This document shows positions 1-64,000 of a stretch of DNA of 64,000 nucleotides, piece after piece. This stretch comes from Cafeteria roenbergensis (lineage: Eukaryota > Sar > Bigyra > Bicosoecida > Cafeteriaceae), in NCBI GenBank assembly GCA_008330645.1, contig VLTN01000068.1, positions 1 through 64,000 of the forward strand, given 5' to 3'. Made by a program: the position numbers and the translations under genes. The first letter of the stretch is position 1; each line of letters begins with the position of its first letter. Under the pieces are notes generated by a model. It did not search any database, was not told the DNA's origin, and worked only from the letters and a program-made list of their open reading frames with translations.

Positions 1-854
1 GTTGCTGTACAGCGAGCGCCGCCACGCCTGGGTGCGTCGAGCAGGGCGCGAGCAGGGAGTCTTACCGTCGGCCAGAAGGACAGCGGGATCCGTGAGCAGC
101 TCCTGCGCAACGTTGAGCCGCTTGCGTTCGCCTCCCGACAGCCCCCTCTCCATGTCCGTCCCGACGCGCGTGTGCGCCACCTTGGCCAGCCCCATGCGCT
201 TGATCACCTCGCGGACGCGGGCAAGACGTTCCTGCGACGGCCCGTGCGGCAACTTTGTGAGCGAGCGGGGTGCCCGTCGGCCAGAGGTCGCGCAGCAAGA
301 CACGGCTGCCTCGACTCAAATGGGGACGGCGCGCTTCTCACCTCTTGCGTGAAATGACCTGGCAAGCGGACTGTGCTCGCATACCAAAGCGTCTCGAATA
401 CGGTCAGCTGCGTCAGCATCGTGTCTTCTTGAGTCACAAAGGCAACCGTCTGCTTGGACAACTTTCGCCCAGCCGTGGATGAGGACCCTTTGTGCCTGGC
501 AACGCCGTCGACAGTCACGCTACCTCGCGAGACAGCGGTACGCCCTGCCAGCGCAGCAAGAAGCGTTGTCTTGCCGGCGCCCGACGGCCCGAGGAGTGCG
601 ACGAGCTCGCCCGGGCGCGCAACGCCCGAGACGGAATTGAGAATTCTGCGAGCGCAACCGGCGCAGAAAGGCAGGCGTCGCCAATGAGAGCGTCTCGGGC
701 ATCGCGCTTCGCTGCACACCGACAGGCCAAAGGGACAGCAGCGCCGTTCAGCCTGCGCAAGTTGCACAACACGCCGCTGGTCCGGGCCTCACTGCCGAGC
801 GCGGCCACCGGCGCCTGCCACCTCCACGGAGACGGAGTCCCACCGTAGCTCCAT
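1..854 (-). CDS. ABCG-type half transporter, N-terminal part (cut by window edge)
   Basis: Membrane ABC transporter of the G (white/eye-pigment) subfamily, with the nucleotide-binding domain ahead of the membrane domain. Exons 854-793, 645-342 and 252-66; a donor GTAAG at 65 leads out of the window. Reading starts at MELRWDSVSVEV, a normal ABCG opening. Walker A is GPSGAGKTTLL, the Q-loop region reads VAFVTQEDTMLTQLTVFETL, and the signature is LSGGERKR followed by LLTDPAVLLAD just before Walker B. The transmembrane half lies beyond base 1. The acceptor at 254-253 is AAG rather than the CAG used elsewhere, but only this choice keeps the ABC frame. Substrate cannot be told. It is divergent from the MFS gene at 1579. 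Confidence 0.88.
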
Positions 855-1578
855 GGCCCGATCAGAGCGCGAAGGGGACCCGCCGGGTGCCGCTATTTCT
901 GTGGGAAGGTGCGCCTGTGACGAGCTGTAGCCGTGCCAAACGCCGCTCTGCTGCGTCGCGCAGAGCGGAACGACGCGACCTCGCTTTCCATTGGCCAATT
1001 CTCTCGGCAATTGGTTGCCGGCGCGCGAGTGCCCGGGGATTTCACCGCTGCAGGGCTTGCGCACACAAAACGCGAGCCTTCCGTTCACGCGCCTTGAGGC
1101 TGCGTGAAGCGGGCTGCGGTTGCTAGCCCACAGTCGAAATGCGGCAGGCTGCCTCAAGATGCGCACGCCTTCGTGCGCTGGCGGCTTCCTGCGGTCCATC
1201 CTCGCACACAGTGACCGCTCAGACCCGTAAAATTGTTTCCGCCCGTGAACTTTCAGTCCTTCAGGGAGGGGACAGCGACGCGGCAAACGCCTGAAGCCAT
1301 TCCGCGCGCCGATCAAGCCTGATGACGGACCAGGAGAAAACCCGCACACCCGGGTCTCCGTGTATACCGCAGCTCTCGAGGGTATCTCGGGCCTGGGTCG
1401 CAAGGCAGGATGGGGCGGCGAGTCGTCCAGCCGGACGCGCTGGGGCGTGGACGCACACAGTCGCAGCGATGACGTGGCCGCTGCTCTGCTCGCGCCTCGT
1501 CGCTGACGCACCGCCCCGCAGGGGCCTGGAGCACGCTGAGCTCGTGCTGCTGCCCTTTCACGAGGTGCACTGAGTTCC
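855..1578. other. Intergenic region between divergent ABCG and MFS genes
   Basis: No supported gene. A long minus-strand open frame crosses it, but it is the mirror of the MFS gene and shows no recognisable domain. The paired CCAAT boxes at 988-1018 are the only notable motif. Confidence 0.5.
988..1018. promoter_or_regulatory. Paired CCAAT/ATTGG boxes in divergent promoter
   Basis: ATTGGCCAAT, a perfect palindrome holding a CCAAT box on each strand, is followed 10 bases later by a second CAATTGG. The site lies about 130 bases upstream of the ABCG start and 560 bases upstream of the MFS start. It resembles an NF-Y type element; binding is inferred only. Confidence 0.3.
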
Positions 1579-3333
1579 ATGGCGCATGCTGAGGAGTCGG
1601 GACCCAGCCCAGCGTCCGCTGCCGAGAAGCCAGCTGCTGGCAAGGTGTCCAGCTGTGCATCGCCTCGCTGGCGCAACATCGGCTTGCTCTCGGCGGCATG
1701 GTGTTTCGCAGTGTGTGCGCTCTTCATCAATGTCAGCTCGACTGCTGTGGCCGCCCGGCTGTTTGGGCACGATGGGCTCGCGACGCTCCCCATTGGCTTG
1801 TACCAGCTGGTGTCAACCGGCTCCCTCGCGGCGATTGCGCGCCTCTCCAGCGCGTGGGGGCGCCGCCGAGTCTACGTGCTGGTTCTGGGGCTTGCCATGG
1901 CCGGCGCTGCACTGGCCGCCGTGGCGGCGGAGCTCGAGAGCATCGGCTTGCTCACGGTGGCAGCTGCGCTTCAGGGGCCCGCATTCGCAGCTGCAACGTC
2001 GTTCCGCTTTGTTGCGGTGGAGTTTGCCGGCGCGGACAACCGCGAGGCGGCGCTGAGCATCACAGTGCTGGGCGGTGCAGTTGGCGCCATCGGGCCGTTC
2101 CTGAGCGCCTGGCTTCGCACGGCGCTGCCCCAGCAATTCGTCGGCAGTTTCATCGCAATGGTTGGCATCTACGTTGTTGAGCTCGCCGTTGTGATGGGCG
2201 TGGCGCTGGAGCGAGTGGAGGGGGCGGCCCTGCGGTCGTCCGAGCACGGCAAGTTACCCAGCGCAGCTGCCTCGCGAGCGGCTCGCGGTGAGGACGTGGG
2301 CGTGGAGGCAGGCGAAGTTGAGCTGCGGTCCGTGTCTGGAAGCGTGCCTGCCGTGGCGTTTGCCGGGCAAGCGGCCTCCAAGGGCAAGGCCGACCCGGCG
2401 GAGCTCGAGCGCGCTGCTGACCCGGAAGCGGGATCCAGTCTGATTACCGCCGGGGCGTCGCGTGCCGACGCCGCTGGCGGCGCCGATGAGGGCGGGGCGG
2501 GGGGCGAATTGGAAGCGGACGCAAAGAGCGATGCTGCCAGCCCTGATGCTGGCTCGAGTGCTGGCGGCCTTGACGGTGGCGTTGCCGGCCGCCCCAGCAG
2601 CACCGGCGTCAGCCGCGGCGGCAGCACCATGGACGCGGGCGGAGAGGCCGACTTGCGACCGGCCCCAGCCCGTGCCCTGCGGCCTGTGTGGTCGACTGCG
2701 CTCAACTTTGGCTTCCTGGGCGCAGCTGCCGTGTCGTCTCTCACCTACGTCTCGATGGCGTCGCTCATGAACGCCACCCCGCTGGTGATGCTCCAGGAGG
2801 GGCTGGTCTTCGACGACACGGTCATCGCCGTGGCGGGGCATCTGCTAGGGATGTACCTGCCCTCCCTCTTCTCAGGAAGGCTGGCGAAGCGCATGGGCCC
2901 CGAAATGCTCGCCGTGCTTGGCTGTGCTGTGCAGGCAGCGGGCAACGCCTGGTTCCTCGGCGGCACCGACCTGGGCACATTCGTCGGCGCCATCGTGGTT
3001 GTGGGCGTCGGCTGGAACTTCGCATACGTTGGGGCGTCTGCGATCATTCCCGGGCTCGTCGACGAGCTAGTCTCGGCAGACATGGCGCTGCTCGGTGCCC
3101 AGGGCAAGCACTCGGCGGCAGCCGCTGCCAGCCGCGCAAAGGCCATCAAGGCCTTCCTGATCGGGCTGTTCGACACCCTCAACCTGCTTGGGACAGCAGT
3201 CGTGTCGCTGGCGACTGGCGCCCTCCTGGACTCGCTCGGCCCATCCGCGTTTTGGCTCGTGTGGCTCGGGGTGTCTGTGGGCATTTTCATTTTCTCCGTC
3301 ATTTACGCCACGGTTCGGGCGCGGTGCGGCTAG
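1579..3333 (+). CDS. Major facilitator superfamily transporter, 584 aa
   Basis: Intronless. The first half carries about six hydrophobic helices (residues 35-215) with the MFS loop 2-3 signature region SSAWGRRRVYVLVLG. The second half carries six more (about 385-580), with ARGININE-rich cytosolic turns such as SGRLAKRMGPE. A 150-residue hydrophilic, Ala/Gly/Ser/Glu-rich loop separates the halves, longer than usual for MFS. The short N-terminal tail has no signal peptide, as expected. The sequence resembles uncharacterised bacterial-type MFS permeases more than the sugar porter family. Substrate is unknown. The start ATG follows an in-frame upstream region without other ATGs. Confidence 0.85.
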   Translation: MAHAEESGPSPASAAEKPAAGKVSSCASPRWRNIGLLSAAWCFAVCALFINVSSTAVAARLFGHDGLATLPIGLYQLVSTGSLAAIARLSSAWGRRRVYVLVLGLAMAGAALAAVAAELESIGLLTVAAALQGPAFAAATSFRFVAVEFAGADNREAALSITVLGGAVGAIGPFLSAWLRTALPQQFVGSFIAMVGIYVVELAVVMGVALERVEGAALRSSEHGKLPSAAASRAARGEDVGVEAGEVELRSVSGSVPAVAFAGQAASKGKADPAELERAADPEAGSSLITAGASRADAAGGADEGGAGGELEADAKSDAASPDAGSSAGGLDGGVAGRPSSTGVSRGGSTMDAGGEADLRPAPARALRPVWSTALNFGFLGAAAVSSLTYVSMASLMNATPLVMLQEGLVFDDTVIAVAGHLLGMYLPSLFSGRLAKRMGPEMLAVLGCAVQAAGNAWFLGGTDLGTFVGAIVVVGVGWNFAYVGASAIIPGLVDELVSADMALLGAQGKHSAAAAASRAKAIKAFLIGLFDTLNLLGTAVVSLATGALLDSLGPSAFWLVWLGVSVGIFIFSVIYATVRARCG

Positions 3334-3364
3334 CTGCGCCCTCGATGCAGCGTTGCGAGCACCG

Positions 3365-3392
3365 CCCCCCCCCCCCCCCTTTTTTTTTTTTT
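3365..3392. repeat. Poly-C/poly-T tract
   Basis: About 15 C followed by about 13 T, starting some 30 bases after the MFS stop codon. It is a homopyrimidine run in otherwise mixed sequence, and its exact length may be affected by sequencing error. It could lie in the MFS 3' untranslated region. Confidence 0.8.
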
Positions 3393-3585
3393 AACACTAT
3401 GATCCAAGGGTGGCCGTCTCCGTGGCCGTGGCGTTGGCTGCCGGGCCGTGACGTTGTTGCACGCGGTTGAATGTGTGTCGGGCCAATATTTGCGGGCTCC
3501 TATACTTGCTCAGCTGCTCAATGGCAACGCAGCGCGCAAGCGGCACTGCGCCACCCGAAAGAGCCCCTGTGCGGCCGGGGGCCGC

Positions 3586-4954
3586 ATGCGGGGGAGGGGC
3601 CACGCGCTGCCCCTCGTAGTATCGTGAGAGCTCGAGTCTGCCGCAAGCACCGCCTTGCCCGCGCGCGACTGACCTCGCCGTGCCGGCCAGGCTGACTCAG
3701 GAACCCCTCCGCCCCCGCTCCCCCGCGCGCGCTTTCCGGAACGCGAGGGCGCGCAGGCTTGTTGCACTGTTTGCATCGGCCTCAAGGGTCAAGCTGGTCG
3801 TGGACACTGACATCGGTGAGAGCTGCGCCACGAACGCGCCTTTTTTTGCAACGCGCTTCGCGGTCGCCTCCTCGCTCACCGCGGCGCAAGCTCGGACCCC
3901 TGCCCGGGCCGCCGCAGGCCAGAACTGCGATGATGCGTGGGCGCTCAGCTATGTCATGAGCCGTGGCGACGTGTTCGACTTGCGCCTGGTCTTGAGCTCC
4001 AGCCGCAACACGACTGGGCGCGCGCTCCTGGCCGCCAAGCTGCTCGCTCTGGGCGGGAGGCCTGACGTGCCAGTTGGGATCGGAACGCCCACCCCGCTGG
4101 GCGAGCAGATGCAGGGGGTGGGGCCGGAGTGGCCTTGGATTGGCAGCTTCACGCTGAAAGACTACCCTGGCAAGGTTGCGTCGGACGGCCTGGCGGCCCT
4201 GGAGGCAGAGCTGGCCGCCGCGTCGCCGTCGAACCCAGTGTGGGTTCTGGGCCTCGCGCCAATGGGCAACTTGGCGGCGGTTCTAGGCTCCAGGCCGGAA
4301 CTTGCTCTCAACGCCAGGCTTGTAGCCATGTCTGGAAGCATCTCGGCGGGGTACGACTTGCGCCCCCCCGCGGTGCCCGAGTACAACGTGGCCGAAAATG
4401 TGACAGCTGCGCAGACTGTCTACGGGATGACGTGGGGGACGCCTGCGGTGACGGCGCCGATCGACACGTCAGCCTTCTTTCAGGTGACCGGCGATGCGTA
4501 CAGGCGCTTCCTTGAGGCCGCGGGGGGTGGGGGAGGACGCCAAGAAGAGCCCCCGCTTGCTCGTGTGCTCCTCGAGAACTATCGAGTCTGGTTCGAGCAC
4601 GGCGGCTCCAGCCACGGCGCCATGCGGCCGTTCTCGCCTGCAAACGCCTCCAGCGCCATGTTCGACCTGCAGACGGCCTACATGGCCGCCTGCGCGGCAG
4701 AGGGAGCGCTTTTTGGCTGGACCAACTGCACGCAGCACCGCTACCCGGCGCTCGACTCCCTGCCGCTCAGGCTGGTGGTGGACGCGAGCGGGTACACGCG
4801 GGTGCAGCCGAGCGCTGGCGCCCAGGCCGGCGAAGCCCAGCTGTTCTTCGCCGCCACAAACTTTTCCATGCCTCGCGAGGCGGCGTCCGATGCAATGGGG
4901 GCCCACGTGGTGGACTGGATCGCTCGCGGCGCCTGGTCACTGCCCGCCCCATAG
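3586..4954 (+). CDS. Secreted inosine/uridine-preferring nucleoside hydrolase-like protein, 377 aa
   Basis: Hydrolyses the N-glycosidic bond of nucleosides, by family. Exons 3586-3623, 3757-3815 and 3918-4954 keep phase (2, then 1), with donors GTGAGA and acceptors CGCAG. The frame around exon 2 has no ATG of its own, so the tiny first exon supplies the start. It yields MRGRGHALPLVVSLVALFA, a convincing signal peptide. The calcium/ribose motif follows as VDTDIGQNCDDAWA (family consensus DxDxGxDDA). NPVWVLGLAPMGNLAAVL matches the conserved hydrolase region. NxS/T sites are frequent, fitting a secreted glycoprotein. The protein may scavenge nucleosides outside the cell. Confidence 0.83.
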
Positions 4955-5192
4955 CCGGTGGGTGTTTATTTTTGCAATCTCCGCCGGGTCCCTGGCCCGC
5001 GCCCGAATCGGTGCGCCGGGCCGAGCACAGCGGTCAAGGGTCTCGCGCGGTCAGCCAGCCCTTTGAAGCCGCGGGCACTACTCACAGCGCCGCACTCACC
5101 ACAACTCCGCACCAGCTCTGCCGCGCTGGCCGGCGGCGAGTCGGCGGCGCGAGGTATGCCCTCTGGGATCACCCTGCCGGTTCACCGTTCCC

Positions 5193-7214
5193 ATGGCGGC
5201 GGCCGGAAAGGACTGGTGGTTTGCAGCGGGGGTTGCGGGCGCTGCGGCAGCCGCAGGCGTGGCCGCTGGGCTGCTTGCTGGCCGGCAACTGAGCGTGCCA
5301 GAGGCTGCGACCGAGCCTTCCGGCGAAGCGTGCGGCGCGGATGGCGCGCGCGGCAAGAGCGGCATGCCCTGGGACAAGCACGGCATCGACCGGACCATCG
5401 AGCTCGGCGAGTTCGAGGACAGGCCTGGTGAGGGCGTGCTGCCCGCCTGCCGAATTGACCCGCCGAAATTGCCGTGTTCTTTGGGCTGACCCGTGACTGA
5501 TGGCCCGGCGGACCCCCACGCAAGCTTGCGCGAGGCGCTTCGGCCACGCTGCTGCGTGCCAGTGCTGATGCCGCCTGTCCGTCGCAGAGTTTGCCATCAG
5601 CACTGTGCGCGTGCTGCGCACGCCGCGGCTGCAGGACACCTTTCCCGAGCTGGACGTCCGGGCAGCCAACTCCTCGCAGCGCCTCTCCCATCTGCTCAAG
5701 GCGGAATACGCGATTCTGGGCGACATTGTGCGCAAAGTCGGGCACGCCCCGGTCACCCGAGCGTACGTGCGAGCTGGCCCGCGGCCCAAGCTGTTCTTCG
5801 ACCCGCGCAAGGTGCGCGCTGGCATCATGACAGTCGGCGGGCTTTGTCCGGGGCTGAACAACGTCATCAGGGAGCTAACGAGCACGCTCATCAATGTCTA
5901 CGAGGTCGCTGAGGTCCTGGGGCTCCGGTGAGTTGGCTGGTTGGGCCCCCACTCGTCGTCGCGACACCCGCGCGCCGAACGCCTCGCGAGCAGCCGCGCC
6001 GCGCCAACGCCGAGCTTGTTCCCCCCCCCTTCGCTGTCCTCTTCCGCAGCGACGGCCTCTGGGGCCTCCACAGCGATGAGCCGGACGAGGCTCTGCGGCT
6101 GACGCTGGATCGCGTGTGCGGCATCCACCTGTGCGGCGGCTCCATCCTCGGCTCGGCTCGCGGAGGGCTCTCGCCAGAGCTGCTCCCAGCCGCGGTGGAG
6201 GGCATCCGGCGCCGGAGGCTTGACATGGTCTTCATTATCGGAGGTGACGGGACGCACCGCGCGGCCGGGGTGCTCTCCGCTGCTCTCCGCGAGGCCAAGG
6301 TGCCATGCGCCGTCGTCTGCATCCCCAAGACCATTGACAACGACATCGACATCATCGATCGCTCCTTTGGCTTCTCGACGGCCGTTGCGGAGGCCCTGAC
6401 CGCGATCTCCTCCGCCAAGACCGAGGCCAAGGCCGCGCCTGGCGGAGTGGGCATCGTCAAGCTCATGGGCCGCAACGCCGGCTTCATCGCTGCGCACGCC
6501 GTGCTTGCTTGCGGCGTGGTCGACGCGTGCCTCACGCCGGAGGTGCCGGTGGTTCTGGCGGGCAAGGACGGCCTGCTGCCGCACCTCCACCGCACGGTGC
6601 GCAAGAACGGCCACGCAGTCATCGTGGTTGCCGAGGGTGCTGGCCAGACCATCGCCAACTCGGATGCGTCAGCCTTCACAGAGGCTGGCAAGGCGTACGC
6701 GGCCGCCCTGGCGGAGGGGAGCGACCTGGCCACCGCCGCAGCCAAGTCGGCCGTGCTCAGCCCGGGCGCCGCAACCGGCAGCGAAGCCGCGGCCGAGGGC
6801 GAGAGAGACCAGGGCGGCCATGCAAAGCTGCTGCCGATTGCAAAGTTCATGAAGTCGGCTGTCGAAGCCTTTTTCAAGGGAGTCGACGAGGAGGTCAACG
6901 TGAAGCTCATCGACCCGTCGTACATCATTCGGTCCGTCCCTGCCAGCGCCAACGACGCCCTCTACTGCTTGCTGCTCGGGCAAAACGCCGTCCACGCCGC
7001 GATGGCAGGTTTCACGGAGATTTCGCTCGGGCTGTGCAACAACCGGATGGTTCTTCTTCCCATCACTGCAATCGTCGAGAACAGCCCTCGCGTGATGGAC
7101 CCGCTTGGCCGTACTTGGGAACGCGTTGTGTCGTGCACAGGACAGCCGAACACGGCGGAGCGCTTGACTGTGGGCGGGGGGGCGGGAGCCATCACTGGGC
7201 GGACCATCTTCTAG
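5193..7214 (+). CDS. PFK: ATP-dependent 6-phosphofructokinase (plant type), 579 aa
   Basis: Phosphorylates fructose 6-phosphate in glycolysis. Exons 5193-5427, 5588-5927 and 6050-7214, all with GTGAG donors and CGCAG acceptors. [16 protein letters not shown] is the phosphate-binding start of the PFK fold. GGDGT at 256-260 and [17 protein letters not shown] at about 284 hold the catalytic region. The GGDGT glycine (not GGDD) points to ATP rather than pyrophosphate as donor, as in plant PFKs. [10 protein letters not shown] binds the sugar. The N-terminus carries a hydrophobic stretch (residues about 9-30, [20 protein letters not shown]) after a short tail, unusual for this soluble enzyme. It could be a membrane anchor or a targeting signal. 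Confidence 0.93.
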
Positions 7215-7350
7215 CCGGGTTGCGCGGAGATGCGGGCCGCAGCGTTTGCTGGGTGCTTGGGAAGGAGCGATTGCGTCAGACTGTGCAAGTGTGTGTTGCG
7301 AGCCTGAGAGCCTCCACGGTGTCACAGTGCGTGAGCCTAGCCCGCAGCAA

Positions 7351-8133
7351 TCACGTGACACGAGCGCTGGTCAGTAGGGCAATGGGAATGGGCACCGAAA
7401 TCCCCACCTCCTGCAGCAATGTGGCGTTGGTCGCTTTGACTTGCTCCACGAGACGAACAGCTTCCGCCTGGAACTGGACCTGCCGACGGCGAGAGCCGGC
7501 CGTGCGCCGTCTGGCGGCCGATTCCTGGCCTCGCAGTCGAGCAACCTCGCGGGTGAGGGCCGCCAGCTCCGCCTGGGAGTCTACCCCTCCTGCCAGCGCG
7601 GTGCTGGCCGTGTCCTCCCGGCTCAGACCGCAGCGCTCGCGGCCAGAGCGCACCGCCTCCTCGTACTCTCGCAGCTTGCGCTTGATCGCGCACGCTCGGA
7701 GTTCCAGGCGGTCGCAGTGGCTCGCTGCTCGCCGCGCCTGCTCCTGTTCCCGGCGAACCACGGCTAGCTCCTCGTGCATGACTTCTTCGGGGCCGGGCTG
7801 CGGTGCCTGTTGCTCGGAGGCCTTGCGGCGCTCGGCCGAGCGCAGGAAGCTGTCCGAAACCAGGGCTGCAACTGCGGCTCGCACCGTCCGCGCGAGCCTC
7901 AACAGGGCTCTTTCCTCCACGCGCAGTTCGCGGCTCACCCTTCTCGCCCCGGCGATTTCGTCTTCGAGGGAGCGAGCAGCAGCGCGAGCGTGCCTTGCGC
8001 GGCCAGCAATGCTCTCGATGTGGGCTGCAGCCTTGCTGCGAGCAGCCTGCCGTGCCTCCTCCGCCGCTTCGACACTCGCCTGCAGCTGCGCAATGTGTGA
8101 GACAACTTCTGGGAGCGCATCCGCTGCAGACAT
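7351..8133 (-). CDS. Coiled-coil protein of unknown function, 260 aa
   Basis: Not recognised. Intronless ORF with ATG at 8133, rich in Ala, Arg, Glu and Gln in heptad-like order over most of its length (residues about 10-100 and 115-245). A short Pro/Gln break lies near residue 110. The C-terminus ends in a hydrophobic ISVPIPIALL stretch. No catalytic motif. It is tail to tail with PFK (136 bases between stops) and head to head with the gene at 8305 (171 bases), so the two may share a promoter. The minus frame is preferred because its composition is coiled-coil-like and its ATG abuts a promoter-sized gap. Confidence 0.6.
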   Translation of the reverse strand: MSAADALPEVVSHIAQLQASVEAAEEARQAARSKAAAHIESIAGRARHARAAARSLEDEIAGARRVSRELRVEERALLRLARTVRAAVAALVSDSFLRSAERRKASEQQAPQPGPEEVMHEELAVVRREQEQARRAASHCDRLELRACAIKRKLREYEEAVRSGRERCGLSREDTASTALAGGVDSQAELAALTREVARLRGQESAARRRTAGSRRRQVQFQAEAVRLVEQVKATNATLLQEVGISVPIPIALLTSARVT

Positions 8134-8304
8134 GGCCTTCCTCCAGCGATGCCAGGCGCACGAGGTGGCGGCGGGGCAACTGCCCTCGCGCTTTCAAGCC
8201 AGCGTGCGACCGATCGCGCTTGGCGATCGACCATCGCGACGCTGCTTGCGCGATCCCCTGGCGCACTCGGACACGAGTCCGCCGGACACCGGTGCCCCGC
8301 TGCA

Positions 8305-9504
8305 ATGCGCGTGCTCGGAGCCAGCATGGCATGTGCTATGGGTCTGGCGCTCACTTGGGCCCAGGCCATGGGGCAGCAGCCTGCAGCGCTTGGCTGCGAC
8401 ATGCTCGGGTACATCAACCAGCGCAGCGCCGTCTTTCGCAACTGCACCAGCGGACAGCAGCTTACCGCCTACACCTCCGAAACGACCAGTATTCCCATCG
8501 GCCCGGCTGTGGACTGGAACCAAGGACGGGTGTTTGTGATGGACGTGGACAAGGGTCCGTCGGTGCTGCAGCTTGGCGCTCCCTGGCAGGCTGACTACAA
8601 CGCCACGGAGCCGGCCGTCGTCGTGATCAAAAACTCCACCCTTCGCGGCCGCCGTGGCGTCAGCTGCATGGTGTTCGACGCGGCGAACGACCGGCTGCTC
8701 GTCTACGTGAGGGCCCAGCAAGGCCCCGGCGGCACGTTTTTCGCCATCAGAACGGCGCCCGGAGACGGCTTCGGCGCGATGCAGGTGCACGCGGTCCTCG
8801 ACGTGATCGACACAGACATCATGCAGATGGACATGGACTCGTCAGGCGGCCTCTTTTTCACCGATGGCCGAAGCTTGTCGCGCGTCCGGAACGGCAAGAT
8901 CTTCGAGGTTGCGGGTTCGGCGCTGCCCTGCCCGTTCAAGAACGACGGCACGTGCTATATCCGAGGGCTGACAGTTGACACCGTGGGCAAGCGTGTCATC
9001 TATTTCATGGAGGACCAGGGCGCACTGCAGTCCGTGATCAAGGCCTCGAGCCTCGAGGGCAAGCCGACCGTCACTCTTTACCGGCAAGTTCGCACGTCGT
9101 CGGCGACCGCAGGGTCGTGGTCTCCCCGCATGGGTTTTGACAAGGAGCACCGCCTGCTGTTCTCAGAGACATACCGCTCCTCCGGCGCACAGCGTGACAT
9201 CCTCCAGCTGCCATCGGTGGTGGACAACGTCGTTGCGTGTGTCGGAGACGAGTCGCGCGGCGACGACTGCTCCATGACTCCCGGGTCGCCTCCCGAGTTC
9301 CAGGTGGTCGTGACTGTTGACTTTGACATCGCCCACCACGAGGGCAGCATCGCTGTGTTGCCGCGGGCGGGCCCCATATGGGCGCCAACGCCAAGCCCAT
9401 CGCCCGGTTCGGGGCCAGCCAACGCCGGCAGAACCCCGCAGCTGCTTTCCCCGCCAGCCATGGCGGTGCTGGCGTGCTTGGCGGCGATGCTCCTTGCTTT
9501 GTAG
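8305..9504 (+). CDS. Secreted or GPI-anchored beta-propeller-like protein, 399 aa
   Basis: Starts at MRVLGASMACAMGLALTWAQA, a clear signal peptide; the in-frame GTG region upstream is not used. The body has repeated blades of the type VFVMDVDKGPSVLQL, CMVFDAANDRLLVYV, GGLFFTDGRSLSRV and GLTVDTVGKRVIYF, reminiscent of NHL/YWTD or SMP-30-like propellers. Several NxS/T sites occur early (FRNCTSG, DYNATEP, IKNSTLR). A Pro/Ser linker leads to a C-terminal hydrophobic tail (AVLACLAAMLLAL) with no charged residues after it, the form of a GPI-attachment signal. Ligand or activity is unknown. Intronless. Confidence 0.72.
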   Translation: MRVLGASMACAMGLALTWAQAMGQQPAALGCDMLGYINQRSAVFRNCTSGQQLTAYTSETTSIPIGPAVDWNQGRVFVMDVDKGPSVLQLGAPWQADYNATEPAVVVIKNSTLRGRRGVSCMVFDAANDRLLVYVRAQQGPGGTFFAIRTAPGDGFGAMQVHAVLDVIDTDIMQMDMDSSGGLFFTDGRSLSRVRNGKIFEVAGSALPCPFKNDGTCYIRGLTVDTVGKRVIYFMEDQGALQSVIKASSLEGKPTVTLYRQVRTSSATAGSWSPRMGFDKEHRLLFSETYRSSGAQRDILQLPSVVDNVVACVGDESRGDDCSMTPGSPPEFQVVVTVDFDIAHHEGSIAVLPRAGPIWAPTPSPSPGSGPANAGRTPQLLSPPAMAVLACLAAMLLAL

Positions 9505-9927
9505 CCGGATGGCCCGAGTCTTGGCTCGCCTTGCGAGCCACGTGGCTTCCCAACGCTGCAGTCGCGATGAAATCGCCCCGTCGAGCGCTGGCGCGTGTGG
9601 GTGCTCGCAATGAGGGCGTGTCGCAGAGTGCTTGTCGCCTGCAAAACGCCTGTCCTTTTGTTTGCCTGCGTTTAGGGCGGCCTCGCACAGGCAGCCGACA
9701 CACGCTGGCATCCGAGCCAAGGCCCGCACGCGGCACACCAGCCCGACCCGACCCCCCCTCCTCTGTGCCACACCCAGCGCCCTCCCGACAGGAGGCTGAC
9801 AGGGGACACAGGCCCGACGCCACAGAACAGCTCGCGACCCACCACCGTCGACCGCGCTGACGGGCGGCACCCGCGGCGCAAGCAAAACACGACGCAGACT
9901 CCCCGGCTCGCTGTTGGTCGCGCACGC
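9505..9927. other. Intergenic gap between convergent genes
   Basis: It holds the 3' ends of the propeller-like gene and of the sortilin gene. I see no gene, repeat or RNA element in it. Confidence 0.5.
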
Positions 9928-12807
9928 TCAGTCGGACTTGGCCACGCGAGGCGCCCGCAGCTTCGGGACCTGCGACGCGCCTCCAGCTGCACCGGTCGGG
10001 GCTGCTCCCCCGACTGGCAGCGCCAGCAAGTCATCGTCCCCGCTCACCCCCAAGTCGGCGAATGCAGCATCAATCGCCGCGTCGCCCCCGTCCTCGCCGT
10101 CGCCATCTGTGAAGCGGAAATCGTCGCCTTCGCCCGGGACCAGAGCACCGTCATCGTCCCACGGCATTGTCTCCTCCTCGGCATCAGCGTCGGCGCGCAT
10201 GGCCTTGTACTCGGCCGAGGCCGGGGCGCCCGCCGAACCGCCTGCCATTGAGCCGCCGAACGCAGGCTTGCCGGACGCGCCCCACCCTGAGCTGCCGGCC
10301 CCGCGCCTGCCAGCCTTGCCGCTCCACCAGTCACGCAACGCCTGCAGGGCCCACAGCGACACCGACACAATGCGGGTCAGCGTGAACCTCATGCACCCCG
10401 CAGTGGCCGGGCCCCACCCCTTGGGCCGGGAGCTTCCCACGGACTGGCTGTACTGCACAGCGCAGAGGCCGATGGCGACGGTGAGGGACCCGATGAGGAG
10501 GATCCAGCGGGAGGGCGCGAGGTTGTGGTGCCAGGAGGAGTCCGGGCACAGCGTGGGGACGCCAGGGTGCGTCACGCCGCCGGCGCACGTGTCCCCGGAC
10601 ACCTTCCGGTAGCCGTCCGTGATCATGTACGTCGCGCCGGCCGGGCAGTTCATGGGGATGGCCGCGGTGGCCGGCACGGAGAGGTCGCGCACGCAGGGCC
10701 CGCCCTGGAGATCGCGCTTGTAGCCGACGTCGCACTCGAAGTCCATCTCCGTGCACTCGCAGTGGGAGAGCTCGCGGCTGCGCTCGAGCTCCTCGCCGTT
10801 GAAGCAGGTGGCCAGGCGCTTGCGGCGCACGTACTGGACCTTGTGGCCGAGCAGGCAGCCGTCCTGGTTGGGCCCGGCGGAGGGGGTCCAGGTCTCGTAG
10901 TCGGACTCCTCCGAGTCGGGAACGTCCACGCCGACGCACGCGCGCTGGTGGAGGTCGGCAAAGTCGACGTGGAAGATGGCGCCGATGCGGGCGGCGTTGG
11001 AGCTCTCCCGCGTGCCGTAGACGAGGAACCGCGTGGAGGTGGCTCCGGGCTCGATCATGATGTTGTCGATGAGCACGGGGGTCGTCGTGAAGTCGTACGA
11101 CTCCCAGGTGGCGCCCTCATCCCAGCTGTACTGGATGGACGTGACCGGGCGCTCGTCGAAGGCCATGACGATGATGCCTCCGTGGTCGCCAAACTCGTAA
11201 ATGTGCGACCCCTCAGCCACCTCGTACCACTCGTGGCCGCCGTCGCGGGAGAGGTAGGTGTTGATGGAGCCCTCGCGGAAGCAGAGGCGGTCGCCCACGC
11301 ACCCAGTGGCCATCATCATGCCCACGGCCGACTCGGTGGCGTAGAAGGGGCCGAACACGTCGGTGACGCCGTGGAGGTGGAGCGAGCAGTGCTTGCCCTG
11401 CGCCGGGCAGCGAATCGGGGCGCCGTTGGCGCGGGTGCGGGGCGGGTTGAGGTACTCCCACACGCCCCCCTTGTCAAAGGTGATGACGGTGCGGACCACC
11501 GGGGTCACGACAGCGCGCTTGGCCTTGCCGCCCTTGGAGGCCGCAGCCTTGCTGGAGGGCGTCGAGTCCTGGCCCATGGAGGAGCTTCCGATGAAGTGCT
11601 GGTCCGCGGCCTCGATCTCGTCTGCGTTGTCGTAGTAGTTGGCCACGTACACGCCCTCAAGGCTCTGCAGCTTCTCGAAGTCGCACTTGCCGTTCTCGTC
11701 GCGGCGGTTGTAGGGCAGGCTGAGGCTGAAGTTGGTGCCGAGGGCGTTGCTGGCGTAGACGTTGCCCCACTTGGACTTCTCGCCAAGGTGGTTGACGTGG
11801 AGGAAGACTGTGCCCTCGGAGGTGTCCAGGATGGTGTACGAGTGCTGGCGGATGTCGTACGGCATGCCGACCAGCCGCGTGTGGCGGCCGCCATCGGACG
11901 AGAGGACGAGGGAGACGTGCTCCGCGCGGGCGTCCACCTGCGCGATTGCGAGGAAGAGGTCCGTGAAGAGGAACCTGTTGCCGCGCTTGACGATGGTGCG
12001 GCTGTTGACGAAGAGGTCCTCGGTGATGAACAGGTCCACGCGGTGGTCCCACTGGCCGAACCGCTGGGTGCCCTTCTTCTCCACGAGCGCGGAGTAGATG
12101 ATGGTCTCCTGGGGGTAGTCGCCCGCCATGTTGTTGCGCATCGAGTGCGCCCACTCGAACTGGACCACGTAGTCGTGGAGCATCTTCCAGTTCTTGCCGC
12201 CGTCCAGAGACGCAAACAGGCGCTTGTAGCACGCGCCCGCCGCTGCGCGGTCGCCGCACCGCTCGCTGAGGCCGGCGGCCAGCATCATGTCCGTGTTCTT
12301 GGGGTGCAGGCGAATCTCGCCAAGCTTCTCAGCGGCGCCGACAGCCTCGTACGTGGCGCCGCCGTCCCGCGTCAGCAGATGCATGCCGTTGTCACCAGTG
12401 AAGAAGACCATGTTGGGGTCCGCTGGGGACTTGATCATGGAGGTGACGGCCTGGATCGTCTCCGAGGGGTGGAACTGCCAGGTGAGCTTCTGGAGCAGGT
12501 GCATCTGACTCACCCACGTCTTGCCGCCGTCCCCGCTGCGGTACAGCATTTTGCCGACCGACTGAACAAACACCGTGTCGCTGTGCTCGTCCCCGACCCA
12601 CGCAATGTCCTGCACTCCGGAGTCGATGATCTTCTCGTTCACTCCGATGGTTGCGGCGGCGGTGTTCACGGACCCGGGGGCCGAGGCTGCAGCTGACGCC
12701 ACTTGGGCTGCCGCGATGTCCGTCTTGAACCCGATCGACGGCTGCGACTGCGCAGAGGCCAGTGCCACGGCGCAGGCCAGCGCCAGAGCGGCGACAACCG
12801 AGCGCAT
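9928..12807 (-). CDS. Sortilin/VPS10 sorting receptor, 959 aa
   Basis: Type I receptor that carries luminal cargo from the Golgi to endosomes or vacuoles, by family. MRSVVAALALACAVALASAQ is a signal peptide. The VPS10 propeller (residues about 40-640) shows Asp-box blades such as YRSGDGGKTW, FASLDGGKNW, YLSRDGGHEW and YSWDEGATW. The Cys-rich 10CC-like module follows (CVGVDVPDSEESDYETW, CECTEMDFECDVGYKR). A single transmembrane helix, WILLIGSLTVAIGLCAVQY, lies near residue 775. The cytosolic tail is acidic and holds DDDLLAL, a DxxLL signal of the kind bound by GGA adaptors. One VPS10 domain is present, as in animal sortilin, not two as in yeast Vps10. Intronless. Confidence 0.94.
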   Translation of the reverse strand: MRSVVAALALACAVALASAQSQPSIGFKTDIAAAQVASAAASAPGSVNTAAATIGVNEKIIDSGVQDIAWVGDEHSDTVFVQSVGKMLYRSGDGGKTWVSQMHLLQKLTWQFHPSETIQAVTSMIKSPADPNMVFFTGDNGMHLLTRDGGATYEAVGAAEKLGEIRLHPKNTDMMLAAGLSERCGDRAAAGACYKRLFASLDGGKNWKMLHDYVVQFEWAHSMRNNMAGDYPQETIIYSALVEKKGTQRFGQWDHRVDLFITEDLFVNSRTIVKRGNRFLFTDLFLAIAQVDARAEHVSLVLSSDGGRHTRLVGMPYDIRQHSYTILDTSEGTVFLHVNHLGEKSKWGNVYASNALGTNFSLSLPYNRRDENGKCDFEKLQSLEGVYVANYYDNADEIEAADQHFIGSSSMGQDSTPSSKAAASKGGKAKRAVVTPVVRTVITFDKGGVWEYLNPPRTRANGAPIRCPAQGKHCSLHLHGVTDVFGPFYATESAVGMMMATGCVGDRLCFREGSINTYLSRDGGHEWYEVAEGSHIYEFGDHGGIIVMAFDERPVTSIQYSWDEGATWESYDFTTTPVLIDNIMIEPGATSTRFLVYGTRESSNAARIGAIFHVDFADLHQRACVGVDVPDSEESDYETWTPSAGPNQDGCLLGHKVQYVRRKRLATCFNGEELERSRELSHCECTEMDFECDVGYKRDLQGGPCVRDLSVPATAAIPMNCPAGATYMITDGYRKVSGDTCAGGVTHPGVPTLCPDSSWHHNLAPSRWILLIGSLTVAIGLCAVQYSQSVGSSRPKGWGPATAGCMRFTLTRIVSVSLWALQALRDWWSGKAGRRGAGSSGWGASGKPAFGGSMAGGSAGAPASAEYKAMRADADAEEETMPWDDDGALVPGEGDDFRFTDGDGEDGGDAAIDAAFADLGVSGDDDLLALPVGGAAPTGAAGGASQVPKLRAPRVAKSD

Positions 12808-13265
12808 TCCTGCTGCGCAGCCGAAAACGGCGGGAGGAGAGCATCACGGCGCGCCGTAGACGCTGCTCGATCGCGCCTGAAGCGCTGCAGCCGTGCGGCA
12901 CAAAGGCCCCGCAGCGGAGCGCCCTCGGGCGCGCCAAGCGGGGGAGGGCGACGCGAGCCACAGGCTGGGGAAATGGCTGCCGGCCGCGCGCATATCGCTT
13001 GGAGTCGAGCCGCGCACCGCGGCCGTCCCCAGCCCTCCCGCGCCCGCTTGCCGCGCGGCATGGCCAGGCGCGCAATGTGGCACGACGGCGGGTCACTCAC
13101 CTTGCGCGCGCAACGCCCCCTGCAGGCGCCACAAGGTGCCGGGAGGGCCGCCCGTCTGCTGCGGTGCGGTGGCCTGCCGTGTTGCTCTGCCCGCGGCTCT
13201 GCCGGGCGGCAGGCTGCCTCTGCCGCTGCGGGCGCCCGCAGGTCCGCGCCACAGGCGTGGCCAAG
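12808..13265. other. Divergent promoter region, sortilin / aspartyl hydroxylase
   Basis: 458 bases between two start codons on opposite strands. Very GC-rich. I see no clear motif and no gene. Confidence 0.5.
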
Positions 13266-14170
13266 ATGGCTGCGGTGTCAAAGGGCGGCATCGTTCGGTT
13301 CGCCAGCAAGGCGCGGCCCTTTCCGTCGCTGCTTTGCGTCCCAGGCCTGTACCAGCGGCCCGTTTGGCCCACCGAGTGAGCAGCCGCCGCGCGCTTGCTG
13401 CGCGGCCTGGCCACGGGGCAGCCAGGCCGGCCGGGAGCGGGGGCCGGGCGCCCGCTTTGCGCCTCACAGGGCGCGCCCGGGCGGCTGCGGTGCTCGTCGA
13501 TCGGGCCCTGCTCTCCGCTTCGCTGTGCCGCCGAGGTCGCAGGTCCATCCCGTGGATGGGCGCGCTGCGGGCTGCCATTCCAGACATCGTCGCCGAGTAC
13601 AAAGCCGTTGCCGAGGCGGGGACGCTGCAGAACGATTATTCGCTCAAGGACGGGGAGGCGACGCTCCACAAGGCGGGCAGCACGGCAGAGCCGGACGTGT
13701 CTGACGCGGGCCGCTGGGAGTGGCTGAGCTACGTGCAGCAGGGGCGGCGGAACGCGGCCTTTGCCGCCGAGTGCCCTCGCACCGTGGAGGCCCTGGAGTC
13801 CATCCCGGACTTCATGCCGTCCGCCGGGGCCATGCCCTTCTCCTACGCGTTCTTCTCAGTCATGCACCCGGGGACCGCCATCGAGTCGCACTTTGGCCCC
13901 ACCAACGCCCGCCTGCGCGTGCACGTGCCGATCATCGTGCCGGACGGGGAGCAGGCCAAGCTGACCATTGCTGGGGAGGAGCTGCCGTGGCGCGAGGGCG
14001 AGCCGGTGGTGTTCGACGACTCCTTCGAGCACGCGGCGCGCAACGACAGCCCGGCACAGGAGCGGGTGCTGCTGCTGTTCGACATCTGGCACCCGCACCT
14101 GTCGCGCTCCGAGCGCGAGTCCATGTGCGCCATGTTTGACGACGCGAGGCAAAAGGGGTGGCTGTCGTAG
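13266..14170 (+). CDS. Aspartyl/asparaginyl beta-hydroxylase family dioxygenase, 245 aa
   Basis: Fe(II)/2-oxoglutarate dioxygenase of the AspH/LpxO group. Exons 13266-13375 and 13543-14170 (phase 2). The start MAAVSKGGIVRFASKARPF leads to PSLLCVPGLYQRPVWPT, the usual substrate-side opening. The iron ligands are H153 in ESHFGPTNARLRVHVP and H200 in FDDSFEHAARND. Their spacing of 47 is close to that in mammalian AspH, which also lacks the usual acidic third ligand. The final DIWHP matches the family. There is no signal peptide or membrane helix, so the enzyme looks cytosolic, unlike animal AspH. The substrate cannot be told. Confidence 0.86.
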
Positions 14171-14443
14171 CCAGCTATTTTCAGCCGCGGCGCGTCTCTG
14201 TTGTGCGCGGCGTGCCAGGCGGTGGCGTGGCAAGGCGGAGAGCTACGGCGCCAGTGCCCCAGAATGGGCCCTTGCGTGACGAGACTGCTGCTCCGCCCCC
14301 CCGCCTGCGCCGCCGCGCGGCTCGCACAAATTAAGGGCAGAGTTGCACTGCTGCCGCGCCAGACCCCAAGAGCACACCGCTTGCGGAAGCTCAGCGGTAC
14401 ACGGGGCCCCGCGCCCTGGCTACTCTGGCTGGCGTCCAGACAG

Positions 14444-17014
14444 ATGATCGCGCCGCGCCCGTCGAGCAGCGCCGTGGAGGGGGGCGGCGTTGCGACGTGC
14501 CGACACTGTCGGGCCGCCAGGGTGCTGGTTGCCGCGGTTGCATTGGCATGGGTGCTCGCCGTGCCAATCGCTGGCGCAATCTCGAACCGGTGAGTGCGGG
14601 CGCGTGTGCGCGCTCGCCATTGCAGCGCAGGCTTGCTCCTGGTCGTGCCCGTGCGGGCCAGGGACGCCCTGCGAGAACGCAAACGCCGAGGCAGGAGACG
14701 CGTCTGCGAGAACGTTTCATTCTGGAAGCGCGGCCGCGCGGCCAACGAGCCGGTTCCCGGCCGCGTCACAGCGCACAACCCGCTACCAACGTTACTTTCG
14801 CAGCATTCGAGGGGGCATGCCCCCGAAAATCCCCAACCCGCCCGGCGGGGGCGACATTTGGACTCACGACGGCGGCAACCGGATCGTGATGGCGGGCGCG
14901 ACTGGCCTGTTTCTGGCGGTGAGCGCGCTCCGCCCGGGCAAAGGGCTCGTCGTCGGCACGCACTACATGTTGGTGTCGTACTTTGCCTTTTTTGTCGGCT
15001 GGGGAACGTACTTTGCCATCGGGCATGAGCGCAACGCGAGGCAGCGCGTCGGCAGCTTCGACTGGCTGTACGGCCCGATCACCGACGTCTTCGGCGTGGA
15101 TGGCGGGCAGCGGCTTCTGTGGCGGGACCTGCTGGCCATGAGCCTGCGCGGGAGCATGCAGTCGGTGCCCCAGGGCATCGCTCTCCTGCTCGCCGGCTTC
15201 GGACCGCTGCCCATGTTCAGCGGCCTCATGATGGGGTGAGTCGTCGACCGCTCGCGACTTCCGGCGCTAGGTGCTGCTGCCTGCCAGCGGCTGGCCACTC
15301 GCTGCTCCGTGGCCCGCTGCGCTGCACCGCGAGTCGCAGGCCGCTCTACTGGCTCGCGTTTCAGATGCCTTCCATCAAGACGGACCCGCCCAAGGGGTAC
15401 TTCGACCGGGGCACCGAGCTGGGAGAGGCCGCCTTCGGCTACTGGCTGTGGGTCTGCATCGCGCTGGCCATGCTCGTGTTTCATGTCCGGGGCCAGTGCT
15501 CGCTTGCTCCGGCCGACGAGCGAGACGCCGTGAGGACGTCATCGTGCACCCTGTGCGGCTGCGTGCCGGCGGGGCGTGTGTGCCCTGCGGCTTGCCACGA
15601 CTCCGAAGGCGATCGCTTGGTGCTCAGCCTCCCGGGGGCCGAGCAGGTGCTGGGAGGCAACGGCGCTCCCTGCTGCTTCGTGTGCCTGCAGCCGTGCGGA
15701 GCCTGCGGTCGGGGGCCAAGAAACGCCGCGGGGTACAGGGCGATGTCGTGTCCCCGTCTGGGCGGGCCGCCTGGCGAGGACGACGCAAGGGTGTGCTGCT
15801 GCCTGGTGCCGTCCCAAGCGGAGATGCCGCCTGCGGGGGCAAGGCCCGCCGGTGTGCAAACTCTTTGCGGCCTTCGCCCCGTCCTCTGCCGCCCATGGAT
15901 TGCCCTTTCCGAGGAGATCGTGGCCGCGCCAGTCTCGTGGCTCTCGGGGCCGGCCTGCGTCCTCCTGCACCTGTTCCTTCTCACGCACGAGGTGCTGTTT
16001 GCGCTGTCTCTGGCGTCCTATTCCCATGTGCACCAGAAGGACCACCGAAACCACGCACAGACGATGCTTGGCCTCGGGGTGTCGCTCGGCGCGACAGCTG
16101 CTGGCCACCTCGTGCTTGTGAGGGCCCAGTGCCTGGCGGCTGCCGTGGCCGTCCCGCCGGAAGAGGCCGTTGCCACGGCCAGGAGGGGAGGCCCCGCTAG
16201 TCTTGAGGCTTCGCCCTCGCTCCCGGGCCCGCTCCTCAGACCGCTAACCGCTGGGCAGGCCGGTGCAGCGCCGAGAAGCGGCGCCTCGGACGCGTCGGGC
16301 CTTGGAGCAAGGACTCTGTGGGAGCGCTACGTGGCGAGCTCGCGCAGCCGGCGCGCCAAGGCGGAGGGCCGCGTGCTTGCGCCCGCCGAGGCCCGCCGGC
16401 CGCCAGTCGAGTATGGGGCGAGCCAGAGCGTGAACGCTTACGAGGCAGCGGCCTCTAGCGGGACCCTGCTCGGGATAGAAGCATCCCCTCAGCCGGCAGA
16501 CCTGACGGCGCACCTCAGCGACGTGCACAGCGGGCATGCTATCCGCGCGGCGATGGGCGAGGACCCACGGTGGCAAGACGAGGACGGCGAGGCGTCACTG
16601 TCGGCACGGCGGGCGGCGCGCAGCGCGCCCAGGAGCAGCAGCAGCAGCTGCTGCTGCCACAGAGACACCGTTGGCGAATGGGGCTGCTTTGGCGGCATGG
16701 ATGCCTCCGCGGCCATCGCAACGGGCCACCTGGCACCGCTGCTCCTTGAGGCGGCCACGGCACCGCGTGGCGCGACAGCGGCGAGCAGTGCAGAGATCCA
16801 CGGTCCGTCCCGTGCCATGGAGGGCCAAGACTGCATCAGGCTGTGGCTGTGCAGCCGACCGACTGCCAGGAACCTGGCGACCCCGCACGGCGCGGCGCAC
16901 CTGCTTCTTGTTGCCGTTTGCGTTGCTTGGTATGTGGTGTGGTTCTTTGGCACGTTGGTGCTTGTGGGTCTCGACACGCATCCCTGGGGGTCCTGGGCTG
17001 GCGCCTCAGGGTAG
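14444..17014 (+). CDS. Multipass membrane protein of unknown function, 750 aa
   Basis: Not recognised. Exons 14444-14589, 14804-15235 and 15340-17014, all phase 2 junctions with GTGAGT donors and CGCAG acceptors. It begins with a hydrophobic segment (VLVAAVALAWVLAVPIAGAI). Four more likely helices follow in exons 2 and 3: IVMAGATGLFLAVSAL, YMLVSYFAFFVGWGTYFA, IALLLAGFGPLPMFSGLMMG and YWLWVCIALAMLVF. A Cys-rich loop comes next (about residues 245-360, with runs such as CTLCGCVPAGRVCPAAC). After a further helix pair lies a long hydrophilic region, then a last helix, LLLVAVCVAWYVVWFFGTLVL, near the C-terminus. An unseen intron could remove the Cys-rich part, although it is fully open. Confidence 0.6.
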
Positions 17015-17136
17015 CGGAGAGCTTCTTGCTCCACAACGCGGCCAGTCTTGTCGCGCTCGAATGCAGTTGCCAGGGCCCTCGCCGGCGCTGATGGCTGAAC
17101 ATTCACTCATTGGGTCGAAGACTGCGGCCAGGCGCG

Positions 17137-18645
17137 TCACTCAGTCTTTGGCTTGCCTCCCTCCGTTGCGGCCACCTTGGGCCCGTCCGCGCGGCTGAGC
17201 GCCACCTTGTTGGCGCGCTTCCAGTCCGCCCCGACGGCGTCGTTTGCGGCGGCGAGCGACTCCGGGCCAGTCCAGGCTGCCATGAACTTCTCCTCGTCGA
17301 CCTCCCAGTGCGAGCCAGCGTAGTAATCCACGGGGCGGAGGCGCGACTGGATCACGGCGCGCGCCCTGCGGCCGAGGAGCTCGCAGTCAGAGGGCTCAGA
17401 GGAGCCCTCGGGGCTCGCCGCAGGGCTGAGGCCATCGGTGGGGAGGGGGTCGTGGATGGTCACCTCGACGGTGTGCCAGCCCAGCGAGGGGAAGCCCTTG
17501 AGGGGCAAGGCGGCGCGCACGCCGGACATGGTGATGGGAAGCACGGGGACGCCGGCCTCGATGGCGGTCTTGAACGCCCCGAGCCGGAACCTGCGGCGCG
17601 CGGCACAGTCGGGCCAGCGGTTGAGGGGAGCGCGCGAGGAGCGTGGCAGCGACCGCGCAGCAGAGGCGAGCGAAACCCTCGGCACAAGCCGGCGCAGTGG
17701 GCTGGCTCTCCGGCTGACTCTATCGTTGGCTGCGCTCGCGGCGGCTGCCACCCCCAGCCTGATCTCACGGGAGCATGGGGCCGGCCGACCGGCTGCCCTC
17801 CGGGAAGTACAGCACGGACACCCCGTTCTCGAGGAGGGCACGCGTCTTCAAGCGGGAGCTGGTGCGGGACTCAGCGCTCTTGCGGTCCACGGTGATGAAA
17901 CCGCCAAAGTAGAAGAGCTGGCCTGCGGGATGGAAGGGCGGTGCGCGGGGCATGACGGAGGCGCGGCCGCTCGTGGCAGGGGGAGGAGGAGGCGGCGGCA
18001 GCAGCGCAAGTGAGTGCGGAGCAGGCGGAGGCCCGAGGCGCACAGCGGATTCAAAGGGCTGCTCCCGGAGCCAAGGCGGGACCGGGGGGGGCGCGCGACG
18101 CCAGAGGCGGCGTGCTCCCGCCCGCGCTTGCCCTTGGCGGACGCCCGTCCGGCCGCCGGCTCACCGAGAATGGGGTAGAAGAGGAGTGAGCGCTTGATGA
18201 TGCCGCGGAAGTCCCGCTCGCCGAGCAGGCCCATGATGAAGGCGTCTAGGGCCGACGCGTGGTTCGCCACAATGCAGTAGGTTTCCCCGGTGCGGAACTT
18301 TTCGAGGCCCCGGATCTTCACGTTCACAAACGGGGCCGTGGCCAGCTTCGTCACGAACACGTTCACGCTGCGAGTCAAGGGTTGGGCGGCCGCCGCGATT
18401 CGGGCAGCGAACGTGGCCTGCCACACGAGAGCCCCCCGCCCGAGCCCGAGCACGCCATCACACCACGGGATCAGTGGCAGCTTGCGCTGTGGCTGAGCTG
18501 CCGCTCACGTTTGGCAAAAGGTGCTGTGCGGATCGCCCAGCAGCGTGATGGGAAGCGTCACGAGGTCAATCAGCACAGTGATGATGCCCAGCACGCCGAA
18601 AAGCACCATCATCGTCAGAGTGCGAAGCCTGCGGCGCGGGTTCAT
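17137..18645 (-). CDS. 1-acyl-glycerol-3-phosphate acyltransferase-like (PlsC family), 315 aa
   Basis: Acylates lysophosphatidate to phosphatidate in glycerolipid synthesis, by family. Exons 18645-18509, 18367-18165, 17922-17769 and 17590-17137 join in phase. An N-terminal membrane helix (TLTMMVLFGVLGIITVLIDLVTLPITLL) precedes the catalytic HX4D motif NHASALD (H82, D87). Motif II is GFITVDRKS, motif III is FPEGSRS at 153-159, and the PlsC element MLPFRLGAFKTAIEAGVPVLPI is restored only by the last splice. Later residues are ordinary for the family. An upstream in-frame ATG at 18711 would add 22 Pro/Ala-rich residues. It is tail to tail with the unknown membrane gene, 122 bases between stops. 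Confidence 0.92.
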
Positions 18646-18995
18646 GGGGTGGGGGGGCGCTGTGGGCGTCGGGGCGGGCGCAAATGCGGGCCCGCCGGGC
18701 GTTCGCCACATCCACACTCCCCTGAAGCGCCGGGTGCGCTGGTTCCCGGCTCACAGCCTCAAAAACGCATGGTTGTGCTTCCAGAGGCTCATCGCCCCGC
18801 TTTGCTCCCGGCACTGCCGAGGCCGACGGGCCAAGTGCCGGCGCGCGTTCCTGCTTGGCAAACTGCGGCAGAGCTTGAGCGCCGACGAGGGTTGTTGTGC
18901 CGGCCACTCCGCGCCTCCCAGAGCGGTTCTGTAGCGGCGCCGCATCGGAATCAGTGCCCGCTTCGATCTCCCTGTGTCGGCGAGGGCTGGGCGCA

Positions 18996-21900
18996 ATGGA
19001 TGGTGTGGGCCGATCGGAGCGCATCGTTGCGATTTTGTCCGACAGCGCAGCGCCGCCCTCTGCCTTTGCCGCCGCCGCAAGCGCTGCTCTGGAGTCAGAT
19101 GAGCACGGTCTGTTGTGTGGGCCATCGTTTCCGGGGATGAGCTGGGAGGCATGGGCGAGGAGCGCTCGAGCGTGCTCCAGCGCTCGCGGCTCTGCGCTGG
19201 CCGCGCACCTGGAGTCTGTGCTGCTTGTGGCGCTGTCTTGCGCGGGGGCGGACGCCCAAGGCCTCTCAGAGCTTGGCGATGACGTGCGGGTGCTCCCCGC
19301 CCATGCCGCCGTGGCCTTGCCCGTGGCACTCGACATTTGCGCTCGGGCTCGCGGCCCCGTCGCCGCGTCGGCAGCCGTGCTGGCAGCGTCGCTGGCCCGC
19401 GCCTTTGCGGAGCGCTTGTGGAGTGGCGGCGACGCGAGGGATGCCGCGTCTGCGCTGGCTCTGGCCGTCCGCGCAGCCACGGTCCACGCTGTGCGCGCCA
19501 GGCAGCTCCTGCGATGGACGCCACCGCCGCCAGACGTGCCAGCCGAGCCGGCAGCGGCACCCGCCGTGGGAGACACCGCCGCTTCGGCCGCGGCCGCCGC
19601 GGAGGATGGCGGCGCCCGCACCGGCGCGACGCACCCCGACCCGCCTGCCGATGGCTCTGCCTATGGCTCTGCCTATGGCTCTGCCGGAGTGGATGCTGCT
19701 GGAGGGGTCCGTGCCGACGGCTCTGGTTCTGCGGGTGGATGCGCCGAACCCGCTGCGGGTGGGCCGCCCGATCCGGCCAGCAGCGTTGCCGGCGAAGACG
19801 ACGCCGGGCCGCGCGCTGAGAGGCCGGTGTCGGCAGAGGAGGACGCGGCCGGCCAAACGTTGCTCCGCTTGCTGCAGGCTTGCGCTGTGCTGGTTGACGC
19901 AGGGGCCTGCGACGCCGCCGGCTGGGAAAGCCACGCCCAGGAGGACTGCGAAACCGGCGCGCGCGCCGAAGCGCCGCCTGCAGCGGCATCAGCAGCGGCG
20001 TCAGCAGCCACGGCAGCGGCATCAGCAGCGACGGCAGCGGCTGCAGCATCGGCAGCGACAGCGGCCCCGTCCCCCCCCTCGGTGGGTCGCAGGCCAGGCC
20101 TCGGTACGGAGGCCGCTCGGCGCCTCTCGTGCCTCGCGCTCGCATCGCTCGCCTTGCCGCACTCCGCGGCGGTGCTGGCAGCGGCGGATCTAGTGAGGGC
20201 CCTCGGTGACAGGGGGGCCCTGTCCCTGCCGCCGCTGGGATTGGCTCCCCTCGCGGCCCTAGCGCGGGGCGGGGGCGCCGGCCCGGGATCTGGCACCGCC
20301 AGGGACGAGGCGGCCACGGGCGTGCCTACGGCCGCTGGCGCCGACGCGCCCGCCGCGGCCAGTGCGGGGTGGGATGCCGGCTGCCGTCGCGCTGTGCGCA
20401 TGGTGCTGGGGGCAAGGTCCGCTCCGGCCGATGACCGGTCCGTGATGGTCAGGCTCTGCTGGGACATCACCAGGCTGTCAGGCGTCGCCTGGATGCTGCA
20501 GTCGGAGGGAGAGGACGTCGGCGCGGCTGGCCGGGCAGGCCGGGTCCTGACGCTTCTTGTGGCGATGACCGCCGCCGCGGCAGAGCTCAAAGTTGCGCTT
20601 GACGAGAGCGAAGTGGCTCTGCTCCAAGAAGCCCCAACCGAGCTTGACCCCGAGGGTGCGGAGCCGGGACAGGGCGGACCAGGCGGCGACGACCACTCCG
20701 CAGAGACGGGGGGGGCCACCGGCGCGGCGCGGGAAGGCGCCGGCGAGGCCGCCTTGGCGGAGGCAGGCATTGCTGCGGGGCCGCCTGGGCTGGAGGACGA
20801 CTCTAGCGACGACGACACGACCGACGGGGAGGAGGACCAGGAGGGTGACGTGGAGGGCGGCGCCGGGGGGGGCGCGCTTGCAGGCGGCGCGGCGAGGGGC
20901 GGCATGCGGGGCAGGGGCCGGGCCAAGGCGCGCGGGCAGAGCCGCGTGGCCGGCGATAGCTGGCAGGAGCGAGCCGGCGCCGGCGCCAGTGCTGCCGGAG
21001 CGGCAAGCGTTGCCGGGTCGTTGCGGGCAGCTGGCGTCGACGTGGGGAGCGGTGACGACGACGACAGCGACGACGGCGACGACGGCGGCGACCACTTGCC
21101 GCCTGGGGCCCGATCCTCCGTCGCGGGCAGAGCCAAGGCATGGGGCTCCGTATCTCCGCCGGAGATGTCGAGGCAGGCACGCGCGCGCATGGCGCTCCGC
21201 AGGTTCGCCAGGTGGGAGTCGGCGCTCTGTTGCGCCGGCGACCTAATCCTCGCCCTGAGCGCGGCGCTGCAAGCTGCAGCTGCAGAGCCCTCCGACGACC
21301 CTCTCGACGATGAGGCGACGTCGGCGGAGCCGGTGCGCTCGCAGCCGAGTGACCCAGCGGCCGGTGCGGCGCCTGCGGCTGAGGCGTCGGGTGCGGGGGC
21401 GGCTGGGTCCGAAGCGGCTTCGGCCGCATCCGCTGGGGCCGCATCCGCTGGGGCTGCCGCCGATGGGGCTGCCGCGAAGTGTGCTGAGGGCAGTCCTTCC
21501 CCTCTGGCAGAGCCCTGGGCGCTGGTTCGCGAGCGGACGTTGCTCCACGGGGTGGCCATCGTGGCGGCGGAGTGGCTGCTTTCGGCAAGCGCATCGCCGC
21601 TCGCTGGAACATTGTTCAGCCGGTCGGCAGAGCCGGTTGCCGGCGAGTGCCCCACGGCACCCGCGTCCACGTCCCCGACGGGCACGGCATGGAGCGATGC
21701 GGGGTCCATCCCGTGGCGGGCACGCCTCGCTGCCCCGCTGAGCGACGCTGCAGCGCGTCTGCTCGCCCTGCTGCTGGCCGACGACGCCGGCGCGGCAGAG
21801 GAGGCCGCTGAGAGCGCCGCGGCGGCGGCCGCCCGTCTTCGCCCGGTCGCTCCGCGCACAGTGCGCGCCGACGATGCAGCGGCCGCGATGCACCTCTCGG

Positions 21901-22913
21901 GCTCTGCAGGGGGGCAGGTGAGGGGCGTCCTAGCGATGGACGTCGGCGCGTGGCAGAGCCTGTGCGCGGCCGCGGAGGGGAGCGCTGACCCTCTCGCCTC
22001 ACCGGAGGCTGCGGCAGGCGGAGCAGACGGCGGCGACGCCGTACCGCCCGGGGCCGTGGCACCGCCGCCGCAGCTGCTTGCGCCCGCTCGGTACTTCGTT
22101 TCGGCTCTGCTCCGAGCGGTCGAGGACGACGACCTGGCAGCGCTGGTGGTGGCTGCGGAGGTCGACGTCGCAGTGGCCGCCACTGTTCCCGCCTCTCTGG
22201 CCGCGACGTCTGTGTGCGTCGCGGCTGCGCGCTCGGCGCACGCCCCGCCTGCCGCAGCCGCCGCGGCAGCGGCAGCGATTGGGCCGCTCGCGGTGGAGGT
22301 CGCGTCGCGCGTGCTGGCCGTACACTCGGCCCTGCAGTCGGCAGCGGTGGCGGCTGCGTGGAGTTCCGCGGACGGGCCTCGCACGGAGGCCGCCGAGGCC
22401 CTGGTGGCCGCCTGCGCCGGCGGGGCGGCGCGGCTGCTGGGAGCGGCGGGACCCGAACCGGTCGACGTCGGCGGGCGGGTCGCTTCCGACGCCGCAAGCA
22501 TCGTGGCTGCGCTGCCGGCGAGGCTCGTGGGGCTGGCGCTGAGCGTGGTTGCCGCGCTGCCCGCTGAGGCTGCGGCCCGGGCGATGGCTGCGGGGCAGGT
22601 GCCCCTGGCGCGAGTGGCGGTGCTGGCTATGCGGAGGGCAGCTGGAGGTGAGGCGCCCGGCGCTGACGGGAGTGTTGCGGCGGATCGCTCCGGCACTCGG
22701 GACCTGATTCGGGGATGGACAGACTGCTTGAGCGCAGAGGTGGGGCGTGCGGACAGCAGCGCAGGCGGGGGCTCCGGCGGTGGTGCGCTCAGCGGCGCGG
22801 CGCGGGCCGAGGGGCCGGAGTTCGTCGACGTCGTGTGCGCGGCTGCCGAGGGCGCCGGGGCAGTGTCGGCGGTCGCCGGCCTATTCGGGATGCTGCAGAA
22901 GCTGTGCGGCTGA
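18996..22913 (+). CDS. Large Ala-rich protein of unknown function, 1305 aa
   Basis: Not recognised. Intronless, starting MDGVGRSERIVAIL. The ordered-looking parts are helical: residues about 10-190 (AWARSARACSSARG, SVLLVALSCAGADAQGL, AFAERLWSGGDARDAAS), about 465-545 (VMVRLCWDITRLSGVAWML, LLVAMTAAAAELKVAL) and the C-terminal third. They suggest an armadillo/HEAT-like or other alpha-solenoid, but no signature can be named. Between them lie low-complexity tracts: AYGSAYGSAG repeats, (AASAAT)n near residue 335, and acidic runs such as DDSSDDDTTDGEEDQEGD and SGDDDDSDDGDDGGD. The plus frame has balanced acidic and basic residues and a good ATG; the minus frame is its composition-driven mirror. Confidence 0.6.
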   Translation: MDGVGRSERIVAILSDSAAPPSAFAAAASAALESDEHGLLCGPSFPGMSWEAWARSARACSSARGSALAAHLESVLLVALSCAGADAQGLSELGDDVRVLPAHAAVALPVALDICARARGPVAASAAVLAASLARAFAERLWSGGDARDAASALALAVRAATVHAVRARQLLRWTPPPPDVPAEPAAAPAVGDTAASAAAAAEDGGARTGATHPDPPADGSAYGSAYGSAGVDAAGGVRADGSGSAGGCAEPAAGGPPDPASSVAGEDDAGPRAERPVSAEEDAAGQTLLRLLQACAVLVDAGACDAAGWESHAQEDCETGARAEAPPAAASAAASAATAAASAATAAAAASAATAAPSPPSVGRRPGLGTEAARRLSCLALASLALPHSAAVLAAADLVRALGDRGALSLPPLGLAPLAALARGGGAGPGSGTARDEAATGVPTAAGADAPAAASAGWDAGCRRAVRMVLGARSAPADDRSVMVRLCWDITRLSGVAWMLQSEGEDVGAAGRAGRVLTLLVAMTAAAAELKVALDESEVALLQEAPTELDPEGAEPGQGGPGGDDHSAETGGATGAAREGAGEAALAEAGIAAGPPGLEDDSSDDDTTDGEEDQEGDVEGGAGGGALAGGAARGGMRGRGRAKARGQSRVAGDSWQERAGAGASAAGAASVAGSLRAAGVDVGSGDDDDSDDGDDGGDHLPPGARSSVAGRAKAWGSVSPPEMSRQARARMALRRFARWESALCCAGDLILALSAALQAAAAEPSDDPLDDEATSAEPVRSQPSDPAAGAAPAAEASGAGAAGSEAASAASAGAASAGAAADGAAAKCAEGSPSPLAEPWALVRERTLLHGVAIVAAEWLLSASASPLAGTLFSRSAEPVAGECPTAPASTSPTGTAWSDAGSIPWRARLAAPLSDAAARLLALLLADDAGAAEEAAESAAAAAARLRPVAPRTVRADDAAAAMHLSGSAGGQVRGVLAMDVGAWQSLCAAAEGSADPLASPEAAAGGADGGDAVPPGAVAPPPQLLAPARYFVSALLRAVEDDDLAALVVAAEVDVAVAATVPASLAATSVCVAAARSAHAPPAAAAAAAAAIGPLAVEVASRVLAVHSALQSAAVAAAWSSADGPRTEAAEALVAACAGGAARLLGAAGPEPVDVGGRVASDAASIVAALPARLVGLALSVVAALPAEAAARAMAAGQVPLARVAVLAMRRAAGGEAPGADGSVAADRSGTRDLIRGWTDCLSAEVGRADSSAGGGSGGGALSGAARAEGPEFVDVVCAAAEGAGAVSAVAGLFGMLQKLCG

Positions 22914-23189
22914 GGGGGTTGCCGCCCAACACGCCGCACTGGGCGGCGAGCCCTCGCGGGGCGGCTCGGTGTGTGACGGCTTAGTGGGTGGGCGGTGGGG
23001 CTACGGCGCGGGCGTGCGCGAATGCGAAGCAGCCGGCCGGAGCCTGACGCGGGGCGCGCTTGGGGGCGGAGCAGCCGCGCCGACCAACTCGGCGCTGGGC
23101 GCCGCCACAAGCGGACACACTCGCACACGCAGAAGGGACGAAATTCACACGCCTGGGCGCGATTAAGGTCCTGGACCAGGCGCCCCCGT

Positions 23190-24066
23190 TCACATCACGG
23201 CGCAGCACGAGTCCGTCTTGGCGGCCGTGGTGTAAAACTTGCGGCTGGTCTCCGAGAGGTCCTTGCTCTCCTCGGTGAGCTTCTCCAGAGCCTCCCCCCG
23301 CTTCAGGACGTCGTCGATCGTCTGCACAAGCGACTCCTTGGTCTTGTCAAGCTTCGAGCGCACGCGCAGCAGGGTGTCCGCCTCGACTGGGTTCTGGAAC
23401 TTGACAATTGCGCTGCCAATCGGGGCCCAGGAGTTGTGAGAAAAGTCCACCGCCGACCTCCAGGTGGCAGCCCCCACCTCCGAGTCGAACTGCTCGGTCA
23501 GCTGCTGCGCCAGGCTCACCGCCACACGGGCGGGGTAGTCCTCCGTGGTCAGCACGCAGGCGCCGAGCCCGGAAGCGAGCATGAAGCACTGGCACAAGAA
23601 GCCCTGGTGCGTCACCCGGGAGATGCCTGCGGACGGGTGGCAGCCACCGCCGCTCACACACGCTGACAGTTTGGGTGGCTTGGGCAGCTCCGCGGGCGGC
23701 CAGAACACGGGCAGGAACACAAAGGACGGCATGCGCTCTCCATCGACTCACCGGCTGGGATGCGCGTTCCGACGGTGCGGATGCCGAAGACCACACCCTG
23801 GCGAGCCCTGCGCGACAACGCGGAGCGCACGCGCAAAAAAGGCGGCCTGTTGTGGAGCGGGGCCGCGCCCCCCCCCCGGGCGCCTGGCGGCGGCAACTTG
23901 CAGCAGCGCGTCTTCGAGCATTCCGCGCAACTCACGTGCCTCGCGTGAAATAGCTGAACGTCGTCAAGTCCTCGGCCAGCGACAGGATGGTGCAGTCAGT
24001 GCCAGCGGCCCTGTCCTGCCGCACCACCGCGATCGCGTGCACGTGGTGCTCGGTCGCTGCGGCCAT
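23190..24066 (-). CDS. YKT6: R-SNARE Ykt6, 207 aa
   Basis: Lipidated SNARE for fusion in ER-Golgi, vacuolar and autophagic traffic. Exons 24066-23936, 23807-23752 (only 56 bases) and 23626-23190. Splicing assembles the longin domain: HAIAVVRQDRAAG, LTTFSYFTRG, then FGIRTVGTRIPAG aligned with the plant Ykt6 region FVGRTVANRTPPG, then the ACVLTTEDYPARVAV strand. The SNARE helix KTKESLVQTIDDVLKRGEALEK has the zero-layer arginine. The C-terminus CCAVM is a double-Cys CAAX box for prenylation plus palmitoylation (human CCAIM). It is 9 residues longer than human Ykt6. It is head to head with the coiled-coil gene at 24301 (234 bases). Confidence 0.95.
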
Positions 24067-24300
24067 CGGGAGGTCGCAGGCTTCGGAGTGTGCTGGCCAG
24101 CGTTCTCGCAGCGCCCGCAAATATTTGCGCCCCAGCGAGCATTCCCTGTGGCGCGCGCGCTGCAGTTGCTGCGCCGGAGGCCGCCACAGCTGCGGCTCCG
24201 TGCGCCCGGACGCCGGGCTCGCAGTCGCGCCCGCGCACTCGCCGACCGCCCGCTCGTACTCTGAGGGCCTGGGCTGCTGCGGCGACCGGGGTCCGTTGAC

Positions 24301-26784
24301 ATGCCGGGATCGCTGCTGCAGGAGGGGTCGATGCTGCGTGCGCTCTCGCGACTCTCGGCGCACGCCGACGACCTGGGCGCGGCGAGCGCGGCCAGCCGCT
24401 GGGGGCGTTCCGGGGCTGGCAGCCACGGCGCTGCAGCCGCAGGGCGAGCAGTTGCAGAGGCCGAGGCGGAGTGGAGCCGCCTGGCAGCGCTGGCCGCGGC
24501 CAGTCCCGGCCGCAGGCGCCCCGCTCACCGCGAGGGCGGCGGGGCATCGTCGCGAGGGGACCAGGGTGGCGTGGCAAGGGAGATTGCCATGGCGGAGGAG
24601 CGCTTCTTGCGCGCCTTGGGGGCGGCACGCGGGAGCGCGTCGCTGGACGACGACGGCGAGGACGCGCGGCACACCAAGACCCGCCCCGCGCCAACGGACA
24701 AGCACGGGGCCCCAGTCGCCGCGCTGGACCGGTTCCGCCGACGCCTGGAGCGCGCCAAGCGGGCCGAGGAGCGATCGCTCGAGGACGCCAAGCAGAGGGC
24801 AATTGCCCGCCTGCGCGCGAGCGCCGAGCAGCTCATGGGCAGAGCCGTCACGGAGGCGCTCGACGCCGCCGCTGCCGACGCCGACGCCGCAAAGGGAGCC
24901 ACCATGGCCGCGGTGGCGGAGCGGGGCGCGCGGCAACTGCGCCATTGGATGGAGCGGGTGCGGCGCGAAGTGCGAGGCAGGGCTGACGAGGCCCGGGCCA
25001 GGATGGAGCGCGTGTTCCGCGAGGAGGGCGAGCGGCTCCTGCTCGAAGTGGCCTCGTCGCTCGAAGCGGAGCGCGAGGCAGAGCTCGACGCGGCGGCAGA
25101 GCGCCTCGTCGCAATCAAGACGGAGCGCGTGGCCAAGCTGAGAGAGGCCGCCAAGGCCGAGGCGGCGGCCGCCATGGCAGAGCTGGAGGAGGCAGCGGAG
25201 GCCGAGGCAGCGGCCGCCGAGGAGGAGGCGATGGCGGCTGAGCAGGCCGGGCTGCAGGAGGCCCGGGCCGAGGCGCAGCGGGCGGCGGCGGATGCCCAGC
25301 GCCAGCTGGAGGAGGAGCTGGCCGCGAGGCAGGAGCGCGCCCTGCGTGCGGCCACGGACCGCGCGGTGCAGGCGGCGGAGCAGGAGCTAGCCGAGGCCCG
25401 GGGCCGCCTCCAGGAGCGGAACAGGAGGGAGGTGGAGGAGCACCTGGCAGAGCTGAGGGGGAGGCTGCTGCAGGAGCGAGAGCGGGCGGTGGCGGAGACG
25501 CGGGAGGCGGTGGCCGCCGAGGCCGCGGAGGCGCTGGCTGGGGCCAGGCGTCGCGGCGAGGAGGCCACGGCCAGGGCGGTTGCGGAGGCGGAGGCGGATG
25601 CCAGAAGGGAAGCGGAGGCGGAAGCGGACGTGGAGTTCAGCAAGGCCGAGGCTGACGCCCAGGCCCGCATCGCTCGGGCGCAGGAGGAGGCGCGAGCCGA
25701 GGTGGCAGCGTCTCTCAGCGCGGAGCTATCCAAGCTCCGCACGCAAGCGGAGGCAGTGCTTGCCAGGGCGGTGGAGGCCGAACGATCGTCGCTGCAGGCC
25801 CAGCACGAGCAGAGCAAGGCGGAGGCGGCCGAGGACGCCCAGAGGCGGCTTGAGGCGCTGCGGCGCCGCCTGGACGCCGAGCAGGAGGCGGAGGCGGCGG
25901 AGGCGGCGGCGGAGGCGGAGGAGGCGCTCGGGGCGGCGCTGCGCGAGGAGCAGGCCCGGATGCGGGCCGAGGCGCGCGCGGAGGCGGAGGCGGAGGCGGA
26001 GCAATGGCGGAGTTTGCGCGCCCGCGCTGTCAAGATCATGAGAGCGCTCACCGCCGTCGGCGTCGAGCTGGACCTCCCGGGCAGGGCCGCAGCGGCGCTG
26101 GGGGCGTCGGTGGGGGTCACGGCTGGAAACGGCGGCTCTGCCAGCGGAGGGACCAAGGGCGGCGGGGCCGTGCGGCCAGCGGCGGATCGAATGGCCGAAG
26201 CAGCAGAGGCGCTGCTCAGGGAGGCAGACGAGGGCGGCAGCGACGACGAGGGCGGCAGCGACGACGAGGGCGACTCCCGCCGGCGCGCAGCGTCCGAGGG
26301 CGGCGCGGGCGGAGAGGGTTCTCTGGCGGGCGGCAGGGCGCCGCGAGGCCGCAGCGGGCTGGTTGGCGGGGTCAGAGTGCTTGCGGCCGAGCTGGGCATG
26401 TCAGACGACGAGGACGAAGCTGCTGCTGGGCAAGGCGACCGCAGCAGCGAGGCGGCCAGGGCTGGCGGGGCGCAGTCGCGGCCGCTCTCGCTGTCGCTGT
26501 CTGACGGGGAGGAGGACGCAAGCGCTGCAGCCCTGCAGAGCAAGGCGGGAAGGTGGCTGTCGGCCATGCAGGACCGGCACGCCGCAGCGCTGGCGGAGCT
26601 GGGGCGGGAACGCGCCAGGTCTGCCCGGCTCGCGCGCGCCGTGGTGCTGCTGCAGCGGCGCCTGTCCAAGGAGCTCCGGCGGCGAGAGGCGGCCGAGGAC
26701 AGGCGCGACGCGGCCGCAAAGCTTGCGAGCGTGGACGCCATGGCCGCTTCCGCGGGCTGGCAGGGCGGGTGGCCTCGCCACTAG
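24301..26784 (+). CDS. Long coiled-coil protein of unknown function, 827 aa
   Basis: Not recognised. Intronless. An Ala/Glu/Arg heptad-rich coiled coil runs almost unbroken from about residue 140 to 590, with many EAEAEA and AEEEA type turns. A Gly/Ser/Asp-rich linker with a short GGSDDE tandem (nucleotides 26232-26270) follows. A shorter coiled coil closes the protein (AALAELGRERARSARLARAV to KELRRREAAEDRRDAAAKL). The shape fits centrosomal, flagellar-root or golgin-like tethers, but nothing identifies one. A mirrored minus-strand frame of 738 aa exists only because of codon composition. Confidence 0.65.
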   Translation: MPGSLLQEGSMLRALSRLSAHADDLGAASAASRWGRSGAGSHGAAAAGRAVAEAEAEWSRLAALAAASPGRRRPAHREGGGASSRGDQGGVAREIAMAEERFLRALGAARGSASLDDDGEDARHTKTRPAPTDKHGAPVAALDRFRRRLERAKRAEERSLEDAKQRAIARLRASAEQLMGRAVTEALDAAAADADAAKGATMAAVAERGARQLRHWMERVRREVRGRADEARARMERVFREEGERLLLEVASSLEAEREAELDAAAERLVAIKTERVAKLREAAKAEAAAAMAELEEAAEAEAAAAEEEAMAAEQAGLQEARAEAQRAAADAQRQLEEELAARQERALRAATDRAVQAAEQELAEARGRLQERNRREVEEHLAELRGRLLQERERAVAETREAVAAEAAEALAGARRRGEEATARAVAEAEADARREAEAEADVEFSKAEADAQARIARAQEEARAEVAASLSAELSKLRTQAEAVLARAVEAERSSLQAQHEQSKAEAAEDAQRRLEALRRRLDAEQEAEAAEAAAEAEEALGAALREEQARMRAEARAEAEAEAEQWRSLRARAVKIMRALTAVGVELDLPGRAAAALGASVGVTAGNGGSASGGTKGGGAVRPAADRMAEAAEALLREADEGGSDDEGGSDDEGDSRRRAASEGGAGGEGSLAGGRAPRGRSGLVGGVRVLAAELGMSDDEDEAAAGQGDRSSEAARAGGAQSRPLSLSLSDGEEDASAAALQSKAGRWLSAMQDRHAAALAELGRERARSARLARAVVLLQRRLSKELRRREAAEDRRDAAAKLASVDAMAASAGWQGGWPRH

Positions 26785-27234
26785 ATGAGTTGCGATTGGC
26801 TGGTGCGGGCCAAAGCGAGTCGCGCACGGTTCAGTTGGAGAGAATTCGAGAATTCGTGGCGGGAGCTGGCTGCGCCGCGCGGGCTTCCCTTGAGCGGTGT
26901 AGCGACCCGCTTCCTTCTTGCCAGACCGGGCTGGCCTCAAACACAGCACCGCGCTGTCCGGCTGGCGAACGAGCGAGCTCTCGGCAGCGCCCCCGGGTTG
27001 CCAACGCGCTGCACACGAATCCGCAGCTTTGCGCCAAAGCTTTGCACCGTGTGCCGCCAGTGCGAGTGGCAGGTGGTGCCGCGGAGTCATCCAACCGCCC
27101 AGTGTGCCGTCCACGCCCGGCGCGGATTCGACGACCAGGGGCAATGGCGGGGGAGGTGTCAGCGCTCTGCAACTGGTCGGGACGAGCGGAAACAACAGCT
27201 GTCGGTCCGAGCACTCGTCGCTGCAGCCTGAAGC
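26785..27234. other. Intergenic region upstream of SDR gene
   Basis: 450 bases with no supported gene. Notable are an ATTGG box near 26796 and a direct repeat of GAATTCGA at 26841-26859, both in a less GC-rich patch that could be the promoter of the reductase gene. Confidence 0.4.
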
Positions 27235-28796
27235 ATGGCCGCCGCCGCCGCCGCCGCATCCTCTGCCCCAGCTGGCGACTCGGTGCCCCTAGTGCTTGTC
27301 ACGGGAGCGAGCGGTGAGACCGGCGGCTTCCAGGCTGGAAACGGCAGCGTTGCAGGGCAACTGACCCCGTGGCGCAAGCGGAGCAGGGCGCGGCAAACCG
27401 CCCCCGCCCCTTCGCCCATCCAGAGGTTGTGCTCGCGTGGGGTGCGCGGAGCAGTGCTGGCTTTCGACTGCGCCGGAGCGCGGGGCGGCCATGCCCCTCC
27501 GGAACGCGAGCGCGCGCGATTTGCTCCGACTGGCTTTTCCCGCAGGGTTCGTCGGCTCTCACTGCGTGCGTGTTCTGCTTGCGGGCGGCTTCCGGGTGCG
27601 CGGGACCGTGCGGGACCCCAAGGATGATGCCAAGACCGCGCCTCTTCGCGAGCTGGAGGGCGCGAGCGACCGCCTCGAGCTTGTGGCTGCAAATCTGATG
27701 AAGGATGACGGCTGGACGGAGGCTGTTGCTGGCGCCATGTACGTGCTCCACGTGGCCAGCCCGTTCCCGATCACAGCCCCCAAGCACAAGGACGACCTCA
27801 TCCGCCCCGCCGTGGACGGCACGCTGCGCGTTCTCAAGGCTGCAGCGGCCGAGGCTTGCGTGCGCCGCGTCGTGCTGACGTCATCCGTGGCGTCCATCAC
27901 CGAGGGCCGGTCTCCGGCCGAGCTCAAGGACCGGACCTTTTCGGAGGAGGACTGGTCTGACCTCGAGTCTGGCCGCATCGCCGCGTACCCCGAGTCCAAG
28001 ACCAGGGCGGAGCGCGCGGCCTGGGAGTTCATCAAGTCGGGCCAGCCCGAAGGCCGCGGCCTGGAGCTCGCGACCATCAACCCCAGCTTCATCGTAGGCC
28101 CCATGATCCGCCGCTCGCCCTGCTCCAGCGTGGAGGTCGTGCAGAACTTGATGGAGCGCAAGTTCTCCATCATCCCCGACGTCAACCTCTGGTGCGTCGA
28201 TGTGCGTGACGTTGCCGAGGCCCATGTCCGAGCAATGGTCCTGCCTGCCGCTGCAGGAAAGCGCTTCCTCCTCTCTACCCGGGAGTACGGCCTTCAAGAG
28301 GTGAGATCGGCGCGCGCAGCTGCCCTGCTCCTCATCTGTGCCGCCGGCCGCTTGACCGCCCGCCGCCAGCGCTGCCCACAGTCCCCCGCCGACGCCCAGA
28401 TCCAGCTGTCGCGCCCCTCGCTTCCAACCTTCTGGTCGCTACTCGCAGATGGGCGTGGACCTCGCTGCCGTGTACAACCCCAAGGGCTACAGCGTGCCCA
28501 CCGCCAAGGCATCCAACTGGCTCATCCACGTTGCTGGGTGGTTTAGCGCCACCGCAGCGGCCACCGTGCCGCGCCTAGGCGTCCACGAGAAGCACAACCA
28601 CGCGCAGGCAGAGGCAGTCCTGGGCGTGCGTTGGCGGGACGTCAAGACGGCCGTGGCCGAACTGGCAGCGTCAGGCGTGGCGCTCGGACTGATCCAGCCA
28701 CCCAAGGGCGCAGCCGCGCTTGAGTGCCCTCCCCTCGGCGACGTTCGCACCGAGGGCATCTCCGTGGAAGACGTGCCAGCAGCAAAGGAGTCGTGA
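27235..28796 (+). CDS. Cinnamoyl-CoA reductase / dihydroflavonol-reductase-like extended SDR, 393 aa
   Basis: NAD(P)-dependent oxidoreductase of the extended short-chain dehydrogenase group. Exons 27235-27313, 27546-28300 and 28449-28796. Splicing in phase 1 completes the Rossmann motif VTGASGFVGSHCVRVLL, which is broken in the genomic frame. The catalytic set is visible: VVLTSSVASI (serine near 139) and YPESK (Y174, K178). LATINPSFIVGPM is the usual CCR/DFR strand. The C-terminal exon carries the substrate domain end and a tail of about 25 residues. It also resembles bacterial and yeast methylglyoxal reductase relatives, so the substrate should not be inferred from plant lignin chemistry. 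No targeting peptide seen. Confidence 0.9.
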
Positions 28797-29365
28797 CGAG
28801 CATGTCGTCCGGTTGAGTGAAGTTTGATGCAGCTGTGCACTCCAGTTCATTGGTTCCAGCGCCACTGAGTGTGGGTAGCGCATGCCGCGCTCGACCACGC
28901 ACACTTCGCTCCCAGCCCTGCTGGGGCGGGAAACCCTTTGAGGCAGCGCGGCTAGCTGCGCCCCAGGCGGAGGGCCTCGATGCGCCCGCGGAGCGATCAG
29001 CTGTGGCGCCCGAGTGTGAGCTCGCTCGCGTTGTTTGGGGCAACGGGGTGGGGTTTTCGCAGCGAGGAGGAGGCCTCCCCCGCCTGCCTACCCAGGCCAA
29101 CCGTGAGGAATTGTTTTGGAAAGGTGGGAGGGCCCCAACCCAAGCAATTTCTGGTGTGAATCGGAACGAGAAACCACGAAGCACATAACAGGCACCAGTT
29201 CAAGCCGCAGCACATGTCCACCCCTTCGTCACTCATTGTGAGGCGGATGACTCTGCTGCAGCGCAGCAGCCCTTGCGCAAGCGGCCCGACCCACGCTCGA
29301 AGCGCGAGCGCCATCTTCGTGTCGGGCAGCGCGCAGGGCGCGGGAGGGGCGAAGGGAGCAGGTCG
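28797..29365. other. Intergenic gap between convergent SDR and SH3-scaffold genes
   Basis: 569 bases, slightly lower in GC than neighbouring coding sequence, with no supported gene or repeat. Confidence 0.5.
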
Positions 29366-32300
29366 TCACCAGTGTTGCCTGCCTGCAGCCACTGGGAGCC
29401 GGGCAGTCGAGGCGGCCGAGAGCCTCTCCAATGTTCCAGCTGGCAGCGTGCTGGTGGCCCCAGCAGCAGCAGCCCTGCGCCGCACCACTGGGGCGACAGG
29501 GGCCACTTGCTGCGCATCGCCTGTTGCCGGTGGAGTGCTGTGCTGCGGCGGGCCGTGCATGCCGAAGATTCCCCGCTTGAGGTCGAGCAGCGGGTCCGGG
29601 AAGGCCGACTTCCAGGTGCGGGACGAGCCGCTCGCGCGCGTAGCCGACGCAGACCGTCGCCGGAGCGGTCGGTCCATGCCAGGGCGTTTTGTCGCGGCAG
29701 GCGTGCCACCACCCGGCGCTCCAGCTGCATCGGCTTGGCGGCGAGCAGGCGCGAGGCCAGCCGCGACTCCGTGCCTGGCTTCCTCGGACGGCGCGCTGCC
29801 GTTGAGGGTTCGTGCTTCTGCCGCTGGTGCGGGAGCCGTCGCGCTCGCCTGACCGGGAGCCGAGAGAAACAATCTGGCGCCAAACCCGGACGCCACGCCG
29901 CTCCCGGGAGCGCTCCGAATGCCGGACCCAAGCCCCAGGCCCAGCCCGCGGCGCTGCAGGTCCGCGCTGATCTCGGCGCCCCGGTCTGCCCGCGCGCCGT
30001 GGGCTTCGTCCACGAAGCGGACGGCCGAGGCTGCCGCCCTCATCGCTGGGGCCGGCTCCACCGATCTGCTTCGCCCCCGGTAGAGCCGCCTGCCAGTGGC
30101 CAGCGCAGGCGTGAGCCGCGAGAGCCGCTCCTGCGCCTTGCCGGAGGCACGTTCTTGCTCGGCGCGGTTTCGCATGGACTCGAGGAGCTCCTCGGCGGAG
30201 AGCGGGCGGAGGTCGTTGGCTGTGATGGCTGCCATCGCGGCACGCGCTGCCGGTGTGCTTGCGGCTGCGGACGAATGGCGCCGGGGCCTGTCCGCGAGTG
30301 AGCGCGCCGCAGATGCCCCCGGCCTTGTCGCTGCCGCCGCCGCAACGCTGGACGAGGATGCCGAGGAAGCGGCGGGGCGGGCGAGCCAGCCGTCGCGCCG
30401 AAGGTCGGCCTCGATGCGCGCTGCGGTGGCTGAGGGCCCCCGGCCAGCCGCCTCGAGAGCGGCGGCGTCGGCACCGGCGTCGTGCCGCTTGCTGGGGGAG
30501 GCCGCGCAGGGGCTGCCGCCTTCCGCCTCCATACTGACGGCGGAGGGGGCTGCGGCGCGGCGCGCGGCTGCCGCAGCAGCGGCATGGGCGGCCGCTGCGG
30601 CAGCGGCCGGGCTGGGCGAAGCCGGGACAGCGGGAGCCTGTTCGCCGGAGAGAGGCGGTTCGCGTGCCGCGGGCATTGGGGCAGCGGCGCGAGCGGGCGG
30701 GCGGGCGGGCGGGGCGCTCCTCAGGCGGGCAGCATCGCTGCTGGCGCCTGCATGCGTGGGCGCGGGCGCAGGCGCCGCTGGCTGGGCGGTGCTGCGCGCC
30801 GCGTGCGGGTGTGCCCCGGCAGCCTCGCCGGCTGCGGCTGCTGAAGCGGAGGGCTCCACGGCAGAGCTGTCGGGCGAGGGGGAGCGGGGCCTCGGCGGGG
30901 TCGGGGCCGAGGCTCGAAGCGCCTCAAGACTTGGTCCCGATGCGCGGGCCGGGAGGGGCCCGTTCGATGCCGGGGACGGCAGAGGTGACGCCTCCGGAGA
31001 GGGCGGGAGGGAGGGTGCCGATGGCTGCGAGGCGCCGGGCAGAGGGGTCGCTGGCTGCTCTGCAACGCGCTTCTGGCCTGGAGCTTGCGCCCGAAGCTGG
31101 TGCCTCTCCGTTGCCGGTGGCTGTGGGTGCACCGGCGCGGTGGAAGAGACCGCTTGGGGAACAGCTGCGCTTCCAGATCCAGATGTGGGCGCCGCCGTGC
31201 TCTGGGCAGGGTCAGTAGGACGCCGGCCACCGTCGTGTGACTCTGGCAGCGCCAAGGATGCGGAGGAGGCGTCAGATGGCGGGAGGGGCGGATCCGCCCC
31301 AGGCTGCGCGGCGGACGCATCCGCGCTGCGCCTCTGCAGCTGCGGGCCGGGTGCCTGCGCCGGAGCTGCCGTGCCTGCCTCCGCTCTAGCCTGAGCGGTT
31401 CCCTCAGGCGAGCTCTGGCGCGCGGGCACCACGGTCAGTGGCTCTTCCGCGACAGGGAAGGCGCCGGCGAGAGCACCGACCTCGTGGGGCGCCGGTGCTG
31501 CCGCTGCCGCTGCTGCTGCCGCTGCTGCTGCCGCTTCGCGCGCGCGGCCATCCACCGCCGCCCCGACGCCCGGCTCAGGGGCGGGCGGCGGGAGGGGGGA
31601 CCGGCGCCGGGCGGGCTTGAGCGGCGCGGTGAAGGAGAGGGGCACGAAGCCCAGTCGAACCGTTCCGGCCTCGGCTGGCGCGCCCCCTGCCCCACCGGCC
31701 TGGGGCTGCTCTGCCTCCACGCTCACCAGCACCCAGCCGTCGTCGAGGGCGACCTGCTCGGGCGCCACCTTGAGGCGGGTGCCCCGCTCAACGGACATCT
31801 CCCCGTCGCCTTGCGCCGTGAACGAGTGGCGCATGACAAGCGTTCTCGGCACTGAGGCGCCTGCCTTCGGGGCGCTGGCCGGGGCGGCATTGCCCGCTGC
31901 AGCCGCATCAGCCTGCTGGGCCCGCTGCCGGCGAGCTGACGCTGCTAGCTCTTCCGCAGACGCTGGGGCTGCCGCGAGGCTGGAGCGGGTCGGCGAAGCC
32001 GCTTGGCCCTGTGCTGCCGAGGACTGCGCCGCTGAGAGCGCCTCGCTGACCCGTTTGAACAGCTCATCCGCGGCCGAGACCGCGACCGGGGACCCCACAG
32101 GCGAGCGGGGGGAGCGCGGTGAGGCCGTCCCACCAGCCTCAGGGTCCGTTGCGATCGACGCGCTGGGTCGGCGAATCGCAAACGCGCTTCCCAGGCCCGG
32201 CAGGGGGCTCCGACGGCCGTCTGAGTCCTCGGCCGAAGAGGCGGAACCGCGCCTGGAAGCGCCTTCCCTGGCCCGTCGCAGAGCGGCGAGGAGCCGGGGC

Positions 32301-34145
32301 GAAGCTGCTGGCGTGGGGGAGGGCGGTTCCGAGTCGACGGCCTGCAAGTCGGGGCTGGCGGGCGCCGTGGCAGCGGCGCGGTCGGGTGAGTCCAAGGTGT
32401 TTGTCTCCGGCCGAGGGGACTCGCTTGCGGACCGCGGCGATGCGCTCAAAGCGGCCTTGAACGCCCCCGCGGCGCGCACGGTCGAGGACAGCCCTTTCAG
32501 CGAGGGGCGGATGCGCGGCCGGGGCGAGCGGGGCGAGCGGGGCGCAGGGTCCAGCGCAACCGCCGCCTCCGGTGGCTGGCCTTCCGTGTCCGCTCGTTGG
32601 CTCGGCGTGGCGGTCGCCACGGCGTCAGACTGGGCCGACGGTGCACGTGCCCGGCCCGCCCCGCGCTGCGTCGCAGGCTCACCCGTTGGTGCTGTCCCAG
32701 CGGCCGAGATTGGCCCTGGTACTTCCGGGGTCGGCCGGCGGCGCGCTGGCGCATCGGACCACCCCACAGACGCTGCTGTGGCGCGTGGCTGCTCGGGGTG
32801 TCGCCGCCTCGCGAACACGGGCGAGAGCGGGGCAGGTGCGGCGTCAGGGCCCCGGCGTGTGGAGTGCCGTGGCTCCGCGCCGTCGGCCGCCGGCACGGAC
32901 GCCCTGCGCACATACGAGCGGGGAACGTACCCGTGATCGACGCTGGTGCACTCTGGAGAGGGGATCTGCGAGATCCACAACGCACGCGAGGCAAATGGCG
33001 AGGTCGGAGGGGTGGGGTGGGTTGGCTTGGGGCAGCGTGCCGAGCGGGTGCTCACGGGCGGCGCGGGCGCTGAGTCACGGCGGTGGGGAGGCCGAGCAAT
33101 GGCACGGCCGACACTCCGTCACCAGGACGGAAACACAGAGTGCCGCGCAAGAAGCTGCTGCGGCAGCAAGAGCAGCAGCAGCAGCAGCGGCAGCAAGAGC
33201 AGCAGCAGCAGCGGCAGCAGCAGCAGCAACCTCAACAGCCGCACCAGCCGCAGCGCTTGCCGCCCCGGACGATGGGAAGGCCCCAGCAAGACTCACCCGA
33301 AACACGTGGACCCAGCCGGGAGGAACAGCAGCCTCGTCGGATGCGGCTCCCAGCCGGGGGTTGGGGCCTTGCACGAGCATGTCGCCCGGCTGGACCGACA
33401 TCTCCGCTTGACCCGAAGCCTCAAACGCAAAGACCACCACCAGCGCCTCGTGGAACAGGCCGGAGCGCTCCGCCGGGCCGCCGCAGCAGGGAGCCACGAG
33501 GGAGTTGAGCATTGCCGACCCCTCCCGCGATGCTTTGGCGGCTTTGGCCGCCGGGGAGCCGGGCGCAGCGGCGGCAAGCGCCCGAAACACGCGCCCCCCA
33601 AAGTAGCTGCCGTGCAGTGAGCGGAGGGGCGCGCTTGGCGACCGCAGCAGGCAGTCTTCCGGGGCACCCGTCGCTACGTCGGCTGGGCTGCGTCCGTCCA
33701 CATCCAGCAGCTCTGCGTGGTGAGGGCGCAGCGTGAGCCGGACCGTCGCGCGGCTGTTGTCCGCTGCGATGTCCCCGTCGACTGGCGCGCTGAACGAGTA
33801 GACCACGCCCCTGCGTTCGCAAAAGAAGGCCAAAAATTCGGCCCACGTCACGCCCCGAACGGGCCCTTCAGCAGCACCGCGGCCCTGGGATACGTGGGCC
33901 ACGTCGTAGATGATGCCCTCGACGAGGCCTCGCAGGGCATCCTGCGTCAGGGTGCGGAGCGTGTCGGGCAGGCCAAACAGCTTGAGGGCCGTCTTGCTCG
34001 AGCGCAGCGACCTGTACAGCTCGCGGCGGTCCAGCTCGCCGTCGTGGCGCGTGTCCAGCTCGAGAAAGGCCTGCGCGACCATGCCCAGGGTGACCGGGCC
34101 GCCAGTTTCCCCTTTCGCAGGAGCCGGGCGACTCCTCGAGCTCAT
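29366..34145 (-). CDS. EF-hand and SH3-domain scaffold protein, 1482 aa
   Basis: Exons 34145-33297 and 32965-29366, phase 0. Residues 31-42 form one canonical EF-hand loop (DTRHDGELDRRE), with further helices up to about 115. A first SH3-like domain spans about 234-303 and is split by the intron: ALVVVFAFEASGQAEMSVQ, GWVHVF and, after the junction, DHGYVPRSYV. A second lies near 656-726 (TLVMRHSFTAQGDGEMSVE, DDGWVLVSV, LGFVPLSF). The rest is disordered Pro/Ser/Ala sequence, with PxxP stretches that could be ligands for its own or other SH3 domains. It looks like a calcium-responsive cytoskeletal or endocytic scaffold; that role is inference. Long plus-strand frames here are mirrors. Confidence 0.78.
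33165..33235 (+). repeat. Imperfect CAG/GCA trinucleotide tract in an intron
   Basis: Interrupted AGC repeats with CGGCAGC and AAGAGC variants, inside the 331-base intron of the SH3 scaffold gene. On the gene strand the frame stays open across it and would read as poly-alanine if the intron were retained. Confidence 0.8.
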
Positions 34146-34368
34146 GGGAGCCCGCCACCCGGCGTTGGGGGCGCGACAGCACTAGGGCCTCCCGCCTCTG
34201 AGCGGTGCGGGGCCGGCTCAGCCGGGCCAGCGCACCCGGGGCGGATGTCAGTCGCGACTCTGCCAAACCGTCGGCAGGCAACCGCTGCCCGACCACACTG
34301 GCCGGCCGGGGCAGCGAGCCCCTGGCCGTCTCCCCGCCTGCATCGGCGCCTGGGTCTGCTCGCGGCTC

Positions 34369-35010
34369 ATGTCTGCTGCCTCGCGAGCCTCTGCGGCAGC
34401 TGCAGTCGCGGCTCCTGCCGATGTGGTGCGCCGCGCGGTTGCGGAGTCTGCCGGCACCGACCCTGGTGAGCCAGCCCGTCGGCCCGCTGCAGAACGAATC
34501 TCACTGCTGGTGGCGCTGCTGCTCGGCTTGTGGTACGGAATTGCGGGCTGTTGTGGGGCCGGTAGGCGCGGCGCAACCATTCAGCGAGCTTTTGCCAGCG
34601 CCGTCCGCAGCCGAGCAAACGCGCGAGGTGGCACGGGCCTGCGCCGCCGCTCTCACCGACGGCGGCTGGGAAACCAGCCACGTGGAGGAGATGATCGCCT
34701 TGCTTCGTGTCGAGATGGGCGAGGAGCGCGCCAACGAGTGCGCGGATCAAGTGAGCACATGCGAAGCAGCGCCATTGCAAGCGGCCTCCGCAGGCCGTCG
34801 GGGGCTGGCCAGAGATCGCGGCTCCGCAGTCAGCGTGTGGTCCACGGTGGTTTGCCTCTGCTTCCCCCGTTGGAGAGGTCGTTGCAGGTGTTGCGGGAGC
34901 TGCAGGCCTACTCGGAGGCGGTCAAGGCGACGCTGCCCCTGCTCGCGGCCGTGGCAGCAATTCGCCCCCAGAGCCCCGCCGCCGACGAGGCGGCCACGGA
35001 CCCGCCATAG
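34369..35010 (+). CDS. Small helical protein of unknown function, 119 aa
   Basis: Not recognised. Exons 34369-34465, 34611-34750 and 34888-35010 (phases 1 and 0). Donors are GTGAGC; acceptors are CGCAG and TGCAG. The joined product is an Ala-rich N-terminus followed by helices: EQTREVARACAAALTDGG, SHVEEMIALLRVEMGEERA, then VLRELQAYSEAVKATLPLLAAVAA. The tail is acidic. The size and helix pattern are those of a small complex subunit. Both introns sit in regions where no single frame reads through, and phase agreement supports the model. It starts 223 bases from the SH3-scaffold start on the other strand. Confidence 0.6.
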   Translation: MSAASRASAAAAVAAPADVVRRAVAESAGTDPGEPARRPAAERISLLVALLLGLWYGIAGCCGAGRRGATIQRAFASAVRSRANARGGTGLRRRSHRRRLGNQPRGGDDRLASCRDGRGARQRVRGSSEHMRSSAIASGLRRPSGAGQRSRLRSQRVVHGGLPLLPPLERSLQVLRELQAYSEAVKATLPLLAAVAAIRPQSPAADEAATDPP

Positions 35011-35635
35011 AATCATATTCACTCTTGCGCGCACGAGAGTCGCGCCCTGCGCGGCCCGACGTCGGAGCGAGAAGCGTGCCAGCGGCACGCGCGGCCGCGC
35101 CAGCGCCTGCCTGCGGGTCGAAAGCCACCTCAGCCGCATCGCAGCCCATCCCCCCGCCCCACTGCATTCAGAGACTGGATCATTGGTCGCGTCTTGCCCG
35201 GCGCAATGGGCACGGGGCCGCGTGTGCGTCAGCGACGCACTCTGGTCGGCGAAGCAGCGAGGGGGCGGAGTTGTGACCGACCGCATCGGGTGCCCAGGGA
35301 TTGCGCGTGTTGCCCCACTGCCGTATGGCGGGCTCCAGCCGCATCAGAGTGCCGGGGCCGTTGTTGCGTGCCGTGGTTGCAGAGAGCGCAATGGCTTCAC
35401 AGCCGCAGCAACTGGCCGCTCGCCTCGCCAGCATGCCGCGCAAACGGCGCAGCCGCACAAGCCATGCGAGGCTGGGCCGAAAAGCGCGCTCTGGTATCTG
35501 GCACACACTCGCGGACCACAGGCGCGGCTCGCTTGGCGGGCAGCAGGCGCTCTGTTGCAGCACTCTGCCAGACTGGCACACGCGCCCACCGGACCACTCC
35601 AGCCCGGCGCCAGGGGCAGCCACTTTGCGCTCGCT
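35011..35635. other. Intergenic region
   Basis: 625 bases between the small helical gene and the APMAP-like gene. A short AT-rich patch follows the first stop codon (near 35011-35028) and an ATTGG lies near 35180. Open frames crossing it show no domain or codon pattern. Confidence 0.45.
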
Positions 35636-37144
35636 ATGCTTGCTCCGTCACTGTGCTGGCTGCTGGGGGCGGTCGTGGCGACCGTTGTCTGGCTCTGGGA
35701 GCCTCCGCTGCCGCTGAGCGTGGAGGACTGGCAGGGGGCTGCGCTTCCACAGAAGGCAGTGCCTGCCAGCGCCCGCGACTTGGTCACGGAACTGCAAGTG
35801 TGAGGGTCGGCCGCGGAAGGCGCTGCCTCCTCTCTCGAGCGCGCGCCTCCGGGAAATGGGGCGGGCGCGCTTGCCGCGCGATCACAGATTGAGTGCCGCT
35901 TGCCGCGCGCGACTCGCAGGTTCATGGCGGACAAGGAGGACCTTCACGCCCCCGAGGCGTGGTTCTTTGGGAACGCGAGCGCCCCCACCGTCCCTTATGC
36001 GTTCAACGAGGCAGGCTGGCTGGTGCGAGCGGAGTCGCTGAGCGAGGTTTCTCGTGTTGCGTTCCTGGGCGGCCGCCCTCTCTCTGGGCGGTGGGCGCAG
36101 GGCGGCCGCGTGGTTGTGTTTGCGGACGTTCTGCGGGGCCTTTTGCGCCTCGACCCGAGCACGGGCGCTGTGGATGTGCTGGCCAGCACGAGGTGCGACG
36201 GCGTCCGGCTGACGTATCCGGACGACCTGCGGGTCCTGGCCAACGGCGACATTGTTTTCAGCGCCGCAACGGAGCACACCCCCTTCGTGAGGCGCGCAGC
36301 AGGCGCCGGCGGCGCGCCGGGCCGGCTGGTGGTCGACCAAGACGTCCCGGTGAAGCTGGCTCTGCTGTCGGGCGGGCGCGGCAGCGGGGCGCTGCTGCGG
36401 CTCCCGGCCCTGCGGGACGAGGGCGGCGGTCCCCGGCTGGGCGCGTCGGGCCTGGTTCGGTACGGCTCGTGCGCCCGGCTGCTGCTCCCCGGCATGCGCT
36501 TTGCCAACGGCATCGCGCTCCCCCCCGCGAGCGAGGACGCGGTGGAGGGCGTGCCGTACCGCCGCTGGGGCTCCCGCATCGCCCCCACGCGCGTGCTGGT
36601 CGCGGACTCGCTCGCCGCGGCCGTGTCCAGCGTCACGGTGGACGCGGAGGGGGCGCTGGCCGGGTCGGACCGGCGGTGGGCAGCCGACCTGCCCGGGCTG
36701 CCTGACAACGTCTCGCCTGGCCGAGAGGGGACCTGGCTGGTCGCGCTGCCGTCCGCGCGCACCGCGGTCATCGGCATGCTGAGCCAGTCCCGGCTCCTGC
36801 GCTGGGTCGTGTCCCGCGTGCCGTGGGGGCTGCTGCCAAAAGTGGAGCCGTTCGGCGCGCTGGCCGCTGTCCGCGACGACGGGGGCGTGGCGGAGGTGTG
36901 GGCGGACCCGCACGGCAAGGTTGTCCGCATGCTCACCAGCGCCTGCTGGGTGGACTGCGACGCCGTCAACGCCTCGCTCCGGCCGCAGGGGGCGGTGGAG
37001 CAGCTTTGCACCGGAGCAGCCCCCGGCGACGGGCTCGCCATTGTCGGCACGCTCAAGTCCACAGGCCTCATGGTCCTGAAGATGCCCGCCGCCGCCCCTG
37101 AGAGGGCGGCCCCGCCTCTCGCGAGCCGCTCGGAGGAGCTGTAG
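35636..37144 (+). CDS. Strictosidine-synthase-like / APMAP family membrane protein, 462 aa
   Basis: Six-bladed propeller of the SSL/APMAP family; members are esterase or arylesterase-like, and few make alkaloids. Exons 35636-35799 and 35920-37144 (phase 2, donor GTGAGG). Exon 1 gives MLAPSLCWLLGAVVATVVWLW, a signal anchor, followed by PLPLSVEDWQG as in animal APMAP. The blades show VFADVLRGLLRLDPSTGAV, YPDDLRVLANGDIVFS, LLPGMRFANGIAL, VLVADS, and then LPGLPDNVSPGREGTWLVAL, which matches the FPDNI region of APMAP. A typical insert WVDCDAVNAS precedes the last blade. It is expected in the ER or plasma membrane with the propeller in the lumen or outside. Confidence 0.87.
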
Positions 37145-37240
37145 TCCTGCGCGCGGCTGTGTGTGTATATTTGCACGAGCGGTAATGTTGCAGGGTCCGC
37201 GGCGCCGAAATTCGAGAGTGCAATCGGCAGCACAGTCGCC

Positions 37241-40200
37241 ATGAGGCCGCTGTCCGTCCTCTCCGGGGCGGCTGCGCTGGCCGCTCTGATTGGCAGCAGA
37301 GTCACAGCCGCAGTCGGGCCGGCTACGGTGTGCGTGGAGACGCACGACGGTGAGCGGGCGGCAGGGGCGAGGGCGCGATTGGCTCTGAAGAATTCTTGGC
37401 AACATTCCCCGCGACGGACTGCTGGATGGCGTCCGCCCCGGAACGCCAGGCTTGCTGCCCGTCAGGGCCTCGCTAGACCCCAGCGCGCCCCGAAGCACCT
37501 CGCCGAGCTCCCAGCGCGAGCGGCCGGGCAGCGACCCCGCTGTTCTGCGCTGGCGCCCCCTGCCGCGCTTCCGCAGTTCCGTACGACTGCAATTGCGCCG
37601 ACTGCAATTGCGAGACGTGCTACTCTTGCTCGTGCACTGCGGCAGTCTTCTCGTGCGACCACACCAGCTGCGGCTCCTCGGGGTGCTGGTGCAGCCCGCT
37701 GTGCAAGTGCTGCCACATCGCGAGCTGCGAGTATCCCTGCAACTGCAAGTCCTGCTGCGAGACCTGCCACAGGCAGGAGTGCAAGAGGTCGGTGACCTAC
37801 TCCGCCACCGCGGTGCGGCCCGCCACGGCGGAGGTCGGGAGCGCGGGGGACTTCACGGTCGCCGGATACGAGTTCGCGGACACAAACAACGTCACGTGCG
37901 TGTGGCGGCAGGCCGGCGGGCCGGGCACGACTGGCGAAACCGCCGTGGCGGGATCATTCCTGTCCCCCGGCGCGCTGCAGTGCCCCCCGCCCGCCCTCGG
38001 ATCGCTGCCCCCTGCCGAGAGCGGGGTGGTGCGCATGGAGGTGGCTGTGTCCCTGGCAGGCGGCGCAGCCGGCTCCCTCGCGGGGTTCGACGCGGCTACC
38101 ACCGTGATAATGTTCCGGTGCGGCGAGGAAGGGTCGCTGGCAGTGGGCTGGGCCGGGGAGCCGGAGGCTGGCTCGGCGGCGGCCGGGCCAGTCGCAGCAC
38201 GCTGGGGCAGCGGCAGCGGCAGCGGCAGCGGCAGCGGCAGCGGCAGCGGCAGCGGCTGCGGGGATCACGGGCAGTGCCGGCTGTCAGGGGACGGGGATGG
38301 TGCGTCGGCGAGGTGCGTGTGCGCTGCGGGGTGGGGGGGCGCGGCATGCGACGTCGAGTGCCCAGCTGACGCCGACGGGACGCTCTGCGGCGGGCACGGA
38401 GAGTGCGATGCGGGCTCGGGCGAGTGCCGGTGCAGCGACGGGTGGGGAGGGCCTGCGTGTTCCCAGCAAGTGGACAACTGCCCGCCCGGCCGGTTCGTGC
38501 CGCCGGCTCTGCCGGGAGTGGCGGCGGGGCTGGGCGGCGAGGCGAACTGCACCGGCACGTGCCCGGGGTCCTCCGGGTGCGAGGGGGAGGCGGGGGCGTG
38601 CCAAACCGTGTGCAGCGGCCGGGGGGAGTGCGGCAGCGCCGGTGGCTGCCTCTGCAACGCCTCCCTCGGCCACTTTGGGCCGGCCTGTGACTCGCCTTGC
38701 CCGGCTGCGGCGCAGCCGGGGGCTCTGCCGTGCGGGGGACCGGCCAACGGGCTCTGCGCATCCGACGGGTCCTGCCAGTGCAGCGAGGGGCTGGCTGGGC
38801 CAGCGTGCGACCTGTCTTGCCCGCGCGCGGCCGCGCCCTCCTTCGCCTGGCTGCCCGAGCCAGCGGCCGGCCTGACGTCGCTTCAAACGTTGCCACCCTG
38901 GCTGCACTCAGCCGCGCGGGCCGCGGTGACGGCAGGGGCGAAGCGCAGCGGGCTGCCGCGGGCGCTGCGGGCGGCCGCGCCCCTGCGTTCCTCGCGTGAT
39001 TCGCAGCGGCGGAACGGGGCTGAGCCGCCGCTGGAGGTGGGGTTCGCGGCTGCATTGCCCGTTTGCGCGGGGGCGGGGCTCTGCCAGCCGCTGGACGCTA
39101 CCTGCCGATGCAGCTTGGGGCTGGCCGGGGCCGCCTGCAACCTGACGTGCCCGGGGGTCTCGGGGTGCGGGGCGGACCCAGCCAGCGGCGGCATCGCGTG
39201 CAGCGCGGAGTGCTCTGGCCACGGCGTCTGTGATTCGGTCTCTGCCGCCTGCGGGTGCGCTGCGGGGTGGTGGGGCACCGCCTGCGACCAGGCGTGCGAC
39301 TGCAAGCACGGCGTTTGCGACGGGATTACTGGCGAATGCGCGTGCCTGAGCGGGTGGGCTGGCCCCGCCTGCGACCAGGCATGCCCTCGGGGGGCCGACG
39401 GCTCCGTGTGCAGCGGGTTTGGACGTTGCCTTGGCTCGGCGACGGGCGGGACCGCTGCCAGGTGCGAGTGCAGCTCAGGCCGCAACGGCTCTGCTTGCGG
39501 AGAAGTGACCTGCGCCATGAACTGCTTTGGCCGCGGGCGATGCATGGCCGGTGGCAGGTGCGAGTGCGATCCGGGCTGGCAGCCGCCGACCTGCGCCGTG
39601 CCCGTGCCGCGCAGCGCGGGAGGGGTGATCCAGTGGCGGGAGGCGCCAGGGGGCATGGCTCGCGACGCGGGCACGCTGGAGCTGGTGCTCGTGAGGGACG
39701 GCTCCTCGCTGGGAGAGGCGACCGCTGTTTGGAGGTGCATCGACGGCTCGGCCAAGCAGGGGCGGGACTTTAGCTGCGGCGGAGGCCAGCCCCAGGCGGT
39801 GTCGTGGGCGGACGGCGATTCCTCGCCTAAGACCGTCTCCGTGGAGCTGCTGGCTCCACCCAGCGGCGCCGCCGGCCAGGACGCGGGCGAAGTTGCGTTC
39901 GACGTGGTGATCGGGGGCGTGGCCCCGGAAGGTGTGTCCATAGGCAGCAGAGCCAACGTCACAGTGCTGTTGTGGCCGCCGTCGATGGACCGCCTGGCCC
40001 GCGAGAACGTCCGCGTCACGTTCCGCCTCTTGGCTGCCTACAGCGCCGTCACGCGTGCCGGCTCGGACCCAGCCGCCGCGCGGTTCCGCGAGCAGCTGGT
40101 GGCCGACCTTGCAGGGGAGGACGTTCTGCACGTGCCGGCCGCGCGGCTCTTGGTCTCGTCCGTCGGCTCCGCGCTGTCGGGCAGGGCGACCGTCTGCACT

Positions 40201-40836
40201 CTGCTGGTGCTGAGGCCCGCGACCGCGACGGGCAGGGTGCTGGCCTCACCGGACCGGGCTGACGCCGCTGCTGGTGTGGTCGCGACCGCGTTTGTTGAGC
40301 TGGCCAGCAACACCTCAAGCGCCATGTACGCGCCTCAGCGCACGTGGTCGCGACTCACTGACGTGTCGTTTGCTCCCGTGGTGGAGGCGGCAGCGGTCAC
40401 GCCGTCTCCGCAGCCGGCTCCGGGCCAGCCCGCCTCCACCCCTCCCTGGGCCGTGGCGGTGGGGGTGGCCGTCCCGGTCCTCGTGGCGGCAATTGCCTGC
40501 TTGGTCGGCTACCGCAACCGGCGGGCAATTGCCGAGTGGCTGCTCTGGAGGGCGGGCCAGCTGCGCTTCGCGTCCCTGCAGGACACGGACCACAGGCGCC
40601 AGCTCGAGCTCGAGCTCGAAGAGTTCAGCGATGCTGAGAGCGCGGGGGAGGGCGGCGCGGGGGCGCTGGCGTCGCCGGCTGCCCGTGCCACAACTCCTCG
40701 CAAGGGCGGCGGCGCCGCTGCCGGCGAAGCAAGCCCGAGCGAGCCCGCGGCAGCGAGCGAGGGTGGCGGGGACACGGTCCCGCTTGCCGCGGCCGGCGCA
40801 GGAGGCACGCAACGATGGGGCCCAGTGGTGGGCTGA
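37241..40836 (+). CDS. EGF-like / Calx-beta single-pass surface protein, 1122 aa
   Basis: Exons 37241-37349 and 37577-40836 (phase 1). Exon 1 is a signal peptide (MRPLSVLSGAAALAALIGS). Residues about 38-110 are extremely Cys-rich, with CxC and CC pairs such as YDCNCADCNCETCYSCSC. A (Gly-Ser)n linker lies near 247-264. About a dozen tenascin/EGF-like units follow up to about 710, many ending CxCxxGWxGxxC. Then comes a Calx-beta-like module (about 714-831: TLELVLVRDGSSLGEATAVW, GRDFSCGGGQPQAVSWADGD), a globular part, one transmembrane helix (WAVAVGVAVPVLVAAIACLVGY, about 993-1013) and a 100-residue cytosolic tail. It suits a calcium-stabilised adhesion or surface receptor protein. No kinase domain is present. 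Confidence 0.85.
38209..38262 (+). repeat. GGCAGC hexamer tandem repeat, coding (Gly-Ser)n
   Basis: Nine or so near-perfect GGCAGC units inside the EGF-protein gene, encoding a flexible Gly-Ser linker between the N-terminal Cys-rich part and the EGF repeats. Length is likely polymorphic. Confidence 0.9.
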
Positions 40837-41107
40837 GGGAGTCGAATGGCTTGGGCCTGGCGTGTTGGGCTGGGGGTGCGCGCATCATTGTTGTTCTGCC
40901 TTGGGGCGATGGCCGTGCCGATGGCGGCCGCTCGAGGTTGCTCCGCAATTCGCCATGGATTGTCGCGTCTCCTGCGTGCACAGCACACACAAATGGCTCG
41001 CGCCGCCGTCGGCAGCGCGCATGAGCTCTGCCCGGCGAAGCTGCAGCGACGCTTCCGCGCCCGTGCGGCACCGCTCGCAAGCCGCAAGCCCATTTGGTCA
41101 GGCAGCC

Positions 41108-41472
41108 ATGCGCACCTCGACCAAGAACTTCCTCGTGGCCACTACGCTGCTGGCGTTCGTGTCGGGCGTGTACACGTACACCATCCGCCAGATGTCCACG
41201 GTGCGACGCAACTCGCCTTGTCGCTGCCCCCGAGCGCCCGCCCTGGCCCACTGTGCGCGCAGCTCCCGCCTGTTGGGGTGCAACGGCGCTTCCTCACGAG
41301 CCTTGCTTCGGCCGTCGCGCAGGATGACCTCGAGGAGATCCAGCGCGAAATCGACATTCTCAAGGCGACCGAGCGCGCTGCGGACGCTGCGGCAGCCAAG
41401 TACTCCCCGCCCGCGCAGGCTGCCGACCTGCAGCCGTTCAAGAAGCCTGTCCAGGATGGCGAGAGGAGCTGA
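41108..41472 (+). CDS. COA3: Cytochrome c oxidase assembly factor 3 (COA3)-like, 80 aa
   Basis: Small inner-membrane factor for complex IV assembly. Exons 41108-41200 and 41323-41472, phase 0. The single helix and its flank, NFLVATTLLAFVSGVYTYTIRQM, match the COA3/CCDC56 consensus (LLxFVxGVYxYxI). After the splice comes the acidic DDLEEIQREID segment, where homologues have DDFxDVE. The tail is short and coiled. The donor is GTGCG, the only GT donor in the window that departs from GTGAG or GTAAG. The acceptor is CGCAG. There is no cleavable presequence, as expected. Confidence 0.82.
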
Positions 41473-42401
41473 GCTGGGGGGACGGCGAGGCCCCCCTCCC
41501 GTTGCCTGGGCAGCGGCGGCGCGCAGATGCGCGGCTGACATCAGCTGTGGCGCGCCTCTGCGTCGGACCCGGCCTGCTGGCCCTGCTGGGACCTGGCGGT
41601 CTCGACCGTCCAGGGTTGTTCGGGCTTTGCCTGTCGTGGGCCTTCGCTGCGGACCGCGTGCCGCCGCTCGCCAGCTCGGGCGAGCGCCGCCTTGCTCCGA
41701 TGCTTCTTTGAGAGTTCATTGTGTGTGCTGCGCGCGGACAACTGGCGTCAACGCAGCCAAGACGCGCCCACAGCCCAGAGCATCCCTCCAGCAGTCGCGC
41801 GCAAGGTCCCGTGCGGCCGAATGGCGTGGGCTGGGGCGACCTATTCCGGCGAAGCCCCACCTCGCTCTCGCAGCCCTCTGCTGCCCGCGCTCGCCCGACC
41901 TCGCCCCGCATCGTTCTCGATGGCGTGCTTCTGTGCCTGGATATGCGCCCGTGCTTGAAGGGAGCCAGCGCGCGTTGGGCCACCGATAACCGCGCCTAGC
42001 CGCGACGGAAGCCGCAGCTGCCTCGTGCGCTGGCGATTGGCCCAAGGCCGGCCGCTTGAGTTGGAGCGCAACTGCGCGCTCAATTCCAACTTCAACTGTG
42101 CCGCCGCCACCCGGGGCGCCGCGCCCGCCTGCCAAGCCGCTGGTCGCGGCCCTGTCTCCAGCTTGTGACAGTCACAGGGGCACTAGTTCCCGCTCAGAGC
42201 CACGCTTTTGGCTACGCTCGGCGAGAGCATTCATGGTTGGCCGCGCGCGGCAGAGCTTGAGCAGCAGGGCAAGCACTCGAGCGCCACACGGCTGCAGCCC
42301 CCCACCTGAGCAGCAGGCCCGCTCGCCTGCTGGGGCAGTGACAGCGCCCAGCAGGCGCGTCCCTCGAAGGAAGTGGGGAATTGGCGCTTTGGGGCACCGA
42401 A
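41473..42401. other. Intergenic region, 929 bases
   Basis: The longest gap in the window without a gene. It holds an ATTGG box near 42036 and a small inverted repeat, GAGCGC-AACTGC-GCGCTC, at 42064-42081. Open frames through it have no domain. A short non-coding exon of the gene at 42402 could lie here. Confidence 0.45.
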
Positions 42402-44492
42402 ATGGAGCGCCCCGACAGCTCCGCGTCGGAGACGAGGGTTTGCTTTCAGCGCCGAGGCAGCACGAGCGCTCGCCCGCTGGAGGACATGCTCGCGGCAGAG
42501 CGAATTGCCGAATGGGACGCATTCAGGGCAGGGGGGGAGCTGTACAGGCTGCGCGCCATGCCTCAAGCCGCGGCCGAGGACCCCAAGCGGGCAGCAGGCT
42601 TCATCATCAGCCAGCTTGGAGAGCGGGCGACGCGACACCACTGGGATGCCGCTTCCAAGGCGGTGGTATTGCTTGCGGACAGGGACGTTTGCCGGCTTCA
42701 CGGCGTGCGGCTGCGGCACCGGCAGGCGCACCGGCTGGCTCGCTCTCGCGGCGTCGTCTCTGCGTCCGTGTTTCGCCTCGCGCACCCGTACCGCGCGTCT
42801 GCAAAGTACGCCGACGGGCTGGTTCGCCTCGCGGAGCACGTGAAGCGGGCCCTCCCCGGCTTCGAGCTGCGCCTGTGGCGGGACCGGTCAGTCACGGGGG
42901 AGGCCATCCGCCACGCGCAGGCCAGGGACGCGGCGGGGGCTGCCGCCGGCACCGCTGCCCCCACCAGGGATCCCGCAGCTGCGGCTGCTGCGTCTTGGGA
43001 CCGCGCGTGGGCGCGCCTGGCCGGGGAGGACCATGTGAGCGTCGTTGAGTTTGCCTCCGACGCGTTCCAGCCCAGGCCCGACGAGCGGCGCGCCGGGGCC
43101 ACCGGGCACACGGATGTGTTTGGAACGTTTTTACGGTTCTTCGCGCTCTTCACTGCGCCAAAGGGCGTCCCTGAGTGGGCTGCTCCGCCCCCCGACGGCG
43201 ACGTCGCCTTCGTCTGCGACGCCGACTTTGCCGGATCGCCCTTCGACCACCTCATCGTGGACACGGTGGCGTGGTTCGCGGCCAAGACGGCTCTTGCGGC
43301 GCCGCAAGCGGCGCTGCTGCCGGCGGAAGCGGCCTCCGCGGACGCAGGGCCGGAGGCCGCGGGGGCGCGCGCCCCGTCCGCCGATCTGTGCACATTCTCC
43401 TTCTCAGTCTCCACGGCGGAGCGGCACTTCCCGCTGACGGCTCTGCCACCGCTCTTTGCGGGCGCCCTGGCCACGAGGCGGCGCTGGCCGGGCCACTGGC
43501 TGGACGAGTTTCTGCGGGACGCCGCGCGAGCCGTGGCGCCCGACAGAGCGGGCGACGCCCCCGCCGGCGCCCCTCAGCTGGAGCGGTCGAGGGTGGCGGG
43601 GCCTGTGGCCGCCGCAGCGCACGCCCCCGAGGCCCGGCAATCTGCCACGTACGCCCGTCGGCAGATGCAGCACATGACCGGTCCGTTCGTGTTCGGGGCG
43701 GACGAAGCCTTCCTGAGCCGCGTGGTGGTGCCCAGGCTGGCGGCCTCGGCGGAGCGGGCCCAGGACTGGCTGTTCCTCGTGTGCCCTCCCGTGGACCGCG
43801 TGGTGTCGGCCTGCATGGGGTCGCTCGCGCCGGCAGGCTCCCCCGGCCGGCTCGGGCCGTACGGCGCCGCGGCCGCCGAGGCTGCAGCGGCAGCGGCCGG
43901 CGCGCCCGGCGGCGAGGCGCTGCGACGAGACCTGGAGGAGGGCAGGGTGGACGTGGCCGCGGCTGCATCCAGGTGGGCGTCCGGCGCCATCAGGCGGTCG
44001 GGGCTCTTTGACAGGAAGGCGAGCGGCTCGCCGGCCGCACGGATCGCCCCGGCTGACGAGCCCAGGTGCGGCCCGCTCCGGGAAGCCCTGCGGCGCATGC
44101 TTGCGTGCTGGGTGGAGGCCATGACGGCGGGGGAGGCGCCGTGCAGCCCCAAGGACCTAAGCTACGTGAGCCAGTGCCTCGGCAGGCTGCAGGGGCCGCG
44201 GGAGGGCGGCAGCGGCATCCTCTGCATGGAGGCCTACAAGATCGGCGGCAGGGCCGCGGCCCCTCGCCCTGCCGAGAGGCTGGAGTCCGGGCACGCGGCC
44301 GGGCCGGCCTGCGCGGCCGCGCTGCAGGAGGTTTGCGGGCTTGCGCCGGGCTGGACGCCGCTGCTGCGAGGACATCCGGCAGAGCCGCACCGGCAGCAGT
44401 CGCGCAAGCGGCAGCGAGAGGACGAGAGCGGGACCGGGGCGGCGGGCGCTGCAGAGCCGGCGAGCGTCAGGCCCGCTCCGTCGACTCAGTGA
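42402..44492 (+). CDS. Unknown protein with a DxD-like motif, possibly glycosyltransferase-like, 696 aa
   Basis: Not firmly recognised. Intronless, start MERPDSSASETRV. The middle reads SVFRLAHPYRASAKYADGLV, ALPGFELRLWRDRSV, then DVFGTFLRFFALF and VAFVCDADF. This order, with a basic FGT-xxRF segment leading to a hydrophobic strand that ends in DAD, is typical of nucleotide-sugar enzymes that bind a metal through DxD. That reading is inference. The second half is Ala-rich with scattered helices, and the C-terminus has a basic cluster (QQSRKRQRED) that could be a nuclear localisation signal, which argues against a Golgi enzyme. There is no signal peptide or membrane helix. Confidence 0.6.
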   Translation: MERPDSSASETRVCFQRRGSTSARPLEDMLAAERIAEWDAFRAGGELYRLRAMPQAAAEDPKRAAGFIISQLGERATRHHWDAASKAVVLLADRDVCRLHGVRLRHRQAHRLARSRGVVSASVFRLAHPYRASAKYADGLVRLAEHVKRALPGFELRLWRDRSVTGEAIRHAQARDAAGAAAGTAAPTRDPAAAAAASWDRAWARLAGEDHVSVVEFASDAFQPRPDERRAGATGHTDVFGTFLRFFALFTAPKGVPEWAAPPPDGDVAFVCDADFAGSPFDHLIVDTVAWFAAKTALAAPQAALLPAEAASADAGPEAAGARAPSADLCTFSFSVSTAERHFPLTALPPLFAGALATRRRWPGHWLDEFLRDAARAVAPDRAGDAPAGAPQLERSRVAGPVAAAAHAPEARQSATYARRQMQHMTGPFVFGADEAFLSRVVVPRLAASAERAQDWLFLVCPPVDRVVSACMGSLAPAGSPGRLGPYGAAAAEAAAAAAGAPGGEALRRDLEEGRVDVAAAASRWASGAIRRSGLFDRKASGSPAARIAPADEPRCGPLREALRRMLACWVEAMTAGEAPCSPKDLSYVSQCLGRLQGPREGGSGILCMEAYKIGGRAAAPRPAERLESGHAAGPACAAALQEVCGLAPGWTPLLRGHPAEPHRQQSRKRQREDESGTGAAGAAEPASVRPAPSTQ

Positions 44493-44819
44493 GCGTCGCG
44501 CGCGCTGGCGCAGCCCCGCAGCGTGGCGGCTGCTACCGTGTGTGCGCTTGCCAGGGATGCCGTACGGCGGCCTGAAGCATCGAATCGCGACCCCCACGTG
44601 TCACGGGGCTACAGTGGCTCCGCCTGTCGCGACCAGCGGCGGAACGCGGGCCAGAGTTCCGCCGGCGCGCATCAGACACACAGGCCCCAGAAGGGCGGCC
44701 AGCGCCGGCACGCACACGCGCGCGCGCTGGGACAGACAGGGTCGGTGCGCCCCGCTGGCCGATGGGGTTCCGCGGCGCCGCGGTGCCCAGCCGGGCAAGC
44801 GCGGCACAACGCACGCGGC
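44493..44819. other. Gap between convergent genes
   Basis: 327 bases between the stop of the 696-aa gene and the stop of WRAP53. Nothing recognisable apart from 3' untranslated sequence. Confidence 0.5.
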
Positions 44820-46657
44820 TCAGGCCGCCCAGCGGAACGCGGACCGGAACAGCCGCACGCTGGCAGGGCACGTTGCTGCGTCGCTGCCGCTCGCATCGCT
44901 CGACGCGCCATCGCTGTCCTCCGCGTTCCACCATGCTCCCGCGCCGGGCTCTGCCCTAGCCCCCGACGCGGTGGCGAGCACGATGCCTCTTGGGTGGAAC
45001 TGCGCCAGAGGGGCCGGCAGGCCGTCTGGGGACGGTAGCCTCAACACCTCGCGCCCGGACACGAGCTCAAACGCGAGCGTGAAGGCTTCCTGCGCGAGGA
45101 GGGAACACGGTGGGCTCGCTCGGGCCGGCACGGACGGGACATGACAGGAGGGGGGGGAGGGGGGGGGCAGTCGCAGCGCTGGCGCAGGGCGCCGGGCAAA
45201 TAAGCGCTCCAGGCAGGCCCAGCCGATACAGGACACTGCCTCGCAGCCGGCGCGCGCATGGCCGCAGCTGCGAGCGCCGGAGCCCGGGGCGAAGGCAAGG
45301 CCGCTCGGCGAGTCGGCTGCTCACCGTGGTGCCGGCCAGCAGCAGGCTCGAGGAGGAGTCGAAGCAGAAGGAGGTGCGCTGGTGCGTGCTCGCAGGCCGC
45401 CCCAGGCGGAGCAGCACGCCGATGTCAGCCGCTGCGGTGGCGCGGGCCCGGGGTCTGTCGCGGCCGCTGGAGGCCGCTGGCGATGCGCCGGCGTGCGGCG
45501 CCTGGGGCGGCGGCCGGCGAAGGTCCCACACCAGCACGGCGTCGTCTTTCCTGGCTCCGGTGGCTAGCAGCCTGCCGTCTGGCGAGAACGCGAGGTGGTT
45601 CACGCCCCCCCTGTGGCCCGCCAGCGTCGCAACCAAGTCCCCGCTCCGGTGGTCGAACAGCCCAACGGTGCAGTCTTGGGACCCGCAGGCGTACAGGCCG
45701 CTCCCGTCAGGGCTGGCGGCGATGGCCAGCGGGGCGACGCCTCCGCTGCGACCCCGCCGCCTGCTCACCAGCGGCCTGTGCGCAATGGGCCTGCCTGGCC
45801 TGGACACGTCGAACACGTGCACTCCGCCGGGTCCCGCTCCCAGCAGCCGCGCCCCCCCGCAGAGGAATGCTAGGCAACGCACGTCGGCCAAGGTGTCTCC
45901 GTCGGAAAACGGCACGTAGACGGCGACGGGCTGCCAGGGTCTCGCGGGCGGAGGTAGCAGCGGACGAGACGGGGGGTGGGGTGAGGGGCTGCCGTTCCGG
46001 GCGCGCAGCGCAGCGGTTTCGCAGCCAGGAAGCTTTTGTCGCCCGCCTGGCGAGAACGCAGCCACCACGCGCCGGTGCACAGCCCACGCTCGCCAGTGAT
46101 ATGCAAGTCTCACCTTTGCTTGGGCGTCGTCAGCGGCCCTCACTCCACCGGGTTCGCCCGGGGACACGGCACAGAGCGAGTGAAGAGCAACAGGCTGCTG
46201 CTTGCTGGGCACCGCGAAGCAAGTGCCCGACGGGTGCCACGCGGCAGGGTAGATTGCGTCACGCCCCGCCACAGAGCGCACCGCCCTCCCAAGGCCGTGG
46301 GGTGTCTCTGGCCGAGACTGCGGGGGCGACGTCACTCGGCAAAGAGGCAACCGCGTCAGCTTGGCGCTGCCGCCCAGCCTGGAAGGGGCCTCCCTGCCGG
46401 CCCGCCGCTGCGCCATCCCGCAACCTCACCGAGTGCACGAATGATGTCTGGGGGATGCCCCACACACGCGTGGAGCGGTCCGAGCCTTGGGCCAGCACAG
46501 ACAGGCCGTCCGGGGAGAACTCCAAGTGCATCGGCCAATCGTCGCCGCTTCCAGCCATGTCCGCCTCGCACACTTGCTCAGCCGCGAAGCAAAACGGGGC
46601 GTCGGCCTCGGGGAACGAGTAGTAGCCCCAGGTGGCGGCATCTGGCGCGGCGGCCAT
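44820..46657 (-). CDS. WRAP53: WRAP53/TCAB1-like WD40 protein, 435 aa
   Basis: In animals WRAP53 binds the CAB box of scaRNAs and telomerase RNA and brings them to Cajal bodies. Exons 46657-46430, 46317-46114, 45930-45325 and 45089-44820, all phase 0. It aligns along its length with human WRAP53: an opening WD repeat (LEFSPDGLSVLAQGSDRSTRVW), DAIYPAAWHPSG where the human has DTIYDYCWYS, LYACGSQDCTVGLFDHRSG where it has LYACGSYGRSLGLY, GHRGGVNHLAFSPDGRLLATGARKD, then THQRTSFCFDSSSSLLLAGT and FHPRGIVLATASG. Joining the four exons restores a continuous propeller. The human N- and C-terminal extensions are mostly absent. It is head to head with the MYST gene (291 bases). Confidence 0.9.
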
Positions 46658-46948
46658 GGCCGGCGGAGCGCACCAAAGCGAACCACCACTGCCCGACCGG
46701 AAGGGAGGCGGGGCTCGCAGCCCCCAGCAGACCCGCCGTGCTTGCGGCTGGGGATTCGCGGCGAAGCGGCGCCTGTTGCTCCTGCGTCGGGCTGGGGGTG
46801 CATTGCAGCCGGCGGGGCAAGCAATTCTCCACGCCAGGCTGCTCTGCCGAAAACGGTGCGCCTTGCATCCGCCACTGCGCCCCTCCCGAAGGGTGTCGTG
46901 GGTGCGAGCCGAACAGCCAAGGTGCCCTGAGCTGGTTGCTGTTTGCGC

Positions 46949-49337
46949 ATGGCCGCGGCAGCTGCAGCTGCGTCGTCGGCAGCGGCCGCCCCGCCAGTGC
47001 CGATCGCATCGGCCGTGGCCCCAGCCCCTGGCGCGCCGCGGTCGTCCAAGAAGCCCAAGAAGCCTGAGAAGGAAGATATCGGCGGAATCCCCACCAACTC
47101 GCTGGTGCTGGCCAAGTGGCGCGACGGCTCCTGGAGGCGCGCCACGCTGCTGCACAAGCGTGAGTGCCAGCGGCCTCGCTGCCGGGTTGGCCCGCGCAAT
47201 GCCCACGCCTCGCCCGATCGCTTTGAGCATGCTTGCGATGTGTGGTTGGGCGCGACTCATTGCCGCAGAACATATCCGCGACGGCGCGGGCGAGCCCACG
47301 GGGCGCTTCAACTACTATGTGCACTACGACGACGTGAGCGGCCTGCCCGAGATGCGAACTCGGCCCGCTGCCCCCCCCCCCCCCCCCCACCCCTCGCTTG
47401 GCAGTGTCAAGTCGCGTGCTTGTAGAAGGAACCCGTCGCTGACGCGGCGGCCTGGGGACGGGATGGGGGAGCGGGGGTGCGGGGGATAGGCACGCCAGTG
47501 CAAGGAGTTCGCGTCCCAGCGCTGAGCACTGCAGCTCCACCCTCTGCTCCGTCCCTCCCCCTGCCCCCTCGTCTGCTCGTGGCGTATGACTGCCGCGCGC
47601 AGTTCAACCGCCGCATGGACACGTGGGTGAACAGCGACAACGTGAAGGAGGACCCCGATGCCGCCCTGCGTGAGGCGGAGGCGGAGCGCAAGGAGAAGGA
47701 GGACGTGCGCGTCGAGAAGCGGCAGCGAGAAGACGTGAGACGGCCCTCGCTGCGAGCCACCGCCCAGCCGCAGCGCCCAGCCGCAGCGCCCAGCCGCGGC
47801 GCACCGCTCCGTCGCCCACTGCTGCCGGATCGCTACCTGTCCCGCGGCGAGCTCGCCCCCCCCCCCCGCCCCGCCCCGTCCCGCCTGGCACCCCGCAGGG
47901 CGGCACGGAGGAGATCGCCACCTTCCTGGAGGAGCAACACGGCGAGGCCGAGGGCATGGACGAGGCCGCGCTGCGGGAGCACGAGGAGGTAACCAAGGTG
48001 AAGAACGTCAACTTCGTGGAGATCGGGCGGCACCGGATGGAGACGTGGTACTTCTCCCCGCTCCCCAAGGAGCTGTGGCAGGACGAGATCATCGACACCC
48101 TCTACTTCCACGAGCACTCCCTGCGATTCTTCAAGCACAAGGCGGAGATGCTGCGGCACGCCGCCAAGTGGCCCCTGAAGCACCCCCCCGGGGACGAGGT
48201 CTACAGGCACCAGGGCATGGCCGTGTTCGAGCTGGACGGCGCCAAGGAGAAGGAGTACTGCCAGAACCTCTCCTACCTCGCAAAGTTCTTCCTCGACCAC
48301 AAGACCCTTCAGTGGGACGTCGACCCCTTCCTCTTCTACGTGTTCACCGAGTACGACGAGTTCGGGTACCACTTCGTCGGGTACTATTCCAAGGAAAAGT
48401 ACTGCGACGCGGGGTACAACCTCGCATGCATTCTAGCCCTGCCCTGCTTCCAGCGCCGGGGATTCGGCCGGTTCATCATCCAGTTTTGTGAGTTGATGGC
48501 GCGCGCGACGCACTCTGGGTGGGTTGGTTGGCCCGCTGGGTTGGCTGGTTGGCTGGTTCGCTGGCCGCGCAGCCGGACGCCGCGCAGCCGGACACCTGGC
48601 GCGGCAGCTTTGTGGCCGAAAGTCGCGCAGTCCTGCCCGCGGGGCGCCCCGTGTCGAGACAGCCTGCGCGGCTGCTCCGCCGCGACCGCCCGTGCCGTTG
48701 CGCTGCCGTTCCCCGCTGCCGTCTCGGCGCGCTCGCGCAGCGTACGAGCTGTCCCGCAAGGAACGGCGCGTGGGCTCCCCAGAAAAGCCCTTGTCGGACC
48801 TCGGGCAGCTCTCGTATCGGGCCTACTGGACCTGGGTCCTGTTCGGCGTGCTGCGCCGGTTCCAGGGGCCGGAGCTCAGCATTATGGATCTAGTGCGCAT
48901 CACCTCCATCAAGCCGGAGGACGTCATGGCGACGCTTCAGTACCACGGCCTCATCAAGTGAGTCCCGCGTGGGGCTGCGACAACGCGCGCGCGTGCCACT
49001 GGGCGCGCTTCCGCCCTCTGCCAGTCTCGGTGCCGCCGCACCCCCTTTCCTCCCGCCCCTCGGGGTGGGGGGGGATCTGCCCGGAGTCCGGCCGCGCCCC
49101 GCTTCACGCCGCTGCTCCTTCGCGCCCCGTATCGGATGCCGCAGGTACTACAACGGGACGTACGTGCTCTGCACGGACCCCGCGCTCGTCGAGGCCAAGT
49201 TCCAAAAGTACAACAACAAGAAGGGCCCCGTGGTGGACCCCTCCAAGCTGCACTGGGCCCCATACCCCATCACCGTGAAGCGCGACAAGTGGACCATCCG
49301 GGCCAAGCTGCAGGCCCGCACGGAAGAGGAGATGTGA
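46949..49337 (+). CDS. MYST-family histone acetyltransferase (Esa1/TIP60 type), 468 aa
   Basis: Catalytic subunit of NuA4-like complexes by family; acetylates H4 and H2A. Exons 46949-47159, 47269-47333, 47603-47734, 47899-48487, 48741-48957 and 49145-49337, in phase. The N-terminus is Ala/Pro/Lys. A chromo-barrel follows (VLAKWRDGSWRRATLL, FNYYVHYDDFNRRMDTWV, split over three exons). The catalytic domain shows WYFSPLPKEL, HPPGDEVYR, YCQNLSYLAKFFLDHKTL, CILALPCFQRRGFGRFIIQF (catalytic Cys and the acetyl-CoA loop) and VGSPEKPLSDLG (catalytic Glu). The C2HC zinc finger has lost three ligands, as in yeast Esa1. It ends normally after LHWAPYPI. Confidence 0.95.
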
Positions 49338-49553
49338 CAACCTCGCGCCCATCCGCGAGGGGTGACGTGCTGAAGGGTGTGCGTGTTTGCTGCAGGACTG
49401 CAAGTGCGTGGGTTCGTCTGCCGCTCGCCGCAACGGGCGAGCTGCGGGCCGCCGTTGGGGGGATGGCCACCCGATCACGCAGTTCAAGAAAACGCACATA
49501 CATCTGCCGCGTCGCCGCAGACGAGAGCCAGGCGCTGCCCGATGGCAGAGGCT

Positions 49554-50176
49554 TCACTTGCGGCCGGAGAGCAGCTTGGCATGCTTGCTTAGCGCGTCGG
49601 TGGAGGTCGCCACGGCCACCAAGAAGCTCGAAGCACTGTCCTTCCCGGCCTCGAAGCTGCGGTCCATGGCCGCGATGATGGCTGCCGTCTCCTCGGCAGT
49701 CTTGGCGCGGTGGTGGTCGAGCGAGGCATCCTGCGAGCGCAGTTCGGTCGCACGGGCTCGGGAATCGGGACGCAGCGCGTCACGCAAGCGGCCAAGGGTG
49801 ATGCGAGCACGATTCGCGCTTGAGCCCGCGCGCTGGGCCAGAACGCGGCGCTCGGCCGCCCGGCGCAATCTGCTCACTCCTGCGGATGCGGCAGCCAGAA
49901 CTGCACGCTGCTCTTCCTCGAACCTCCGCACGTCCTCGTCTGCCTCGCGAGCGGCGGTGTCCAGCTTGATTTGCCTGCCTGCGAGGGCGCGGGCCACGGG
50001 GTCGAGAGCGCTTCGGGCAGGCTTGAGGCGCGGGCCGCCCAGGTTGAGCGTCAAGTTGGGAACTCTGCTGCTTGCAGTGGCCGACACGCGCCAAGCTCAC
50101 TCTGGCGGGCCGCAGCGACGATGCTGCTCGCGTCCTCCGACGCCTGCTTGAGCGCGGTTGCCATGCTGTCGTCCAT
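49554..50176 (-). CDS. Small coiled-coil protein of unknown function, 166 aa
   Basis: Not recognised. Exons 50176-50101 (MDDSMATALKQASEDASSIVAAARQ) and 49978-49554, phase 1, with GTGAGC donor and CGCAG acceptor. An uninterrupted minus frame extends up to 50087 but lacks an ATG, so a spliced start is needed. Nearly the whole protein is helical and heptad-like (KLDTAAREADEDVRRFEEEQ, LRRAAERRVLAQRA, HHRAKTAEETAAIIAAMDRS). The size and shape recall subunits of tethering or kinetochore complexes; nothing specific is seen. It is tail to tail with the MYST gene (216 bases between stops) and head to head with the roadblock gene. Confidence 0.6.
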
Positions 50177-50675
50177 GGCGAGGCCCCCTCGCGCCCGGTG
50201 TGGGAAGGCAACTTGCGGCATTTCGGCAGCGCAGAACTGGGGCGGTATTTCAGCAGAGCTTGGTGCTCCATTCGCAGCTCATGCAGTCAGAGTTGTGGGC
50301 AAACTCCGGCCTGGCCCTGCGCATCCCCTCGAACGCGGGCGTGGCTCACGGCGGACACGGCCGCCTCGTCTGGTGCAGCAATCAAAGGCGCGCGGGCTGG
50401 GTCTAGAGCGGGGACGGCGGGGGGTGCATAGCCTTGAAAACGTTGTGGACGGACGACCTGGCCGCTGCGGAGCGAAATCTCCACATTTCGCATCGGTTCT
50501 GCGGTTGGCATGCTCTGAGCCTGAAGCAAACGAAGTGCCACCCGGGGTGGCCGGGGGCCTTGAATTGTGGCGCTGCTTGCCACGAGCACCGCCGTCGCAT
50601 TGCAACAGCCGTTGCGCCTCGTGCTCTGCCAGCCGCTGCAGGCCAGTCCGGGCGCCTGCCACACGCCAGGCGGAC
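50177..50675. other. Divergent promoter region, coiled-coil / roadblock genes
   Basis: 499 bases between start codons on opposite strands. No gene supported; open frames are short and mirrored. Confidence 0.5.
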
Positions 50676-51530
50676 ATGGCAGCGGCCAAAAGGGCAGCGG
50701 CTGCGGCGGCGGCAGCTGGTGTGAGCTCATGGGCAGGTCTCGTGTGGGGCAATCCGTTCGGCAATCGAGCCGCGCCAGGGGAGCAAGCGAGCAGCGGGCT
50801 CAGCGTCTTGTGCCGTCCCGCCACGCCGTGCCCGGCAGCACGGGTGGCGCGAGGAACTTGCAGCCGCTTCGGGTGTGCGAGCGCTTGCCATCAGCCGCTT
50901 CCTGTCGCTGTTCCTTGACCGCTGGAGTCCCGCAGGACGAGGAGGGTCCGCAGGACATCGAAACGACCATCCGCGAGCTCCAGGTGCGCCCCGGGTTCGA
51001 GGGCTACTTTCTTTTCAACGACCTCGGAATTCCGATCAAGTGGTCGTCGTCTGGGTTCGGCGAGAACTCGGCCAGCAGCGGCGTGATCATTCCGCGGGAG
51101 GTGACGCATTTTGCCGCGCTCATGGCCGACCTTTCGGCCAAGAGCCAGGACACCTGTGACCACCTCTTCGCTGACAAGGTGAGCGCACGTAGCACCGGTA
51201 GGCAGCCGGTTCCTCTGCGTTCCCCCTCGCGCGTCCGGCGCGCTCGGCACGCTCGGCGCAATGGGATGGCGCGGCCTGGCGTGCGGGCGCAGGGCACATG
51301 CCCGCCGCACTCCCGTTCGACCACCGACGCCACTCGCTCGCTCGCCCTGGTGACGCACGCGCCCGTGACCGCAGGACCGCGACGACACGCGTCTGCGGTG
51401 CATCCGCCTGCGCACGCGGAAGCGCGAGATCATCGTGGCGCCGGGAGACGGGTGCACGCTGGTGGTGCTGCAGGCGGCAGCATCCTTCACGGACGCCTCT
51501 GCTGAGGCCGACGAGGCAGAGGACGAGTGA
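50676..51530 (+). CDS. DYNLRB: Dynein light chain, roadblock/LC7 type, 147 aa
   Basis: Subunit of cytoplasmic or flagellar dynein that dimerises on the intermediate chains. Exons 50676-50720 (MAAAKRAAAAAAAAG), 50936-51178 and 51375-51530, all phase 0. The core aligns with human DYNLRB1: IETTIRELQVRPGFEGYFLF for its first helix and strand, the invariant GIPIK (GIPIKW here), THFAALMADLSAK, then LRCIRLRTRKREIIVAPGD for LRIRSKKNEIMVAPDKD, and CTLVVLQ. A loop after GIPIKW is about ten residues longer than in animals, and both ends carry extra acidic or Ala-rich tails. Its presence suggests a flagellated or dynein-bearing organism. Confidence 0.92.
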
Positions 51531-51940
51531 CTCCCCTGCCTCCTGCGTTGCCATCCCAGGCCGCTGGGTGGCTGGCGCCTCGTCCCGCGCGCTCCGCACC
51601 GCTTGCCCGGAAGGCGCGTTCGCTGCGCCTCGGCTCGCGCGCTCCGCACGGCTCGGCCTGGCCAGGCACTGCTTGTGTGATTTTACGTTGCATTCTGCGC
51701 TCTTCGAAGCCAATGAGGTTGCGCGATTCGGCCCGAGGGAGACACACCCAGCGTTCAAAGGTTTCCTCGGACTTGGGACAGACTCTGGCAAAGTTTGGAT
51801 GACGATTGAGTTGCACAGGCCCGAAAACCCCCGCAGGCTCGCACACTCAGCCGCTCCCTACTCGACCGCGCGCCTTGGCTGCAGCTGCGAAGGGCTGAAT
51901 AGCGGCTGGGGCCAGCCTACGGACCAGGAGGCACAGCGCG
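51531..51940. other. Intergenic region upstream of DENN gene
   Basis: 410 bases. Contains a less GC-rich stretch near 51675-51810 with a CCAAT at 51709 (GCCAATGAGG). No gene is supported. Confidence 0.45.
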
Positions 51941-54900
51941 ATGGCCAGCTTTGACGAGTCGCCGGTGAGTGCCAGCGAAATGTGGCCTTGGGCTCCAGCC
52001 AAGCATTCGAGGGGATCCAGGCGCCGCAGCTTGCCGCCGCGTTGGTCATAGCACACGCATTTGTGGCTCCCCACTGGTCCCGTCGCAGGACGCTGACTCT
52101 GGCGGTCTGTCATCGCCAACGACGCCCACCGACTTGCGTCACGCGCTCGCTGCCCTCGTGGAAGCCTGCCAGGCGCCAGGCGCCCGCGTGGACCCTGACA
52201 CTCTTGAGGCGGCGCAACTGGTACTGTCGCTTGCGCCCGAGCCGGCTGACTCTCCGGAAGCGGGCAGCGAGGGGGACGATGCGCGCCTCGACCAAGCCGA
52301 GACAGAGCTCCACAGCAGCCCGCCGTCTGATTCGGACCATGCCTCGCCCGCTGAGGGCGGAAGTGCTGCCCCTGACGAAGACTCGAAGGACGAGGACGAG
52401 GCGGACCACTCGATGGACGGGGGTGCGCACCCAGCGGCGGAGGGCGAGGCAACGCCGCAAGGTTTGCAGCAAGCTCCAGCGCAAGTCGCCGCAGCTTGCA
52501 CCGTGGGGAGCGCCCCCGCCACGTCGGACCCGGCTGGTGCAGCCGATGGCGATGGCGAGACAGCAGCCAGGCGCGACGGGGTCGCACTGCAGCCGGGCTG
52601 CGGCGCTCAGGCCGATCCGGTCGAGGCTGCAGCTGCAACAGCACCGCCTGCCGACGCGAGCTGCGCTGGAAAGACGTGGGCCGCTGTGGCAAGCCAGGCG
52701 CAAGCAGATGCGCCGAGCAGCGCCCCCCACTCTCCCCCTGGCGGCGGCATTGGCGCGCCAATCGACAGCCAGTCTTCGGAGGCGGCAATGCTTGCGCTTC
52801 CCGCGAGCCCCTCAAGTCCCCCCGGCCAGCGCCTGCGGACGGCCTCCGCCACTTTCACCTCTCCCAAAGACAGCTTCATCGACCCACTGGCCCTAACCGA
52901 CAGCGATGACTGCGACGCGGACGGTACAACGCCCCAAGGGGGGGGCCGAGCGCGGGACGCGGCCTCGCCGAGCGGCAGAGCCGGCGACGGCGACGGCGAC
53001 GGTGACTGTGAGGAGGACAGCGGCAAGCCTCGAGTGGTGGTCCGGCCTCGCCGCTTGGACGTCCCTGCGTGGCCGCCGCTTCCCGCGAGCAGCACCTCCA
53101 CGCGTCTGATCGACTACGTGGCCGTGGTGGGCCCGCCGCTGCGGCACGCCGTCATCGCGCTGGCAGCGGCTCGCGCGCGCGCCCACGAGGCCAGGCAGGC
53201 GAGCAAGGAGGCGGCCGAGGCCGCGGCCACCCGCAGGCCCACAAGCCACGTGGTGCAGGAGGCGACGCAGCGCGCCGAGCGCCTTGCCAAGCACCTTCCC
53301 CCCGACGGTTTCGTGGCCCGGGCAGAGGTGCGGTCTCAGCAGCTCTGGCGGTTCCCCGCGCCGGGGTACGCGCCCCCCGCCGATGGTGCGTCGTCCCAGC
53401 CAGCCGCCGCACGTGCCTCAGCCCGAGGGGAAGCTGGCGCTGGAGCCGCGGGGCCAGACGCGGTGTCAGTGTCCGTGCCCGGCACGACACGCGCCCCCCC
53501 TCTGGCCCCATCATTCAGCGAGCGCACCGATGACGATGATGACGGCGGTGGTGAAGACGGTGATGATGATGATGAGGCGGCGGATGGGCCGGGGGAGGCA
53601 GCGAGTGGTGTGGGGGGGCGCAACGCCGCCTCAAAGGGCCCTGCTGCCGGCGCGGCCGCCAGCCACCCTGCAGGCTCGCAAGGTGTTCGGGAGGGCGGCG
53701 GCGGCTCGGGCAGCGCCTCCGACGTCGGCCTGGGCCCCGATGACGACAGCTCGAGCAGCGACTCCCTGCCTCCTGCCCCGCCAACGCCCGGGAACCCCGA
53801 CGACGTGGACGAGGACTCCATGGGGCTTCTCGAGGAGGGCGACGTGCCGCCGCTCTTCGCGATGCCGCACCCCGCGCACACGCCCTGCGCGCTGTTCGAC
53901 CTGCAGGCGCCGGGGCACGCGGTGGCGCTGCGGGCCTACGTGGGTGTGCCCATGCGCGGCAAGGGCGGCGCTGTGCGCACGGCGCTCGAGCGCACCGCGC
54001 TGTTCCGCGCGTCGGGCAGGCTGCACACCGCGGTTGTCCGCGGGCAGGACCCCAACAGGGACGAGGACGCTTGGGAGATGGTGCTCCCCGCGGTCACGAC
54101 GGGGGAGGGCGCGCGGCGCGTGGAGCTGGCCACGGCGGCGGCGTGCGACGCCGAGGCGCGAGACGCCGAGCTGCTCCGAGCTTGGGCCGCCGTGGAGCGG
54201 GCCGGGGCGGGCAGCGCCGGGGCAGACAGTCGCGCGAGCGCGCGAGCGGCCACCGGAGCGCCAGCGAGCTGGCTCAAGCCTCGATGCGCCGGCAGGAGAG
54301 CGACGCGGCCGCGCCTGCTGACCGACCCCGCATCCCAGAGCGCCGTGCTGGTGGAGGCGGGGCACGACAGGTTCGCGGCGTTCGCCCTCACGTGGGAGGT
54401 CACCACCGTGTGCGGCCGGGCTGACCTGGCCACGCGGCCGGCGCGCTGGCTCCCAGTCGTGGTGGCGGTTCCGAGAGTGGTGGTCGTCGTGTCGCGGTAC
54501 CCCTGCTTCGCGCTGCACGCGGCGGCTGCGGCCGAGGCTGCCAAGTGCTGGCAGGACGGCCTGACCGAAGCCGTCCAGCGGCTCTGCCAGGACGCCTGCC
54601 CTCCGATGGTGTCCGTTGGGGGGCACATGTGCGAGGCGGTCCCGCCCCAGTCACGGGCGCATCAGGCCGCGACATCCAGCCAGCGCAAGTCAGTGTCCTC
54701 TCGCATGTTCGGCTGGTTCGGCCGTCGGCAGTCCAAGGGAGGCGACGACGCGGCGGCTGCCGGCGGGAGCGGGCACGACCTGGTCCGAAGCACAGCAGCA
54801 ACCGCGGCCGACGCGGAGCGGGCCGAGGTGGAGGCGGCGGCGGCATACGTGACCGACCCCTCGCGGGTGTTCTTCTGCGGGCCCGCGTCGGCCGCAGGCA

Positions 54901-57900
54901 GGCTCGCGCCGGGCGCTGCCGCGGTGGTGCCCCACCCCATCGAGGAGTTCGTGCCCGTGCTGAGCAGCACGCCGGAGGCCGTCGCGCTCGCCGGCCTGGT
55001 GGGGGGCTACGCGCCGCCGTCCAGCGCTGAGGCCCTCGCGCGCAGCCTCGTGCACGGCGGCACCGTGCCCTCCTTCGGCGGGGTGTTCGGCGTCATCCCG
55101 GTGGCGGCTGCCTGCGGCGGCGACGGGCTGGATGGGTCCTCTGCCGCTTCCCGGGCCAGAGCAGCTTCCGCCGCTGCGGCTGCCGCCGCTGCCGCTGCTG
55201 CTGCTGCGGGCAGGGGCAGGGCCGACGCCCCCAGCGCCGTTGCGCGCCTCGCAGCCGCCTGCGAGCGCCTCTCGGCGCGGCGCTGGCACCCCAACGCTGA
55301 TGCAAGGCTGCCCTGGGATCTGCCTGTCCGGAAGCGAGCGGCGCTGGCAGCGCAGATGGGTGCCCACGCGGCAGCCGGCGCGGTGCCGCCCATGGGGCGC
55401 CTCTCGCTCGGCGCGCCGGTTCTGGGCGTGGCCGGCGACGCGGCGGGGTCGGCCCGGCAGCAGCAGCTGCTGGAGCTTCGGGAAGGCAGCCAGGCCTTCT
55501 ACAACGCCTCCCACAGCCCCACTGTCCGTGCGTGGGGCGGCGCTCACGGCGACGCCACCTTGTTGGCCGATGACGGGGCGGTGCTGCAGGAGGAGGGGCT
55601 GGGCGGGGGAGGCGACCACTGGCCCCACGGCGGCGCCATGGAAGCTTACGACGCGCTGGAGACAGGGCCCGCGTCGTCGCAGCGGTGGTGGTGGATGCGC
55701 CGGCGGTGGCTGCTACCCCCGCACAGCGCCGACGGCGACTCGCTCGGCGGCGTGGGTTCAGGGGGCGACTTTACGAGGCCGCCGTTTGCGCCCGTGGGGT
55801 GGCTCCCGGTGCAGCCCTCGCCGTCGGCTGGCGCCACCGCAACGCGCCTCGCCATCGCGGCATCGGCCGGTGACGTGGAGGGGGTGCCCGCCCCCTTCCA
55901 GGGGGTGCCCTCCTTCGAGGCTGCCCGCCGCTCCGCCGCCGCCCTGTTTGCCGAGACCTGCCCCTGGTGGCACGAGCGCACGGCGCGGGCCTGCGGCCTC
56001 ATCCCAGACACGGCGCTGCCCCTCCCGATGGGGTTTTGGGTCGAGGACGCCGCTGCAGCCACGCTCAGCGCGGTGGCGGCGCGCGATGCCGCAGCGGCAG
56101 CGGCCGCGCTTCGCCAGGCCATCCCGGAGGACTGGGAGACGCAGGCCGGTCAGCCCTCGGGCGCTGGGCGCGGGGCCGACAGCGTGGCGGCACAGACTGC
56201 GCGCGATCCTCTCCGCGACCCCGGCCCTCGCGGCCACGTCGCGCAGGGCTCTGCCGCGTCGGAGCCTGCCCTGCCCGCCCACGGCGTGGACAGCCTCGCG
56301 GAGGCCCCTTCCTCCGACGCGCTGGCCGCCGCCAACCGCGCGGTGGAGACCGCGGCCGCCACCACCGAGGCGGCGGCCAGGCTGCTGCACGCGCGGTCGC
56401 TTCGCACGGCGCGCGGCGGCACGACGCTGGACAGCTCCGAGGCCCTCGGCGCAGTGCGCGCGTGGGCCCTGCCCCCGCTGCTGTCACTGGTGCACACGAC
56501 CCACCTGCTCATGGTGCTGGGGGCCCTCATGGGCGAGTACAAGGTGGTGGTGCGCGCCGGCCGGCTGCCCATTGAGGCCGCATCCGCCGCCGTGGTCGGC
56601 CTCGCCGCCCTTCTCCGCCCCCTCCGCTGGGTCTCCACCCTCGTCCCGCTGCTCCCTGCCAAGCTGCACCGCGTGCTTGAGGCGTCGGTGCCCGTGCTCT
56701 GCGGGGTGCAGGAGCTGCCCCCAAACTTCAAGCAGGACGACCGCACCGTGTTGCTGCACCTCGACCGCGATGACGTCAGCGTCCCGGAGGTGCTTCGGAG
56801 CGGCGGAACGCTCTACCGCGCCTACCTTGAGGTGCAGCTGCCGCTGTCCTCCGAGCTGAGCAAGGCGCTCGACGGGCCCTGCTCGGTGCTGCACAAGGCC
56901 GGCGGCCTCGAGCCGCCGCGCGCGGGCGACCCCCAAGGCGACATCGCGCGGGGACTCTTGCCGCTGTGGGAGGCGAACGAGGACCAACGCCAGGCCTGCA
57001 TGGCCGTGGCGGCCGTGATGGAAGTCTACGTGTGCGGCGTAATTTTGGGCCGCGTGATGCGCACTGAAGGGGTGCGGGTTCGCGGCGACGACGACAAGGG
57101 CGTGCTGGCCAGGCTGGGCGAGCGGAGGTCGTCGCCGGGCGACGCGACCGCAGCGCCCGGTTCACAGGCTGGCACCAGCGACGACATCCCGTTCGCCTAC
57201 GCCAGCACGGACAGCAGCGAGGAAGAGGAGGAGGAGGAGGAGGAGGAGGAGGACGACGACGAGGAGGGGGAGGAGCAGGAGCAGGAAGAGGAACAGGGCC
57301 AGGGGGAGCAGCACAAGGGAGAGGAGGCACGCGAGGAGGGGCTGGGCGAGGAGCACAGTCCGGACGCGGAGGGTGGTGCGCTCGGGAAGCATGGGTCGCG
57401 CGACGCAGAGGGCGGGCCAGACGCCGCGGACCACGCTGCTCGGCCCGATGGCACAGCACCGGCAGGGGCAGAGGGTCCCGCGCATGCCGCTGGCGGCGGG
57501 GTGGGCGACGTGGCTGCGGCCGCCGGGTCGCCCGCCAACGTGGAGACGGCCAGGCGCGAAGGCGCGTCCGTCACCGCCGGAGCGTCCGTCAGCAGTGGCC
57601 GCAAGGGCGGCCTTGGCGCGGCTTCGCCAAGCGACAGCGAGCCAGGCGACGAGACAGACGGGCCGGCCTCGGCGCTGCCTCGCATCGACTTTGACTCTGC
57701 CCGCCCTGTCCTGCGCAGCGCTGCGTCAGCGCGGGCCATTCTGGAGGGCAGCAAGCCCCCCTCGCGCATGACCAGCCGCTCTCTCAGCGGGGAGGGCAAC
57801 CCCAGCCCGGGCTCTGCCAGGACGTCGGGCCCCATGATTCGGCAGCGGGTCGAGCGCGTGCCGTCCGGCGTCGCCACGCCGAAGCCGCCGCCGACTGCTC

Positions 57901-59309
57901 CCCCCGCGTCCGAGGGCGCGGCCGGCGACGGGCAGGCGGGCCTTGACCCCGGCGCGGGGCCCCACCGCACCAGCGGCGGCGCATCGCCGGCCTCAGCGGA
58001 GTCCGGCGGCCGGCGCGGCAGCTCGGGCCAGCGCGAGAGCCTTGCGGCCTCTCGCGGCGGCCGCGGCCCGCTGGACTGCGGCATTTGGTCAGGCTGCGCC
58101 GAAATGCCCCACCCCCCGCCGCTGGAGCGGGCTGGGGAGCGCGTCCGCCAGCGGCTCAACACTGTGAGCCGCTTCTTCTGGACGGGGTTCTTGCAGTCGC
58201 AGATGCTGGCCGAGTGCCTCAGCCTCTATCTGAGGGCGCGCCTTCTGCGGAGCTGGCGCAGGCGGCGCGAGGCGAGGCGGCTCCGCGCGTGGTACGCCGC
58301 CGTCCAGGCCGCAAGGCGAGACACAGCCGATGCCATGCGCCCCCTCGCGCCACCCCGGGCGGCGCCTAGCACCCCCGTTGCTGCCAGCGAGGCGGCAGCG
58401 GAGGGCACTCCTGCAGCCTCTCCCGGCGGCGCCGGGCCTCTGCGCGAGGGGCGCAGGCGGGACAGGAAGCGGCGGCAGCGGTGGGCGTCGACGGTGCCTG
58501 CCGCGGCCGCAGCCGGGAAGCACTTTGACGTGGGCGCGGGCTCAGCTCGCGGCTCGGAGGCCGGTCCTCCCAGCCAGCTTGGCGACCACGGCGGGGCCGC
58601 GGCGCAGCTCTCGCCGTCCGGTATGCTTCCGAATGGAGAGGGGGGATCCTTCCAGTCGCTCGGGCGCGCCAGTACCGCCGCGGGGGAGGCCCAGCTGGAG
58701 GGCGAGGTGCTGCTCACGCCGCCCCCGCTGGGCCCGCGGTCCGAGACCGCGCCCGCGCACCGGTCGCACACCAGCCGGACCTCCAGCGTCCCTGACTCCG
58801 CCGCCATGGCCACGGGGTGGGACGACAGGCAGCGCTCGGGCCCCGAGCGGCGGCCTGTCGGGCCACAGCATTCTTCCGCCGGATCGGCTGTGTGGCGGCA
58901 GCAGGAGGCGGCCAGGCAGCTGGAGGCCTCGCTCATGGGCCGCGGCGGCCACGGCATGCCCGAGCTCCGCCCGGATGGCGACGAGGAGCGCTCGAGCGAC
59001 AGTGGCCCGCGGCGGTCGGACGACGCTGCCGCCCTCCCTGCGGGCGCGGCTGGGCAGGCAGCGAGCGCGTCGCCGCAGCGGGGCCAGCAGGCCCGAGCCG
59101 GTGCGCCTGCCACCTCGCCGGGCGCCAGCAGCGACGAGTTTGTCGACGGCCACGGCGAGTCTGTGTCTGGCGGGCAGGCTGCCCAGCACTGGGGCAGGGG
59201 CCATGACGTCACGTCCAGCTCCGCGGCCAGGCGACTGGGCACCCTGCGCTTCGACTCGGGCGATTCGGATGAGTTCCCGGTCCCAGGAGCGGCGACTCCC
59301 GACGAGTGA
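51941..59309 (+). CDS. Very large DENN-domain protein, about 2414 aa
   Basis: DENN proteins act as exchange factors for Rab GTPases. A 24-base first exon (51941-51964, MASFDESP) joins 52089-59309 in phase 0, donor GTGAGT, acceptor CGCAG. Residues up to about 600 are disordered and acidic. An uDENN-like part ends near 806 with VVVVVSRYPCFAL. The core cDENN lies at about 1466-1576: LLSLVHTTHLLMVLGALMGE, PLRWVSTLVPLLPAKLHRVL, VLCGVQELP. The dDENN-like end is less clear; KRFFxxFLxSQ-type sequence (FFWTGFLQSQMLAECLSLYL) appears near 2033. Between them lie an unbroken glutamate run (about 1719-1752) and disordered Ser/Gly/Pro stretches. The C-terminal 350 residues are disordered. Further introns cannot be excluded. 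Confidence 0.8.
57220..57310 (+). repeat. GAG-rich coding tract (poly-glutamate)
   Basis: Near-pure GAG/GAC codons inside the DENN gene, giving about 11 consecutive Glu then Asp, Glu and Gln. Simple-sequence expansion within an exon. Confidence 0.85.
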
Positions 59310-59664
59310 CCGTCTGAGGCTCGGCAGTTGACGAAGCCGGGGCTGCCGTGTGCGTGCCATTGCGTGTGAACCGGTGATCCGCGAGGCAAGTCCTCGGCAG
59401 GCCTTGGCGTGACATTCGAATCTGCACCGGCAGCGGGGCACGGCGGGCTGTTTTGCACGCAGGCACACTCATTCCGCCGTTGCAATTTCCAATTCAAGTC
59501 TGTGATCAGTCGTGCATCCGCTCTGCTCTGCAAGGAAGCGAGAGGCGCGCTGCCTGATGGGAGGACCGAGAGGGGAGCACTGCACGTCCAGCCGCCCCCC
59601 CTCCCCGCCCTTGCACTATCAGGAGCGCTCAAGACGCTGGCTGGGTCCGCTGCGGCGCTGCTGC
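59310..59664. other. Gap between convergent DENN and fusion-protein genes
   Basis: 355 bases of lower GC than the flanks, with a TTGCAATTTCCAATTC patch near 59481. Presumed 3' untranslated regions. No gene seen. Confidence 0.5.
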
Positions 59665-62600
59665 TCAACGGACGACGTGGTAGAGCGCCGACTCGCCGTC
59701 GTGGCCGGGCCAGTGGCACTGGTCGACGTCGCCCTCGATGATGACGTCGAGCATGAGGCGGTTGAGCACCGCCTCGAACTCGATGACCTGGAGGTCCACG
59801 GGCAGGGCGGAGGGGATGCGCCACACGGGGATGCCCTCGGCGGCAACCATGTCCTCTGCCATGGTGGCGATGCGGCGGTCCGCGGGGCGGCCGCTGTCCA
59901 GCAGCACGACGACGGAGTCAGCCTGAGCGCGACCGGCCAGCGCCGGGTCGCGACGGTGCGAGAGGAGGAGGAGCTGGTGCTTGCCGTGCGGGAACGAGAG
60001 GAAGTCGCTCACGCTGGGGGTGGCGAGGAGCATGCCCTCCTCGAACTTCTTGCAGGCGTTGATGAGGTAGTCGCTGAGGGGCGGCGAGGCCACGAAAGCC
60101 ACGTCACGCAGCGGGGTGGCGCGGGAGGGGATGTCCGACTTCTTCTCGGCGGCGGAGGCCGCCGCAGCTGCCGCTGGGGGGGTGCCGTCCTCCTCCTCGG
60201 ACTCGTCGGCGCCGAACGCGGGCTGGGGGCCGGCGGCGTCGGCGCCGTCCTCAGACTTGCGGAGCAGCCCCTTGGACATGCAGCGCGCGGAGGCGATGAG
60301 GGTCTCGCGGACGGCCTTGGGCACGGGGGCGGCCTCGGCGGCCTCCACCGCGGGGAGCACGATGGCGGGGTCGGGCAGGGACGGGGCGCACCAGGCGCGC
60401 ACGCACTGGTAGACGCGGAGGAAGCCGCAGGCCGGGCCGACCACGCGGACGAGGACGCCGTACTCGTCCTCCATGGGGAAGGTGACGACGGCGCCGCCTC
60501 CGGGGTGGGCGCGCACGGACTGGATGCGCGCGTCCTTGTCGGGGCGGTGGCGCGTGGAGACGGAGGTGAAGAGGATGACGCGGTCGAAGGCGTGCATGTG
60601 GCGCAGGGCGGCCCAGGAGTTGGGGCTCAGGCCCTGGGAGATGACCACCAGGATGGAGCGGCGGCCGGAGCCGGCCGCATCAGTCTGCACGCCGCTTGCG
60701 AGGCGGCCAAGGTGGCTGCCGTCCACGAGCGACTCGGAGCTCTTGGGGGCCGGGGTGCCCGTGGAGGCGGAGCCGGGACCGACGTCGACGTCGAGGAACG
60801 CGGTGAGGGGGGCGAAGCGCGCCGACGCGTCAGTGTGGCGCTGGAGGAGCGACACCAGGTAGCGGCCGTGCGCTTCGGACGACCCCACGCCGGTGATGAC
60901 CCAGTTGGCGGTGGAGGGGTCCACGTCCGCGCCGAAGACGGCGGCCGGGTCCAGGGCGGGGATGTCGGCGGCGGCGCGGGCGGCGGCGAGCTCTTCGGCG
61001 CTGAGCTTGGCGCCGGCATCGCTGCCGGCGCCCGTGGGGAAGGCGGGCACCTCGTCAGAGAGCATGGAGCGGAGGGTGGTGGGAAGGGAGGCTGCGCGCG
61101 CGCGGAGGAGGGCGTGGCCGCGGTCGAGCTCGGCGTCGCCGACGAAGACCCACTCCTTCACCTCCACGCTGTACTGGCGGAGGGCGGCGGCGATGGTGGC
61201 GTGCTGGCCGGAGGCGAGCACCTTGACGGCGGTGGCCCCACGGAGGTGGCGCTGCAGCACCCAGGACGCGGCCTTGAAGTCGCGGGTGTCGGCGACCACG
61301 CCCTTGCGCTGGCCGTCGACGAGCACGCCGCCGAGGCCGCGGCCGCGGCCGTCGTGGAAGAAGAGGGTGACGAGGCCCCACCCGTGCTCGACGATGCGGA
61401 GGATCGACTGCTGGTAGCGCTTCTTGTAGCTGCGGTCCAGCAGCGGGAAGCGGTTGAACACGCTCTCCGAGTGGAAGCGCACCAGCGGCACCGACTTGGT
61501 GGCCGCAGAGGCGGCGCCGGCCTTGCTCGGGGAGGCGGGGGTGCGCGACGCGGCGGCAGCGGCGGCAGCGGCGGCGGCAGCCGCGGCGGCGTTGGTCCCG
61601 GCGGCGGCGCTCGCGGCGGCCGCTGCGGCCTCCCCCTGGTCGGTAGGGGGCGGCTGGCCGATGTCGAGGTCGGTGCCCGGGTCTCCGTACTCGAGCACCA
61701 CGAACTCCTCCGAGGCGACCACGTCGTAGTACACGTTCATGCGGAACCAGAAGACGGCGCAGTCGAGCACCTCGCCGGCGGCGGCCTCGCGCAGCTTGCG
61801 GTCCAGGTCCTCGGGAGAGAGGGCCTTGGCCTCGGCGGACTCGGGGTCAAAGTCGGCAGCGTCGTCGGCGGGGAGGGTGTCCACATCGGCCTGGATCCAG
61901 ACGCGGCCGCGCAAGGGGCGCTCGGAGATGATGCGGACGCCGGCGGCGCGAAGGGCCTCCACCTCGCGGGCGCGCAGCAGCATGAACCCGTCGACCGTGC
62001 CGAGGGGCAGGCTGTAGCTGGACACGTGGATGAAGCGGGGGACGCCGGGCAGGATGTGCGGCACGATGGGCTCGGAGATGCGCACGCCCGCGGCGTCGTA
62101 GACGGAGCGGTCCGCGGTGGCCTGGTCCAGCGTGTGGCCGTAGCGCTTCTTGGACCGGAGGTAGGCGATGTTGAAGCGGGTGGGCCGCGCCTCGATCTTT
62201 TCGGTGCGGGCGATGGGCAGGTCGTGCTCCTTGAACGCGCTGATTTTGTCCGGGTTGTTGGTCAGCATGATCCACTTGGGCGAGATGCCCAGCAGCTTCA
62301 CCGCGTCGGCCACACAGCGGAACTCGCGGTGGTCGGCCTTGAGGCCCAGCTCGCGGTAGATGTCGTAGGTGTTGATCGTCTCGTGGCTGTACTGCACAAG
62401 CATGCGGTCGCGAGACTTGCACACGTACGAGGCGCCGCGGCCCTCGTGGCTCGCACCGTACAGGAAGAAGAGGATGCCCTTGCCCAGGCGCACGATGCGC
62501 TCGAGGGCGCCCTCGAGCTGCTGCACGCAGTCGCAGTCGCGAGCGCCGAGCGTCTCGGACGTGACGCAGCAGGAGTGGACGCGCGTGGCGAGCTCCTCGC

Positions 62601-63370
62601 TGTTCAGATCGCCGTAAGTCAGCGCGAGGATGTAGCCCTTGGCCACCACGTCCTGGTAGATGAACGTGCGCCACGTCACTGGCTTGCCTGCGTCGTCGAG
62701 GATGCTGGTGCGCAGCATCTTTTCGCCCAGGAAGATTGTGGTGCCCGTCATCACCCGCTCGTCCGCTGTGGCCCGAAGGTGGCCGTGCGTCTTGTTGATG
62801 TCCTGGATGGCCTTTGCGGACCGGAAAACGTCGCTGCCGAAGCCGCGAAGCTGCCGCTCGGCCTCCGGGGTAACCGGCAAGTCAGCAGCGGCAGCCGCTG
62901 CTTCCTCGCGGACCTCTGCGCGCGCGCCAAGCGGCACGGGGAGGGGGGCGGCACGCGGCAAAACAAGTCGCGGCGCACCGAAGCTCGCAAGCTCGCCCCA
63001 CTCGTGCCAGCGGCGGGCGCGCGCTGACGGGTCGGGGCGCGGGAGACCGCGGGAGCAAACGGAAATGGATTGCAAAGGGCAGCGCTGCATGGTTTGTGGC
63101 CGCGGCTGGCGGCAGGCGCCCCAGAGCCGACCCAGACCCCCCTCCGGGGGCCCAAACGCACTGCCAGTGCGCATTGCCCTCTATGGGCCGGGCGCGCAGG
63201 CTGGCACAGCCGAACCAGCGCTGCAGCAGCGGGGCCAAAGTCTACCGGCCACAACCTTGACGCCAAGAGGTTCAACAGCAGGGCTCTGGCCAGGGCACGG
63301 GTGGAGCGCGCGGCGGGAACGGCCTCTCACCGCTAAGCATCTTGGGGATCGCAACTGCGGGGGGGTCCAT
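59665..63370 (-). CDS. GTP cyclohydrolase II-like tandem fused to a GlmS-like double SIS region, 1096 aa
   Basis: Exons 63370-63331 (MDPPAVAIPKMLS) and 62915-59665, phase 1; an alternative unspliced ATG at 63174 would add an unlikely leader. Domain 1 (about 40-280) is GTP cyclohydrolase II: RVHSCCVTSETLGARDCDC keeps the three zinc cysteines (C130, C141, C143) with RibA spacing, and KADHREF keeps the Asp and Arg of the active site. Domain 2 (about 395-630) repeats the fold with VRFHSESVFNRF and ADTRDFKAASWVL but without the zinc cysteines. Domain 3 (about 685-1096) is SIS-like: ITGVGSSEAHGRYLVSLLQ, ILVVISQGLSPNSWAALR, then FPHGKHQLLLL and VLNRLMLDVIIEGDVDQ, as in GlmS. No DHBP synthase domain. 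The pathway could be riboflavin, an Urc1-type uracil route, or something new. Confidence 0.85.
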
Positions 63371-63472
63371 GGTCGTCAAGAGCTCCGGCCGATCCGAGCT
63401 GGTGTGCTCCGGGGAAGCAGCCACGCTGAAAACAAAGAGAGGCGTGGTCACTCGATATTAGCAGACGGATGA

Positions 63473-63482
63473 ATATGCATAT
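63473..63482. promoter_or_regulatory. AT-rich palindrome ATATGCATAT upstream of the fusion gene
   Basis: A perfect ten-base palindrome about 105 bases upstream of the fusion-protein start codon. It stands in the most AT-rich patch for several kilobases. It could be a core promoter or operator-like site; this is inference from position and composition. Confidence 0.3.
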
Positions 63483-63702
63483 CTGCGTTCAGCATGGCTG
63501 ACGCAGCGCGCAGCCGGCCCGGGAGAGCCTCGGCGGCCAGCTGGGTGGTCACGCAAATGCAAGCGCCACCACAAGCGCCGATTGCCAGCCGGAAACTGTG
63601 GGCGCCGGTCGCCGGACACGGTCCGCACAGTGCCGTGTCGGCTGCTGCGACTTCAGGCGTGACTCGGCCGCGGTTGCCGCCAGAACACGTCTACTGCACT
63701 AA

Positions 63703-63733
63703 ATGGACAGCGTGGTGGCGGCCAGCTCTCCTG
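63703..63733 (+). CDS. Possible first exon of a gene leaving the window
   Basis: ATG followed by codons for MDSVVAASSP and a GTGAGG donor at 63734, the same form as other short first exons in this window. No downstream exon can be confirmed before base 64000, so this is a weak call. Confidence 0.22.
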
Positions 63734-63892
63734 GTGAGGGTCCGCGAGCGTCGGCCCAGGAGCGGAAAGAGCGCGAAACATGCGCGAGCTCAAGTGTCGC
63801 AGAAACGCGCTGCAGCCCAAGCAACCGCTGTTGCCACGAGTTGTGCGGCTGGGCCTCGGCAAGCGCTTCCATGACGGTTGTGCTGTACGCCC

Positions 63893-63955
63893 GCCCACGC
63901 GCACACGCGCACACGCGCACACGCGCACACGCGCACACGCGCACGCACACGCACG
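63893..63955. repeat. CGCACA microsatellite
   Basis: About ten imperfect CGCACA/CGCACG units in an alternating purine-pyrimidine pattern, of the kind that can adopt Z-DNA. It lies near the right edge of the window. Confidence 0.9.
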
Positions 63956-64000
63956 CTTGACGCCCGATGCCGCCGGCTCGACCTGGATATTGCCCCCGCC

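Follow-up and report, generated by a model that had tools for sequence, protein, structure and literature searches.

The window analysed here, a stretch of 64,000 nt of Cafeteria roenbergensis DNA, carries on its minus strand a gene whose predicted product joins two GTP cyclohydrolase II (GTPCHII) copies to a double SIS region (Table 1). The unspliced open reading frame (ORF) runs from an ATG at 63174 to the stop at 59665 and encodes 1169 aa. Joining the two exons gives, by splice arithmetic, the 1096 aa of the preliminary description; residues are numbered below on the ORF, the spliced residue being the ORF residue minus 73. From residue 161 onward, codon position 3 has a GC of 0.93-0.97; the value is 0.82 across residues 88-160, and residues 1-87 lack a coding signature (0.76/0.69/0.76 by codon position). 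A plus-strand frame of 1171 aa is the mirror image of the gene, its high GC falling in position 1. A chance frame or an antisense artefact is ruled out by third-position GC and by the existence of homologues; together with the splice arithmetic these confirm the single frame proposed earlier, as a predicted gene model. Bacterial contamination of the assembly is unlikely, since PFK, sortilin/Vps10 and DENN matches are found in the same window.

Table 1. Features of the GTPCHII-SIS gene of C. roenbergensis, with positions in the window and residues numbered on the unspliced ORF.
Feature	Position	Strand	Basis
Whole gene, spliced model of 1096 aa	59665-63370	minus	predicted
Exon 1 of the preliminary gene model, MDPPAVAIPKMLS	63331..63370	minus	splice arithmetic; predicted
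Predicted GT-AG intron, 415 nt, GTGAGAGG...GCGCGCAG	62916..63330	minus	splice arithmetic and composition
Exon 2 including stop codon; both GTPCHII copies and double SIS region	59665..62915	minus	ORF, composition, splice arithmetic
D1, GTP cyclohydrolase II domain, residues 161-350	62125..62694	minus	Pfam 7.5e-32; comparison with 10 canonical enzymes
D2, second GTPCHII copy, residues 472-684	61123..61761	minus	Pfam 3.4e-4; 18 bacterial homologues
Alanine-rich insert within D2, residues 513-562	61489..61638	minus	alignment; not in bacterial homologues
SIS domain 1, residues 757-930, motifs GVGSS, SQGLSPN, EDEYGVLVR	60385..60906	minus	alignment; fold of homologue
SIS domain 2 and C-terminal tail, residues 1022-1169	59668..60111	minus	alignment; fold of homologue

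The first copy, D1, matches Pfam GTP_cyclohydro2 (PF00925) over residues 167-323 with 110.6 bits against a cut-off of 23.3 (7.5e-32). With its zinc ligands Cys203, Cys214 and Cys216 in place, it bears out the zinc-type GTPCHII noted before; Asp281 and Arg283 are the equivalents of E. coli Asp126 and Arg128. The position of E. coli RibA Tyr105, which we take to be the catalytic tyrosine, is occupied by Arg257. This is a property of the whole group: the 19 tandem D1 sequences all have Arg here and all keep the three zinc cysteines and the active-site Arg128 equivalent. Among 10 canonical enzymes the same position holds Tyr in eight and Met in two, and both Met-type enzymes adjoin a creatininase-family gene (L006, Pfam 2.2e-60; L065, by annotation). 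In the tree, the 19 tandem D1 form one clade (support 100/99). The C. roenbergensis D1 lies on a long branch. The second copy, D2, has no zinc cysteines and retains the motifs HSES, DGRGRG and DTRD. Its Pfam score is slightly under the cut-off (20.7 bits against 23.3; 3.4e-4), yet the second related copy is upheld by 18 bacterial homologues, which align across both D1 and D2, the second copy being shorter in L017.

The double SIS region is more divergent. Pfam and NCBIfam profile searches of the C. roenbergensis region returned no match, an outcome named beforehand in the preliminary description as evidence against its two SIS-like halves, and which formally stands against them. A PDB sequence search gave chance-level matches only (E 0.74 and 1.1), and a single-sequence structure model was poor (pLDDT 36.7). 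Of four bacterial proteins run against Pfam SIS, L016 alone matched, with 11.7 bits against a cut-off of 25. The fold is settled by structure: the model of the L016 homologue (pLDDT 82.6) has a double SIS fold, and Foldseek matched it to 3fj1, NagB-II 8eym, GlmS 7dnr, FraB 9otu and FrlB 8glr (E 5e-12 to 6e-10). Isomerases, aminotransferases and deglycases are among the matches listed, and identity is 11-17% over the 50 given. As modelled through this homologue, the C. roenbergensis region is predicted to be a double SIS fold. Alignment by hhalign to GlmS gave P 0.67 for the C. roenbergensis region alone and P 0.0077, with a probability of only 5%, for an alignment of 20 SIS sequences. All 20 sequences carry the same residue as GlmS at G301, S303, Q348 and H504 and share a Lys-x-x-Glu motif; a C-terminal Lys is found in 17 of them and is His in C. 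roenbergensis. SIS domain 2 carries the motifs KFEEG, PHG and WPGH, with residues Lys1043, Glu1046 and His1063. We presume Glu488 and His504 to be catalytic in GlmS; the Glu488 equivalent depends on the alignment, MAFFT placing Asn1039 there and spacing favouring Glu1046.

Bacterial relatives were found by a motif-weighted search. At 18 of 19 bacterial loci, which come from a few lineages, are not independent and have mechanical gene calls, the tandem GTPCHII and the double SIS are encoded by two separate genes close to each other, with a gap of -92 to 203 bp in 17 loci. The C. roenbergensis protein is therefore the fused form of two enzymes kept as neighbouring genes in bacteria. The architecture described earlier as unusual is borne out, its parts being a conserved bacterial gene pair. 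At L017 the SIS protein is itself fused to a creatininase-family domain (Pfam 1.3e-61). No such protein or gene pair appeared among the literature matches listed, for which titles and abstract openings were considered. Plain-protein scans of viral and genome contig collections, viral contig scans with alignments, a comparison of the SIS region with plasmids and Rfam searches of the loci other than L051 had no useful outcome; the full protein matched five phage records, in the D1 part only.

The neighbours of the bacterial pair were examined in 15 fetched SIS regions (~7 kb per side). They are distributed as follows, the query proteins deriving from three of these 15 loci: amidase in 8 regions, NCS2 permease in 7, RidA and DUF3891 in 6 each, creatininase and FAA hydrolase in 4 each, and every one of these in 0 of 20 control stretches. 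Catabolic neighbours are lacking at 5 of the 19 loci (L018, L019, L041, L050 and L051); L016 has an Amidohydro_2 gene only, L045 and L047 a permease only. In L044 and L053, the matches to phosphoribosyltransferase (PRT) and aminohydrolase models fall under the NCBIfam cut-offs. This neighbourhood suggests nucleobase breakdown or recycling, probably of purines. Permeases of this family transport xanthine or uracil, and with the PRT and aminohydrolase matches sub-cut-off, pyrimidines may be the substrates instead. At L018 a link to folate is hinted at by the genes ahead of the pair, one for a chorismate-binding enzyme and one for a class IV aminotransferase; we read these as pabB and pabC.

We propose, with a little less than even confidence, that the protein is a two-step enzyme on one chain, opening the ring of a nucleotide and then, through the SIS part, either rearranging the product or releasing ribose phosphate. 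D1 would act on a purine nucleotide, most likely one of guanine, and open its five-membered ring. Arg at the position of the tyrosine makes it probable that a formylated (FAPy-type) ribosylamino-pyrimidine phosphate is left, and the creatininase partners, whose family includes a known formamidase, likewise suggest a formylated ring-opened product. D2, lacking zinc, would serve as a partner domain and probably makes up one half of a pseudo-dimer within the chain. The formyl group would be stripped off in bacteria by a formamidase of the creatininase family. The double SIS part would rearrange the ribosylamine (Amadori type) and probably cut it, releasing a free pyrimidine together with ribose 5-phosphate or ribulose 5-phosphate. 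The bacterial pairing and the isomerase/deglycase residues of the SIS part lend support to the earlier idea that a phosphosugar domain may act on the sugar of a GTPCHII-type product. Yurgel and colleagues report that BrbF, of the creatininase family, deformylates the FAPy nucleotide AFRPP, and describe the cyclohydrolase feeding BrbF in Sinorhizobium as still undiscovered (PMC9478397). In the C. roenbergensis genome, searched exon by exon so that split genes may be missed, neither a creatininase (controls detected in 6 of 14) nor DUF3891 (controls silent too) was matched; downstream steps there must therefore differ.

Several other roles were weighed. Chlamydial RibA and TrpF provide a precedent for the replacement of GTP cyclohydrolase I, and the pair could be a split version of that enzyme, GTPCHII opening GTP and the SIS part performing the Amadori rearrangement to dihydroneopterin, for folate. 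The position of the L018 pair directly after the putative pabB and pabC fits, and FolE is present in 2 of 15 SIS-positive genomes against 14 of 20 SIS-negative ones, the latter being the first listed (Fisher p 0.0016). This pattern arises because FolE2 is present in FolE-negative genomes of both kinds: it was found in 17 of the 19 SIS-positive genomes, the other two (G002 and G004) having FolE, and in 6 of 6 FolE-negative SIS-negative genomes. The absence of FolE in 13 of 15 genomes had made replacement a strong lead, which was rejected when FolE2 proved to be present in all 15 as well as in G001 and G003. With FolE2 or FolE in all 19 bacterial carriers and FolE in C. roenbergensis, the pair is not a GTP cyclohydrolase I replacement; the reading is largely refuted, and we regard it as the least probable. 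Four SIS-positive genomes also have no credible FolK or FolP, as queried with three sequences per gene, which may miss distant ones. The pair might instead act on uracil. GTPCHII homologues open uracil nucleotides in the URC pathway, and the tandem GTPCHII could act on UMP while the SIS part takes the DUF1688 role, splitting a ribosyl-urea type intermediate to free ribose phosphate; a neighbourhood with a xanthine/uracil-type permease, RidA, amidase and phosphoribosyltransferase would suit it. We nevertheless consider this unlikely. The Urc1-like family model NF005536 is not among the D1 matches of C. roenbergensis or L018, though RibA and RibBA models are, and the Urc1-like assignment raised before is not sustained. 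The L044 PRT is closest to hypoxanthine PRT models, albeit under their cut-offs, and the one characterised creatininase-family formamidase considered here acts on a FAPy nucleotide (PMC9478397). A DUF1688 search of the C. roenbergensis genome gave no match, its controls being silent too.

A side branch of riboflavin or of a flavin-like cofactor, with D1 supplying AFRPP or DARoPP and the SIS part altering the sugar, would draw on the same domain family and on a formamidase that serve riboflavin synthesis (PMC9478397). Separate GTPCHII and DHBP synthase genes in C. roenbergensis speak against riboflavin, one of the pathways named earlier; no rib gene was seen among 20 neighbour proteins run through Pfam, and SIS is neither a reductase nor a deaminase, which makes this branch very improbable. 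Rather unlikely too is that the pair makes a specialised nucleoside or pterin-like compound: GTPCHII homologues do feed antibiotics such as toxoflavin, but with amidase, FAA hydrolase, RidA, permease and PRT as neighbours, breakdown is the better fit. The SIS part could also be a non-catalytic phosphosugar sensor regulating the GTPCHII part, given that sensing is a frequent role of SIS domains and that the motifs of phosphate-binding type are conserved; we give this little credence, in view of the His aligned with GlmS His504 and of Lys-x-x-Glu, both invariant in the 20 sequences, and of the isomerases, aminotransferases and deglycases among the listed structure matches.

The preferred two-step enzyme may belong to an undescribed nucleotide-level degradation of purines, which we put forward tentatively: base uptake, conversion to the nucleotide, tandem GTPCHII, creatininase-type formamidase and SIS deglycase, the core enzymes being fused in at least one alga. 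Through the fusion, two bacterial proteins that are uncharacterised become linked to a single function; by the family models applied here, the bacterial pair would be taken for a GTP cyclohydrolase II and an unnamed protein. If the chemistry is true, it would be an added way to dismantle purine nucleotides with the ribose phosphate kept, and could be the kind of source from which creatininase-type formamidases receive their formylated intermediate. The pair is small, and each part lends itself to direct assay.

Compared with RibA and RibBA, D1 has PF00925, the three zinc cysteines and the equivalents of Asp126, Arg128 and Lys154, but differs by Arg for Tyr105 and Asp for Arg64, both in 19 of 19 tandem D1, and precedes a second copy without zinc ligands and the SIS part. 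Against the RibA equivalog TIGR00505 (cut-off 205.85 bits), C. roenbergensis (92.2) and L018 (149.4) both fall below; against the broad RibA subfamily model NF001591 (cut-off 148 bits), C. roenbergensis misses with 110.4 and L018 passes with 189.6. Unlike in RibBA, a DHBP synthase domain is absent from the chain, the one PF00926 match of the genome being on contig C62. The Streptomyces Met-type GTPCHII also carries another residue in place of Tyr105 and adjoins a creatininase-family gene, but is a single domain with Met instead of Arg and lies among the canonical enzymes in the tree. With the URC pathway (Urc1, Urc4) the protein would share the use of a GTPCHII homologue to open a nucleotide ring; it differs by its SIS partner and by the lack of a match to NF005536. 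With the GlmS isomerase domain, NagB-II, FrlB and FraB it shares the double SIS fold predicted here and the GxGSS, S/T-Q-G and HG motifs, as well as the C-terminal Lys in 17 of the 20 sequences; SQGLSPN stands in place of SQSGET, and the partner is a GTPCHII rather than a glutaminase or a kinase.

The preliminary description, in which a tandem GTP cyclohydrolase II (GTPCHII) and a GlmS-like double SIS region share one 1096-aa frame, is borne out, and there is more of interest in it than was claimed: two genes that form a conserved pair in bacteria occur in the alga as one fused protein. The family and the fold are established as far as sequence and structure prediction can do so. The gene was read on the minus strand as a single open frame of 1169 codons (59665-63174). 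GC at third codon positions is 0.93-0.97 over residues 161 to the end, 0.82 at residues 88-160 and not coding-like at residues 1-87. The 1096-aa protein is reproduced by predicted splicing of the first exon across a GT-AG intron (see table); residues are numbered here in the 1169-codon frame, and subtracting 73 gives the number in the spliced protein. An opposite-strand open frame of 1171 aa covering most of the gene (59512-63027, plus strand) has a mirror-image codon composition and was rejected as a high-GC artefact. Short CA/CG-rich repeats form a run upstream of the gene, at 63880-63960. Since the same window also matches phosphofructokinase, sortilin/Vps10 and DENN, the contig is eukaryotic.

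Features of the fused gene, and related genes of the alga and of Streptomyces plasmids
Feature	Location	Strand	Evidence
Exon 1	63370-63331	-	predicted, splice arithmetic
Intron, GT-AG, 415 nt	directly after exon 1	-	predicted
D1, GTPCHII domain	residues 161-350	-	Pfam 7.5e-32
D2, second GTPCHII copy	residues 472-684	-	Pfam 3.4e-4, below cut-off
Second GTPCHII gene	contig C34		own-genome search
DHBP synthase gene	contig C62		own-genome search
Two-SIS gene, read as GlmS/GFAT	contig C58		own-genome search
GTP cyclohydrolase I	contig C1		own-genome search
Met105 GTPCHII and creatininase-family gene	L006:2976-4573		Pfam 2.2e-60
Met105 GTPCHII and creatininase-family gene	L065:1-763		creatininase by annotation

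The solved structures closest to D1 are GTP cyclohydrolase II 2bz0 (6.4e-21) and RibBA 4i14 (3e-19). From residue 757 to the end, the SIS region gave no Pfam or NCBIfam match, PDB sequence matches at chance level only, and no significant match to GlmS by single-sequence hhalign. The SIS assignment of the preliminary description thus finds no profile match in the algal sequence itself, and is upheld by the double SIS fold predicted for a bacterial homologue.

Scans with the plain algal protein brought up no bacterial relatives. A later search, weighted to the SQGLSPN and EYG motifs by artificial seed rows, identified four bacterial loci in genome contigs (E 2e-19 to 5e-31): L016 (Opitutaceae), L017 (Deltaproteobacteria), L018 (Opitutia) and L019 (unclassified). 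In all four a tandem GTPCHII, with zinc-bearing and zinc-less halves as in the alga, lies directly upstream of the SIS gene, that of L019 being truncated where the contig stops. When 387 genomes from L018's phylum were then searched with the five SIS sequences aligned, the SIS family was present in 16 of them, including the L018 genome itself, always at E 6.7e-65 or better. The other 15 regions were fetched, giving 19 bacterial loci. Tandem GTPCHII and SIS gene are separated by -92 to 203 bp in 17 of them and by 3641 bp in L047, and L041 yielded no tandem GTPCHII in the roughly 8 kb fetched on either side (18/19 with the tandem gene). At L017 (7794-9812) the double SIS protein, again with the tandem GTPCHII upstream, runs C-terminally into a creatininase-family domain (Pfam 1.3e-61), and is a second kind of fusion within the same system. 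Among the titles and abstract openings listed by searches of open-licence papers, none described the gene pair.

The L016 SIS protein was modelled with AlphaFold2 from a five-row alignment (pLDDT 82.6, pTM 0.84). Foldseek gave 135 PDB matches at E 0.001 or better; among the best are 3fj1, a putative phosphosugar isomerase (5.4e-12), NagB-II 8eym, the GlmS isomerase domain (3tbf, 7dnr) and the deglycases FraB 9otu and FrlB 8glr. In a joint alignment, GlmS Gly301, Ser303, Gln348 and His504 are identical in 20/20 SIS sequences, position 347 is Ser or Thr, and Lys603 aligns with Lys in 17/20 and with His in the alga. The alignment sets Asn1039 opposite GlmS Glu488. Lys1043-x-x-Glu1046, conserved in 20/20 near a predicted helix end, has the spacing of GlmS Lys485-x-x-Glu488, and we favour Glu1046 as the probable equivalent of Glu488, the partner being uncertain. 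These GlmS residues have catalytic roles.

In E. coli RibA numbering, Cys54, Cys65, Cys67, Asp126, Arg128 and Lys154 are retained in 19/19 tandem D1, all of which carry Arg for Tyr105 and Asp for Arg64. Ten canonical enzymes have Tyr105 (8/10) or Met105 (2/10). Both Met105 enzymes come from Streptomyces plasmids, each adjoining a creatininase-family gene; work on Streptomyces coelicolor GTPCHII reportedly connected a formylated product with Met105, and the two are candidates for such enzymes. D2 lacks the CDC motif and has Ser at the first zinc Cys position in 18/19 (Pro in L017, whose D2 is shorter); 18/19 retain DGRG together with the D-x-R active-site Arg, the Asp of D-x-R being replaced by Glu in one. 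In a tree, the 19 tandem D1 domains, that of the alga among them, group as a single clade (support 100/99) apart from the ten canonical domains. Algal D1 is nested on a long branch among bacterial ones, L017 being outermost under midpoint rooting, and a bacterial-type gene pair likely became fused in the lineage of the alga.

Pfam families near the pair are xanthine/uracil permease, phosphoribosyltransferase (PRT), aminohydrolases, two creatininase-family proteins, formamidase/acetamidase, RidA, amidase, FAA hydrolase and DUF3891. In NCBIfam, below cut-offs, the L044 PRT is nearest hypoxanthine PRT and the aminohydrolases a chlorohydrolase model. Loci with each neighbour (n=19) number 8 for amidase, 7 permease, 6 DUF3891, 6 RidA, 5 creatininase (one being the L017 fusion itself), 4 FAA hydrolase, 2 formamidase, 2 aminohydrolase and 1 PRT. 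None of these families occurs at L018, L019, L041, L050 or L051; L016 has an Amidohydro_2 gene alone, L045 and L047 the permease alone. At least two of eight families occur in 9 of the 15 loci of L018's phylum and at least one in 12, against 0/20 control 15-kb stretches from the same set of genomes; every count contains a self-match, as queries came from three of these 15 loci (L040, L044 and L053), and related loci are not independent. The same families stand beside SIS proteins of just 31-35% mutual identity (L044 vs L052-L054). A 189-aa protein without Pfam match (L053:11334-11903), with similar frames in 4/19 loci, weakly resembles the short creatininase-like neighbour in L044.

At L018 (4059-7887; genome 1.9 Mb) the genes immediately before the pair, which overlap, encode a chorismate-binding enzyme and a class IV aminotransferase, and we read them as pabB and pabC. 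These neighbours and the rarity of FolE in SIS-positive genomes (2/15 vs 14/20 SIS-negative; Fisher 0.0016) suggested that the pair replaces GTP cyclohydrolase I. The pabB-like neighbour is found at L018 alone among the 19 loci. A combined FolE2-FolK-FolP profile run on 30 genomes detected FolE2 in 17/19 SIS-positive genomes (the 15, G001 and G003), and the remaining two, G002 and G004, have FolE. With one or the other enzyme in every SIS-positive bacterial genome, this pterin reading is improbable. SIS-negative genomes carry FolE2 in 6/6 FolE-negative and 0/5 FolE-positive cases. Four of the 17 FolE2-bearing genomes (G001, G095, G275, G379) gave no credible FolK or FolP match; they may be folate auxotrophs keeping FolE2 for other use, or search misses.

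In the alga, the separate GTPCHII and DHBP synthase that the preliminary description proposed looking for both exist, and with GTP cyclohydrolase I they show that riboflavin and pterin entry enzymes of the ordinary kind stand apart from the fused gene. Creatininase was not found (controls for that search detected in 6/14), nor DUF3891 or DUF1688 (controls silent in both searches). If the alga begins the route as the bacteria do, it must achieve deformylation and what follows by other means. On C50, a 541-aa algal frame contains both a PfkB carbohydrate kinase (3e-23) and a SIS domain (1.5e-15), and a closely similar copy on C154 is split over several frames.

Two known enzymes bear on the inferred substrate, reaction and pathway of the fused protein. 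BrbF, a creatininase-family enzyme of Sinorhizobium, strips formate from AFRPP (ring-opened GTP product in its formylated form), yielding DARoPP (PMC9478397). FrlB, one of the structure matches of the L016 SIS model, splits fructoselysine-6-P into lysine and glucose-6-P (PMC4072780). Taken together, these chemistries suggest a route in which ring opening would be followed by deformylation, and the ribose phosphate would then be handled or released by the SIS part.
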